Assembly: GCA_018623155.1 (NCBI GenBank)
Contig: JAAZVZ010000002.1
Location: 101,434-165,433, forward strand
DNA length: 64,000 nucleotides
Source of the DNA: Glaciecola sp.
Lineage (GTDB): Bacteria > Pseudomonadota > Gammaproteobacteria > Enterobacterales > Alteromonadaceae
Reading direction: 5' to 3'
Shown here: positions 1 to 64,000 of the stretch, piece by piece
How positions within the stretch are numbered: the stretch's first letter is position 1
How the letters are laid out: each line of letters begins with the position of its first letter
Program-made: the position numbers and the translations under genes
Notes under the pieces: model-generated
The model's input: only the letters and a program-made list of their open reading frames with translations
Databases searched by the model: none
Told to the model about the DNA's origin: nothing

Positions 1-91
1 GAAAGTTTTACTGTAATTTTGTGCAAAAACAATACATCTTGTGTGGAAATATAGGTATATTAGTACTCATACATGTAACACGAACAGCAGT

Positions 92-937
92 ATGAAGATA
101 TTAGAACAAATAACCCAGCAGTTTGATGCTTTTAGTAAGAGCGAAAAGAAAGTTGCACAAGTCATTCTTAACAACCCACAAAACGCCATTCATTCATCTA
201 TTGCGACACTGGCAAATCTTGCTGAGGTAAGTGAACCAACGGTCAATCGCTTTTGTCGTCGGCTCAATACCAAAGGGTTTCCTGATTTTAAATTACACCT
301 GGCACAAAGTCTTGCCAGCGGTACGCCTTATGTTAATCGCAACGTAGATGAAAACGACGGACCTGCTGAGTATACCAATAAAATTTTTGAATCGACCATG
401 GCTGCTCTTGAAACTGCTCGCCAGTCTGTTGATATAAACGCGATTAACCGAGTTGTGGATCTATTAACTCAGGCGAATAAGATATCGTTTTTTGGTCTTG
501 GGGCATCTGCTTCAGTCGCTCAAGATGCGCTTAATAAGTTTTTTCGTTTCAATGTACCGGTCGTGTATTTCGAAGATATCGTTATGCAACGTATGTCTAC
601 AATGAATTCGACCGATGGTGATGTTGTGGTGTTGATTTCTCACACTGGACGAACTAAATCTCTAGTCGAAATTGCTCAAATCGCAAGAAGCAATCACGCG
701 GTCGTTGTCGGTATTACCGCAAAAGACTCGCCTCTCGGTCGCGAATGTAGTTATGTCCTATCATTGGATGTTGCTGAAGATACCGATATGTATATGCCCA
801 TGGCTTCGCGAATCGCACAACTCGCTTTGATAGATATCCTAGCGACAGGTTTCACGTTGAGACGAGGTAATCGATTTAGAGAAAACTTGAAACGTGTCAA
901 AGAATCACTCAAAGATTCACGTTTTTCGATTAAATGA
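92..937 (+). CDS. hexR: HexR-like RpiR-family transcriptional regulator (HTH + SIS domain)
   Basis: Translation from ATG 92 (MKILEQITQQFDAFSKSEKKVAQVILNNP...ANLAEVSEPTVNRFCRRL...) matches the RpiR HTH plus SIS domain; adjacent to pyruvate kinase. Confidence 0.9.
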   Translation: MKILEQITQQFDAFSKSEKKVAQVILNNPQNAIHSSIATLANLAEVSEPTVNRFCRRLNTKGFPDFKLHLAQSLASGTPYVNRNVDENDGPAEYTNKIFESTMAALETARQSVDINAINRVVDLLTQANKISFFGLGASASVAQDALNKFFRFNVPVVYFEDIVMQRMSTMNSTDGDVVVLISHTGRTKSLVEIAQIARSNHAVVVGITAKDSPLGRECSYVLSLDVAEDTDMYMPMASRIAQLALIDILATGFTLRRGNRFRENLKRVKESLKDSRFSIK

Positions 938-964
938 TCAACAAATGTTCGAACCCACCTTCAA

Positions 965-979
965 GGTAATTAAATTACG
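965..979. promoter_or_regulatory. Candidate HexR operator (GGTAATTAAATTACG)
   Basis: Near-perfect palindrome matching the known HexR consensus TGTAATTAAATTACA, upstream of pyk. Confidence 0.6.
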
Positions 980-1015
980 TAAAAAAAGCACATTTTTAAT
1001 GATTATTCGAAAATC

Positions 1016-1030
1016 TGTAATATAATTACA
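1016..1030. promoter_or_regulatory. Candidate HexR operator (TGTAATATAATTACA)
   Basis: 15-bp palindrome TGTAAT-ATA-ATTACA between hexR and pyk. Confidence 0.6.
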
Positions 1031-1083
1031 ATATTAATTAGATATAATTCGTTATTATCGACAGACACAACACGGACTTAGAC

Positions 1084-2526
1084 ATGATACTCAATCGTCG
1101 CACAAAAATTCTTGCCACTCTTGGCCCTGCAACTGATTCACAAGAAACTTTAGAAAAACTCATCGCGGCTGGTGCCAACGTGGTTCGTATGAACTTCTCG
1201 CATGGTACAGCACAAGATCACATAGACCGTGCTGCTCGTGTTAGAGCTGCTGCCAAAAAGCTCAATAAATATGTTGGTATCCTTGGCGATTTACAAGGTC
1301 CTAAAATACGTGTTGCTCGTTTCAAAGAAGGCCCTATTTATTTGAATATAGGCGATGCTTTCGTGCTTGATGCCAACTTAGACAGAGATGCTGGCACTCA
1401 AAACTCAGTCGGTATAGATTACAAAGATTTACCAAACGATGTGGTCTCTGGTGATGTTTTGTTGCTTGATGACGGTCGTGTTCAATTGATCGTTGAACGC
1501 ATTGATGGCAGTGCTATCCATACCAAGGTATCAGTCGCTGGAAAATTATCCAACAATAAAGGAATCAATAAGCAAGGTGGTGGTCTTTCAGCTGCTGCTT
1601 TAACGGACAAGGACAAAGAAGATATTAAAACCGCTGCTCAAATTGGGGTTGATTATTTGGCTGTATCGTTTCCACGTTCGGGTGCCGATTTAGAATATGC
1701 TCGAGAATTGGCACTAGCAGCGGGTTGTAACGCACAAATTTGTGCAAAAGTAGAGCGTGCAGAAACCGTTGCAAACGATGAGGCGATTGACGATATTATC
1801 CGTGCCTCGGATGCGGTCATGGTTGCTCGTGGTGACCTCGGTGTTGAAATAGGCGATGCCGAACTCGTAGGGGTGCAGAAAAAACTCATCGCCCGCTCTC
1901 GACAATTAAACAAAATCGTAATTACTGCTACTCAGATGATGGAATCTATGATCGAGGCCCCCCTCCCAACTCGTGCTGAAGTGATGGATGTAGCGAATGC
2001 AGTACTAGATGGTACAGATGCCGTCATGTTATCAGCAGAAACCGCTGCTGGTAAATTTCCAATCGAAACCGTTGAGGCCATGGCTCGAGTGTGTATTGGC
2101 GCTGAAACACATCCCAGCATTAATACTTCAAAACACCGTATGGATGAAAAGTTTGAATCCATCTCTGAAACGGTTGCAATGGCAGCCGTTTATGCTGCTA
2201 ATCATCAGGCTAATATCAAAGCGATCGTGGGATTAACGGAATCAGGCAATAGTACAAAGTTGATGTCTCGCATTACCACAAACCTACCGATAATCGGTTT
2301 GTCTCGACATGATTCGACATTGAATGCTCTTGCACTATATAGAGGTGTCAAACCAGTATTCTTTGACTCCACACAATCACGCCCAGGTCAAATTACACAA
2401 GATGTTGTGAATGCATTAAAAGCCTGTGGTTATCTTTCTGAAGGTGATAAGTTCATATTCACCTATGGTGATACTATGGAAACCGTTGGTGCAACCAACA
2501 CATGCAAAATTGTTACAGTCAATTAA
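1084..2526 (+). CDS. pyk: Pyruvate kinase
   Basis: [41 protein letters not shown]; conserved [10 protein letters not shown] and [10 protein letters not shown] motifs. Confidence 0.97.
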
Positions 2527-2607
2527 TTTCATTACTATCTTAACAATTAATTAACAACTGTCTTATTATCCTATATTATGTCTCCTTATAAAAATAAGGA
2601 GACATCG

Positions 2608-3780
2608 ATGGAAAAACAATACGACATCATCGTTTATGGTGCAACTGGATACACCGGTCAACTAGTCTGTGAGTACCTTCGCGACCACTACAGCAATGGG
2701 GCTGTGCGTTGGGCCATTGCCGGTCGTGACGAAACCAAACTTTCCCAAATCAAATCAACACTAGGCCTTGCTGAACACATAGACGTGCTCGTGGCGGAGA
2801 GTCATGACCAACAAGCTCTTATGCCACTAGTAGCCAGTGCCAAGGTCATCATCACTACCGTCGGCCCATACCAGCTTTATGGCAATGAACTCATTCGCTT
2901 ATGTGCCGAAATGGGTACGGATTATGTCGACTTATGTGGTGAGCCAACTTGGATGCGCCAGCAAATTGACGGCCTCTCAGATACCGCTAAAGAAAGTGGT
3001 GCTCGTATTGTTCACTCTTGCGGGTTTGATTCGATTCCTTTCGATTTAGGGGTGTTCTTTTTGCAAGATCTTGCATGGCAATATTTCAACAAACCCATGA
3101 ATAGAGTCCAATGTCGTGTGCGCAAGATGAATGGCAAATTTAGTGGTGGAACAGCGGCAAGTTTACAAGCGACCATGGCAGCTGCCATGAAGCAACCAGA
3201 ACAACTCAGATGGTTAAAAGACCCATTTAGTCTAGCCAGTGGATTTGTCGGGCCTGAACAACCAAAAGGTTCTGAGATCCACTTCGATGAAAACTTAAAC
3301 TCTTGGGTCGCGCCGTTTATTATGGCAAGTATTAATACCAAAAATATTCATCGTTCAAACGCCCTACTCGATCATTATTATGGTAAAGACTTTCTGTATG
3401 ACGAAATGATTTTGACAGGTCCTGGTGAACAGGGACAAAAAATCGCACACCACGTCGCCAACGATAAAAGTTTATCGGGTCCGAATGCCCCACAACCAGG
3501 TGAAGGGCCCACTCAAGAAGAGCGAGAAAATGGCTCATACGATGTGTTATTTATTGGGACGCTTGATGAGCATGAGATAAAAGTGAGTGTAGGTGGGCAT
3601 CTCGATCCAGGTTATGGCTCTACCTCTCGTATGCTCGTTGAGGCTGCTTTGTGTCTTGCTCAAGATGATTTAGCAACGTTGGGTGGTGTCTACACGCCTG
3701 CTCCAGCCATGGGTGAATCATTAATTAAACGACTCATCCAACATGCTGGGTTATATTTTGAAGTTGAAGAGCGCCATTAG
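2608..3780 (+). CDS. Saccharopine dehydrogenase-like / trans-acting enoyl reductase family protein
   Basis: YDIIVYGATGYTGQLVCEYL Rossmann motif; GGTAAS motif; SD aaggag upstream of ATG 2608. Confidence 0.75.
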   Translation: MEKQYDIIVYGATGYTGQLVCEYLRDHYSNGAVRWAIAGRDETKLSQIKSTLGLAEHIDVLVAESHDQQALMPLVASAKVIITTVGPYQLYGNELIRLCAEMGTDYVDLCGEPTWMRQQIDGLSDTAKESGARIVHSCGFDSIPFDLGVFFLQDLAWQYFNKPMNRVQCRVRKMNGKFSGGTAASLQATMAAAMKQPEQLRWLKDPFSLASGFVGPEQPKGSEIHFDENLNSWVAPFIMASINTKNIHRSNALLDHYYGKDFLYDEMILTGPGEQGQKIAHHVANDKSLSGPNAPQPGEGPTQEERENGSYDVLFIGTLDEHEIKVSVGGHLDPGYGSTSRMLVEAALCLAQDDLATLGGVYTPAPAMGESLIKRLIQHAGLYFEVEERH

Positions 3781-3802
3781 TCCGACTGTGGCGTTATTCA
3801 AC

Positions 3803-4354
3803 CTAATTCCAATCCGTAAAATAAGTCTCGCTATCCACCCCGGGTTTGGGCATCGGTTTGAGAGAGGATGTGCCTAGGTATAAAAACCCAATAATTTCGT
3901 CTTCTTCGCTGATCCCTAACGCTTTTTTCATATAGTTGGATTGAGCGAAACTACCGGTGCGCCAAATTCCAGCAAACCCTTGTGCTTGCGCCGCCATTTG
4001 CATAGAGTGCACGGCACACGCGGTTGAACAGACTTGTTCGACCATAGGTACTTTGTCATGTTCCACATACTGGGTATATGCAATGATCACCATCGGCGCA
4101 CGCAACGGCAACTGAATGGCTCTCGCTATACTTTTCTCATCTTTGTCTTCCTTGATGGCGCATTCTTGCAACATATCACCTAACTTATTCAGCCCTTTAC
4201 CTGTGCAAACAATGAAACGCCATGGTTTAAGCCCAGCATGATCTGGGGCGCGCAGTGCTGCTTGCTTGATATTTTCTAACGCATCACCTTCTGGTGCTGG
4301 CGCTGACAGTTTAGGTTGAGAACTGCGCTGTAATAACAAATCTAAAGCATCCAT
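3803..4354 (-). CDS. Nitroreductase family protein (YdjA-like)
   Basis: MDALDLLLQRSSQPKLSAPAPEGDALENIKQAALRAPDHAGLKPWRFIVC; nitroreductase fold signature. Confidence 0.8.
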   Translation of the reverse strand: MDALDLLLQRSSQPKLSAPAPEGDALENIKQAALRAPDHAGLKPWRFIVCTGKGLNKLGDMLQECAIKEDKDEKSIARAIQLPLRAPMVIIAYTQYVEHDKVPMVEQVCSTACAVHSMQMAAQAQGFAGIWRTGSFAQSNYMKKALGISEEDEIIGFLYLGTSSLKPMPKPGVDSETYFTDWN

Positions 4355-4541
4355 GTGGTACCTTATTCGTATAATGAAAAAACAAGCAAAATGTACCTGT
4401 AATGCCCAAAAACACAAAGTGTTTTTTGCAACTATTTTTGTTTATGACTGATGCGTTACAAAAAATTACAAAATTGATGTAGCAGATTTACCCTACCCTC
4501 TTTAGGATGTATCTGTGTAATAATTAAAGGTGTATTTTCGC

Positions 4542-6404
4542 ATGGCAGCAAACCAGTCATTTACCAAATCACTATTTTTGGGGATTTGGAATGTGCTCAA
4601 CTTCTCCCGTAAGTTAGTGTTTAATCTAATTTTCATTCTTCTCCTTATCTTTATCATCATAGCCATTGCTAACTCTGGCAAAGATGAAATAAAAGTACCT
4701 CAAGGCGGAGCATTAGTATTGAATCTAACGGGTAATTTGGTTATCCAAAAAACATCTGTTGATCCGTTCGATGAGTTTGCCAATGAAGCTTTTGGTGGCG
4801 GCTCTGGTCCCAACGAAATTCTGGTTCGCGATGTCGTAAAAGCCATTGAAAACGCCAAAGAAGATCGCCGCATCAGTGCGTTGCTGTTGGATTTTGATGG
4901 GTTACGTGGGGCAGGCTTGGATAAGCTTCGTGTTGTCGCGGCTGCTTTAGAGGATTTTAAAACCTCTGGCAAACCAGTGATTGCACGCGGCGATATCTAT
5001 GGCCAAGTACAGTATTACCTAGCCGCGCATGCAGACAAAATCTACCTAAACCCAGAAGGTGCAGTGCTATTTGATGGGTTAACGCGTCAGCGTATGTATT
5101 ACAAAGAGGCTTTAGAAAAACTAAAAATCAACACACATGTATTTAAAGTTGGAACCTATAAGTCTGCAATCGAGCCTTATTTGCGCAACGATATGTCACC
5201 GGAAGCAAAAGAAGCCAATGAAGCTTGGATGGGTAGCTATTGGGAACAAATGAAACAAGATATTGCGAATGCCCGCGGCATTGATGTGGCTAGCTTTGAT
5301 GAAACAGCTGAAGCCTTTATGAACAAATTTGAAGCCGCGAATGGTGACTTTGCACAATACGCATTGTCCAACGGCTGGGTCGATGCACTCAAAACACGTG
5401 AACAAATTCGCTCTGAAATGATTGATCTAGTAGGTAAAGACGATAAAGATAATTCATTTAAAGGTATATCATTTGCCCGTTACATGAGCGTAATTAACTT
5501 CCCATTACCACAAGAATTCACCAAAGACGGTATTGCCGTTGTTGTGGCAAAAGGCACGATATTAGACGGAAATCAGCCCTCTGGCACCATTGGTGGTGAA
5601 TCTACCGCTCGATTACTACGCAAGGCGCGTAACAATGAGAACGTCAAAGCAGTGGTCTTGCACGTCGATTCCCCAGGAGGCAGCGCCTTTGCTTCGGAGA
5701 TCATTCGACAAGAAGTGATAGAGCTGAAAAACGCTGGTAAGCCAGTTGTTGCAGTAATGAGTACATATGCCGCGTCAGGTGGCTATTGGATCTCTGCCAG
5801 TGCCGATAAAATCATTGCCTCACCTGCAACCATCACAGGTTCAATCGGTATCTTTGGCATGCTGATGACTTACGAGGATACATTAGCTCACCTTGGTGTA
5901 TATACCGATGGTGTATCCACGACAGAATTAGGCTTTTCCTCTTTATCAAAAACATTACCTGAAAGTCTTGAACAAATCATTCAACGTTCCATCGAACGCG
6001 GTTATGAACAGTTTATTACGCTTGTAGCAGAAAATCGTAACATGACTCTTGAGCAAGTTGACTCTATTGCTCAAGGCCGTGTGTGGATCGGTGAAACGGC
6101 GCTTGAGTTGGGTTTAGTCGATGCGTTAGGTGGCTTGGAAGAAGGCATCAAAGCCGCCGCTGAATTAGCTGGACTCGAAGATTATCAAGTTAAGTACATT
6201 GAACGCACTCTTTCGCCTAAAGAGCAGTTTATTCGTGAATTGTTACAAAACGCAGCGATTAAACTAGTGCAAACACAAATGATTGATTCGAATAGCCCAC
6301 TATTAGGCTTGTTCGGTCAAATCGCGCGCGAAATATCTACTTTTTCTCGCTTAAACGACCCTAAAGCCACTTATGCTATGTGTCTGGAGTGTGAACTCAA
6401 GTAA
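4542..6404 (+). CDS. sppA: Signal peptide peptidase SppA, 67 kDa type (protease IV)
   Basis: Tandem S49 domains; HVDSPGGSAFASEIIRQE and SGGYWISASADKIIASPATITGSIGIFG. Confidence 0.95.
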   Translation: MAANQSFTKSLFLGIWNVLNFSRKLVFNLIFILLLIFIIIAIANSGKDEIKVPQGGALVLNLTGNLVIQKTSVDPFDEFANEAFGGGSGPNEILVRDVVKAIENAKEDRRISALLLDFDGLRGAGLDKLRVVAAALEDFKTSGKPVIARGDIYGQVQYYLAAHADKIYLNPEGAVLFDGLTRQRMYYKEALEKLKINTHVFKVGTYKSAIEPYLRNDMSPEAKEANEAWMGSYWEQMKQDIANARGIDVASFDETAEAFMNKFEAANGDFAQYALSNGWVDALKTREQIRSEMIDLVGKDDKDNSFKGISFARYMSVINFPLPQEFTKDGIAVVVAKGTILDGNQPSGTIGGESTARLLRKARNNENVKAVVLHVDSPGGSAFASEIIRQEVIELKNAGKPVVAVMSTYAASGGYWISASADKIIASPATITGSIGIFGMLMTYEDTLAHLGVYTDGVSTTELGFSSLSKTLPESLEQIIQRSIERGYEQFITLVAENRNMTLEQVDSIAQGRVWIGETALELGLVDALGGLEEGIKAAAELAGLEDYQVKYIERTLSPKEQFIRELLQNAAIKLVQTQMIDSNSPLLGLFGQIAREISTFSRLNDPKATYAMCLECELK

Positions 6405-6426
6405 GGCAGCCTACCTTTCAATAAAT

Positions 6427-6451
6427 AAAGCCCAACGCAAAGTTGGGCTTT
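6427..6451 (+). terminator. Intrinsic terminator after sppA
   Basis: AAAGCCCAAC-gcaaa-GTTGGGCTTT hairpin followed by T-rich run. Confidence 0.8.
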
Positions 6452-6489
6452 TGTTTATGAACTAAAAGGAAGGATGAAGAGCAGACAAA

Positions 6490-6936
6490 TTAAAACCAAT
6501 GTTCAGTAAATGATTTGTCCAAACTTTCAAATGCGGTTTTAAGAGTTGTCGCTAACTCTTTATATCTAGGAGGTTGCTCAGTCTGCGCAATGATTACACC
6601 GGCTTGTCGCATTTTGGCCACAATCTCACCATGCCAAGCTCGCATGGCTGGAGGCAGTGGTTGATTCGCTCTATGTCCTAACCATAGCTGTCCTTGTAGA
6701 GGTAAGCTCAAAAATAATCCAGCCATCGCCAATGCTTGCGGCAAATAACTCATGCCGTGATTGTTCACCAATAACACAAATGAAAAAATACCCAATCCAG
6801 GTAACACTTTATAACCAAATTGCGTGGCGCTTATGACACGACATTCGGGAAAGAGTGCAAATAACTCTTTGCGCATTGGCCAATTTTTCATGTACCGATG
6901 GCCGTCTTTTACCATGGTGGCAAGGGATACTGACAT
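6490..6936 (-). CDS. yfbV: DUF412/YfbV family membrane protein
   Basis: MSVSLATMVKDGHRYMKNWPMRKELFALFPECRVISATQFGYKVLP, characteristic YfbV start. Confidence 0.8.
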   Translation of the reverse strand: MSVSLATMVKDGHRYMKNWPMRKELFALFPECRVISATQFGYKVLPGLGIFSFVLLVNNHGMSYLPQALAMAGLFLSLPLQGQLWLGHRANQPLPPAMRAWHGEIVAKMRQAGVIIAQTEQPPRYKELATTLKTAFESLDKSFTEHWF

Positions 6937-7066
6937 TTGAAACCTCAATTGTGGTTAGCAATTAAGCAAATTCTACTAAAAAAATTCAATTACGTTAATA
7001 TACGCAGAAATTTTATATGAAGTTCCATAATTACTGGTTGAATCTTTGCAGTTTAGCACAATATAG

Positions 7067-8071
<1,005 letters not shown>

Positions 8072-8079
8072 AGAATATG

Positions 8080-8106
8080 AAGGCAGCGATTCGCTGCCTT
8101 TTTTAT
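8080..8106 (+). terminator. Intrinsic terminator after trxB
   Basis: AAGGCAGCGA-t-TCGCTGCCTT followed by TTTTTT. Confidence 0.75.
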
Positions 8107-8854
8107 GATGATTGAACTCCCTTTATTATCACGACACGACATTGCATTCCCCAATGTAGATTTGGCCCTAGACGAACCCAATGGATTGTTGGCTTTCGGT
8201 GGGGACCTATCATGTAAACGATTGCGTAACGCATACCGGTTAGGGATTTTTCCTTGGTACAGTAAAGGCGAGCCTATTTTGTGGTGGTCTCCAAATCCTC
8301 GAGCAATTATTACTTATGATCGGTTCCACATTAGTAAGTCATTGCGCAAATGGCTCGGCAAACACGCCTATCGAGTAACCATAAACCATGCTTTTGACCA
8401 CGTCATCGACACTTGTAGCTCCATTCCACGGAGCTCCATCAAACACGATGACGGAACAGAATCTGCTAACGGCGTCTGGATCAACGCTGACATGATATCC
8501 GCATACAAAGCCCTTCACCGAGAAAATGGGGCTCACTCAATTGAAGTTTGGGAAGACGAACAATTAGTAGGTGGTTTATATGGGGTCTGCATTGGCAATG
8601 TATTCTGTGGTGAGTCTATGTTTCACAAACGCACAAATGCATCGAAACTTGCCTTTGTGAGTTTAGTCCAGTTTTGTAAAACACAAGGGATTCACTTTAT
8701 CGACTGTCAACTCGAAAATCCATATTTACAAAGCTTTGGCTGTTTTGCCATTCCTCGAAATGATTTTCAACAACGCCTGCAGCATGCTTACACTACGCCT
8801 TATTCTGAAAATATATGGCATCCTCAAGTTCTACCTACTCTAGTTAAACCATAG
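8105..8854 (+). CDS. aat: Leucyl/phenylalanyl-tRNA-protein transferase
   Basis: FPNVDLALDEPNGLLAFGGDLS...RLGIFPWYSKGEPILWWSPNPRA. Confidence 0.96.
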   Translation: MMIELPLLSRHDIAFPNVDLALDEPNGLLAFGGDLSCKRLRNAYRLGIFPWYSKGEPILWWSPNPRAIITYDRFHISKSLRKWLGKHAYRVTINHAFDHVIDTCSSIPRSSIKHDDGTESANGVWINADMISAYKALHRENGAHSIEVWEDEQLVGGLYGVCIGNVFCGESMFHKRTNASKLAFVSLVQFCKTQGIHFIDCQLENPYLQSFGCFAIPRNDFQQRLQHAYTTPYSENIWHPQVLPTLVKP

Positions 8855-8865
8855 TGGAGCATGGT

Positions 8866-9567
8866 ATGAAATTTGGCTTAACCTCACAGTTTACTTGCAG
8901 TTACTTGCCCGATAGGGACGAACGTTTATTGGTGCATGTTGGTGATGCATTGGAAGGACAGGTTTATGATAAGCTCATCCAAGCTGGCTTCCGCCGCAGT
9001 GGTGAACAAATGTACCGACCCCATTGTACTCGCTGTGATGAATGCAAAGCGATTAGAATTAACCTTGCTGAGTACACTCCTTCGCGCAGTCATAAAAGAC
9101 TTCTCAACAAAAATAAAGACTTGCATCTATTTTGGCGCTCAAGCAAGGATATCAAATTAGCTGATTACTTCCCCTTGTATGCTGATTATATTAGTGAACG
9201 GCACCGAGATGGCAGTATGTATCCTCCAGATTTAAACAGCTTTCTAACCTTCAACCAATGCGCCTGGCGACAACCATACTTTTTGGAGGCTAGGTTAGAT
9301 AATCGAATTGTTGCTGTGGCCATTACCGATAAGGTTGCAAACGGGCTCTCAGCCTTTTACACGTTCTTCGCTCCTGATTTAGACAAGCGTTCCTTAGGTA
9401 GCTTTATGATTCTTGCCCAAATCGAGCAAGCACAACAGCTAGATTACCCTTACTTGTACTTGGGTTATTACATCAATGAATGCAACAAAATGAATTACAA
9501 AACCCAGTACTCTGGCTATGAGTGGTTTAATGGTGAGAATTGGTTAAATGAACCTCTCACAGGCTAA
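8866..9567 (+). CDS. bpt: Aspartate/glutamate leucyltransferase (arginyltransferase family)
   Basis: MYRPHCTRCDECKAIRINLAEYTPSRSHKR; adjacent to aat; SD ggagc upstream of ATG 8866. Confidence 0.93.
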   Translation: MKFGLTSQFTCSYLPDRDERLLVHVGDALEGQVYDKLIQAGFRRSGEQMYRPHCTRCDECKAIRINLAEYTPSRSHKRLLNKNKDLHLFWRSSKDIKLADYFPLYADYISERHRDGSMYPPDLNSFLTFNQCAWRQPYFLEARLDNRIVAVAITDKVANGLSAFYTFFAPDLDKRSLGSFMILAQIEQAQQLDYPYLYLGYYINECNKMNYKTQYSGYEWFNGENWLNEPLTG

Positions 9568-9653
9568 ATTAACGAAAGTATTACTTTACATATGACTGAG
9601 TTTTCTGTATCTTCTGCGCGTTATTTTTGAGCAAACAAAGGTTTCTAAACTAG

Positions 9654-9872
<219 letters not shown>

Positions 9873-9888
9873 TAGTACGATATTCATC

Positions 9889-9916
9889 AAAAAAAAGAGG
9901 CTTTCGCCTCTTTTTT
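9889..9916. terminator. Bidirectional terminator between infA and clpA
   Basis: AAAAAAAGAGGC-tttc-GCCTCTTTTTTT, A-run and T-run on both sides; overlaps the clpA stop. Confidence 0.8.
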
Positions 9917-12195
9917 TATTCCTTTTCAACCGTGATGGGTGCTTTAGATGGCTCTTGTGGTTTAAAATCGAAAGTAAGTGCATTTTTCTTCATATCTACC
10001 TTTACATAACCACCGTTGGACAAACCACCGAACAATAATTCGTTCGCGAGCGCTTTCTTGAGTTTGTCTTGAATTAAACGCCCCATTGGACGGGCGCCCA
10101 TCGCTTTGTCATAACCTTCTTCAGCTAACCATTCTCGAGCTTTATTTGATACCTCGAGCGAGACTCCTTTGATATCTAATTGTGCTTGGAGTTCAATCAG
10201 GAACTTATCAACCACCTGTAAAATAACCTCTTGAGTCAAGTGATTAAACCAGATGATACCATCCAAGCGATTGCGAAACTCTGGTGAAAAGACCTTGTTA
10301 ATTTCACTGAGTGCATCATGTGAGTGGTCTTGCTGTTTAAAGCCAATGGATTTACGGACAGTCGCTTGTACCCCCGCATTAGTAGTCATCACTAAAACAA
10401 CATTGCGGAAATCCACTTTACGGCCATTATTATCAGTCAATGTGCCATGATCCATAACTTGCAACAGAATGTTATAGATATCACTGTGCGCTTTCTCTAT
10501 CTCATCCAGTAACACAACTGAATACGGGTTTTTGATGACGGCATCCGTTAACAATCCACCTTGATCAAATCCAACATAGCCTGGAGGTGCACCGATCAAA
10601 CGAGACACCGCATGACGTTCCATGTACTCTGACATGTCAAATCGTACTAATTCGACACCCATAATTTTGGCTAATTGCGCGGTGACTTCAGTCTTACCTA
10701 CTCCCGTGGGACCTGCGAACAAGAATGAGCCAATTGGTTTGGCTTCATTTCCTAGCCCTGAACGGGATAAGTGAATCGCATCAGTTAATGTACTGATTGC
10801 GTCATCTTGACCGAACACCACCATTTTGAGGTTACGTTCAAGGTTTTTAAGGACTTCCATATCTGACGCGGAAACTGATTTTTCCGGGATACGTGCGATC
10901 TTTGCAATAATTTTTTCAATTTCTAAATCAGTGATTTCAGAAGGACGCTTATCTTCAGGTATTAAACGTAAACTCGCCCCAGCCTCATCCATTACATCAA
11001 TGGCTTTATCGGGTAAGTGTCGGTCATTGATATATTTGGCTGACAACTCTGCAGCTGCTTTGAGCGCTCTTTGCGTAAACTTCACACTGTGATGTTCTTC
11101 ATATCGCGACTTGAGTCCCATCAATATCTTCGTTGTATCTTCAACGCTTGGTTCTACAACGTCAATCTTTTGGAAACGTCTGGCTAATGCTCGATCTTTT
11201 TCAAAGATACTTTGATACTCTTGATACGTAGTAGAGCCAACACAACGAAGCTCACCACTGGAAAGTTTCGGTTTCAGGAGGTTCGATGCATCCATCACAC
11301 CACCAGACGCTGCGCCAGCACCTATAATGGTATGAATTTCATCAATAAATAAGATGGCATTTTTATCCGCTGTGAGTTCTTTTAAGATCCCTTTGAGGCG
11401 TTTTTCAAAATCCCCTCGATATTTGGTACCCGCGAGCAAGCCCCCTAAATCTAATGAATACACAGTTGCTGCGTGCATAACCTCAGGGACATCTTCATTG
11501 ACGATACGATACGCTAACCCCTCGGCAATCGCCGTTTTACCAACGCCCGCCTCGCCTACAAGCAGAGGATTGTTTTTACGCCGACGACACAATATCTGAA
11601 TGGTGCGCTCTACTTCATGGTCACGACCAATTAAGGGGTCAATTTTGCCTTCTTTCGCTGTTGAGTTCAGGTTAGTCGTGTACTTTGAAAGCATTGATGA
11701 ATCTTCATCACCTTCAACGCTATCTGATTGTGGCTCATCGCTTGAAGGCTCTTCATCCTGTTTAGTTACCCCATGCGAGATGAAATTGACCACATCTAAG
11801 CGTGTGACATCGGATTTTTTCAAGATATATACAGCTTGAGATTCTTGTTCACTGAAAATAGCCACTAATACGTTCGCGCCAGTCACCTCTCCTTTGCCGG
11901 AAGATTGAACGTGAAATACTGCGCGCTGCAATACCCGTTGAAATCCTAATGTAGGTTGAGTTTCTCGTTCATTCTCCTCATCCTCTAGCATCAAAGGAGT
12001 GGTGTCTTTAACAAAGTCTGTGAGTTCTTGTTTGATGGTTTCTAAATCGGCACCACAAGCTTTTAGTGCCTCTTGCGCCGCAGGATTATCTAACAACGCC
12101 AATAACAAGTGTTCAACCGTCATAAACTCATGTCGGTGCTGACGCGCAAATATGAATGCCTCGTTGAGGGTTTGTTCTAAATCTTTATTTAGCAT
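9916..12195 (-). CDS. clpA: ATP-dependent Clp protease ATP-binding subunit ClpA
   Basis: Two AAA+ modules (GEAGVGKTAIAEGLA, GPTGVGKTEVTAQLA); Clp N-domain; next to clpS. Confidence 0.97.
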   Translation of the reverse strand: MLNKDLEQTLNEAFIFARQHRHEFMTVEHLLLALLDNPAAQEALKACGADLETIKQELTDFVKDTTPLMLEDEENERETQPTLGFQRVLQRAVFHVQSSGKGEVTGANVLVAIFSEQESQAVYILKKSDVTRLDVVNFISHGVTKQDEEPSSDEPQSDSVEGDEDSSMLSKYTTNLNSTAKEGKIDPLIGRDHEVERTIQILCRRRKNNPLLVGEAGVGKTAIAEGLAYRIVNEDVPEVMHAATVYSLDLGGLLAGTKYRGDFEKRLKGILKELTADKNAILFIDEIHTIIGAGAASGGVMDASNLLKPKLSSGELRCVGSTTYQEYQSIFEKDRALARRFQKIDVVEPSVEDTTKILMGLKSRYEEHHSVKFTQRALKAAAELSAKYINDRHLPDKAIDVMDEAGASLRLIPEDKRPSEITDLEIEKIIAKIARIPEKSVSASDMEVLKNLERNLKMVVFGQDDAISTLTDAIHLSRSGLGNEAKPIGSFLFAGPTGVGKTEVTAQLAKIMGVELVRFDMSEYMERHAVSRLIGAPPGYVGFDQGGLLTDAVIKNPYSVVLLDEIEKAHSDIYNILLQVMDHGTLTDNNGRKVDFRNVVLVMTTNAGVQATVRKSIGFKQQDHSHDALSEINKVFSPEFRNRLDGIIWFNHLTQEVILQVVDKFLIELQAQLDIKGVSLEVSNKAREWLAEEGYDKAMGARPMGRLIQDKLKKALANELLFGGLSNGGYVKVDMKKNALTFDFKPQEPSKAPITVEKE

Positions 12196-12229
12196 ATTAG
12201 ATATGACCTCTTTTGCTTACGCAATGTGA

Positions 12230-12550
12230 TTACGCGCGTTCCATTGTAGACATCAGTGGATGCTGATGCTTACGCGCATATTCGTTTACCTGCATGACTT
12301 TAGTTTCTGCTATCTCCGCAGTAAAAACTCCACATACAGCTTTTCCTCGATAATGTACTGTCAGCATTATTTGATTAGCTTGTTCGGAATTCATGCGAAA
12401 AAACTTTACTAAAACGCTGACCACAAACTCCATCGGCGTATAATCGTCATTATTTAGAATGACCTTATACATCGGCGGCGGTTGGGTTTTCTGACGCTCA
12501 CTTTCGAGCTGCTTGTCGCCGTCTAGGATGGTTGTATTATCTTTACTCAT
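12230..12550 (-). CDS. clpS: ATP-dependent Clp protease adaptor ClpS
   Basis: [28 protein letters not shown]. Confidence 0.97.
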
Positions 12551-12796
12551 ACTTTTAATATAATACCTATCGAGAGTTTTTCATCTATTAATAAAAAAAT
12601 AAATTTTTTTATTCGTTCATGAACTTGACATAACGCAAGACCAGTGACTACTTTTATATAAGTTATGCGGAATTCTATTGGCTTTGCAGACGATTTTCGC
12701 TCAACTTTGACACTATCCTATATTATATTCAGCTGTTTTTATAGTCATAGTGGAATCATTCACTCACATTAAAGAAAAGCAGAGAGGAACAAGTAT

Positions 12797-13015
12797 ATGG
12801 CGCTTGGCAAAGTTAAGTGGTTTAACAACGCTAAAGGTTTCGGCTTCATAGTCCCCGAAGATGGAGGTGAAGATATATTTGCTCATTATTCAACAATAAA
12901 GATGGATGGATACCGCTCTTTAAAGGCAGGACAGGAAGTCACTTTTGATGTCGCACAAGGCCCCAAAGGCTTGCATGCGGAGAATATTGCTTTAGATCAA
13001 GATTCGGAACGCTAG
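12797..13015 (+). CDS. cspD: Cold shock domain protein CspD
   Basis: MALGKVKWFNNAKGFGFIVPEDGGEDIFAHYSTI. Confidence 0.93.
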   Translation: MALGKVKWFNNAKGFGFIVPEDGGEDIFAHYSTIKMDGYRSLKAGQEVTFDVAQGPKGLHAENIALDQDSER

Positions 13016-13038
13016 TCGGTGTTTTGTTGAAATATTCA

Positions 13039-13067
13039 AAATAAAGCAGGCTCTGCCTGCTTTATTT
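13039..13067 (+). terminator. Terminator-like hairpin after cspD
   Basis: 13-bp perfect stem AAATAAAGCAGGC-tct-GCCTGCTTTATTT. Confidence 0.7.
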
Positions 13068-13148
13068 GTAAAACAATTATTGTGCATGAAGTTAAATCCT
13101 TCCCTGTGATAAACTTTTGCCTTTACAAGTAAAGATAACGCTACATCC

Positions 13149-13682
13149 ATGATTGTCCTTTTCAACAAACCGTTCGATGTCCTATGCCAATTCTCGCCTC
13201 AACCTGGCAAGCGCACATTAAAAGATTATATCGATGTACCCAAGGTCTATGCTGCCGGTCGTCTCGACCGCGACAGTGAAGGGCTCTTGGTACTCACTGA
13301 TGACGGCGCTTTACAACATCGTATTACTCATCCTAAACAGAAAATGAGCAAAGAATATTGGGTACAAGTGGAGGGCGAAATCAGTCCAGACGCTATTGAG
13401 CAGCTATGTCAAGGCGTGATGTTAAAAGATGGTATAACGCGTCCAGCAAAAGTCAGTGCCATCGCGGCACCGGATGTGTGGGACCGAGACCCTCCGATTC
13501 GGGAACGTAAGTCCATTCCGACGTCATGGATAAGGGTCGTCATCAAAGAAGGTCGTAACCGCCAGGTGCGCCGAATGACCGCAGCAGTAGGCTTTCCAAC
13601 ATTGAGATTAATTCGTTATCGTATTGGAAGCTGGACACTAGATGCTATTACGCATGGAGAATATAAAATAATCGAACATTAA
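13149..13682 (+). CDS. rluE: 23S rRNA pseudouridine synthase, RluE-like
   Basis: [17 protein letters not shown]...[42 protein letters not shown]. Confidence 0.9.
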
Positions 13683-13727
13683 GGCGATGAATCGCGGGCA
13701 AAAAAATGCTAAAATAGTTATGTTTTA

Positions 13728-14882
13728 ATGAACATAATGATTAACGTTGCCTGCATGCAAAGCACATCCCAAAATACACATGAAATAATTCCTGAAAACA
13801 CCAAAGTCATCGTCGGCATGTCCGGTGGTGTAGATTCCTCCGTGTCGGCCTATTTGCTAAAAGAAGCAGGCTATCAAGTCGAAGGCGTTTTTATGAAAAA
13901 CTGGGAAGAAGACGACAACGACGAATACTGTGCGGCGGCAGAAGATTTGGCTGATGCTCAAGCGGTGGCAGACAAATTAGACATTGAGCTACACACAATC
14001 AATTTTGCCGCCGAATATTGGGATAACGTTTTTGAGTATTTCTTAGCCGAATACAAAGCAGGTCGTACCCCGAATCCTGACATCATGTGTAACAAAGAAA
14101 TCAAATTTAAGGCATTCTTAGAATACGCTGCAGAGGACCTAGGGGCTGACTTTATCGCAACTGGGCATTATGTTCAGCGTAGAAAGGCCGATGGCACAAC
14201 CCAAATGCTCAGAGGCTTAGATCAGAACAAAGACCAAAGTTATTTTCTGTATACCTTAAGTCATGAACACGTCAGTAAGACTCTTTTCCCAATTGGTCAC
14301 CTTGAGAAACCTGAAGTGCGCCGCATTGCCGAAGCACAGGGCCTGGTGACGCACGACAAAAAAGACTCAACGGGCATTTGTTTTATTGGTGAGCGTAAAT
14401 TCAAAGACTTTTTAGCACAATATCTGCCTGCCCAACCAGGCCCTATTGTTACCGCTGAAGGTGAACGAATCGGAGAGCATCAAGGCTTAATGTACCACAC
14501 CTTAGGGCAGCGCAAAGGTTTACTGATTGGTGGTACCAAAGACCATGGCGATGAACCTTGGTATGTCGTAGACAAAGATGTGCCCAACAATACGCTGATT
14601 GTTGGGCAAGGTGCTAATCATCCTCGGTTATTCTCCAAAGGTCTCATTGCGAACCAACTGCATTGGGTAGATCGTATCGCCTTAACTGAAACTACACGCA
14701 TGACCGTCAAAACACGATACCGACAGCATGACATTGATTGTGTTGTTGAACCAACAGATAACGATTGCGTTAAAGTCATCTTTGACGAGCCACAAAAAGC
14801 CGTTACACCGGGTCAATCCGCTGTATTTTATCAAGGTAACGTGTGCTTAGGAGGTGGCATCATTGAGAGTTATATACGTTAA
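13728..14882 (+). CDS. mnmA: tRNA-specific 2-thiouridylase MnmA
   Basis: [50 protein letters not shown]. Confidence 0.96.
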
Positions 14883-15505
14883 TGAGTGAAGCAATAGAAT
14901 CTACCCTAGCCCTTGCCGGAGTGTGCCAAGCCGCCGCTTTAGTGCAAGCCATCGCCCGTGCAGGTCAATGTGATGATACGGCATTTCAAGCAAGCATTTC
15001 TAGTATTTGTGTGACAGAGCCTGAGCACCCACAACAGGTATACGGTCAATTATCAAATTTAAAAATTGGGTACACGACATTAGTGCATCAACTCAACACC
15101 AGAAGTGCTCAAAAAGATGCCGAACTCACTCGCTACGTTGCCAGCTTATTGGGTTTTGAGCGAAAGCTGGCCAAAAGGCCAGACGCTATGAATGAGCTAG
15201 GCCAACGCATCAGTAATGTGCAAAGGCAGTTAGCCCATGTTGAATTTGAACATCACCAAATATTAAATAGTTTAGCCAGTGCTTACGTTGACATAGTCAG
15301 TCCACTAGCACCGCGAATTCAAGTCGCAGGGAATCCTGCGTATCTCGGCCAAGCCCCTATCCAGGCAAAAGTTCGAGCATTATTACTAGCAGGGGTTCGC
15401 TCTGCTGTATTGTGGCGCCAAATGGGAGGCCAGCGCCGCCAAATTTTATTAAATCGTAAACGCATCTTGCGCGGAGCCCAAGCTGCCTTACAGCAAATGA
15501 GTTAG
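14882..15505 (+). CDS. hflD: HflD lysogenization regulator homologue
   Basis: Translation and position between mnmA and purB, as in E. coli; ALAGVCQAAALVQAIARAGQCD. Confidence 0.93.
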   Translation: MSEAIESTLALAGVCQAAALVQAIARAGQCDDTAFQASISSICVTEPEHPQQVYGQLSNLKIGYTTLVHQLNTRSAQKDAELTRYVASLLGFERKLAKRPDAMNELGQRISNVQRQLAHVEFEHHQILNSLASAYVDIVSPLAPRIQVAGNPAYLGQAPIQAKVRALLLAGVRSAVLWRQMGGQRRQILLNRKRILRGAQAALQQMS

Positions 15506-15512
15506 ACGTTAG

Positions 15513-16898
<1,386 letters not shown>

Positions 16899-16906
16899 AG
16901 TCCTGT

Positions 16907-16939
16907 AAAGATGCCTCTTTTTTTTAAAGAGGCATCTTT
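16907..16939 (+). terminator. Intrinsic terminator after purB
   Basis: 14-bp stem AAAGATGCCTCTTT / AAAGAGGCATCTTT. Confidence 0.8.
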
Positions 16940-17014
16940 TACTCCACATTTCATCTATGCCAATATACGTCGAATCGCATTTATATCTGTATGGGCAATA
17001 GGGAACCACACAAT

Positions 17015-18178
17015 ATGACTTCGCATATCAACGATATCATTGATTTTGATCCTGAAGTTTTTTTAAAGCAATACTGGCAAAAAAAACCTTGTATTATTCG
17101 CAAACTATTTCCAGATTTTAGCGATCCAGTAGATGCTGATATTTTGGCCGGACTTTCGCTTGAAGAAGAAATTGATGCACGCATTGTCAGTTGTGAAAAC
17201 GGAAACTGGGATGTTCAGCAGGGGCCCTTTAATACAGAAGACTTCGATGAACATTGTGTAGGCAACTGGACATTGATGGTACAAGGTGTCGACAATTACT
17301 TACCTGAAACCCAATTCTTAACTGAACAGTTTTCTTTTATCCCACACTGGCGCTTTGACGATTTGTTGGTAACGTACAGTGTCGCCGGTGGTGGTGTGGG
17401 GGCTCATTATGATGAGTATGATGTATTTATCGTCCAAGGCATGGGACAAAGGCGCTGGCAAGTTGGCCACAAACTAAGTAGTCACTCTGAAAAACTCTAT
17501 CCTCATTCCGATTTACAACAAGTAAAACCATTTGAACCTATCATCGATATTGTGATGCTACCGGGCGATGTTTTATATATTCCTCCTTTCTATCCACATC
17601 AAGGTAAATCCATCACTGAATGTCTGAATTATTCAATTGGTTTTAGAGCCCCAAATCAAAGTGAGTTATTTCAAGGTATAGCGGATGGAATATTGGATAA
17701 TGATATTTTAACCAAACGATTTAGTGACCCTAATCGGGAACTCACAAATAAACGTTCAGCAGTCAATGAGCACGATATTTTTGTCTTAAAACAGCTAATG
17801 CATCAGTTCATTGATTTAGACGAAATGGATTATTTACTCACCGAAATGTTGTCCAAAACTTATCATCCAATCCATGATGATTATGCCCTTGACTCGCCTT
17901 ACAGTCGACCTGAAATGCTACAGCTCATCAATACAGGTTTCACTTTGACGCCGAATCTTGGGGTTCGACCGCTCTATTCTGAGCATCAAATCAATGAATT
18001 CTTTGTGTTCTTTATAAACGGTCATCGCTTTGAAGCAGATGCTGTGGATAGATTTTTTTTCGAAACCTTATTAAATGCCACACAATTAAATGTTGGCCAC
18101 AAAGACCAGCTTCAATTTAGTAGCGTTGATATCATTACAAAGTTAGTGAATGAAGGATTTTACTCAATCCTAGACTAA
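17015..18178 (+). CDS. roxA: Cupin/JmjC ribosomal oxygenase RoxA (YcfD-like)
   Basis: FLKQYWQKKPCIIRKLFPDF; HYDEYDVFIVQGMGQRRWQVG Fe(II)-binding HxD region. Confidence 0.9.
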   Translation: MTSHINDIIDFDPEVFLKQYWQKKPCIIRKLFPDFSDPVDADILAGLSLEEEIDARIVSCENGNWDVQQGPFNTEDFDEHCVGNWTLMVQGVDNYLPETQFLTEQFSFIPHWRFDDLLVTYSVAGGGVGAHYDEYDVFIVQGMGQRRWQVGHKLSSHSEKLYPHSDLQQVKPFEPIIDIVMLPGDVLYIPPFYPHQGKSITECLNYSIGFRAPNQSELFQGIADGILDNDILTKRFSDPNRELTNKRSAVNEHDIFVLKQLMHQFIDLDEMDYLLTEMLSKTYHPIHDDYALDSPYSRPEMLQLINTGFTLTPNLGVRPLYSEHQINEFFVFFINGHRFEADAVDRFFFETLLNATQLNVGHKDQLQFSSVDIITKLVNEGFYSILD

Positions 18179-18588
18179 TTGACCTGCCAAAGTTTATCAT
18201 CTTCGCTCATATGGTATAAATCATGGGCACGGGTACCAAGTAAGGTAAGGTATTCTTTTTGCGTCTCATCGATATTGTCAGCCTGAGAAAGGTTTTCAAC
18301 CTTTAACTGCCATAGCAAAGAAAAGTGTTTTAACACCCCTCGAACGTCTGCTGATACATCTGCTGGCACAAAATCCACAGGCAAATCACCGCTGATGACC
18401 CAAAAAAATTTCCCATCACGGGTTTTGATTTTCCATACCGCTACCATTGGAGCAAGGTAGCGGCTATCTTCCACTACTACAGATTCAAATAACACACCAT
18501 TTTCAGCGAGATGCTTGTTGGCTTTTTGAAATTGTTCTCGCACCCACTGGGCTAATTGTTCTTGATCTTGTGGAACTGATTCGGCCAT
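18175..18588 (-). CDS. Conserved hypothetical protein (DUF4826-like)
   Basis: Intact 137-aa ORF immediately downstream of ydiJ on the same strand; family recalled, not searched. Confidence 0.6.
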   Translation of the reverse strand: MAESVPQDQEQLAQWVREQFQKANKHLAENGVLFESVVVEDSRYLAPMVAVWKIKTRDGKFFWVISGDLPVDFVPADVSADVRGVLKHFSLLWQLKVENLSQADNIDETQKEYLTLLGTRAHDLYHMSEDDKLWQVN

Positions 18589-18596
18589 GTTGGATC

Positions 18597-21500
18597 CTAT
18601 AGTGATAATGAATTAAGTAATATTTGTAATGGATGACGAGGTTTTCCATCACTGTAACGCGCAACTTGGCTGCGACAAGAATACCCAGTTACCGCGCGTT
18701 GCTCAGGAGTAAAGCGCGCAATGGCATCGCGCCAGCTCAAGTCATATATACCCTTGCTGTTTTGTAAATGCACGACTTCATGACCATAGGTACCTGCCAT
18801 ACCACAACATCCAACAGACACTATCCCAAGCTCCAATCCTACATCAGCAAATATCTTCTGCCATTGTTTTTCACTCGTTGGTAAAGCGGTTTTCTCTGTA
18901 CAGTGAGTAAAAAGCGCAAACTCTTGTGAAGATTGAGCGGTTATTTGAGTGAGCGCCTCTGAAGCATATTGTGAAAGCCACTCATGCACTGCTAACACGC
19001 TAAAGTCACCACGCTGAGCTCCTAAGGTCTTTGTGTACTCATCTCGATAAACTAAGAGTAAAGAAGCATCCACTCCAACCATTGGAATATTTAGCCTTGC
19101 CATATCATTCAAGAATGCTGAAGTATTCTTGGCTGTTTGAGCAAACTCCTCTAAAAATCCTTTGACATGCTGAGGTTTACCATTAGGGTTAAATGGCAGT
19201 AACACTGGGTTAAATCCTAGTTTTTGTGCGAGCAAGACAAAGTCTTCTACAACCTGAGCATCATAAAAGCTCGTAAAGGGATCTTGCACAATTAATATGG
19301 TTTGAGCCTTTTGTTCGTCTGACAACTGCTGTAAGGCAGTTATATCAAATTTTGTAGAAACCCGTTTCTTTAACGTTGGTGTAGATAGCAATGGTGCATC
19401 CACATACCCAATACTTTCACGGATCAACCACTGCATTAGCCGAGTTCTCATCACAGCATTGTGCAAGGAAGCGATTTTGGCTAACCAAGGTGCCATACGT
19501 TCAATGTTGGCTACCAAATAGTCTTTTACAGGACGTGAGTAGCGCTGATAATACAATGCCATAAACTTGGCTCTAAAATCAGGCACATCCACACCCACTG
19601 GGCATTGTGCGGAACAAGATTTACACGCTAAACATTCGTCCATCACATGCATGACTTCGTGTGAAAAATCCGCTTTGCTTTGTGCCGAGTTAGTATTGAT
19701 TAGACGACTGAACCATGAAGAAGTCCCTTTACTGACATCCAAAGCATTGGTATCAACACCCTGCTTGGCCAACAAACGTAACCATTCTCGAATCATCCCT
19801 GCACGGCCTTTGGGCGAATGACGACGGTCTCCTGTGATCTTAAAAGATGGACACATAGGTGATGAGGTGTCGTAATTAAAACACAACCCATTACCGTTAC
19901 AACTCATTGCAGGTTCATATGCTTCTTTAAAAACCATCGGAATCGTTCGATCGTATGTACCTCGTTTATGATCGCTGACTTTGACTAGCTCAGCATCGGA
20001 CTCATATGGCGTACAAATCTTGCCTGGATTCATCTTGTTGTGCGGATCAAATACAGCTTTGATTTTGCGTAACTCATCATACAACTCTGCACCAAAAAAC
20101 GCTGGCGCGTATTCACTGCGATAACCTTTACCGTGCTCACCCCACATCAAGCCGCCATATTTAGCGACTAAAGCCACTACTTGGTCTGATATTTGTTTTA
20201 GTAAGACTTCTTGTTGTGGGTCATTCATATCTAGAGCTGGGCGAACGTGTAATACACCTGCATCAACATGGCCAAACATACCGTAGTCTAACTTGTGTGA
20301 ATCGAGTAAATCGCGAAACTCCATAATGAAATCGGCTAGATTTTCAGGAGGAACCGCAGTATCTTCTGCAAACGCAATCGGTTTCTTAGCCCCATCGGTT
20401 TTACCAAGCAAGCCTACTGCTTTTTTGCGCATTGCATATATTTTTTGAATATCCGCAACATCATAGGTCACTTGAAACCCTATCACCCCAGTTTCACCTG
20501 ATTCAATTTCAGATTGTAAACGCGCTTCCAAAGCAGTCAATTTAGTTGTTATTTCAGCGTTATTTTCACTATTGTACTCAACCATATTCAAGCCAAGGAC
20601 TTCAGCATTGGGTACATCTTGAATCAAATCTGAAACCGAGTGCCAGATAATGTCCGCTTTGGCTAGATTGAGTACTTTTGAATCAACCGTCTCAACCGAA
20701 GTTGCTTCCGCTTCGACCATCTTGGGCGCATGACGCAATGCTGATTCAAAAGAATTGTATTTAATGTTTACCAATGCTTTATATTTTGCAATTGGAGTAA
20801 TGTTGAGTTTGGCTTCTGCAACAAATGCCAGAGACCCTTCCGAACCTGCAATGAGTCTGCTTAAATCAAATTGCTCTTGTTCTGGAATGTAGGCATGCTC
20901 TAAATCATAGCCGGTTAAAAAACGATTCAGACGAGGAAATTTTGCTAAAATCTGTTCTCTCTTAGCGACACATGATGCTTGGATTTGTTCACTGATTTGC
21001 GCATAACTCTGTTGTGCATGCGCTAAACAGTCATGAATAGCCGTTGGCGTGGTGTGTAACACATCACCATTGGCTAATACACTGGTAAGGCCAAGAATAT
21101 GATCAGACGTTTTACCATACACCAAAGAACCTTGACCGGAAGCGTCTGTATTAATCATGCCTCCGATTGTGGCGCGATTAGAGGTAGAAAGGTCTGGTGC
21201 AAAAAAGAAACCAAATGGCTTAAGTGCATCATTGAGTGCGTCTTTGACCACACCTGATTGAACCCTGACCCAACGCTCCTGCGCGTTAATCTCTAGAATC
21301 TGATTCATGTGTCGAGCCGTCTCAACAATGATCCCAGAAGTTAATGACTGACCATTAGTACCAGTACCACCACCTCGAGCAGAAAACACAACATCTGGAA
21401 AATCATTCGCAACTCTGCCAATGATGGATAAATCATCCACTGATTTAGGATACACCACCGCTTGTGGCAATTTCTGATAGATAGAATTATCAGTGGCCAT

Positions 21501-21620
21501 TGCAAACCGCGACGAATAGGCCGTTTCGATATCACCATTAAAGGCACTGGCACGCAATGCATCTAAATACTCTTGATAGTGAACAGATAAAGCTTCTTGT
21601 GGATCAAGTACCGGTAACAT
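18597..21620 (-). CDS. ydiJ: FAD/4Fe-4S oxidoreductase YdiJ (D-2-hydroxyglutarate dehydrogenase-like)
   Basis: FAD_binding_4 motif (FSARGGGTGTNGQSL) plus C-terminal CLACKSCSAQCPVGVDVPDFRAKF. Confidence 0.9.
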   Translation of the reverse strand: MLPVLDPQEALSVHYQEYLDALRASAFNGDIETAYSSRFAMATDNSIYQKLPQAVVYPKSVDDLSIIGRVANDFPDVVFSARGGGTGTNGQSLTSGIIVETARHMNQILEINAQERWVRVQSGVVKDALNDALKPFGFFFAPDLSTSNRATIGGMINTDASGQGSLVYGKTSDHILGLTSVLANGDVLHTTPTAIHDCLAHAQQSYAQISEQIQASCVAKREQILAKFPRLNRFLTGYDLEHAYIPEQEQFDLSRLIAGSEGSLAFVAEAKLNITPIAKYKALVNIKYNSFESALRHAPKMVEAEATSVETVDSKVLNLAKADIIWHSVSDLIQDVPNAEVLGLNMVEYNSENNAEITTKLTALEARLQSEIESGETGVIGFQVTYDVADIQKIYAMRKKAVGLLGKTDGAKKPIAFAEDTAVPPENLADFIMEFRDLLDSHKLDYGMFGHVDAGVLHVRPALDMNDPQQEVLLKQISDQVVALVAKYGGLMWGEHGKGYRSEYAPAFFGAELYDELRKIKAVFDPHNKMNPGKICTPYESDAELVKVSDHKRGTYDRTIPMVFKEAYEPAMSCNGNGLCFNYDTSSPMCPSFKITGDRRHSPKGRAGMIREWLRLLAKQGVDTNALDVSKGTSSWFSRLINTNSAQSKADFSHEVMHVMDECLACKSCSAQCPVGVDVPDFRAKFMALYYQRYSRPVKDYLVANIERMAPWLAKIASLHNAVMRTRLMQWLIRESIGYVDAPLLSTPTLKKRVSTKFDITALQQLSDEQKAQTILIVQDPFTSFYDAQVVEDFVLLAQKLGFNPVLLPFNPNGKPQHVKGFLEEFAQTAKNTSAFLNDMARLNIPMVGVDASLLLVYRDEYTKTLGAQRGDFSVLAVHEWLSQYASEALTQITAQSSQEFALFTHCTEKTALPTSEKQWQKIFADVGLELGIVSVGCCGMAGTYGHEVVHLQNSKGIYDLSWRDAIARFTPEQRAVTGYSCRSQVARYSDGKPRHPLQILLNSLSL

Positions 21621-21662
21621 ATTGAATCATTAATCGTAAAATATGTGCGACATTATACAAAA

Positions 21663-21692
21663 AAGCCCTGAAAGATGCATCTTTCAGGGCTT
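21663..21692 (-). terminator. Terminator downstream of ppsA
   Basis: 30-bp perfect palindrome AAGCCCTGAAAGATGCATCTTTCAGGGCTT with T-run on the minus strand. Confidence 0.85.
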
Positions 21693-21717
21693 AAATTACT
21701 CTGTGTACAGGTGTAAA

Positions 21718-24150
21718 CTAAGCGTGTTTTTCAGCCAGATACAACCAGGTTTCAACAACCGTATCAGGATTCAGTGACACACTATCGATACCTTGCTCAA
21801 CTAACCAGGCAGCAAGATCTTCATGGTCAGACGGGCCTTGGCCACAAATTCCTACATATTTACCGCGATTTTTAGCTGCTTTTATTGCCATTGCAAGAAG
21901 CTTTTTGACGGCATCATTGCGTTCATCAAATAAATGCGCAATCAAACCAGAGTCGCGGTCAAGTCCTAGAGACAGTTGGGTCAAATCATTCGAACCGATC
22001 GAGAATCCATCAAAAATGTCTAAAAATTCATCAGCTAACAAGGCGTTAGATGGCAATTCACACATCATGATAACGCGCAATCCATTTTCGCCTTGTACCA
22101 ATCCTTCCTCGCGCAGTAACTCAATGACTTGACGGCCTTCTTCCAATGTTCGGACAAATGGGATCATAATTTCGACATTCGTTAGTCCCATGTCATTGCG
22201 AACACGTTTAATCGCTTCACATTCCAATGCAAAGCAATCACGAAAATCTTCAGAAATATAGCGTGACGCGCCTCGGAAACCAAGCATTGGGTTTTCTTCG
22301 TCCGGTTCGTATTGATAACCACCGACTAAGTTAAAATATTCATTCGATTTAAAATCAGACATCCGGACAATGACTTTTTCAGGCGCAAACGCAGCACCGA
22401 TTGAGCTAATTCCCTCAACCAATTTTTGAATGTAGAACTCTTTAGGTGAAGCGTACCCTGCGATCATTTCAGCAATTTCGGTTTTCAAATCAGCTGGCTG
22501 TTCATCAAAGTTTAAAAGTGCTTTGGGGTGCACACCGATCATGCGATTAATAATGAACTCTAAACGAGCAAGGCCGACACCCGCATGTGGCAGTCGAGCA
22601 AAGTCAAATGCGCGATCCGGATTACCCACGTTCATCATTATTTTTAATGGCAAGTCTGGCATTGAATCAATGCGTGAGGTAACCACATCAAAGTCCAATT
22701 CTTCTGCGTAGATGAAGCCTGTATCCCCTTCTGCACAGGAAACCGTCACCTTATCACCTGTGGTGATGCTTGACGTTGCATCGCCACAGCCAACTACTGC
22801 AGGAATACCGAGTTCACGTGCGATAATTGCCGCATGGCATGTACGTCCTCCGCGGTTAGTCACTATGGCTGAAGCACGCTTCATAATCGGTTCCCAATCT
22901 GGGTCCGTCATGTCTGTCACGAGCACATCACCTGGCTCAATTTTGTCCATTTCAGCAATGGAACTGAGAACTTTTGCAGTACCCGCTCCGATCTTGTGAC
23001 CAATCGCTCGACCAGTGCAGACTGTCGGAGCATTTCCGTCAAGTTGATAACGCTCAATGACTTGGGCATCTTCACGTGAGCGAACAGTCTCTGGACGAGC
23101 TTGTACAATGTACAATTTACCATCTGTTCCGTCTTTAGCCCATTCAATATCCATCGCACGCCCGTAATGTTCAGCAATAATTACAGCTTGCTTGGCTAAT
23201 TCTTCCACTTCAGCGTCGGTTATAGAAAATGTCAAAGACTGCTCTTTTGGCACATCCACAATCTCAACTTGTTTACCGTGTTCTTGAGAAGTTGAGTAAA
23301 TCATCTGGGTCAGCTTACTGCCTAAATTGCGACGCAACACTGAAGGACGGCCAGCGGCAAGAGTGGGTTTATGGACATAAAACTCATCAGGATTTACAGC
23401 GCCTTGCACCACCATCTCACCTAAACCAAAACTAGAGGTAATAAATACTACATCTTCAAAACCAGACTCAGTATCAATCGAGAACATAACACCTGAGGCC
23501 GCTTTATCTGAGCGAACCATGCGTTGAATACCCGCAGATAATGCTACCCCTTTGTGATCGTAGCCTTGATGAACACGATAACTTATTGCTCGGTCGTTAA
23601 ATAACGAAGCAAATACATGTTTAATGGCAACTAATACTGCCTCATAACCTTTTACATTGAGAAACGTTTCTTGTTGCCCGGCAAAGGAAGCATCGGGCAT
23701 ATCTTCTGCGGTAGCAGATGAACGTACCGCAAATGATGCAGCGTCTCCAGCATCACCAGAAAGTTCCGCAAAAGAGTCCGCAATGGCCTTTTCTAAGGCT
23801 GGTTGAAATGGCGTGTCAATGATCCACTGACGAATTTCTTCACCCGCTTTCGCAAGTGCGTTTACGTCTTCGACGTCTAATACATCGAGGACTTCATGGA
23901 TACGCGCTTCTAAACCACTTTGTTCAAGAAACTCGTTAAACGCATACGAGGTCGTTGCAAAACCACCCGGCACCTGGACGCCAGCATTGGCTAAATTCGA
24001 AATCATTTCCCCAAGTGAAGCATTCTTGCCTCCTACTCGGTTAACATCATGCATACCTAATTCTTGATACCATAGTACGTATTCTTGCGCTTGTTGTTGC
24101 ACTTGCGAGCCTCCAGCCGTATTGTGTAATAGCTTTATGGTTATCGACAC
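21718..24150 (-). CDS. ppsA: Phosphoenolpyruvate synthase
   Basis: [35 protein letters not shown] phosphohistidine motif. Confidence 0.97.
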
Positions 24151-24237
24151 TATTTAATGTGTGTTTAAAATTTAACCAAAAAAGTAAAATAGCATTGTAG
24201 AATGCTGACTATAAATTTGTAAAATTTAATTGTAATT

Positions 24238-24252
24238 CGTAATAAAATTACA
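24238..24252. promoter_or_regulatory. Candidate HexR operator (CGTAATAAAATTACA)
   Basis: Palindrome similar to the HexR consensus between divergent ppsA and ppsR. Confidence 0.45.
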
Positions 24253-24268
24253 AGATTGTTAAGGAGTT

Positions 24269-25084
24269 GTGATGCGCGCAGCCTATTATATTTCAGATGG
24301 TACAGCCATAACATCCGAGGTTTTCGGCCATGCTTTACTCTCTTTATTCCCGATTGAGTTCAATCACATCACAATCCCTTTTGTCGAAACTGAACAACAT
24401 GCAAATGAAGTGTTAAAACAAATTTCTGTAAGTTTTCAAGAAACGAATCAACGTCCGTTGGTTTTTTACACAATCGTTAACAGCGACATTCGTCATATTA
24501 TTGCTAACTCTGTTGGTATCAATTACAACTTTTTAGACCAATTTGTGGCACCTCTAGAAAAAATTCTTGGGGTACCTTCAAAGCCTGAAAAACATCGTAC
24601 TCACAGCATCCATGAAACGACATACGACATTCGTATTGAAGCCGTCAACTATGCTTTAACGAATGATGATGGTGCCAACTTACAAAATTATGACGAAGCT
24701 GACATTATTTTGGTTGGAGTATCGCGCTCGGGTAAAACACCAACAAGCCTGTATTTGGCTTTACAATACGGTATTAAAGCCGCTAACTACCCCTTCACCG
24801 AAGAAGACATGGGGGATATGATTAAACTAAATCCTGCTTTACGTAGGTTCAAGAATAAAATATTTGGTTTAACCATCGCAGCAGAACGGCTTCATCAAAT
24901 TCGCTCGGAACGCAGAGCTAATTCAAAGTATGCTTCCATGCAACAATGTCGCATGGAATTGCGCGAAGTAGAAAACTTATATCGCAAAGAACGCATTCCA
25001 TTTCTTAACAGTACCAAGTTTTCAATTGAAGAGATATCGGCCAAAATTTTAGCCACAACTGGACTCAAAAGACGTAAATATTAG
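24269..25084 (+). CDS. ppsR: PEP synthase regulatory protein (kinase/pyrophosphorylase, DUF299)
   Basis: AAYYISDGTAITSEVFGHALLS; VGVSRSGKTPTSLYLA P-loop; divergent from ppsA. Confidence 0.95.
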   Translation: MMRAAYYISDGTAITSEVFGHALLSLFPIEFNHITIPFVETEQHANEVLKQISVSFQETNQRPLVFYTIVNSDIRHIIANSVGINYNFLDQFVAPLEKILGVPSKPEKHRTHSIHETTYDIRIEAVNYALTNDDGANLQNYDEADIILVGVSRSGKTPTSLYLALQYGIKAANYPFTEEDMGDMIKLNPALRRFKNKIFGLTIAAERLHQIRSERRANSKYASMQQCRMELREVENLYRKERIPFLNSTKFSIEEISAKILATTGLKRRKY

Positions 25085-25416
25085 TCTTTGGCCAATGGTC
25101 GGCCACCAGTCACTTTATTGGCTCGCCCTTCTGCTTTTGCTTTTTCAGCTCGCAAACGACGAACTTCTTTTGGATCTGCGATCAATGGTCGGTATATTTC
25201 GATGCGGTCACCGTCTTTGACCGTATCATTTAAACGACACGTTCGGTTCCAAATACCAACTTTATTTTCTGCAAGGTCAATCTCAGGGAACATTTGTTGA
25301 ACATTGGATTGAGTAATGCAGTCCTCGACTGAGGTTTCCAACGGCACTTCTAAGGAAATAATTTCTTGTTTTTCAGGCGTGCCATAGACCACTTCGATTG
25401 TGCATAATTCAGACAT
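25081..25416 (-). CDS. rnfH: RnfH family protein
   Basis: IEVVYGTPEKQEIISLEVPLETSVEDCITQS...DRIEIYRPLIADPKEVRRLRAEKA. Confidence 0.92.
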   Translation of the reverse strand: MSELCTIEVVYGTPEKQEIISLEVPLETSVEDCITQSNVQQMFPEIDLAENKVGIWNRTCRLNDTVKDGDRIEIYRPLIADPKEVRRLRAEKAKAEGRANKVTGGRPLAKD

Positions 25417-25862
25417 TACACATTTCCCTCTGCTAACGCTTTTTGTTTTGCTCTGGCAATAAACGCACTGACCATTGCATTTGCGAGTTGAGTGAAGATT
25501 TTGCCAAATGCCATCGCGATGAGTTTGCTTTTGAATTCAAAGGCCAAATTTAACTCAACTTTACACGCCTGTTCATCGAGCTCAGTAAACGTCCAACCGC
25601 CACTTAAGGATTTGAAAGGCCCATCGGCTAGTTGCATATGAATAGTACGATTGGTTTCTAAGGTATTGAACGTGGTAAAGGTATGACTAATCCCGGCTTT
25701 TGCAATATGCATTGACGCTTTCATATGCGTGTCATCCACCGAATGCACCTCTGTACCCACGCAACCCGGTAAAAACTCAGGATATGCATTCACATCATTT
25801 ACCAAATCATACATGGTCTTTGCACTATACGGCACAAGTGCACTTTTGTTTATTTCCGCCAT
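25416..25862 (-). CDS. ratA: RatA-like ubiquinone-binding START/Coq10 protein
   Basis: INKSALVPYSAKTMYDLVNDVNAYPEFLPGC; adjacent to rnfH and smpB. Confidence 0.93.
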   Translation of the reverse strand: MAEINKSALVPYSAKTMYDLVNDVNAYPEFLPGCVGTEVHSVDDTHMKASMHIAKAGISHTFTTFNTLETNRTIHMQLADGPFKSLSGGWTFTELDEQACKVELNLAFEFKSKLIAMAFGKIFTQLANAMVSAFIARAKQKALAEGNV

Positions 25863-25973
25863 ATCACCTCTACCTCAAATAACATACGAATAATATCATA
25901 ACCCCCATCTTTAAACGCAAAAAAATATCCCCATATCGCTATACACATACAAAATTACCGATATACTAAGTGG

Positions 25974-26444
25974 ATGAAAAAGAAGTCAAATCCTAACACC
26001 ACCATCGCGCTCAATAAAAAAGCGCGTCATGAATATTCCTTTATTGACAAATATGAAGCCGGTATGGAATTACAAGGGTGGGAAGTCAAAAGTATTCGCT
26101 CAGGTAAGGTAAATTTGGTGGACGCTTATGTGTTTATCAAAGATGGCCAAGCGTATGTGTCTAATATCAATATCACACCGCTTAATGAAGCATCCACTCA
26201 TGTTATTTGCGATCCTAGAAGGGTCCGCCGCTTGTTACTCAAACGCCGTGAACTCGACCAACTCTTAGGTGCAGTTGAACGCGATGGCCACACCATTGTC
26301 GCCACCGCAATGTATTGGAAAAAGTGCTGGGTGAAAATTGAAATTCAATTGGCCCGAGGCAAGCAGTCACACGACAAACGCGATACGATCAAAGACCGCG
26401 ATTGGGCACGTCAAAAAGAGCGGATGATGAAACACAAAGGTTAA
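25974..26444 (+). CDS. smpB: SsrA-binding protein SmpB
   Basis: [43 protein letters not shown]. Confidence 0.97.
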
Positions 26445-27085
26445 TCCAGTTCGGTATAGTCTGTTAGAACTCTTTTTGCGCTGCGATAATTTTGTGTAGC
26501 AGTGTTAAGGCCAGGTATAGCATAACAAGTAAGGCCAGCTGCAACCGCTGAAGCAACTCCTGATTCACTATCTTCAATGGCAATACATTCACTGGGGATT
26601 GCACTGAGCTCGTGTAAAACATAATCGTAGATATCCGGTGCCGGTTTGGATTGTGCAACATCGCTTTTCGAACCTATAATCACAAATTGATTTTGGGGAA
26701 TATTACACGCTTCGAGTAATGCATGAATATTCTCTTTTGAGGTTGTACTGGCAATAGCAAAACGGACTTCCCGGGTAGCAAAGCGAGCAAATAAATCAGT
26801 TAATCCGGTTCTTGGCTCAACTTTTTGTTGCGTTAACGATTGTAAATAGAAGCGGGATTTTAACGCATGTAATGTATCAGCAGAGCTCACAAGGTTGGCA
26901 TCTTGGCTTGCCAAAAACTCAGAAATACGACTTTTTCCACCCGGGGCATTGAGCATTTCTTGATATTGAATTTGACTCCATTCCCAAGGCAAATCCAATG
27001 CTGCCAATGCACTATTAAATGAAGCTCTGTGGAGCTCGGAGGTCTCAGCAATGGTTCCTAAACCACCAAAAATAATCGTTTGCAT
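26441..27085 (-). CDS. HAD-superfamily phosphatase (beta-phosphoglucomutase-like)
   Basis: [23 protein letters not shown] and [12 protein letters not shown] motifs. The leading nucleophile motif is degenerate ([12 protein letters not shown] rather than DxDGT). Confidence 0.75.
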
Positions 27086-27261
27086 CTTTAAACCTTAATA
27101 AATATAAATATTTACTTATACCTATAAGAGTTAAGAAAAGCTCAATAATGCTCATTTTTTGCAAAAATATAATATTTTTTATCGCTTATTTAGGATAAAG
27201 GTTGTAGATTTAGCCTTTCATAATTCGGTTATGATTCTGTAACAACATATAAGGACACGTA

Positions 27262-28545
27262 ATGAAACTTGAATCTATGGTCTTGCACCACGCTTATAAA
27301 TCTGATTCTGCTACTAATGCAGCGGCTGTACCCATTTATCAAACTACCTCTTATACCTTTGATGATACCCAGCACGGGGCTGATTTATTTGATTTAAAAG
27401 TAGCTGGAAATATTTACACGCGAATTATGAATCCCACCACAGCGGTACTAGAGGAGCGCATGGCGGCTCTTGAGGGTGGCATCGGTGCATTATGTGTTGC
27501 ATCGGGTATGGCGGCTATCACATATGCAGTAGAAGCGATTACCCATGTCGGCGCCAATATCATCTCGACCAGTCAGTTATATGGCGGAACCTATAATTTA
27601 TTTGCACACACACTTCCTCGCCAAGGAGTTGAGGTGCGCATGGCATCGTTTGATGATCTTGACGCATTAGACGCACTTTTTGATGAAAATACTAAAGCCG
27701 TTTTTTGTGAATCCATCGGTAACCCAGCGGGTAACGTAGTCGATTTACAAGCACTGAGCGACATTGCTCACAAGCATGGTGTGCCTTTAATCGTCGATAA
27801 TACAGTTGCAACACCTGCGCTGATTCGTCCGTTTGAACACGGTGCAGACATTGTGATTCACTCACTCACCAAATACGTTGGGGGTCATGGCACCACAATA
27901 GGTGGTGTGATTGTTGATTCTGGTAAATTTGATTGGGTCGCGAACAAAGAGCGATTCTCAATGCTCAATGAACCGGACCCGTCTTATCACGGTGTGGTCT
28001 ATACCGAAGCACTTGGTCCTGCAGCCTATATTGGTCGTTGTCGAGTGGTACCATTGCGCAACACAGGTGCAGCCCTTTCTCCACAAAATGCTTTCCAGCT
28101 TCTACAAGGATTAGAAACCTTACCACTGCGCATGGAACGTCATTGCCAAAATGCTCAAGCACTCGCGGAGTACCTGACCGCTCATCCTTTAGTGAATTGG
28201 GTAAACTATGCAGGATTAGAAGAAAGTCCATATCATGCAACATGCCAAAAGATGTCGGGTGGTCTAGCTTCTGGCATCATCAGTTTTGGGATCAAAGCAG
28301 ACGATGCCAAAGTCGCTGGTGGCAAATTTATAGATGCTCTACAAATGATATTGCGCTTAGTTAATATCGGTGACGCAAAATCTCTTGCGTGTCACCCTGC
28401 ATCGACGACACACCGTCAATTATCGCCCGAAGAGTTAGCAACTGCTGGCGTTTCGGAAGATCTCGTGCGCATCTCAGTGGGCATTGAACACATTGATGAT
28501 ATCATCGCGGATGTTGAACAAGCACTGAAGGCCTCTCAAGCCTAA
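27262..28545 (+). CDS. O-acetylhomoserine sulfhydrylase / PLP Cys-Met metabolism enzyme
   Basis: ALCVASGMAAITYAVEAI...VIHSLTKYVGGHGTTIGGVIVD PLP-lysine region. Confidence 0.93.
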   Translation: MKLESMVLHHAYKSDSATNAAAVPIYQTTSYTFDDTQHGADLFDLKVAGNIYTRIMNPTTAVLEERMAALEGGIGALCVASGMAAITYAVEAITHVGANIISTSQLYGGTYNLFAHTLPRQGVEVRMASFDDLDALDALFDENTKAVFCESIGNPAGNVVDLQALSDIAHKHGVPLIVDNTVATPALIRPFEHGADIVIHSLTKYVGGHGTTIGGVIVDSGKFDWVANKERFSMLNEPDPSYHGVVYTEALGPAAYIGRCRVVPLRNTGAALSPQNAFQLLQGLETLPLRMERHCQNAQALAEYLTAHPLVNWVNYAGLEESPYHATCQKMSGGLASGIISFGIKADDAKVAGGKFIDALQMILRLVNIGDAKSLACHPASTTHRQLSPEELATAGVSEDLVRISVGIEHIDDIIADVEQALKASQA

Positions 28546-28560
28546 TAAAAACACTAGCCT

Positions 28561-28610
28561 CAAATGAGTTCTTTACGCTATTATACTAGCAAAAATAAAG
28601 AACTCATTTG
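28561..28610. repeat. 15-bp perfect inverted repeat with internal 4-bp stem
   Basis: CAAATGAGTTCTTTA ... TAAAGAACTCATTTG, spacer contains GCTA-ttatac-TAGC. Confidence 0.9.
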
Positions 28611-28613
28611 ATT

Positions 28614-29339
28614 ATGGCTAACCGCTCTGTAGATAATTTTTCAGAAATTCGACTCGAAGATAATGACCGTGTTGCACCTCGCTCGCGTCCAGCTTCACCG
28701 CCACCATCCGTTAACTCATCCAACTCTTCCCTTACCGTCATAGCTTTCATACTTGCTTTACTTGCTTCGTGCGTAGGAGGTTATTTGTACTATTTGCACA
28801 CGCAAACGATAGTAGCCTTGGACGATGCCCAAAATCGGATTGTAGAATTGGAGAATCAGCTCTCTGCAACAGGTGAGGAAATGGGTAGTTCCACCGTTGC
28901 ATTGCAAGCGAAACTCAAAGAGTTAGCTGCTAAAAGCGACCAACTCTGGGCACAAATGGATAAGCTTTGGGCATCAGCGTGGCGACGTAACCAAAAAGAA
29001 TTGCGCGACTTGGAAAAAGTCGTTGAAGACAATCGAACGAATCTACAAAAAGGCCAAAATACCCTCACGGCTAACATTGCAAAGATCAATACAAGTTTTG
29101 GCGAATTAGATAAAAGTGTTAACTCATTAAGTGTCGATATCAGTAGTTTGCAAAATGAATTATTAGCTGTCAATCTAGAGATTGAATCAGTCAAGCAATC
29201 TGTGTTGCGAAGCCAAAGTTCAAACAATACAGTAAATGACAAAATTGCGATATTGGAACAACGCAATAATGCTCTTAAGCAAAAGATGACCAAGCTGGAA
29301 CGTACGGTGTCTACTTTGCGCTTATCACCAACAAGCTAA
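28614..29339 (+). CDS. Membrane-anchored coiled-coil protein of unknown function
   Basis: One TM helix (LTVIAFILALLASCVGGYLYYL) followed by an extended coiled coil; 2 bp before the next ORF. Confidence 0.8.
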   Translation: MANRSVDNFSEIRLEDNDRVAPRSRPASPPPSVNSSNSSLTVIAFILALLASCVGGYLYYLHTQTIVALDDAQNRIVELENQLSATGEEMGSSTVALQAKLKELAAKSDQLWAQMDKLWASAWRRNQKELRDLEKVVEDNRTNLQKGQNTLTANIAKINTSFGELDKSVNSLSVDISSLQNELLAVNLEIESVKQSVLRSQSSNNTVNDKIAILEQRNNALKQKMTKLERTVSTLRLSPTS

Positions 29340-29341
29340 AT

Positions 29342-30589
29342 ATGACAAACTCTGTTCTCATAATAGGTGTAGGTGCCTTCACTCATGGTATTGCTCAGCG
29401 TCTACAAGACGCTGGTATGTCAGTTATAGTATGGTTAAATCGAGACTATGGTCATTATGGTGCGAAACAAGTTGCGACGTGTTTTTCGTTACACGATTAC
29501 GACAGTCCTTTAGCGTTACTGGCTGAACACCCGTGCACCTATGTATTGCCTATGTCAATTGACTGGGCACAGCAACCTTGGGCCAATGAACTTATGGCAA
29601 AAACCAAGATCCTCTGTCCTTCCGGGGAAGCATTGAAACTTGAACGAGATCGCTTTTTTGCACATAGCTTATGTGAACAATATGGTATTGCCCTACCCAA
29701 AGCATATGTTGCAATGAATCGCATAGATGCTGAGTCATTTATCGCACAAAATCCGGCACCTTACGTATTAAAAAATACATTGTGTTCTCCCACCAGTCCC
29801 ATTCATACCATTGTGTGTGAAACATTAGCGGATACCAAAAGCTGGTTACATCGTATCGATTACGCCGAAGGCGTCTATTTACAAGAGTACCTTGGGCATC
29901 GTGAAGCTGGGCATATCGCTTTTGTACAAGGCGAGACCATCACACCGCTGATTACCAATCAAGAATACAAACGCGCTTTTAATGGCAATATGGGTAAAAT
30001 TGCAGGTGCTCCTCTAGGTGGCATTGTCGAACAAGACCCTCATGACAAATACGGGCTTGTTGCAGAGCTCATCGAGCCTCTAAAACCTTGGTTTAAAGCT
30101 GTCAATTATTGCGGTCCCGTGCAGGTCACAGCAATATTCAAAGAGAATCAATGGCACGTCATCGAATACAACTGCAGATTAGGTGTGACCTGCGGCACTA
30201 TGATCATAAGTATGCTCAATAACCCTGTTGATGTTTTTAAGGCACTAGAAGGTGCGTTATTTAAGCCTGATTTTAAACCTACTCATCGCATTGGTACGTC
30301 AGTCACCTTAGCGGGTTATGGTTACCCTTTCCTAGAAGTGACGGGGCCTGCGTTCCCATTGTTAATCAACCATCATAAGCAAGCTGATATTTGGTTTAAC
30401 GAAGTCATGGCCGGACAAGATAACGAAATTCTTGCTGATGGCCACAGATTACTCGAAGTGAACGCGTTTGGTGAAACGGTTGAGCAAGCACTCAAACATT
30501 GCTATACCCAGTTACAGGGCATTCATTGCTCCGGTAGTTATTATCGAACGGATATTGGTGAAACTATGTGGCCTCCGGGAAGTGCTTGA
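29342..30589 (+). CDS. PurD-like ATP-grasp ligase of unknown substrate
   Basis: PurD-like landmarks (TNQEYKRAF, WHVIEYNCRLG) but divergent N-domain and substrate loops; overlaps alr start. Confidence 0.75.
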   Translation: MTNSVLIIGVGAFTHGIAQRLQDAGMSVIVWLNRDYGHYGAKQVATCFSLHDYDSPLALLAEHPCTYVLPMSIDWAQQPWANELMAKTKILCPSGEALKLERDRFFAHSLCEQYGIALPKAYVAMNRIDAESFIAQNPAPYVLKNTLCSPTSPIHTIVCETLADTKSWLHRIDYAEGVYLQEYLGHREAGHIAFVQGETITPLITNQEYKRAFNGNMGKIAGAPLGGIVEQDPHDKYGLVAELIEPLKPWFKAVNYCGPVQVTAIFKENQWHVIEYNCRLGVTCGTMIISMLNNPVDVFKALEGALFKPDFKPTHRIGTSVTLAGYGYPFLEVTGPAFPLLINHHKQADIWFNEVMAGQDNEILADGHRLLEVNAFGETVEQALKHCYTQLQGIHCSGSYYRTDIGETMWPPGSA

Positions 30590-31713
30590 TGGATTTTAGT
30601 TTAATTCGTAACGCTTGGGTTGAAATCAACACCGCTCAATTGGCTGAAAATTTTGCCATCATTGAGCAATATGCCCCAGCTAACTTAAAACGATTATGTG
30701 TTGTCAAAGACAATGCATATGGCCATGGTGCTGTTACGACTGCGCGCTTAGCACTAGAAAATGGTTATAGTTATTTTGCTGTTGAAACAATTAAAGAAGC
30801 ATTAGAGCTTCGACAGGCAGATATCAAAGCCCCCATTTTGTTATTCGGTGAAGCTAGCCTTGAAGAACTCAAAGCCTGTGCAGCACTGAAAATTACCCCT
30901 TGTATCAATTCAGCCTATCGTGCTGAACAACTCAATAACGTATTAAAGCAAGCTAACCAGACCTTAAATGTACAGGTCGAAGTCGATACTGGAATGAGCC
31001 GCTGGGGAGTACCAGATACACATGCTGTGGAATGGATAACGACATTATCTCAGCAATATTCTCATTTGCGATTAGAAGGTGTGATGAGTCATTTTGCGAT
31101 GTCAGATGAGGCAGATAAATCATTTGCTTTGCATCAGCTAGGGCGATTTAAACAAGTCGTTCATCACCCAGATGTGCAAAGGCTTAAGCTTCCCTATATT
31201 CACATGAGTAATACAGGCGGATTGTTAGATTTACCTGATGCACACTTTACTATGGTGCGAACGGGTATCTTGCCCTTTGGGATCTATCCTTCACTTGTCT
31301 GTAATCAATATCCTGGACTCAAGCCAGTGATGTCGGTCAAAGCCAAAGTCATGACACTGCGTGATCTAGCGATAGGCGATAAAGTGGGTTATGGGATGCA
31401 TTTTACAGCCACAAAACCGATGAAAATTGCGGTCCTACCAATTGGTTATGGCGATGGGTATCCACGGGTTAGAAATAACGGGTATGTTCTTATACACGGT
31501 TCACAGTGTCCGGTCGTCGGTGGTAATGCAATGGATGCAATGATGGTAGATGTTACGCATTTACCGGATGTGGCATTAGAAGACGAAGTGGTATTAATGG
31601 GACAACAAGGTCATGAATATATTGGACCAAGAGATTTGGTAGCTTGGAAACATACTGTGTGTTATGAGATTTTAACTAATTGGCGCTCGAGATTACCTAG
31701 AATAGAAGTTTAA
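30589..31713 (+). CDS. alr: Alanine racemase
   Basis: WVEINTAQLAENF; PLP-lysine motif VVKDNAYGHGAV; GYGDGYPR. Confidence 0.95.
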   Translation: MDFSLIRNAWVEINTAQLAENFAIIEQYAPANLKRLCVVKDNAYGHGAVTTARLALENGYSYFAVETIKEALELRQADIKAPILLFGEASLEELKACAALKITPCINSAYRAEQLNNVLKQANQTLNVQVEVDTGMSRWGVPDTHAVEWITTLSQQYSHLRLEGVMSHFAMSDEADKSFALHQLGRFKQVVHHPDVQRLKLPYIHMSNTGGLLDLPDAHFTMVRTGILPFGIYPSLVCNQYPGLKPVMSVKAKVMTLRDLAIGDKVGYGMHFTATKPMKIAVLPIGYGDGYPRVRNNGYVLIHGSQCPVVGGNAMDAMMVDVTHLPDVALEDEVVLMGQQGHEYIGPRDLVAWKHTVCYEILTNWRSRLPRIEV

Positions 31714-31735
31714 ATAGGATTTGTTCACACAAAAT

Positions 31736-31765
31736 AAAAAGCCAGTTCAACTGAACTGGCTTTTT
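31736..31765. terminator. Bidirectional terminator between alr and rpsO
   Basis: AAAAAGCCAGTTCA-ac-TGAACTGGCTTTTT. Confidence 0.85.
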
Positions 31766-31782
31766 GCTATTCAAAACAAGAC

Positions 31783-32052
31783 TTAGCGACGTAGGCCTAA
31801 GCGCTTGATCAAATCTTGGTAAGCTTCTAAGTTACGACCTTTTAAGTAGTCTAATAACTTACGACGCTGAGAAACCATGCGTAATAAACCACGACGTGAG
31901 TGGTGGTCTTTCTTGTGTGCTTTAAAGTGTGACTGTAACTTGTTGATGTTATGAGTTAACAAAGCAACTTGTACTTGAGGTGAACCGGTGTCGCCTTCTT
32001 TAGTCGCGTAATCAGCAACGATTGCTGCAGTTTCTTGAGTATTTAGTGACAT
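31783..32052 (-). CDS. rpsO: 30S ribosomal protein S15
   Basis: [57 protein letters not shown]. Confidence 0.98.
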
Positions 32053-32164
32053 AATCTTCTCCAAATGTTGATTAAGTAAGCCCGATCACTAATTCAGATC
32101 TTACGAAGAGCGCGCATTATATAAAATCTGTGCGCAATTGCAAGCAATCACAGGATTTAAAAAA

Positions 32165-33079
32165 TTAGTTAACAATTAATCTCTTAGAATACACAATCCC
32201 ATCTTCAAGTACCTCTCCAACACCAATAAATTCTTCTTCACAATATAATCGATACATACCAACACTTGCTGTAACTGCTTGTGGCTGCCCGTAACGCAAC
32301 CCATCTCTTTGTCGAAGTGATACTTGACATTTGGGTAATGAAGCTACTGGTGAATCCGCTGGCAATAGATACTGATCAATTAATTCAAAACGCTCGTCTT
32401 TATGCTCATCAGCAATCGCTTGTAACTCATCAAACGTCAGCATTTTGTCAATTGGGTAATCCGCAACACGTGTGCGTCTTAGTTCAGTAACATAAGCACC
32501 ACACCCCAAATCTTGACCGATATCATCCACCAAAGAGCGAATATAAGTGCCTTTGGAAACACGTACGGTTAACGCAAACTCATCAGCTGTGATCTCATCG
32601 ATCGACATCTCAAAAATAGTGATCGGACGCGATGGCCGATCGATAGTAATGCCTTGTCTAGCATACCAATACAAGGGTTTCCCTTCGTGCTTAAGCGCGG
32701 AATACATCGACGGTACTTGCTCAGATTGGCCAAGATAAGCTAAACAAGCGTTTCGAATTTGGGACTCAGTCACATTAACTGGCTTGGTTTCAACGACTTC
32801 CCCATCAGCATCTGAGGTGTCGGTTCGAATGCCGAGCTTCGCTCGTACATAATAGGTTTTGTCTGCATCCAATAAGTATTGAGAAAACTTGGTCGACTCA
32901 CCTAAACAAATCGGTAACATCCCGCTGGCAAGCGGATCTAATGCACCGGTATGACCTGCTTTTTTGGCATTAAAAATGGCTCTGACACGTTGCAAGTAAC
33001 GATTAGATGATTCGCCTAACGGTTTATCTAATAAAAAGACCCCGTTAATCGCACGACCACTTTTGCGACTTCGCGCCAT
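32165..33079 (-). CDS. truB: tRNA pseudouridine(55) synthase TruB
   Basis: INGVFLLDKPLGESSN...KKAGHTGALDPLASGMLPICLGE. Confidence 0.97.
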   Translation of the reverse strand: MARSRKSGRAINGVFLLDKPLGESSNRYLQRVRAIFNAKKAGHTGALDPLASGMLPICLGESTKFSQYLLDADKTYYVRAKLGIRTDTSDADGEVVETKPVNVTESQIRNACLAYLGQSEQVPSMYSALKHEGKPLYWYARQGITIDRPSRPITIFEMSIDEITADEFALTVRVSKGTYIRSLVDDIGQDLGCGAYVTELRRTRVADYPIDKMLTFDELQAIADEHKDERFELIDQYLLPADSPVASLPKCQVSLRQRDGLRYGQPQAVTASVGMYRLYCEEEFIGVGEVLEDGIVYSKRLIVN

Positions 33080-33081
33080 GT

Positions 33082-33495
33082 TTATTCATCCTCTGGTTGA
33101 GGACTTAGATCCTCGGTATCACCTGATTTTTTTGCGTCTTCACGACGAACTTGTGATACCAAGTTTGAAATACGCATTCCTTCAGTGATAGAGCTGTCTT
33201 GAATAAAACGCAAAGATGGAGTGCTGCGCATCTTTACACGACGACCAAGTAATCCTCGGACAAAACTTTTGCCTTCGTCCAATAATTTCATTGACGCTTT
33301 ATTTTTAGCCTCATCCATTTCTAAAAAAGTAACATAGACCTTGGCATACGCTAAATCTCTTGAGACCTCGACCCCTGATACGGTAACCATACCGATTTCG
33401 GGGGCTTGGTGCTTAAACTCATGATTGAGGATGCTGGCAATTTCTTTGTGTAGTTGTTGCGATACACGATCGGTTCTGGAAAATTCTCTGGCCAT
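33082..33495 (-). CDS. rbfA: 30S ribosome-binding factor RbfA
   Basis: FSRTDRVSQQLHKEIASILNHEF...; between infB and truB. Confidence 0.96.
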   Translation of the reverse strand: MAREFSRTDRVSQQLHKEIASILNHEFKHQAPEIGMVTVSGVEVSRDLAYAKVYVTFLEMDEAKNKASMKLLDEGKSFVRGLLGRRVKMRSTPSLRFIQDSSITEGMRISNLVSQVRREDAKKSGDTEDLSPQPEDE

Positions 33496-33516
33496 ATACC
33501 TATCTCCTAGACAAAA

Positions 33517-33537
33517 ACGGAGGCCAGTAGCCTCCGT
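33517..33537 (-). terminator. Terminator-like hairpin between infB and rbfA
   Basis: On the minus strand: ACGGAGGC-tactg-GCCTCCGT followed by TTTTG. Confidence 0.6.
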
Positions 33538-33558
33538 CGTAATAACGTACTGTGGTGA

Positions 33559-36159
33559 TTAAATCTCGCGAGCCACTTCGACCACTTCGAATACCTCGAT
33601 TTGGTCACCCACTTTGACGTCATTATAGTTTTTAACGCCAATACCACATTCGATGCCTTTCTTGACTTCTTGAACGTCGTCTTTAAAGCGACGTAATGAC
33701 TCCAGTTCACCTTCGTAAATCACCACGTTTTCACGTAACACGCGAATTGGGTTATTACGCTTGATGATACCTTCAGTTACCATACAACCAGCAATCGCGC
33801 CAATCTTAGGTGACTTGAATACATCGCGCACTTCAGCCAAACCAATTATTTGTTGCTTGAATTCTGGAGAAAGCATACCGCTCATGGCTGATTTGACTTC
33901 ATCAATCAAATCATAAATAACTGAGTAATAGCGCAAATCGATTTCTTCAGCTTCTAATACGCGACGCGCAGAGGCATCAGCACGAACATTAAAACCTACG
34001 ACGATTGCACTTGATGCAGCTGCCAAGCTTGCATCTGTCTCAGTAATACCACCGACACCAGAGCCGACAATGTTTACTTTCACTTCATCAGTTGAAAGTT
34101 TGATCAAACTTTCAGAAATCGCTTCGACTGAACCTTGTACGTCAGCTTTTAAGACAACGTTGAGTTCAGAAACATCACCTGCTTCCATATTTGCGAACAT
34201 GTTTTCAAGTTTCGCTTTTTGTTGTTTAGCAAGTTTGACTTCACGTTGTTTAATAGAACGTTTCGTTGCCACTTCACGAGCTTTACGGTCATCTTTAACC
34301 ACTAAAGCATCTTCACCAGCGACAGGCACACCTGATAGGCCCAATACTTCAACTGGCGTTGATGGGCCAGCCGTTTTGATTTCAGCACCATGTTCGTCAC
34401 GCATCGCACGCACTCGACCATACTCAAGACCACATAGCAAAATATCACCTGGGTGAAGCTGTCCTTCTTGGACCAAGACAGAAGCAACTGGTCCACGGCC
34501 TTTGTCCAATCGCGATTCGATTACGATACCGCGCGCTGGACCGTTATCAACAGCCTGTAAATCGAGGATTTCAGCTTGCAAACTAATGGCTTCGAGTAAC
34601 TCGTCAACGCCTTGACCTGATTTAGCAGAGACATGAACGAATTGATGTTCACCGCCCCATTCTTCCGGAATTACTTCCAGTTGAGAAAGTTCAGTTTTGA
34701 CTCGCTCTGGATCCGCAGCCTCTTTATCAATTTTGTTTACTGCTACAATCAAAGGCACACCAGCAGCTCTTGCGTGCTGTACAGCTTCTTTAGTCTGTGG
34801 CATTACACCATCATCTGCAGCCACTACAATAATTACAATATCTGTTGCGGTAGCTCCACGAGCACGCATGGCTGTAAACGCTGCGTGTCCAGGCGTATCC
34901 AAGAAGGCGATGCGACCGTTGTCAGTTTCTACTGAATAAGCACCAATATGCTGAGTAATACCGCCTGCTTCACCGTCAGCCACTTTAGATGCACGAATAT
35001 AATCAAGTAATGATGTCTTACCGTGGTCAACGTGACCCATAATCGTCACTACAGGTGCTCGGCTGACTTTTTCACCGTTACCTGATTCAGCAATCAATTC
35101 ATCTTCTAATGCGTTCTCATTAACCAGTTCATATTTGTGACCCATTTCTTCGATCACTAGTGTTGCCGTATCTTGGTCAAGCACTTGATTGATGGTTGCC
35201 ATTTCACCCATTTTCATCATGGTTTTGATAACTTCGTTAGCTTTAACAGCTAGTTTATTTGCTAACTCACCAACCGAAATGGTTTCACCCAATTTCACCA
35301 CGCGCTCAACGGGCGCAGCTGGCTTGTTGAAACCCTGTTTAAGGTTGTCAGCTGCTTTTTTCTTCTTACGACGACGACCGCCACGCTCAATTTGCATGTC
35401 TTCCTCGTCTTCAGCTTCTTGCGCATATCGGTTAGAGTGCATATGCACTTCTTCCGCTTCTTGCGCTTTGCGACGTTCTTCTTCTTCTTTCCAGCGACGC
35501 TCGTTTTCTTCTGCTAGTTTTCGTGCCTCTTCAGCTGCTTTTTTCGCATCCTCTTCGAGCTTACGCTGTGCTTCGGCTTCTTGTTGTTTACGAATTTTCT
35601 CAGCTTCTGCACGAGCCGCTTCTTGAGCGGCAACCTCTTCTGGAGAGAGAACGGCTTCTTTTTTCTTGCGTTCTTCGGCTTCTTTTTTGGCTTCAGCAGC
35701 GCGCTTTGCTTCGGCTTCAGCAGCCTTACGACGAGCTTCTTCTGCTTCACGAGCCTTTGCTTCAGCTGCTTTTTTAGCTTCTTCAGCTGCTTTTTGTTCA
35801 GCTTCTAAACGCGCTTGCTCTGCCGCTTGGCGTTCAGCCTCTTCTTTGGCTAAACGCGCTTCTTCTTCTGGTGAACGCTTTACGAATGTGCGCTTTTTGC
35901 GGACTTCCACTTTGACGTTTTTTGAACGACCAATATTAAGGGTCGTAGTTTTCTTTCGCGTCAACGTCATTTTTTTCGGCGCTACATCACCATCACCGCC
36001 GTGTTGCTTACTCAAATGCTCAAGCAGTTTTTTCTTTTCGTCTTCTGTGACGCCTTGACCAATTTGTTTGTCAATACCTGCGTCTTTAAATTGTTGCACG
36101 AGTCGATCAACATTGGTGCCGATATCACTTGCTAATTTTTCTAAGGTTACCTCAGACAT
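33559..36159 (-). CDS. infB: Translation initiation factor IF-2
   Basis: [20 protein letters not shown]1 motif; charged Ala/Lys/Glu-rich N-terminal region. Confidence 0.98.
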
Positions 36160-36182
36160 ATGCTCTCCCCTATGTTGATATA

Positions 36183-37667
36183 TTACTCATCACCAAACCA
36201 TTTGATATTACGTGCAGCCATGATCAATGCACCTGCAGAAGCTTCATCAAGCCCCTCAATATCAATAATGTCATCGACACCTTGTTCAGCTAATTCTTCG
36301 AGATCTGTTATTTTGAGCTTGGCCAATTCAGCGGCAAGTTCAGGTGTCATACCTTCAAGATTCAGTAACTCTTCCTGAGGTTCCATAGACTCTTCATTGG
36401 CAAGTGCTTTAGTGGTTAAATATGCACGCGCTCGAGTCCGAAGCTCTTCAACGATATCTTCATCGAGACCGTCAATTTCGAGTAACTCACTGACAGGTAC
36501 ATAAGCAATTTCTTCAAGACTACTGAACCCTTCATCCGCTAAAACACCAGCAAACTCTTCATCAATATCCAGAGCTTCTACGAACACATCAATTACTTGT
36601 GAGCTCTCAGCAGCTTGTTTTGCTTCTAAGTCTTCAACCGTCATGACATTGAGCTCCCAACCGGTTAGTTGGCTAGCTAAACGGACGTTTTGACCAGACT
36701 TACCAATCGCTTGAGCCAGGTTGTCAGCTTCTACAGCTACATCCATTGTCATGGTGTCTTCATCTGCAACAATACTCGCAACTTCAGCTGGAGCCATCGC
36801 ATTGACCACAAATTGTGGTGCTTCTTCATCCCACAATACGATGTCAACACGCTCACCACCTAATTCATTCGTCACCGCCTGTACACGTGAGCCACGCATA
36901 CCTACACAAGCGCCAACGGGATCGAGACGCTTATCATTGGTTTTGACTGCAATTTTTGCACGTGAACCTGGATCGCGAGCAGCAGATTTGATTTCTAGTG
37001 TCTCTTCTTGGATTTCAGGTACCTCTAGGCGAAACAACTCGATAATCATGTCTGGATTTGTACGCGAGATTAATAGCTGAGGGCCACGTGCTTCTGGGCG
37101 AATAGCGTATAATAAACCGCGGACTCGGTCACCTGGACGGAATGTTTCACGAGGCAACATATCGTCTTTGTAAATAGCACCTTCTGCATTGTTGCCCAAG
37201 TCGACAATAATCATATCACGAGTTGCTTTCTTAACCGTGCCGGTAACTAACTCACCTACTTTGTCTTCATATTCCGCAACCATTTGAGCACGTTCAGCTT
37301 CACGTACTTTCTGGAAAATAACCTGCTTAGCAAGTTGAGTGGTAATTCGGTCAAACGTAACCGATTCAATTTGCTCTTCTACGTAGTCCCCCGCTTGAAC
37401 CTCTGGCTCGTCGATTTGAGCTGCAGAGAGTGTCATTTCGGCGTAAGGGTTTTCTTGCTCTTGATCGTCTTCGATAACTAACCAACGACGAAAAGTATCA
37501 AAGTCTCCCGTCGATCGGTCAATGCTAACACGCACTTCGATTTCGCCTTGGTTTTTCTTTTTAGTAGCAGTGGCTAACGCAAATTCAAGCGCCTCAAAAA
37601 TACTTTCTCTTGGTACTTGTTTCTCATTGGAAACTGCTTCAGCAACTAATAAGATTTCTTTACTCAT
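36183..37667 (-). CDS. nusA: Transcription termination/antitermination factor NusA
   Basis: S1 and KH regions ([30 protein letters not shown]) and C-terminal acidic repeats. Confidence 0.98.
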
Positions 37668-37697
37668 AATGCTATATCCCGTTTCGTGCGTGCTACT

Positions 37698-38159
37698 TTA
37701 AAAAGTCGGCACTACATTCGCTTTTTCAATGTTATTGATGGCAAGTGTGTACTCTACACCATCGACGTTTATTATAATATTTTGGTCATCCGCTTGCATC
37801 ACCGTACCTTTAAACTTACGGCGATTGTTTTCTACCGGCATACGCGTTCGACACTCGATAACTTCGTTGATAACTTCACCATAATGGGCTGCAATAAACA
37901 ATGGTCTATCCATACCCGGTGAAGACACCTCTAGGTGATATTCGGTCGCAATCGGATCTTCAACATCTAAAATTGCACTGGCTTGATGCGAGACATCCGC
38001 ACAGTTATCTACTGAAATACCTTCTGGGTGATCAATAAAAATTCGCAATATAGAGTGTTTACCTGCTCGAACAAACTCCAGGCCATAAAATTCAAACCCC
38101 AACGACTCTGCAGCCGGAGCAAGCATTTCAGTGAGTTTTTGTTCTAATTGTGACGCCAA
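37698..38159 (-). CDS. rimP: Ribosome maturation factor RimP
   Basis: LEFVRAGKHSILRIFIDHPEGISVDNCADVSHQASAILDVEDPI. Confidence 0.96.
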   Translation of the reverse strand: MASQLEQKLTEMLAPAAESLGFEFYGLEFVRAGKHSILRIFIDHPEGISVDNCADVSHQASAILDVEDPIATEYHLEVSSPGMDRPLFIAAHYGEVINEVIECRTRMPVENNRRKFKGTVMQADDQNIIINVDGVEYTLAINNIEKANVVPTF

Positions 38160-38199
38160 TCTAATCTCCTAAATGAATTTTTTCTAGGTCCAAAAACGA

Positions 38200-38228
38200 A
38201 AAAAGCCCCTTTCAAGCAGGGGCTTTTT
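38200..38228 (-). terminator. Terminator/attenuator between tRNA-fMet and rimP
   Basis: AAAAAGCCCCT-loop-AGGGGCTTTTT; T-run on the minus strand. Confidence 0.75.
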
Positions 38229-38286
38229 AATACTTCTTGGACCCTAGTCCACCATCTATCTAGAATTATCTAGATAACAATGTAAG

Positions 38287-38363
<77 letters not shown>

Positions 38364-38406
38364 CTTGAAACCTGGATGAAAGGCTTCCGCCTCTCAAGTG
38401 GTGCGT

Positions 38407-38434
38407 ATTATACATTTCTAAGCTTAGTTCGCAA
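38407..38434 (-). promoter_or_regulatory. Sigma-70 promoter for the tRNA-fMet-rimP-nusA-infB unit
   Basis: Minus strand TTGCGA - 16 bp - TATAAT, then GC-rich discriminator ACGCACC. Confidence 0.55.
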
Positions 38435-38485
38435 GGGCAAAACCATTTTATTTTGGATATTTTATCTGTTTGCTTATTATATGAA

Positions 38486-38788
38486 CTATTTGAACTGCTC
38501 CATCTTATTGGCTAGTTTGAAATCCAATTCGCTAATGCCTTGGACCTCATGAGTCACCAAATCTACTTTAACCTTATTATATACATTTGACCATTCTGGA
38601 TGATGGTTTAATTTTTCTGACCAAATCGCCATCTGCCCCATCCAACCAAAAGCTCTAATGAAGGATTTAAAGACAAACTCTTTGTGTAATTTGCCATCGA
38701 TAATTTGCCATTGCTCCTCCTCGGGGATTGCCGTGTTAAGCTCAATCAATTGTGCTTCTAATTGTGTGGGACACAGTTTTTCTGCCAT
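38486..38788 (-). CDS. phhB: 4a-hydroxytetrahydrobiopterin dehydratase (PCD)
   Basis: FVFKSFIRAFGWMGQMAIWSEKLNHHPEWSNVYNKVKVDLVTHEVQGISELDFKLA. Confidence 0.9.
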   Translation of the reverse strand: MAEKLCPTQLEAQLIELNTAIPEEEQWQIIDGKLHKEFVFKSFIRAFGWMGQMAIWSEKLNHHPEWSNVYNKVKVDLVTHEVQGISELDFKLANKMEQFK

Positions 38789-38902
38789 TGTGCTATGCTC
38801 CTTTTTATAAATATTACGGTAACGACCACAATAAGATCCTTGATGTTTAATTAATCTTGCTTATAGTGTGTAAACTAAATCATAAACATAACTAATAAAA
38901 AT

Positions 38903-39817
38903 ATGAACCTACATCGTATTGATTTGAACTTATTTGCCGTATTTGACGCGATTTACACTGCTGGTAGTCTCACTAAAGCCGCAGATGTATTGTGTATAAC
39001 CCAACCGGCAGTCAGTAATTCCTTGGCTAGGTTACGGGAACTGTTTAACGACCCCTTATTTGTTCGCACTGGTCATACTATGACACCAACACCCGTTGCA
39101 CAAAATATGATTGTGCCTGCCCGAGAAGCACTCAATCTTATGCGCAAAAGCATTCAAGCCAGTCATGAATTTGACCCCAGCCAAGCGGTCAAACAATTTA
39201 CCTTTGCCAGCCGAGATTTAATGGAAGTCAGTATTATTCCTCGGTTACTGTCTTTGTTGGAAGATGTGGCGCCAACGATTACTCTTGCAAATTATGATAT
39301 CCCTCAAGCTAAAGTCATATCTGAAATGGCCAATGGCAGATTGGATTTTTATGTAGATTCGAGTAACTTTTCAGACCAACATCTCAAAAAACAACGCATT
39401 GCATCAGACCGGTATGTTTTAATTGCGCGAAATGGTCACCCAAAACTGACCAAAGGATGTGATTTAGAAACATTCCTGAATCTGCAGCACATCAGTGTAG
39501 AACACGCAAATGAGTTAGAAGGTGTTGATCTTGCGCTTGATAAGCTCGGCTTTCAACGCAAGATAAGTTATCAGTCACAGCACTTTTTAACGGTACCAAG
39601 TGCCTTGTTAAAAACCAATATGGTTGCTTGCCTGCCTTATCATTTAGCGAAACACTACGATGTTGCAATTTATGAACTTCCCGTTCCAGTCAACCCTTTA
39701 GAGTATTATTTATACTGGCACGTCTCTGTGGAAAATGACAAAGCGCATCAATGGATGCGCAATGAATTATTTAAAATCTGTCAAAATTACCAAAAGCAAC
39801 TCTTACCCGAACATTAG
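38903..39817 (+). CDS. LysR-family transcriptional regulator
   Basis: LNLFAVFDAIYTAGSLTKAADVLCITQPAVSNSLARLRELFNDPLFVR. Confidence 0.93.
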   Translation: MNLHRIDLNLFAVFDAIYTAGSLTKAADVLCITQPAVSNSLARLRELFNDPLFVRTGHTMTPTPVAQNMIVPAREALNLMRKSIQASHEFDPSQAVKQFTFASRDLMEVSIIPRLLSLLEDVAPTITLANYDIPQAKVISEMANGRLDFYVDSSNFSDQHLKKQRIASDRYVLIARNGHPKLTKGCDLETFLNLQHISVEHANELEGVDLALDKLGFQRKISYQSQHFLTVPSALLKTNMVACLPYHLAKHYDVAIYELPVPVNPLEYYLYWHVSVENDKAHQWMRNELFKICQNYQKQLLPEH

Positions 39818-40320
39818 ACAGCATCTTTGATATAAGCCAGTTTCTCCTGAGGCGACATACCTTTTGTTGCCTTTCGAATCACTTTGCGTTGTTCTGGCGT
39901 CAACTCTTTTACCTTTTCTTTCATGATACGGAGTTCATCTAAGATCTGTTGCTTTTCCTCATCGGGTAACGCTTTAAAAGCCTTTGCTTTTTCTTTCATC
40001 GCACGTTTTTGTTCAGGCGATAAATTAACAAAACGTTTTACGCGTTTTTTTACCTGATCACGCTCTTCAGGTGACATTTCCCGAAGTTTACTCATGCGCT
40101 CTTTGGCTTGCTTTCTACGCTCAGGAGGTAAATCTAACCAACGATTTGCCCGTTTGATGAGTTTTAGCTGTTCTGGCTCACTAACGTCTTGCCAGGAAAA
40201 TTCGTATTTTTGTAACGCTTTTTGTTGCGCTCGAGTCAGTGAATTCCATTCCACGGCAAATACCTGACTTGTGCATATAAGAGTACCAAACACAATTAAT
40301 TTAAGGATTGTTTTTTTCAT
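39814..40320 (-). CDS. DUF3106-like exported protein with repeated LSPEQ motifs
   Basis: N-terminal signal peptide; repeats MSPEERDQ, LSPEQKRA, LPDEEKQQ, LTPEQRKV, MSPQEKLA. Confidence 0.75.
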   Translation of the reverse strand: MKKTILKLIVFGTLICTSQVFAVEWNSLTRAQQKALQKYEFSWQDVSEPEQLKLIKRANRWLDLPPERRKQAKERMSKLREMSPEERDQVKKRVKRFVNLSPEQKRAMKEKAKAFKALPDEEKQQILDELRIMKEKVKELTPEQRKVIRKATKGMSPQEKLAYIKDAV

Positions 40321-40658
40321 TGTTTCTCTCCATCTTCATGGTCTAATTTTTCAGTCATATTGGTCTCAATATCCAGTAAATCATCGCGAATAGCGACAAA
40401 CATCAACTCATCACTGAGCAGTAATTCAAACTCAGCAGCATCCGCTAATGGCATGGGCTCTATGGCATAACTTTGTGTAGTCATGAACACGGTAGCACCA
40501 CAAACCATAAGAGCTGGTACCAGCCATCCTCTAAATGAATTGGAAGGATTAGATTGTTTTCGCAGTTTTTCAAGGCGTTTACTCACGAATGGATCCATTG
40601 CCTTCTGCTGAGCTTCAAAAAGCGCTTCAATCGAATCACGCGGCGTGTTCATGCGCAC
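40317..40658 (-). CDS. Single-TM protein, candidate anti-sigma factor
   Basis: About 40-aa charged N-terminus, then TM WLVPALMVCGATVFM; overlaps both the sigma and DUF3106 genes. Confidence 0.55.
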   Translation of the reverse strand: MRMNTPRDSIEALFEAQQKAMDPFVSKRLEKLRKQSNPSNSFRGWLVPALMVCGATVFMTTQSYAIEPMPLADAAEFELLLSDELMFVAIRDDLLDIETNMTEKLDHEDGEKQ

Positions 40659-41184
40659 CTCCTAGTTTATTCAATATCGTTGTTCGAGCTCGATGAAGAT
40701 GCGTTTTTACGCTCCCCAGCGAAATATTCAGTATCTTTGCCGTCTCTTTTTCACTCAGTCCATTCAACGTACGCAAAAGTAAAACATCCCTTTGTTGTGT
40801 ACTTAACTCACGAATGGCATGGTAAAACTGCTCTGTGAGCTGTTGGGCAATCAACTCCCCTTCAACGCCGACGAACATCTGCAATGCTTGATAATTCATG
40901 ACATCGTCCAAACTGGTGTTATCCGAATGATCTTGCCAAAAAAATAGCGCCTGTTTTAATTTAGCTTTGCGCTTAAAATCAACCATGGTGGATTTTACGA
41001 TAGTAAAAAACAGAGCCGGCCATTCTTCCTCAGATTTGTCAGCATAATGTTTAAAGCACTTGAGCATAGCATCTTGTAAAACGTCATAAGCATCATCAGT
41101 GGATAGTCCCTGATAGCGACAATACAAAAACGCTTTTTGTTGATACTTATTAAAAAACGAATCTATCGCAGTCATGTTGTCCAC
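40636..41184 (-). CDS. ECF-type RNA polymerase sigma factor
   Basis: Region 2 (AYDVLQDAMLKCFKHY) and region 4 (LSTQQRDVLLLRTLNGLSEKETAKILNISLGSVKTHLHRARTTIL). Confidence 0.9.
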   Translation of the reverse strand: MDNMTAIDSFFNKYQQKAFLYCRYQGLSTDDAYDVLQDAMLKCFKHYADKSEEEWPALFFTIVKSTMVDFKRKAKLKQALFFWQDHSDNTSLDDVMNYQALQMFVGVEGELIAQQLTEQFYHAIRELSTQQRDVLLLRTLNGLSEKETAKILNISLGSVKTHLHRARTTILNKLGGAHEHAA

Positions 41185-41351
41185 TGTTCCATATTACTCA
41201 TACCTATAATAACGCCAGTTTATAAGATAGGTTGACACCTGATTAATTTTTTTCGCAAACACTTTTCAATTGAGGCCAAATGGATTGAATACTTCAACTA
41301 TTGAACGCAACAAGGTAAACTCAAACTTATAACTTTAGGTGATAAAAAGGT

Positions 41352-42011
41352 ATGTGTATGCTCACACAAGTTCAACTCAATACAATGTTGACTCTGCAAG
41401 ATAATATGAACAAAAAAGTAAATCCAGACTGGCTAAATGCGGGATATGGCTATTTGCGTGCAGCAATGGTTGAATCTGTTGAAGCGATAGAGCACCACGG
41501 CTGGAAATGGTGGAAAGCGCAACACAAAGATCTGTCACAGTTGCAAATGGAGTGCGTGGATATCTGGCATTTTGCTTTGTCCCATTTATTAATTGCATAT
41601 AAGGGTGACATCAGCGCAACCGCTATGGCTCTTGAAAGTGAGCTTAAAGCCAATCATCAATCGTTGTGTTTTGATGGGACAACCTATGAGTTTGGTAATG
41701 CCGACTTACTAGACAACCTTGAACTAATGGCTGGACTTGCTGCAGCTAAACGTTTTGATGTCAGTTTATTTTTGCGCATTATTGAGCAAAGCGAGATGAC
41801 TTCAGATGAACTGTACCGTCAATACGTTGGCAAAAACATCTTAAATTTTTTCCGTCAGGATCACGGTTATAAAGAAGGTTCCTACATCAAAGAATGGCAA
41901 GGGCGCGAAGATAATGAACACCTCGTAGAAGTATTGGAAGCGCTCAATGCGGATGCGCAAGGATATGCAGACTTGGTCTATCAAGGACTTGCTGAGCGTT
42001 ACCCTGGTTAA
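41352..42011 (+). CDS. Dimeric (all-alpha) dUTP diphosphatase
   Basis: LRAAMVESVEAIEHHGWKWWKAQHKDLSQLQMECVDIWHFALS; MazG/dUTPase acidic motifs. Confidence 0.88.
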   Translation: MCMLTQVQLNTMLTLQDNMNKKVNPDWLNAGYGYLRAAMVESVEAIEHHGWKWWKAQHKDLSQLQMECVDIWHFALSHLLIAYKGDISATAMALESELKANHQSLCFDGTTYEFGNADLLDNLELMAGLAAAKRFDVSLFLRIIEQSEMTSDELYRQYVGKNILNFFRQDHGYKEGSYIKEWQGREDNEHLVEVLEALNADAQGYADLVYQGLAERYPG

Positions 42012-42031
42012 GTGTTAAGAAGCACTTGGTC

Positions 42032-43354
42032 TCAACGGGCAAGTGCTCTATATTTATTCTTAATCCGACGAGTCAACCACCAAATACCACCCACTACAAC
42101 AGGTATACAAATACCCAGTACCCACTGTTTGTTTGCCAACACGCCAAGTTCATAAAGTGCATCAATCATCAGTTTTAATAGCCCAATGGTATAGTAACTA
42201 ATCGCTGCGACTGATAGCCCCTCAACGGTATGTTGCATCGCCAACTGAATACGAGAACGACGCTCCATAGCACTCAGTAATTGTTGATTCTGACTGTGTA
42301 CCGACAACTCCACACGAGTTCTGAGCATATCGGAAGCCCTGTTGACTCGGCGCGATAAATTTTCTAAACGCTCCTGTGCTGAAGTACAAGAATTAATGGC
42401 GGGTGATAACCTCCTTGTCAAAAACTCTTTCAAGGTCAAATGACCTGAAACCTCATTTTCTTTAAGCTCTTCTATTCTAGAGCGCAATACATCATAGTAG
42501 GCAAGGCTAGCATTGAATCTAAATGTGGTCTTTGCTCTGATATTTTCTATAGAAGCTGCCAAATGCGATAATTCGTTGAGTAATACTTGATCGTTACTTT
42601 GACATCCATGCGCCAGTTCATCTGTAATACTGGCTAACGCTTGATCCATTTTTTTGAGTTCTGAAGTGAGTGAACGCGCTTTCATATAACCAAGAAGTGT
42701 TAATAAACGGTACTGCTCTATTTCGATCAGACGCTGAACCATCCTTCCCATCTGGCCTTTTGTCATATTCAAATTAAATACCAAAAAACGTCCAAATCCA
42801 TCTTCATGGGTTTGAAAGTTTGTCCATATTTGTGCATCACCATTTTGCGGCAAGCTGCCAACCATTAATGTATTGTCAAAGTAGGTTTTTAACGTCTGTG
42901 GCTTCGGTAATGAAGCGCTTGGAGTAAACAAAATATGCAAGTGAAATGCAGCGATTACACGGCCAGGAAATCGTTCAAACCAATCATATGGCAGTCGTTG
43001 CAGAGCACTTTTTGAAAACGGTGCAACAGCACTTAACGAGTGATAACGCTCAGTGATAGTCAAAGTCGTGAATTCTAAGTGCTGCTCGTAGCGAATTAAT
43101 AAATCATCTGTTTGATATACCTGGCAACTTCCCTCACAGCGCTCAACATCAATTGATAACTCTTGTAAGAAAGCCAATAGTGTTGTTTGTTGTTCAATGC
43201 GCTGTCTTTCATTACACAGCAAAGCGATGTGCGTGATTAAAGCATCTGTTTGTATGACTTTAAAAGGGCGAGAGTGAAGTTCAGCATAAAGTTTGTCTCT
43301 CTCTGGATGCCAATCTATGGAATCACGAGAAAATGAGTGTGGTAACGATGGCAT
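42032..43354 (-). CDS. DUF3422 family protein
   Basis: RDKLYAELHSRPFKVIQTDALITHIALL and two C-terminal TM helices. Confidence 0.8.
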   Translation of the reverse strand: MPSLPHSFSRDSIDWHPERDKLYAELHSRPFKVIQTDALITHIALLCNERQRIEQQTTLLAFLQELSIDVERCEGSCQVYQTDDLLIRYEQHLEFTTLTITERYHSLSAVAPFSKSALQRLPYDWFERFPGRVIAAFHLHILFTPSASLPKPQTLKTYFDNTLMVGSLPQNGDAQIWTNFQTHEDGFGRFLVFNLNMTKGQMGRMVQRLIEIEQYRLLTLLGYMKARSLTSELKKMDQALASITDELAHGCQSNDQVLLNELSHLAASIENIRAKTTFRFNASLAYYDVLRSRIEELKENEVSGHLTLKEFLTRRLSPAINSCTSAQERLENLSRRVNRASDMLRTRVELSVHSQNQQLLSAMERRSRIQLAMQHTVEGLSVAAISYYTIGLLKLMIDALYELGVLANKQWVLGICIPVVVGGIWWLTRRIKNKYRALAR

Positions 43355-43452
43355 AGGATTAGGTTTTAGTTAATACTATGCTCATCTTATGATGAAGTGA
43401 GTGAAACACAAATCCCTCTTTAGAACGATTTATGGCACTCACCTTTTACAGT

Positions 43453-45096
43453 TCAAGATACAAACACAACCTTTGCATCATGTGACTTTTCAATAAGATC
43501 TTTAAACCGTTCTTCTAGAACGTGACGTTTGACTTTTAACGTTGGAGTTAATAACTCATTCTCAATGGACCACTCTTCTTTCAAAACCAATAGATGGTCT
43601 AGACGCATGTGACTTTCAAGTGTTGCGTTAACGTGTTTTAGGGTCGCGGTAAACGACTCAGTTAATTCTTCTTCAGAGTGCTTTGCAGCTTCTTCAGAGA
43701 GTACCATCAAAGCAATCGGTTGCGGAAGATTATTTCCCGTGACACACACTTGCTCAACGTTTGTATTTTCAAGGATTTTTGCCTCAATGGGAGCTGGGAC
43801 AACGTATTTACCCTTCGAGGTTTTAAAGATCTCCTTCAATCGCCCAGTAATACGGACATAACCTTCAGCATCGATTTCACCTTTATCACCGGTACGCAAA
43901 TATCCGTCTTCGGTAAAAGTCTCAGCTGTTTTTTCAGGCTCTAAGTAGTAGCCCAACATATTGCAGGGGGCTTTTACTTGAATTTCACCTTCATCAGATA
44001 AGCGAATATCCACACCACCATAAGCCTTACCAATCGTACCAACCTTATCATGACGGAATGGAAGTTGTGCTGTACCAAATGCAGCATTTTCGGTCATGCC
44101 CCACCCTTCAGAGATATTGACACCGAGCTTTGCAAACCAATGAATAGTCGCTGGCGCAAGAGGCGCAGAGCCACTAGCCCATGCTCGTGACTGGTCAATA
44201 CCAAGGGCTGAAGTGATTTTCTTGCGGATAACACTACTCAAAAATGGAATTTTCAAGAGCACATCAAGTTTCTTTTGCGGCATCTTAGCTAACACGCCCA
44301 TCTGGAACTTGGTCCATAACCTTGGTACAGAAACAAATAAAGTAGGACGATGAGCAGACACGTCGCGAGTGAAACTATCCAGTGACTCAACAAAAGATAT
44401 CTGAGCACCAGAATAAAAACTGGATAATTCAATAATCACACGTTCTGTAATATGAGCCAAAGGCAAGTAGCTCATTAAACGGTCTTCATTATTAACTGAT
44501 AGCTCATGCAATGAATTTTGGGCTGCCCAACAAATCGTTGAAAAACTATGCATAACGCCTTTAGGCTGTCCAGTACTGCCAGATGTGTAGATAATGGTCA
44601 TTAAATCATCAAGCTCTCGTTGAGGATCATCTGCAATGGGCTCAATGTCTAAGTACTCTTGCCATGAATAAGTACCAGACAAATCATGATAAGGAAATAC
44701 AACGGTAGGAACAGACTTCGGAATATAACTAAAACTTTGGTTTGCTGCATCAAACTTGCCCGCGAAGAGCAGCTTCACGTCAGCATGCTGTAAAACATAT
44801 TCCACTGTCTCTTTACCGGCTGTTGGAAAAATGGGAACCGATACGTGTCCAGCAAGCATGATCCCCAAATCCGTAATGAACCACTCCGCGCAATTTTTAG
44901 AGAATATACAAATACGACTTCCCGGCTCAAGCTCCATTGCACGTAATCTTGCTGCAATTTTTCGAGCTTGTGAACCCACATCACTCCAAGTGAAATTTTT
45001 TAAAACACCATTGATTGGTTGGCGCAAATAGATTTGGTTACCCGCGTTTTGCTCCCAGTGATATAGCATTTCTAAGGGGGTTTTGATATCTGTCAT
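43453..45096 (-). CDS. AMP-binding long-chain acyl-CoA synthetase-like protein
   Basis: IIYTSGSTGQPKGVMHSF AMP-binding motif; EGWGMTENA; YLRTGDKGEID. Confidence 0.92.
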   Translation of the reverse strand: MTDIKTPLEMLYHWEQNAGNQIYLRQPINGVLKNFTWSDVGSQARKIAARLRAMELEPGSRICIFSKNCAEWFITDLGIMLAGHVSVPIFPTAGKETVEYVLQHADVKLLFAGKFDAANQSFSYIPKSVPTVVFPYHDLSGTYSWQEYLDIEPIADDPQRELDDLMTIIYTSGSTGQPKGVMHSFSTICWAAQNSLHELSVNNEDRLMSYLPLAHITERVIIELSSFYSGAQISFVESLDSFTRDVSAHRPTLFVSVPRLWTKFQMGVLAKMPQKKLDVLLKIPFLSSVIRKKITSALGIDQSRAWASGSAPLAPATIHWFAKLGVNISEGWGMTENAAFGTAQLPFRHDKVGTIGKAYGGVDIRLSDEGEIQVKAPCNMLGYYLEPEKTAETFTEDGYLRTGDKGEIDAEGYVRITGRLKEIFKTSKGKYVVPAPIEAKILENTNVEQVCVTGNNLPQPIALMVLSEEAAKHSEEELTESFTATLKHVNATLESHMRLDHLLVLKEEWSIENELLTPTLKVKRHVLEERFKDLIEKSHDAKVVFVS

Positions 45097-45320
45097 TGTG
45101 ATCGTACCTGTCTGGCCTAATGGCATTATTATTATATATTTTACACATGGGTAATATGTGTTTTGACTTGGGTATTAAGTCTCTCTTAATTAAAAACGAA
45201 AAAGCCTTAGCTTTCAACTAGAGGCTCTTTGTTTTTTTATAAATACTGTAAAAAAACTCAAAAATAGCATTTCAGATATTGTGGTCTATAGTTAAAGTAG
45301 TCTTGATAAAAGGAAGTCTC

Positions 45321-45707
45321 ATGCACCGCTTAAATAAAGTTTTTGCCTTCGGCACCGTTGCCAGTTTTGCTTTGGTTGCCTTAACTGTTTGGGTTATTTA
45401 TGAAAAAACCTTAATGAACAACCATTATATGGCTGTCTCTTTTCTATCATTGATGCCATTACTGTTAGATTCAAAACGAATGATTAACGATGCCATTGTG
45501 GCCTTGTTCTTTGGTGGATTATTAGCTAATTTACTTTTAATTGTCTGTCAAAGTGTCAATCTTGTAGTCACCCCAGATGCCCTACTCATTTTCATTGGAT
45601 ATTACTCACTGGCGAACATAATCTATTTGTTAGGTTGGGTATATGGCAAATGGATTCATAAACCCCCCTCTACTCAATATGCTCCCCCAACACGTGTTAA
45701 CACCTAA
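45321..45707 (+). CDS. Small multi-pass membrane protein, unknown
   Basis: Four predicted hydrophobic segments; SD aaaggaag upstream of ATG 45321. Confidence 0.6.
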   Translation: MHRLNKVFAFGTVASFALVALTVWVIYEKTLMNNHYMAVSFLSLMPLLLDSKRMINDAIVALFFGGLLANLLLIVCQSVNLVVTPDALLIFIGYYSLANIIYLLGWVYGKWIHKPPSTQYAPPTRVNT

Positions 45708-45841
45708 TTGTCATCTTGGGACTTGCATAAATTTACTTAGTCGTTTTTACTCATTTAAAATCAAGAACTTGAATTTTCATCTAGCACTGAAGTAGTAGAC
45801 AATGTAAGATGTTTCAAGATTGTTTAAACGATGGTAGCGCA

Positions 45842-46564
45842 ATGTTTATCCTCACCAGTTTATTAATAGCGCATTTTGTAGCAGACTTTTATTTACAACC
45901 CCATGCGTGGGTAATGGATAAAGTACAACACCGAGAAAAATCATTAGGTCTTTTTAAGCATATTTGCGTGCATTTTGTGCTAACACTCAGCGCGATACTA
46001 CTGTTCGTTGGCACGTATAGTTGGGAAATTTGGCTCGGTTTTGTTTTTATTATCTTAAGTCACTATGCCATAGATATCTGGAAAACGTATCAATCGTTTA
46101 AAATCAAATATTTTCTAATTGATCAAGTTGGCCATTACGTCGTGATTGCTGGTGTTACAATTTGGTGGCTGTCAGTTAGTAATATAGAGTTTAGATCCCC
46201 AACTTTCTTTTTTGAAACACATCTTTGGGTCGCTATTTTTGCGGGTCTATTCGGACTCGTTTTTTTATACAAACCTGTCGCCTTAACTCAAATTTTGGTA
46301 CTCAACGCGCTCAATTTAGAGAGTAACCCGAATTATCAATTTGATGTGCAGAGCATATTTAGACGAGTCTTAGTATTTTTATCGTCCATCACATTAACAC
46401 CTATGTTCATCATACTCGATATGCTTATCCGAGCGCTTGAAAGTTACTTTAAGCATCGCCAAGAACAAAATCGAGTCTTGATACGCAAACAGATAGCTGT
46501 CACTGTCTTTAATACTTTTTGTGTTACTTTGGCTTATGTGTATTTTGCGCAGATAGTAGTTTAA
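45842..46564 (+). CDS. DUF3307-like membrane protein
   Basis: LLIAHFVADFYLQPHAWVMDKVQHREKS...LFKHICVHFVLTL. Confidence 0.75.
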   Translation: MFILTSLLIAHFVADFYLQPHAWVMDKVQHREKSLGLFKHICVHFVLTLSAILLFVGTYSWEIWLGFVFIILSHYAIDIWKTYQSFKIKYFLIDQVGHYVVIAGVTIWWLSVSNIEFRSPTFFFETHLWVAIFAGLFGLVFLYKPVALTQILVLNALNLESNPNYQFDVQSIFRRVLVFLSSITLTPMFIILDMLIRALESYFKHRQEQNRVLIRKQIAVTVFNTFCVTLAYVYFAQIVV

Positions 46565-46600
46565 ATAAACCATTTAGGCAGTCGAACAACAAGGGGCATT

Positions 46601-48295
46601 ATGAAACACCCAATTTCCAGAATTACAGCAAGTTTTTTATGTTTTTATATGTTAACCGGCTGTCAGCCCGCAATAGAAACTTCATCAGCGCCCTCTCCAC
46701 AGGTTACATCGCAAGCAGTGATCACCACTCAACCTGAATTACTTGTTGATGAAGCACGCTTGAATATCTACTACCCAGTTGATTTGACTACCGATTTAAC
46801 TCATCTAACCGACAATCAAAAAGAAATGATTAGTTTGCTCATTGAGGCATCAGTGATCATGGATGATTTGTTTTGGCAACAAGCTTTTGGCGAAGATAAA
46901 AATGTGTTTTTGGCCAAGCTCACTGACCCAAACGTCAAACATTTTGCTAAGATCAACTACGGCCCATGGGATAGGTTAAATGGCGACAAGCCATTTTTAG
47001 CAGGTTATGACGCCAAAGCGAGTGGCGCACAATTTTATCCTTCAGATATATCAAAAGAAGCATTATTGAATAGTTCACTCAATGACAAGACCGGCCTTTA
47101 TTCAGTCATTGAACGTGATGATAACGGTCAATTAGTTGCAACCCCTTACAATCAAAAATACTCCGCAGAACTGCAACAAGCCGCATCCTTATTGAGACAA
47201 GCTGCAGGGTTGGCCGAAGATCCTGATTTTTCAAACTACTTGTTATTACGCGCTGATGCATTCCTGTCCAATCAATACCAACTTTCTGATCTGGCCTGGA
47301 TGGATGTGAAGAATAACGAGATAGATGTGGTAATTGGCCCCATTGAAACTTATGAAGATCAGTTGCTTGGTGCACGTACCGGTTTCGAATCTTACGTATT
47401 AATTAAAGACATGGCTTGGAGTCAAAAACTCGCGCATTACGCAAAGTATTTGCCAGAGCTTCAGAAAGGGCTGCCTGTCGCTGAGGCATATAAAGCACAA
47501 ATGCCAGGTACAAATGCTGACTTAAACGCTTATGATGTAGTGTACTATGCCGGTCACTCCAATGCGGGAAGTAAAACCATTGCGATCAATCTACCCAATG
47601 ATGAAGAAGTACAACTAGCAAAGGGTACTCGTCGCCTGCAACTCAAAAACGCCATGCGCGCCAAGTTTGACCATATTTTACTGCCAATTGCCGATGTATT
47701 GATTGTCCCAGAGCAAAGAAAGCACATTACGTTTAATGCATTTTTCTCTAATACGATGTTTCATGAAGTTGCCCATGGCCTAGGGATCAAAAACGTATTA
47801 AATTCGCAATACACGGTACGTGAAGCATTACAAGAACACGCTTCTGCTTTGGAAGAAGGTAAAGCTGATATTTTAGGGTTGTATATGGTTGAACAACTAC
47901 TTGATCGAGAAGCAATTAGTGAAGGGGTACTTGAAGATTACTATGTGACCTTTATGGCTGGTATTTTTCGCTCGATCCGTTTTGGCGCAAGTTCAGCTCA
48001 TGGTCAAGCAAATATGGTGAGGTTTAATTATTTTGCCGAAAAAGGCGCTTTTACTCGGAATGAACTGGGGCAGTATGCAGTTGATATGCCCAAAATGCGT
48101 GAAGCTGTAAATACTCTGTCGAATTTAATTTTGACATTGCAAGGTGATGGGGATTACGCAGGAGTTGCTTCACTCGTTGCAACAAAAGGAGTGATTGGGC
48201 CACAGCTAAAAGCCGATCTCAATCGCCTTACTGCCGCTAACATCCCTGTGGATATCCACTTTAACCAAGGCAAAGAAATTTTAGGATTAAAGTAA
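46601..48295 (+). CDS. M49-like zinc peptidase/hydrolase lipoprotein
   Basis: Lipobox LTGC; HEVAHGLG (HExxH) and EEGKADILG downstream acidic ligand motif. Confidence 0.75.
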   Translation: MKHPISRITASFLCFYMLTGCQPAIETSSAPSPQVTSQAVITTQPELLVDEARLNIYYPVDLTTDLTHLTDNQKEMISLLIEASVIMDDLFWQQAFGEDKNVFLAKLTDPNVKHFAKINYGPWDRLNGDKPFLAGYDAKASGAQFYPSDISKEALLNSSLNDKTGLYSVIERDDNGQLVATPYNQKYSAELQQAASLLRQAAGLAEDPDFSNYLLLRADAFLSNQYQLSDLAWMDVKNNEIDVVIGPIETYEDQLLGARTGFESYVLIKDMAWSQKLAHYAKYLPELQKGLPVAEAYKAQMPGTNADLNAYDVVYYAGHSNAGSKTIAINLPNDEEVQLAKGTRRLQLKNAMRAKFDHILLPIADVLIVPEQRKHITFNAFFSNTMFHEVAHGLGIKNVLNSQYTVREALQEHASALEEGKADILGLYMVEQLLDREAISEGVLEDYYVTFMAGIFRSIRFGASSAHGQANMVRFNYFAEKGAFTRNELGQYAVDMPKMREAVNTLSNLILTLQGDGDYAGVASLVATKGVIGPQLKADLNRLTAANIPVDIHFNQGKEILGLK

Positions 48296-48324
48296 TAAAA
48301 CCACATTCACTGCATTTGCAAAAT

Positions 48325-48354
48325 AAAAGGGAGACTATCGATAGTCTCCCTTTT
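48325..48354. terminator. Bidirectional terminator between convergent genes
   Basis: Perfect 30-bp palindrome AAAAGGGAGACTATCGATAGTCTCCCTTTT. Confidence 0.9.
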
Positions 48355-48359
48355 TTATA

Positions 48360-50405
48360 CTAGTTTTCGTTGTTTAGCTTATCTGCTAAGCCCAAGTCAA
48401 ACGGTGGTTTTTCGGTATCTCTGCTCGCATCTTCTGCTAAATAAGTATCCATCCAACGCATCAAACGGAGCGCATAATCGTATTGTGCTGCCGCACGGCG
48501 GTTCCCGTGTCCTTCATTAGGATAGAAGACCAAACGCGCCGGTGTATTGGTTCGTACTTTGATAGAGCGATACAACTCCATGGATTGTGAGGGGTGAACT
48601 CGAGTATCTTTCTCGCCATGTAAAATCAAAATCGGAGTATTGGCTTTACCTGCATGAAAAATAGGAGAACGCTCTAATAAATTCATCCAATTGTCTTCCC
48701 ATGGCCATTTGAGCGAGTGCACTAGATGCATCTCATTAGGAATATCAGATGTCCCAAACTTCGATACTTGATTTGAAATACCGACAAAGGCAACCGCCGC
48801 AGCAAAGTGCTCGGTTAATGCTGTTGCGCCCCACATCGAGGCGTAGCCTCCGTATGAGCCACCTGTGATACCAACGCGTGCGCGATCTACTAGACCGGCT
48901 TTGACAAGTGCGTCGACCCCATCTACCAAATCATTGAACTCTTTACCCGCATAATCATTTTGATGTTGCTTTGCATACGCGACACCTCGCCCGGTTGAGC
49001 CACGGTAATTCGGATAGTAGACCGCATACCCTTTTGCCGCGGCATATTGACCAGGCATCGAATACGCAGTTAACCAACCGTCACTGTAATGCGCTTCAGG
49101 TCCACCGTGCACCATAAGAATCAGCGGCCAGCCTTTTTCGGGTGCTTGCCCCTTAGGTGTAATGAGAAGGCCTTCTACTTTTTCCCCATCTCGTGCCTCA
49201 TACATAAAAGTGGATTGAGGAGCCAGTGCGAGTTCATTAAGCCATGCATTATGCTCTGTAACCTTCGATGCTTTATTGCGTTTTACGTCAAATACAGCAC
49301 GAGGGTGAGATGGACTGTCTGCAATAAGCTGAATGGTATCATCACCTACTGCAATACTACGAGCAACAATGTCTTGTGCCGTAGTGATAGTACGCTTTTG
49401 TTTGCCTTTTTTGTCGTATTCAACAACCGAGCTTTCCACTCCTCGGTGCGCGACCGCAAGAATATTGCGACCTTTCCAGGTAATATCGACAATGTGCTGC
49501 AAGGCATCAGTCGTTAATTGAGTGAGTTTTGGTGAATCAGCTTGTGCCACCATCAACACCCCGTCAGAAGAATCACTAATATCGGCACCACCAATGATTG
49601 CAATGTCTTTGTCGTTGTTGTGCAACACAAACTCACCAAGCTTACCAGGCATATCAATGGTATTTGTGACCTCGCCAGAAGTGACACTGATCGTATAAAT
49701 ATCACGTGACATTAAAGAATCATCGACTAAATTGGTCGGGGCAACAGCGGCGAGTACAAACTCGCCATTACTAGATACATCAATATCGGAAACGTGACCG
49801 CCACTGTAGATGGACGTTGCTTCACCGCCTTGAATAGATACTGACCACAACTGATTCAAGCGAGTATCTTCTTCATATACTTTGGCGTTAAAGCCTTTGT
49901 CTTTAAAATCTTCAGTATCGTCTTTGGCTTTTGCTACAAAAAACAAGGTATCATCGACAATTTCATAATCGCCAATGGCCGTTTCAAAACCAAATACTTT
50001 ATAGGCTTCACCGCCGTTTACTGATATCGCATAAAGCGAGGTGTGTGTATCATCGTCACGTTTTGAACGAAAATATACGGTATCACTCGCGCGATTAAAA
50101 GAAAGACTTGAGATACTGCTCTCTCCACCGATGAATAGACGGTTATTACCTTTTTCATCCAGAATATACAAATGAGTATCGGCACGACCGTCCTCATCCC
50201 CCGCAACCATGTTACGTGGCACTGATAAAGTATAAGCGGAAAGTTTGCCATTTGGAGCAACCGTAAGGTTACCCGCATGTTGTACTTTTGGAAGGTGTTC
50301 TATTGTGAAGTGTTTATTATCACTGTGTTCATGAGCTATGGTTGGCCCACTTAATACAGCGGTTGCTGCAAATAAAGCGCCAAACTTAGGTAAAGTCAAA
50401 GGCAT
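48360..50405 (-). CDS. S9 family prolyl oligopeptidase-like peptidase
   Basis: GGSYGGYASMWG catalytic Ser motif; HGEKDTRVHPSQS; GHGNRR His region; beta-propeller-like N-domain; signal peptide. Confidence 0.9.
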   Translation of the reverse strand: MPLTLPKFGALFAATAVLSGPTIAHEHSDNKHFTIEHLPKVQHAGNLTVAPNGKLSAYTLSVPRNMVAGDEDGRADTHLYILDEKGNNRLFIGGESSISSLSFNRASDTVYFRSKRDDDTHTSLYAISVNGGEAYKVFGFETAIGDYEIVDDTLFFVAKAKDDTEDFKDKGFNAKVYEEDTRLNQLWSVSIQGGEATSIYSGGHVSDIDVSSNGEFVLAAVAPTNLVDDSLMSRDIYTISVTSGEVTNTIDMPGKLGEFVLHNNDKDIAIIGGADISDSSDGVLMVAQADSPKLTQLTTDALQHIVDITWKGRNILAVAHRGVESSVVEYDKKGKQKRTITTAQDIVARSIAVGDDTIQLIADSPSHPRAVFDVKRNKASKVTEHNAWLNELALAPQSTFMYEARDGEKVEGLLITPKGQAPEKGWPLILMVHGGPEAHYSDGWLTAYSMPGQYAAAKGYAVYYPNYRGSTGRGVAYAKQHQNDYAGKEFNDLVDGVDALVKAGLVDRARVGITGGSYGGYASMWGATALTEHFAAAVAFVGISNQVSKFGTSDIPNEMHLVHSLKWPWEDNWMNLLERSPIFHAGKANTPILILHGEKDTRVHPSQSMELYRSIKVRTNTPARLVFYPNEGHGNRRAAAQYDYALRLMRWMDTYLAEDASRDTEKPPFDLGLADKLNNEN

Positions 50406-50892
50406 AATTGCTCCCTGTCGATTTTGGTTATTATTTATGTATTACGTGGATACGCTAGACAAGGAGCAAAATATCCGATTGCTCGAAAAAGTACAAGTAG
50501 AGGCTAACTTACATACATGACAATGAAATATAAAATAGCTGCTGTACCTAATATGGATGCTATGATTTTGAGTGCTTCTCTAGAATGGCTCATTTCTGTC
50601 TCGTTTTGATTTAATGTCATGGAGCATGACTATACGCCTTTAGTCTTATGTTTACAAATAATTAACATTAATCTTGAGATAGAGATACATTCCCCTAAGA
50701 AATGATTTACTAACGTACAAAAATTACGCCAAATACCACTAAGGTCTAGCATTTCATCCCTATTAATCATTGATAATAAGCTATAACCTAAACTTGTTGA
50801 CGTAAAGAAAACGTCTAAAAATACAAATAGGATTTGAAGTAGCAAGTAACCATTCAAGTTCATCTTTTTTTCATAGGATTTGGGATTATAAA

Positions 50893-52077
50893 ATGAGCCA
50901 AAATAGTGTTGTTGTATTAAGTGCTGTGCGTTCTGCCATCGGTACATTTAATGGAAGTCTAAAAGGCATTGAGCCTGCTGAACTAGCGGGCCAAGTCTTA
51001 AAACAAGGTATTGAAAAATCTGGCGTAGAAGCTGAAAAATACCAATCAATTGTGGTCGGTAACTGTATTCCGACTGAATCGCGTTTTCCCTATGTAGCAC
51101 GTGTTGCCTCAATTCAAGCTGGCATGAGCTTAGATTCGACGGCCATGGCGTTGAATCGATTATGTTCATCTGGTTTGCAAGCCGTTGTAAGCTCTGCTCA
51201 AGGCATTATGCTCGGTGATCAAGAACTCGCCATCGGCGGTGGTGTCGAAAATATGACTCGAGGTGGGTATTTATCGCCTGCTTTGCGTTCTGGTGCGCGT
51301 ATGGGTGATAGCCAAATGATCGACATGATGGTCGCAGCCCTAACTGATCCATTTGGTGTAGGTCACATGGGAATTACAGCGGAAAACTTAGCTGACAAAT
51401 GGGCGCTTTCGCGTGAAGAACAAGATGCATTTGCCGCTGAGTCTCACAAGCGAGCTGCCGCAGCAGTAGAAGCCGGTTTCTTCAAAGACCAAATCGTTCC
51501 AGTTGAACTAAAAAGCCGTAAAGGTAACGTATTCTTTGACACGGATGAGCACATTAAAGCCGGTACGACGGCTGAAAGCTTAGCGGGTATGCGTTCAGCG
51601 TTTAAAAAAGATGGTACAGTGACGGCCGGTAATGCCTCAGGTATCAATGATGGTGCGTCATTCTTGACACTTGCTTCAGAAAATTATGCTAACACCAATA
51701 ACCTACAACCGATCGCACGTATGGTATCGTACGCTGTTGCGGGTGTACCGAATCACATCATGGGTGAAGGTCCGATCCCAGCTTCTATCGAAGCATTAAA
51801 AAAAGCAGGCCTATCAATCAATGATATGGATGTGATTGAGTCTAACGAAGCCTTCGCAGCTCAGGCATTAGCTGTTTGTCGCGGATTAGATTTAGATCCA
51901 GCTAAACCAAATCCTAACGGTGGGGCGATTGCACTAGGACATCCAATCGGTGCATCAGGTGCAGTGATTGCAACGAAAGCCATCCACGAACTACAACGCA
52001 TTCAAGGTCGTTATGCGCTTGTGACTATGTGTATTGGTGGCGGTCAAGGTATTGCAGTGATCTTCGAACGTATGTAA
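50893..52077 (+). CDS. Acetyl-CoA C-acetyltransferase (thiolase)
   Basis: ALNRLCSSGLQAVVSSAQGI; ESNEAFAAQALAV; NPNGGAIALGHPIGASGA; CIGGGQGIAV. Confidence 0.95.
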   Translation: MSQNSVVVLSAVRSAIGTFNGSLKGIEPAELAGQVLKQGIEKSGVEAEKYQSIVVGNCIPTESRFPYVARVASIQAGMSLDSTAMALNRLCSSGLQAVVSSAQGIMLGDQELAIGGGVENMTRGGYLSPALRSGARMGDSQMIDMMVAALTDPFGVGHMGITAENLADKWALSREEQDAFAAESHKRAAAAVEAGFFKDQIVPVELKSRKGNVFFDTDEHIKAGTTAESLAGMRSAFKKDGTVTAGNASGINDGASFLTLASENYANTNNLQPIARMVSYAVAGVPNHIMGEGPIPASIEALKKAGLSINDMDVIESNEAFAAQALAVCRGLDLDPAKPNPNGGAIALGHPIGASGAVIATKAIHELQRIQGRYALVTMCIGGGQGIAVIFERM

Positions 52078-52100
52078 TAAGCGATAGTCATACAATCTAC

Positions 52101-52134
52101 AAGCCCATATATCTTGATGTATGGGCTTTTTTAT
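52101..52134 (+). terminator. Intrinsic terminator after thiolase
   Basis: AAGCCCATA...TATGGGCTTTTTT. Confidence 0.8.
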
Positions 52135-52172
52135 GGGTATCATTTAAACATACCGATAAATGATAATGTGTC

Positions 52173-53588
52173 ATGCCCTGCGATTTCTCAGTTAATTCAA
52201 TCACTCCACCTCAACACATAAATACTGATGTACTTATTTTGCCAGCGTCTTCTGAAGCACTTGCGGCACTTGAACTGTTGCCAGTGCCGGATAAAAAACC
52301 TATCAGTATCTTTAGGCCAATAGGTTGGCAAGCAAAATACGTGGTATTGTGGCCGCAAAAAACGGTTCAAGAGGAAGTGAAACCTCATACTATTCGCAAG
52401 GCACATGACCAATTATTCGAACATTTGAGCACACTTGAATATGAAAGTATGGCGATTAGTTTGCAATGGTTGGATACACAATGGCAAGCATATATAACGG
52501 TTCGAATGCTCGACTTATTACAACGCACTTACACCTTTAAAAAGTTTAAGAGCGGATGTGATCAATCCCCCAAAGTATCCTTATTCGCCTTGTACTCAGA
52601 TGCCATTGCACAGGACGTCATTCACACGATAAATGCCACTCATGCTGGCTCTAATTGGTATCGGGATATCGCGAATCAACCTGCCAATATCTGTACCCCT
52701 GAGTATCTGGCACAACAAGCGATTCAATTAGAACAAGAATATTCGGCTATCACGACAGAGGTTTTGAATGAAGATGCGCTTGCAGAGTTAGGAATGGCAA
52801 CGTATTTAGCCGTCAATCGCGCCTCGGCTCTTCCCGCCTCTATGCCAGTGGTTCACTACACAGGTGGTCGCCGTGGTGACGCCCCAATCGTCCTCATTGG
52901 CAAAGGAGTCACGTTCGATACAGGTGGCATCAGTATCAAAGGCGCGGACAATATGCAGGGCATGATCTACGATATGTGTGGTGCAGCGTGTATGTTGGGT
53001 GTGCTCAAGAGTGTTGCTGAGTTACAACTCCCACTTAATGTGACCGTCATATTGGCCACAGCAGAAAATCATGTTGATGGCAACGCCTATCGTCCAGGCG
53101 ATATCTATCCAACGAAAGATGGGCAAACGGTAGAAATCATCAGTACCGATGCCGAAGGCCGACTATTATTATGTGAAGCCATGGCCTATGCCAGAACGCT
53201 TAAACCCAAAGTAATGATTGATTGTGCCACCTTAACCGGGGCTGCGATCACCAGCCTTGGGCATGTTTGTAGTGGTTTGATGGCTAATGATCAACAGCTC
53301 GCTAAAGACTTGATACAAGCAGGTCAGAGCTCGGCTGATTATGTTTGGCAGTTTCCATTGTGGGATGAATATATGCCGGATTTAGAAAGTGAGCACGCCG
53401 ATTGGCGTAACTCTGGGCGCAATAGTCCGGGTATGATAACAGCCGGCATGTTTCTCAAAAACTTTGCCCACGACACCCCATGGGCTCACCTAGATATCGC
53501 AGGGTCGAGTTTTCACTACGGGACGCAAAACTCTACTACTGGACGACCTTTGTATTTGTTATTAGAATACTTAAAAAATCAAATTTAA
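52173..53588 (+). CDS. Leucyl aminopeptidase family (M17)
   Basis: VLIGKGVTFDTGGISIKG; STDAEGRLLLCEAMAYA M17 signature. Confidence 0.93.
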   Translation: MPCDFSVNSITPPQHINTDVLILPASSEALAALELLPVPDKKPISIFRPIGWQAKYVVLWPQKTVQEEVKPHTIRKAHDQLFEHLSTLEYESMAISLQWLDTQWQAYITVRMLDLLQRTYTFKKFKSGCDQSPKVSLFALYSDAIAQDVIHTINATHAGSNWYRDIANQPANICTPEYLAQQAIQLEQEYSAITTEVLNEDALAELGMATYLAVNRASALPASMPVVHYTGGRRGDAPIVLIGKGVTFDTGGISIKGADNMQGMIYDMCGAACMLGVLKSVAELQLPLNVTVILATAENHVDGNAYRPGDIYPTKDGQTVEIISTDAEGRLLLCEAMAYARTLKPKVMIDCATLTGAAITSLGHVCSGLMANDQQLAKDLIQAGQSSADYVWQFPLWDEYMPDLESEHADWRNSGRNSPGMITAGMFLKNFAHDTPWAHLDIAGSSFHYGTQNSTTGRPLYLLLEYLKNQI

Positions 53589-53714
53589 GAATTTTTTATA
53601 TACTGATTTCGACTAAAGTTAATACATTTCTCCTCCCTAAGTAGGATAGTATTTTCACGTGTTAGGCATATAATCAATTATACCGTTAACCAATTGTTAA
53701 GAAGGATTGCTACT

Positions 53715-53786
53715 ATGTGGACAAAACCAGAATATACTGAAATGCGTCTAGGCTTTGAAGTAACTTTATACATCAGCAATCGCTAA
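53715..53786 (+). CDS. pqqA: PQQ precursor peptide PqqA (23 aa), operon copy
   Basis: [23 protein letters not shown] with conserved E-x3-Y (E15, Y19); SD aagga; upstream of pqqB. Not in the supplied ORF track. Confidence 0.97.
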
Positions 53787-53816
53787 GATTGGTGCGTATT
53801 TAGAATTCAAATCAAC

Positions 53817-53845
53817 AAAAGGTTGCTTAGGCAGCCTTTTTCATT
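53817..53845 (+). terminator. Terminator/attenuator between pqqA and pqqB
   Basis: AAAAGGTTGC-ttag-GCAGCCTTTT followed by T-rich run. Confidence 0.75.
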
Positions 53846-53867
53846 TTTTAAATAAGAATAATCAAGT

Positions 53868-54788
53868 ATGCAAGTCTTAATATTAGGTGCAGGTGCTGGG
53901 GGCGGTTTTCCTCAGTGGAATTGTCACTGCACAAACTGCGCGGGTCTTCGTCAAGGCCAATCTCATTTCAAAGAACGCACTCAATCGAGTATTGCGGTAT
54001 CGGTAAACGGAAAAGATTGGGTACTCATTAATGCTTCACCCGATTTGCGTCAGCAAATTAATGCAAATCCAGAATTATGGCCTGAACAGGGTATTCAGCG
54101 AGGTACGGCGATCCGTTCTATAATCTTAACCGATAGCCAAATTGACCACACCACAGGTTTACTAGACTTACGCGAAGGCTTGCCTTTACCCGTATACTGT
54201 ACCGAGGTGGTGCATGAGGATCTGACGACCACCTATCCGTTATTTACCATGTTAAAACATTGGCATGGAGGGTTAGAGCAACATATCATTTCGACTGAAC
54301 ATAATGATGCCTTTTCGGTAAAAGGCGTTCCTGAATTACAGTTCCAACCGGTGGTACTTGAATCAAATGCCCCTCCCTACTCTCGTTATCGGGATAACAT
54401 TGTCCCAGGGAACAATATTGGACTTAAAATCACCGATACCACAAATGGTAAAGTCGTATTTTATGCGCCAGGATGTATGCAAGCCAATGACTTAGTCAAG
54501 AATATGATGGAACAGGCGGATTGCGTATTGTTTGATGGCACTTTGTGGCTGGATGATGAGATGATCGCAGGCGGGTTTAGCCAAAAACTGGGTACTCAAA
54601 TGGGCCATATGCCAGTAAACGGTGAGCACGGTACGATCAATCTGCTCAATCAATATGATATACAACGCAAAGTACTGATCCACATCAATAATACCAACCC
54701 TGTTCTCAATGAACAGTCTGAGCAGCATTGTGCCCTAGTCTCACAAGGCATAGAATTGGCTTATGACGGCATGAAAATCAATTTATAA
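53868..54788 (+). CDS. pqqB: PQQ biosynthesis protein PqqB
   Basis: MQVLILGAGAGGGFPQWNCHCTNCAGLRQG metallo-beta-lactamase-fold PqqB. Confidence 0.97.
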   Translation: MQVLILGAGAGGGFPQWNCHCTNCAGLRQGQSHFKERTQSSIAVSVNGKDWVLINASPDLRQQINANPELWPEQGIQRGTAIRSIILTDSQIDHTTGLLDLREGLPLPVYCTEVVHEDLTTTYPLFTMLKHWHGGLEQHIISTEHNDAFSVKGVPELQFQPVVLESNAPPYSRYRDNIVPGNNIGLKITDTTNGKVVFYAPGCMQANDLVKNMMEQADCVLFDGTLWLDDEMIAGGFSQKLGTQMGHMPVNGEHGTINLLNQYDIQRKVLIHINNTNPVLNEQSEQHCALVSQGIELAYDGMKINL

Positions 54789-54797
54789 GGAAAAGAC

Positions 54798-55556
54798 ATG
54801 AGCAACACCACTGCATGGACAAGAGAAGAATTTGAAGCGCAACTCCGTGCTAAAGGTCAGTATTATCATATACATCACCCATTTCACAAAAAAATGAACG
54901 CAGGTCAATGCACCAAAGAACAAGTCCAAGGTTGGGTGGCTAATCGCTTATATTATCAAATTGCTATTCCTGTAAAAGACGCAGGTATACTTGCAAACTG
55001 TCCTGACCAAGCCACGCGCCGAAAGTGGATCCAGCGCATTATTGACCACGATGGACGTGAGGGTGATGATGGTCTTGGTGGGATAGAAGCCTGGTTACGC
55101 CTAGGCGAGGCCGTTGGTTTAACTCGTGAAGAGTTACTTGATGAACGCCATTTGTTGCCAGGTGTCAAATTTGCAGTGGGTGCCTATGTGAATTTTGCGC
55201 GTCGCGCAACCTGGGAAGAAGCGGCTTGCTCGTCTTTAACTGAGATGTTTGCACCTGAAATCCATCAAAGTCGTCTCGATACATGGCCTGAACACTATGA
55301 ATGGATTGACAAAGCAGGGTTTGCTTATTTTCAGCAGCGTTTATCACAAGCAAGACGAGATGTGGAACACGGTTTGGCCATCACATTGGATCATTTCACT
55401 ACTAGAGCACAACAAGAGAGAGCTTTAAACTTATTACAGTTTAAACTCGATGTGTTATGGTCCCTCGCTGATGCCATCAGCTATGCATATGATTACGGAC
55501 AAGTGCCGTATGTTGGTATCGCCGACCAATCTATTAGTCATAAAGGAATGCTATAA
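54798..55556 (+). CDS. pqqC: PQQ synthase PqqC
   Basis: [47 protein letters not shown]. Confidence 0.98.
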
Positions 55557-55820
55557 ATGAGCGCGTTATCCTTAAACCCTTTATATCGCTTGCAGTTTGA
55601 GAAAGCGCAAGATTGTTATGTGCTACTGTTTCCAGAAGGCATGGTGAAGTTAAACCCTTCTGCAGCTGAGATTTTACTGCAAGTCGATGGAAACAAAGAC
55701 GAAGCAGCGATCGTTTCAGCCTTGCGAAGCAAATTCCCTGATGCGCCTGAGGACATAGACGCTGACATTGCCGATTTTATTTCAAAGGCGACAGAAAATA
55801 ACTGGATCACTCATGGCTAA
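55557..55820 (+). CDS. pqqD: PqqD peptide chaperone
   Basis: [30 protein letters not shown]; between pqqC and pqqE. Confidence 0.96.
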
Positions 55821-56931
55821 ACCGCAACCAGGCCCCCCACTTTGGTTACTTGCAGAAGTCACCTATGCATGCCCCTTGCACTGCCCCTACTGCTCCAATC
55901 CAACTGAGCTAGGAGATAAGGCAGATGAAATTGATACACAAACTTGGCTAGACACGCTCAGTCAAGCACGGGAGCTGGGGGCTGTTCAGTTAGGCTTTTC
56001 CGGTGGTGAACCCTTGTTACGCCAAGATTTAGAAATCATGGTCAAACACGCGTCTGACCTTGGCTTTTATACCAACCTCATAACTTCGGGTATTGGCTTA
56101 ACCGAAAAACGTATTAAAGCATTAAAAGACGCCGGTCTGGCGCATATCCAGTTATCATTTCAAGGTGCTTCACCTGACATCAATGATTTGGTCGGTCAGC
56201 GCAAGCACTCATTTGAGCACAAACAAAAAATCGCTCGTCTCGTCAAACAATACGACTACCCTATGGTGCTGAACTTTTGTATCACAGCGACCAATATCCA
56301 TGAGATCCAAGAAATCTTAGAACTGGCGACTGAACTCAATGCTGACTTTGTTGAACTCGCAACTGTGCAATACTACGGCTGGGCGTATCTCAATCGCGAT
56401 GAACTCCTGCCAACCAAAGCGCAATTAGAAGAAGCAGAGGCCAAGGTCAATGCTTATCGCGATGCGCAAAAGAGTGGGCCTAAGTTTATCTTTGTCACAC
56501 CGGATTATTATGAAACTCGACCAAAAGCCTGCATGAATGGCTGGGGCTCGACGTTTCTTACCGTGACACCAGATGGAACAGCGTTGCCTTGCCACAGTGC
56601 TCGGATGCTGCCTTTGCAGTTCCCCAACGTTAAAGATACGTCTTTAGAAACCATTTGGTACGGTGAAACCGATTTTGCGTATTTTAGAGGCGATGATTGG
56701 ATGCCATCACCTTGCAAAACATGTGATGAAAAAGACAAAGACTTCGGTGGCTGTCGCTGTCAAGCCTACATGCTAACTGGTGATATGCATAAGACGGATC
56801 CAGTATGTGATAAGTCTCCAGACCATCATCTGATCCAGACGGCCATAGCCAAAGCAGGACAAAGTCAGAAAACGCTTGTCTATCGCGATCCCAAAAACGC
56901 CATTCCAATCTCTATTGCCGAGACGGACTAA
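55813..56931 (+). CDS. pqqE: PqqA peptide cyclase, radical SAM/SPASM PqqE
   Basis: [11 protein letters not shown] radical SAM CxxxCxxC; C-terminal SPASM cysteines ([17 protein letters not shown]). Confidence 0.97.
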
Positions 56932-56943
56932 GTTTGGAGTAAC

Positions 56944-58038
56944 TTGATGTCGGTGCAGTCGTTTGGATGGGATAAGTATGATTATGCTGCCGTATGTATT
57001 GTGCCAACGCCAAGCATAGACGCTTCCGGTATTGCGCATCTTGTCGAACACCTGGTATTTAGGTATTCCGATAAATATCCTAATGGGCACGAATTATTTG
57101 TCGCGAACACAATACTGCCCGCCAAAATCAATGCTAGTACTCAGGATGACTATACCTTATTTTACGTTGTCAGCGCTGATAGCGAAGTATTCTTGAATTG
57201 TCTGGACTATTTGGCACATGGCATCAACCAGCTAGATTATCCTGAGCAATGTATTCAGCTAGAACGTGATGGTGTATTACAACGAGAGTTACAATGGCTT
57301 GAGAGTCAATCAGACTATCTGACAGAGGCAAAGACAAACCGAGTAAACCCCTCCTGCGTGCATGCCGGGGGCTACAGTGATTTAATACCACACAATAGTC
57401 TAAGTGATGTAAGGCTTTACAAACAAACGTGTTATTTGGCGTCTCATCGTCAGTGGCTAATTAATGGTAAAGAGATTGAGCAAGCTGAATTAGCATTTAT
57501 AGACGACACTGCGACATTTATGACAGGTCCAAGAACAAATACTTGCTCCACTAATCGTTATGACACGCAAAAACTACCTAAGGTTATTCAAGATTTATTA
57601 GCAGCAGCGATACCGGCCGGCCACACCCATGAATTATTACAATCGTTAAGAGAGCAGCTCACGCAAACACTTATGACACGTCATATTCAGCCAACTCAAA
57701 CAAGCATACAACCAGTTCATTTTAAAAACCTGCCCATCCCCAGCGAGTGCCTCAGTAATCAGCTTTCACAATTAGCACAAACATGTTTTCCCCATATCAG
57801 CACAGATCATATCCCACCACTCCCCAAATTTATTCTAGGCCAGATCCAAAAACATCCAGAGTTACTGTCGGGTAAGTCTTGTGAACACATCACACTATTT
57901 AAACTTGATTTACTTGATATTGAGCATATTAGCCAAGCGAAGTTTTGGCAAAAACGCCTCCAAGGACACTGTTATGCCATGGGAGTGGGCTATTTTGAAG
58001 GTCATATCTATCAATATCTATTTGCTGAAAACAGGTAA
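56944..58038 (+). CDS. Compact M16-family peptidase, candidate PqqF equivalent
   Basis: Inverted zinc motif HLVEH and downstream ERDGVLQRE; 12 bp after pqqE; only 364 aa. Confidence 0.8.
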   Translation: MMSVQSFGWDKYDYAAVCIVPTPSIDASGIAHLVEHLVFRYSDKYPNGHELFVANTILPAKINASTQDDYTLFYVVSADSEVFLNCLDYLAHGINQLDYPEQCIQLERDGVLQRELQWLESQSDYLTEAKTNRVNPSCVHAGGYSDLIPHNSLSDVRLYKQTCYLASHRQWLINGKEIEQAELAFIDDTATFMTGPRTNTCSTNRYDTQKLPKVIQDLLAAAIPAGHTHELLQSLREQLTQTLMTRHIQPTQTSIQPVHFKNLPIPSECLSNQLSQLAQTCFPHISTDHIPPLPKFILGQIQKHPELLSGKSCEHITLFKLDLLDIEHISQAKFWQKRLQGHCYAMGVGYFEGHIYQYLFAENR

Positions 58039-58053
58039 CACCGCAAAGTGTCT

Positions 58054-59439
58054 TTATCGTCCTCGAGCACCTGACGCAATACAGGCACATAAGACCATCC
58101 CTAAAGACAACATCAGTGCCAACTCAACCGTATTGGCAATATCATCAAGTGAAGCCGACTCAATGGGCACGTCTCCGATAATGATATGAATCATTGTATT
58201 GACTACACTCATACCAATTAAGTTACCCACGGTTCGGCCTAGATTCATCGCCGCAGAGGCTACACCAATTTCAGCTTTTGTCACACTGCTCACAATCGAG
58301 TTATTGTTTGGCGTAGAAAACAAGCCAAAACCAATACCAAGAATGAGTAATGCCAGACCTATCCACCATGGTTCAGCCATGATTAAAGGGATATTCAGCA
58401 AAAAAAGTCCAACCGCTACAATACTACAGCCAATTGTCGCCACCACTCGTGAGGCAAACCGGTCGGCTAATTTGCCAGCCACAGGAGCCATAATTGCCAT
58501 GGACAACGCCTGAAACAGTAAAATATTTCCAGCTTGAGAGGGAGATAAATTATGAATAAATTGCAGATACACACTGAGTAAAAACAACAGCGCAAAGTTA
58601 CTCCCATACATAAACAAAGAGCTGGTCAGAGATAAGGAAAATAATCGATTTTCACGAAACATTTGGACGCGAATCAATGGTGTTTCTGTATGAATTTGGA
58701 GATAGATAAATAACCATAAAGCGCCAAAAGAAGCGCATACGGTAGTAACACCATACCATGAAGGGAGTTGTGCCATTCCCAAGACAAATAAACATGAAAA
58801 TAGTGCAAAAACTGCAGTGCCTAACCAATCTACAGCATGAGTTTCTGAGTCTTTCCATTCACCTGGCAGTTTTATAGCAATATATACGAGTAGCAAAACG
58901 ATAAGAGGTACCTGAAACCAAAAAACAGAACGCCAGCCCATAAATTCAGTGAGATAACCACCCGCCACAGGCGCAAGCGTTAACCCAACATAAACACACG
59001 AGGCAACAATCCCTAGCGCCATACCGCGTTTTTTCGCCGGTACGATAGATGAAACAATCGCCACGCCTGTACCAAAGATCATTGCTGCAGCAATACCTTG
59101 CACAAACCTTAAAAGTAAAATAACGTCCATATTACTGCTTATACTCGAAACCGTCGCAGCCAGTCCGTTTACACACAAACCATAAACAAACACACGTTTT
59201 CGACCATACCGGTCAGCCAAGCGACTGGCGGGTAAAAAACACATAACACTGCTGAGGATATAAACCGTTGGTAACCACCCTACTTGCGCAGCGGATGCCT
59301 GTAAATCAAGCGCTAAAGCGGGTATTGCAACATTCACTGCAGATAAGCCCATCGGCGCAATGAGGTACCCTGCACAGACAGCGATTAACGCGACTAAAAC
59401 GGACGGTTCAGACGCTAAAGAGGAAGTCTCTGGACTCAT
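58054..59439 (-). CDS. MFS (drug-resistance type) transporter
   Basis: Multiple TM helices; ASRLADRYGRKRVFVYGL loop; 4-bp overlap with upstream regulator. Confidence 0.9.
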   Translation of the reverse strand: MSPETSSLASEPSVLVALIAVCAGYLIAPMGLSAVNVAIPALALDLQASAAQVGWLPTVYILSSVMCFLPASRLADRYGRKRVFVYGLCVNGLAATVSSISSNMDVILLLRFVQGIAAAMIFGTGVAIVSSIVPAKKRGMALGIVASCVYVGLTLAPVAGGYLTEFMGWRSVFWFQVPLIVLLLVYIAIKLPGEWKDSETHAVDWLGTAVFALFSCLFVLGMAQLPSWYGVTTVCASFGALWLFIYLQIHTETPLIRVQMFRENRLFSLSLTSSLFMYGSNFALLFLLSVYLQFIHNLSPSQAGNILLFQALSMAIMAPVAGKLADRFASRVVATIGCSIVAVGLFLLNIPLIMAEPWWIGLALLILGIGFGLFSTPNNNSIVSSVTKAEIGVASAAMNLGRTVGNLIGMSVVNTMIHIIIGDVPIESASLDDIANTVELALMLSLGMVLCACIASGARGR

Positions 59440-60347
59440 GAGTGTAGATGATATCCCGGTGCAATGGTTCTGTTTTCAGCTTCATCGAGTACTTCCAGGT
59501 TGGCAAGTTGTAACTGATACTCAGCGCCTTTTAGTGAAGCATGTGGCGAACAGTCTACATTCCAACGACGTAACAAGTACCCCGCCATTGCTTTTCTAAC
59601 ATGGACAATGAGCTTGCCATCGGTCATGCCAAAATCTAATTCAATCGCAGTGGGGTGTGAGATATTTTTGCTATGTGGAATCAACGTTAATGGAAGCAAC
59701 GTCTGCCATTGCTCATCCGCAGCTTGCTCCTCGGCATAAACCGTTTCATCATCCATCATACTCACATGGGACAAACGCGTGAGAACAAAGTCCCTAAAAC
59801 TCTGGGATTTGCGGTCGAATGCCCGCACATGCCAGCGCTGACCATTGTCAACAATGCTATGCGGAACCAGCTCACGAGCACCAGAACCGCTCGATAATGA
59901 TGTGTATATCACACTTACTACTTTGTGCTGTATCATGGCTTGAGATAACGTCGCAATGACATCGATGTTGGGTGTGTTAAGGTTAGATGGCTTTTCCACT
60001 GGAAAAGCAACTTCACCAATTGCATCAGAACCATCACTGATTTGATGCGTTAATTTAATGAGCGTTTTATGTGCATCATGGGTGAATAAAGGCGAAAACT
60101 CAGGCGCGATAAAATATTTTTTGACTGCGTTGTCATAGTGCATATTGTCCGGCTTTAATGATTTATAAAGATTGATGTCACGTGTCGCTGCTGCTAAACC
60201 CAGCTCAAAATGCTGAACAATTTGACTGCGCGTCATCATTCCCGTGAAATAAAGGGTAAAATCAATATATGCCAAGCGTTGTTTCTGTGCAAAGCTCATA
60301 TCTGGTAGAGACTCTTTCAACGTTTCAGCCATGTCATTGCCTATCAT
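59436..60347 (-). CDS. WYL-domain transcriptional regulator, BrxR/CapW-like
   Basis: N-terminal wHTH AQKQRLAYIDFTLYFTGMMTRSQIVQHFELGLAAATRDINLY; WYL-like REL/WHVRAFDRKSQSFRDFVLTRL. Confidence 0.75.
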   Translation of the reverse strand: MIGNDMAETLKESLPDMSFAQKQRLAYIDFTLYFTGMMTRSQIVQHFELGLAAATRDINLYKSLKPDNMHYDNAVKKYFIAPEFSPLFTHDAHKTLIKLTHQISDGSDAIGEVAFPVEKPSNLNTPNIDVIATLSQAMIQHKVVSVIYTSLSSGSGARELVPHSIVDNGQRWHVRAFDRKSQSFRDFVLTRLSHVSMMDDETVYAEEQAADEQWQTLLPLTLIPHSKNISHPTAIELDFGMTDGKLIVHVRKAMAGYLLRRWNVDCSPHASLKGAEYQLQLANLEVLDEAENRTIAPGYHLHS

Positions 60348-60361
60348 GAAATTCAGGTATG

Positions 60362-60389
60362 TATCAAAATAATATGTATCATTTTGATA
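60362..60389. promoter_or_regulatory. Operator-like inverted repeat upstream of WYL regulator
   Basis: TATCAAAAT-10 bp-ATTTTGATA, perfect 9-bp arms, 15 bp from the start codon. Confidence 0.6.
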
Positions 60390-60481
60390 TTTATGTCAAT
60401 GGGATTTGCCATAACACGGTATGACACACACAACAAAATATGGCATGATCCAATCTAAGAAACGTCTTAAGATCTTTCATT

Positions 60482-60988
60482 ATGGAATTAGTCCAAATCA
60501 ATAAAACGCGTTACCGTAAACATCTCAATGTGGTGATTGTTTGTTGTATCATTGCACTTACATCGGGTAGCTTAGGCATCGCGCAAACTCTTATTGCGGT
60601 ATTCCCTGATCCAGATGGCAGTCATTTTCATTGGAATCTCTTGGGCGTAATTGTAACAGCCCTGATAATTGGCGGTATTTTGGGTAACATCAAGCAACAC
60701 CCTTTTATGAAAGAAGTGGTCTATGTTTGGGATCTCAAACAAGTCCTGAACAAACTTACCCGGAAAATGGCAACGTTAAAACGCGCAGCACAGGACGGAG
60801 ATATCGACGCGATGAATGCGATTCAGTATAGTTATGCCGGTTCTCGCTTATTGTGGCAACTCGATGACAATACTCTAGTCATGGATGAATTATCCATTGC
60901 TCAAGCCGAACTTGATGCATTAGCCAAACACCACAACGTGACTCTGGATGCGTCATCATTTCAGATATCACACCTCAAACAATATTAA
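60482..60988 (+). CDS. DUF3087-like membrane protein
   Basis: Two TM helices (VVIVCCIIALTSGSLGIA; LLGVIVTALIIGGILG) and conserved C-terminal domain; family recalled. Confidence 0.65.
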   Translation: MELVQINKTRYRKHLNVVIVCCIIALTSGSLGIAQTLIAVFPDPDGSHFHWNLLGVIVTALIIGGILGNIKQHPFMKEVVYVWDLKQVLNKLTRKMATLKRAAQDGDIDAMNAIQYSYAGSRLLWQLDDNTLVMDELSIAQAELDALAKHHNVTLDASSFQISHLKQY

Positions 60989-61011
60989 GTCTAAGTTAGA
61001 CCTAAAGAAAA

Positions 61012-62103
61012 TTACTCAAGGGCATTGAGATAAGCCTGATCTGAAATTTGGGTCCAATGACGAACCATCTTTAGGTAACTCTGTTGAGATTCAATGATTT
61101 CTTTGGTCAGCGGATCACGTGAAGCAAACTCAGAGAGTAATTTGTCATTTGCCTCACGCAATGCTTGCATCACCGGTTTGGGGAACGTTTTGATTTGCAC
61201 GTTTGGGTAATCTCGTTGCAACGTCGCCAAATTCACGGCACTTTCGTGATAGGAGTACGCATACATTTCAAAGGCAGATAACCGCATTGCATTTACTAGG
61301 ACCGCTTGTAAGTCGGATGGTAACCCCGCAAAACTGCGTTTATTGATCAAAAACTGTAAGTCGGCTCCAGGTTCATGCCAGCCGGTGTAATAGTATTTAG
61401 CAATCTGCTGGAAGCCCATGCGCAAATCCAGCGATGGGCCAACCCACTCAAGTGCATCTATTGCACCGCGCTCTAGTGCAGTATAAAGCTCCCCTGGTGC
61501 GACATTTGTTGGCTTTGCGCCAAGTTCAGCCATGATCTCACCAGCAAACCCAGGAATGCGCATTTTGAGTCCTTGTAAATCGTCAACTGAAGTTATTTCT
61601 TTCTGAAACCACCCTCCCATTTGATTGCCCGTGTTTCCTCCAGGAAAGGACATCAAACCAAACTTATCATAGACCTTATTCATCAGCCTTTGCCCATCTC
61701 CACCATAAAACCAGGCAAATTGTTCGGGGCTGGTGAGTCCAAACGGCATCGTGGTAAAGAACATCGTATTGATATCTTTGCCTTTCCAGTAATACGATGA
61801 GGTATGACCAAGGTCATATTGTCCAGAACGCACCATATCAAACACACCCAGGGGCGCTTTATGTTTATTGGCAGAATCTATGCGAATGATCAGTCTACCA
61901 TTCGACATATCTTTGACGTATCGAGCCATATTTTGAACAGACTCACCAAAAATAGGAAAATCTTTGCTCCACGTTTGCGCCAGTTTCAGTGTATAGGTCT
62001 TTTCATTAATTTTTGTAGCTCCATCTGTTTTTTGTTCCTGACTACAGCTCAACAGGAGTCCTACTGAACACAATAAAATACCGATACGCTGAATATGAAT
62101 CAT
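61012..62103 (-). CDS. TRAP-type transporter substrate-binding protein (DctP family), lipoprotein
   Basis: Lipobox LLLSC; ...RMGFQQIAKYYYTGWHEPGADLQFLINKRSFAGLP typical of TRAP SBPs. Confidence 0.88.
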   Translation of the reverse strand: MIHIQRIGILLCSVGLLLSCSQEQKTDGATKINEKTYTLKLAQTWSKDFPIFGESVQNMARYVKDMSNGRLIIRIDSANKHKAPLGVFDMVRSGQYDLGHTSSYYWKGKDINTMFFTTMPFGLTSPEQFAWFYGGDGQRLMNKVYDKFGLMSFPGGNTGNQMGGWFQKEITSVDDLQGLKMRIPGFAGEIMAELGAKPTNVAPGELYTALERGAIDALEWVGPSLDLRMGFQQIAKYYYTGWHEPGADLQFLINKRSFAGLPSDLQAVLVNAMRLSAFEMYAYSYHESAVNLATLQRDYPNVQIKTFPKPVMQALREANDKLLSEFASRDPLTKEIIESQQSYLKMVRHWTQISDQAYLNALE

Positions 62104-62275
62104 AATTTTAACAACTAACAAGCAACTAGAATGATGGATAGTTTACCGTTTGCAAGTCCAATAAGAAATAGTGACTGAGCAGGCAATAAAATAATAACAG
62201 TGTGTCATTAAAAAAATCGAAAAAGCTGATTACGTCGTATTATCAAAACAAACTATTTTTTTAGGTTGGTGTAAA

Positions 62276-63607
62276 GTGTTTCTACTACGTCGTATTTTAT
62301 TACTCCTGTGTGCATTCGTATTTTCATTTCCCGCCACAGCCACCACCTGCTCTATCCTAAAAAATAACTATATGGCTGAGATCGTTGCTGGGACAATCCA
62401 AGTTCCGCTGCATCACCCTGCTTTACTAGATATGTCATCTCGATATTCTTTACCTGAAGATACCCAATCCCAAATAACCCTTGCCTACTTTTATCGACCC
62501 AGTTTCTCTGACAATCCGGCTCCCCCTTTACTGGTTTTAAACGGAGGTCCAGGTGTGAGCAGTCACCATATGATGGCAAAAATGCTCACCGACAAGAGGC
62601 TATCCAATGTACCGCTAGTCTTTATGGACCAACGCGGCACTGGTTGTTCAACTCACTATCCAATTTTGGATAAAGCATCCATTGCACACGCTTTACACTG
62701 GGGTTCAAGCTCCATTGTTCATGATGCAGAACTATTGAGGAAATCACTCTTCCCCAATCAAAAATGGCGTTTGTTTGGTCACAGCTACGGTGGATTAATT
62801 GCATATCGATACATCGAACTACTGCCACACGCCCTCTCTGACGTCACCATATTTGGATACAGCCCAACACACGATCCCATCGATTGGCTGTATCGTCAGA
62901 CACGCTTTATCACAGAGCAGAGTCACGCATACTTAGCCAAATATCCTGATGACAAAAAGGTACTCACACATATGCGTTCTGTCATTGAAACGGATACCTG
63001 TTTACAAATGTCGCAATATGAGATTTGTGGTGATGCTATTCTCGACGCATTGGGACATCATCTCGCATTTTATGATTATTGGCCCAATGTTCACTATTTA
63101 TTAAATGAGCTTGCACAAGCTTGGGAAACACCTAGGGAACAGCAAGCGATGCTTGCCATTGCTAAGATTGCATTTGCAGGCTTTAAGTTACCTGGAGGCG
63201 GGTTAGTACAAAACGCCATATCCAACTATGAAATCGTCGCCGGCTACACGCCTAAACAAGCCTTTGACAAGGTGAATAAACGCATTATCCGTAACCGTAT
63301 CGATACCTCTAGCTGGTTGTTTAATCCTATTTATTACATACAAAACCTCACAACGGGTAATCGTGAGGATATTTTTGTTCAGAATATATCGCATTCTCTC
63401 TCATTAGCCAAAATTACAGAACACGTCAGCGAGCACCTTGATATAAGACTGAATTTATTCGCAGGAGAGCGAGATGGAATCGTCCCACCTGCACTATTTA
63501 CTGATATTAATTCACAGATCAAGTCACAACGGCATTTCACAATGTTACGCGATGCCGGTCACAATGATTTTATGCACGACCAAGTATTACAGGCACTCAA
63601 GAAATAA
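62276..63607 (+). CDS. Exported alpha/beta hydrolase, S33 proline iminopeptidase-like
   Basis: Signal peptide; LNGGPGVSS, FMDQRGTGCS, FGHSYGGLIAY; catalytic Asp/His in AGERDGIVPP and DAGHNDF. GTG-type start inferred. Confidence 0.85.
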   Translation: MFLLRRILLLLCAFVFSFPATATTCSILKNNYMAEIVAGTIQVPLHHPALLDMSSRYSLPEDTQSQITLAYFYRPSFSDNPAPPLLVLNGGPGVSSHHMMAKMLTDKRLSNVPLVFMDQRGTGCSTHYPILDKASIAHALHWGSSSIVHDAELLRKSLFPNQKWRLFGHSYGGLIAYRYIELLPHALSDVTIFGYSPTHDPIDWLYRQTRFITEQSHAYLAKYPDDKKVLTHMRSVIETDTCLQMSQYEICGDAILDALGHHLAFYDYWPNVHYLLNELAQAWETPREQQAMLAIAKIAFAGFKLPGGGLVQNAISNYEIVAGYTPKQAFDKVNKRIIRNRIDTSSWLFNPIYYIQNLTTGNREDIFVQNISHSLSLAKITEHVSEHLDIRLNLFAGERDGIVPPALFTDINSQIKSQRHFTMLRDAGHNDFMHDQVLQALKK

Positions 63608-63697
63608 AAAATGTATTTTTCCTACTATTGAAGGGTATAGATGATCATTAAATCTGCCTATACTTATCGATAGTTTTTAACAAATGGAGTAAAAACT

Positions 63698-63769
63698 ATG
63701 TGGACTAAACCTGAATATCTTGAAATGAGATTAGGGTTTGAAGTTACGTTATATATTAGTAACCGATAA
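63698..63769 (+). CDS. pqqA: Second PQQ precursor peptide PqqA (23 aa), orphan copy
   Basis: [23 protein letters not shown], 22/23 identical to the operon copy; SD ggag upstream; terminator downstream. Not in the ORF track. Confidence 0.95.
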
Positions 63770-63783
63770 CATACGTCTAAATT

Positions 63784-63817
63784 AAAAAGGTTGCTCATGG
63801 CAACCTTTTTCTTTTTT
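63784..63817 (+). terminator. Terminator after orphan pqqA
   Basis: AAAAAGGTTGC-tcatg-GCAACCTTTTT followed by T-run. Confidence 0.85.
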
Positions 63818-63950
63818 TGCGAACCCATTGTAAGCTATGAAATGTTCTTCATATTGGATTAGATTAAACTAAAAATACAGTTTAATAAGGCAGTCTTAGG
63901 TATATCTGAGACTATTGGGTTTATTAGAATAATCACGGAGCAAAAGAAAA

Positions 63951-64000
63951 TGGTCGGTGTGATAGGATTTGAACCTACGACCCCTGACACCCCATGACAG
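63951..64000 (-). tRNA. tRNA-Pro (GGG), truncated by window edge
   Basis: Reverse complement CTGTCATGGGGTGTCAGGGGTCGTAGGTTCAAATCCTATCACACCGACCA; anticodon loop ATGGGGT, T-arm and CCA present. Confidence 0.88.

Follow-up and report, generated by a model that had tools for sequence, protein, structure and literature searches.

The window analysed here, a 64,000-nucleotide stretch of a Glaciecola genome, raises the question of what a second pqqA gene, standing alone at a distance from the pqq operon, does in this organism, and whether it is a working gene at all. The orphan gene, pqqA2, occupies positions 63698-63769 of the forward strand and encodes 23 amino acids plus a stop codon; the operon copy, pqqA1, lies at 53715-53786 on the same strand. 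The two genes differ at 15 of 72 nucleotides in 13 codons, with a single residue change (T8L); these values, like the coordinates and the translation, had been given in an initial annotation and proved exact. Synonymous differences number 12-13. The PqqA2 peptide scored above the cut-offs of both PF08042 from Pfam (38.6 bits, cut-off 21.1) and TIGR02107 from NCBIfam (44.6 bits, cut-off 20), PqqA1 likewise exceeded the curated PqqA models, and the Glu-x3-Tyr crosslink pair that had been described as conserved is present as E15 and Y19, within EVTLY. The gene had also been called unannotated. It is indeed absent from the open reading frame track, but the cause is the length limit of that track, since a curated 21-position model detects it; genes of 23 residues escape length-limited tracks and are recovered by curated models. 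Random substitution agrees with the proposal that selection acts on the peptide: when 15 changes were placed at random in pqqA1, the mean number of altered residues was about 10 and no trial out of 100,000 altered fewer than 4, whereas one residue separates the two natural copies. These comparisons support the view that pqqA2 is a real second pqqA, upheld by selection on its peptide.

Judged by its sequence, pqqA2 is also a separate transcription unit. It is situated 9.9 kb from pqqA1, close to the 10 kb first estimated, and has a conserved upstream region. The Shine-Dalgarno sequence and terminator attributed to it were both located, the former as GGAG at 63686-63689 and the latter as an intrinsic terminator at 63784-63810, whose type of stem occurs in the window only 3' of the two pqqA genes.

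Conservation of this unit was assessed in ten Glaciecola genomes, one of which (G000) is that of the window. Both pqqA copies are present in three of the ten (G000, G004 and G008), a single copy in four (G001, G002, G007 and G009) and none in the remaining three; two of the four genomes with a pqq operon and no orphan are only 82-83% complete. The expectation that the orphan would be conserved in relatives held, as orthologues occupy the same place in G004 and G008, adjoining a divergently transcribed gene for a TRAP binding protein. G004, where the distance between the copies is about 8.6 kb, is a single-contig assembly. Promoter region, coding sequence and terminator are conserved across the three genomes; between G000 and G004 there are 2 differences in the 79 upstream nucleotides and 2 in the 72 of the coding sequence, compared with 26 in 130 beyond the terminator. 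We therefore consider it unlikely that pqqA2 is a vestige or an expendable duplicate with little or no expression, on its way to being lost. Its confinement to one sub-clade of the genus would suit such a fate, as would the inconstancy of residue 8, which is L or H depending on the species. However, residue 8 is variable among PqqA peptides in general, the DNA past the terminator has diverged more than the promoter region and the coding sequence, and the gene is intact in three species between which about 25-28% of the synonymous sites of the adjoining TRAP gene differ.

The initial annotation had attached meaning to a neighbouring exported peptidase, and this part of it was not supported. The gene in question (62276-63607) encodes an exported alpha/beta hydrolase that falls under every proline-iminopeptidase cut-off, and all that G004 keeps of it is a 52-bp remnant (94% identical; L014:14314-14364) upstream of an intact pqqA2 unit. 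Because G004 has lost the hydrolase gene and kept pqqA2, the unit is independent of this neighbour. A role for the hydrolase was rejected; the gene also had no match in seven other genomes of the genus, in a search that lacked a positive control. On the other side of the unit, G004 and G008 carry tRNA-Pro(GGG), and the contig of the window stops at 63950-64000 inside a reverse-strand tRNA that is apparently the same gene. An Rfam match to HPnc0260 at 63871-63989, which overlaps this cut-off tRNA region, was rejected (E 0.31, below the gathering score).

Where pqqA2 came from is less settled than that it is maintained. An old duplication had been proposed, and its peptide and terminator do resemble those of pqqA1 of the same genome, but its codons are closest to the pqqA of another family of the order. 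In a comparison that rests on 72 bases, pqqA2 shares 64 and 63 of 72 bases with the pqqA genes of two members of that family, G199 and G240, compared with 57 of 72 for pqqA1; at shared residues it uses the same codon in 14 of 16 and 13 of 16 cases, respectively, compared with 7 of 19. It is thus possible, although we lean away from it, that pqqA2 is a xenologue acquired horizontally rather than a duplicate of pqqA1, with the same job in either case. Residues 6, 7 and 9 argue against acquisition, as they are E, Y and E in both Glaciecola copies and D, F and D in G199 and G240. The terminator likewise resembles that of pqqA1 and is unlike that of the G199 and G240 genes, the flanks of pqqA2 show no likeness to theirs, and convergent codon choice could account for the agreement, given how few the sites are.

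The pattern of synonymous change also bears on whether the pqqA2 transcript is chiefly a regulatory RNA, with the peptide secondary. Synonymous sites are kept between pqqA2 orthologues, and the predicted transcript including its terminator folds better than shuffled sequences (z -3.9). However, the terminator hairpin explains much of this fold, no Rfam family was found at pqqA2, and the peptide has been retained even though pqqA2 and pqqA1 disagree at almost every synonymous site. We regard this reading as very improbable.

In a comparison that covered the pqqA1 promoters of seven genomes and the promoters upstream of the PQQ alcohol dehydrogenase gene in eight, a common near-palindrome emerged, TCMTMC-N4-GKAKGA. 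In the window, the predicted operator of the pqq operon is TCCTCCCTAAGTAGGA (53631-53646, forward strand), and that of pqqA2, matching the element common to the pqq operon and dehydrogenase promoters, is TCCTACTATTGAAGGG (63620-63635, forward strand). A matrix trained only on species outside the clade of the window gave its best score in the 64 kb to the pqqA1 promoter and its next best to that of pqqA2, where an order-2 Markov null gives a chance expectation of about 0.001 such hits per 130 bp; the motif was first spotted with pqqA2 in sight, though the matrix left it out. Among these sites, that of pqqA2 matches least well, and in its G008 orthologue the match is poorer still. The spacing to the -10 box is nearly constant, at 38 nt from the operator start in all seven pqqA1 promoters (TATAAT at 53669-53674 in the window, forward strand) and 39 nt in pqqA2, whose candidate -10 box is TATACT (63659-63664, forward strand). 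Five of the eight dehydrogenase promoters have TAnnnT at 38 nt; it was not found at that distance in the dehydrogenase promoters of the window's clade or in the cytochrome c and PedA-like promoters. Such spacing would place the operator next to or overlapping the -35 position, as for class II activator binding. No standard -35 box precedes pqqA2 and a standard sigma-70 scan gave no promoter there, which is consistent with an activator-dependent promoter without a good -35. Outside the operator and terminator, the pqqA2 and pqqA1 flanking regions show no promoter likeness.

Genome-wide, a pattern drawn loosely enough to take in pqqA2 matched five distinct sites in G004, and the reversed control pattern matched none. 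The five sites are upstream of pqqA1, pqqA2 and the alcohol dehydrogenase, in a divergent promoter shared by cytochrome c and PedA-like genes, and inside a TonB-receptor gene near the dehydrogenase cluster. As looked for in an AgmR-type regulon, the predicted operator is thus shared by the pqq operon, the PQQ alcohol dehydrogenase and, with its weakest site, pqqA2, upstream of which it stands in each case. Two matches in G000 were set aside as probable chance matches, one inside a TonB receptor gene (C28:24835) and one at the start of a thiolase gene (C42:72397) that is missing from the G004 and G008 hits. Another operator-like site, TCCTTCTAAGGGAGGA, occurs in G000 before the FIST and hybrid-kinase genes of the dehydrogenase cluster (C28 about 33375, L119:15376; also L122:11318), suggesting that the sensors of the regulon may themselves be under its control. 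The predicted operator is the new element here and deserves follow-up more than the extra pqqA itself.

The dehydrogenase is closest to the quinoprotein ethanol dehydrogenase 6zcv, which we take to be PedH of Pseudomonas putida, and has the DYD motif, a mark of lanthanide-type enzymes. Its cluster comprises the PedH-like dehydrogenase, a cytochrome c, a PedA-like binding protein, a beta-propeller protein, a FIST protein, a hybrid histidine kinase and a LuxR-type response regulator with Response_reg and GerE domains (G000, C28:28977-29666). From its position and domains, we infer that this regulator is AgmR/ErbR-like. In Pseudomonas, according to the available text of PMC12997753, AgmR (ErbR/PedR1) activates both the ped cluster and the distant pqq operon, and the Glaciecola cluster is similar to ped in its genes. 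In contrast, the portion of that source available offered no counterpart of the TCMTMC-N4-GKAKGA-like operator for the AgmR regulon, and it tabulates one pqqA for P. putida where Glaciecola has two. Two genomes of the genus, G003 and G006 (L047 and L050), have a PQQ alcohol dehydrogenase, and neither PqqA nor a true PqqE was found in them, suggesting dependence on external PQQ or assembly gaps.

Taken as a unit of this kind, pqqA2 is probably a functional, stand-alone transcription unit for a second PqqA copy, co-regulated with the other PQQ genes and boosting precursor supply. The candidate LuxR-type regulator would bind the operator, which lies a short way 5' of the -10 region, and would jointly activate pqqA2, the pqq operon and the dehydrogenase. 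PqqA2 would then be crosslinked by the sole PqqD/PqqE set and converted to PQQ; a PqqE search found one PqqE in the genome and recovered a single synthesis set, pqqB, pqqC, pqqD and pqqE (53868-56931, forward strand). PqqA is a substrate, one molecule of which is consumed for each PQQ, while PqqB-E are catalysts that turn over. A second, monocistronic pqqA would therefore provide more precursor without extra enzyme. A terminator-like hairpin between pqqA1 and pqqB (53818-53839, forward strand) would serve the same end. In the accessible parts of PMC9851590 and PMC11317620, orphan or multiple pqqA copies of other bacteria are described as expressed, some strongly. Whether the new operator defines a regulon for PQQ/lanthanide-type alcohol oxidation in marine Glaciecola, with a monocistronic pqqA, acquired or duplicated, recruited to it as a dedicated precursor-supply gene, we consider evenly balanced. 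Tying pqqA2 to a concrete predicted operator makes both the idea that precursor limits PQQ and its proposed regulator testable.

Extra pqqA copies had been noted as known in some methylotrophs, which is correct but understated. Of 399 Pseudomonadota genomes, sampled evenly, 65 have PqqA, and 24 of those have two or more copies; in 21 of these 24, the copies are on different contigs or about 10 kb or more apart. Within the order, 17 of 395 genomes have PqqA, two of them more than one copy. Scattered multiple pqqA genes are thus widespread, the term orphan pqqA is already in the literature, and the Glaciecola case is fairly ordinary. As far as the available text of PMC11317620 goes, the orphan pqqA2 and pqqA3 of Methylorubrum extorquens AM1 lie apart from the pqq operon, as in Glaciecola, and their expression differs with lanthanide source; that text also cites PqqA supply as rate-limiting in Methylovorus MP688. 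AM1 is an alphaproteobacterial methylotroph, whereas Glaciecola is marine, belongs to the Gammaproteobacteria and has a PedH-like enzyme, and the same portion of text reports no operator link for the AM1 orphans, whereas Glaciecola pqqA2 has a predicted operator. Methylovorus MP688, Hyphomicrobium (five copies, three of them scattered; PMC9851590) and Methylophilaceae (3-12 copies; PMC4109929) resemble Glaciecola in having several pqqA genes alongside a single set of the remaining pqq genes, but they are classical methylotrophs with more copies. Orphan or multiple copies also occur in Beijerinckiaceae RH AL1 (PMC10848612). Among the titles and abstracts listed, none was specific to PQQ in Glaciecola. 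The present case shows that a marine heterotroph with a small genome, outside the classical methylotrophs, also maintains separately transcribed genes for the PQQ precursor.

Several minor observations concern the pqq operon itself. At 72 of 72 bases, pqqA1 is identical in G000, G004 and G008, while 44-52% of synonymous sites in pqqB differ between G000 and the other two. Identity amid such divergence points to constraint at the level of RNA or codons, and pqqA1 is even more constrained than pqqA2. Divergence varies along the region: between G000 and G004, the stretch from pqqE to a DUF3087 gene (window 55768-60988) is close, with dS of about 0.1-0.2, pqqB and an M17 peptidase gene are far apart (dS 0.7-0.8), and pqqE of G008 is also far (dS 1.2). 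This mosaic suggests recombination within the pqq region. Downstream of pqqE, at 56944-58038 on the forward strand, is a gene for a short M16 peptidase (PF00675), PqqF-like by position. Its product has only 364 amino acids, about half the usual length, and retains the HLVEH motif.
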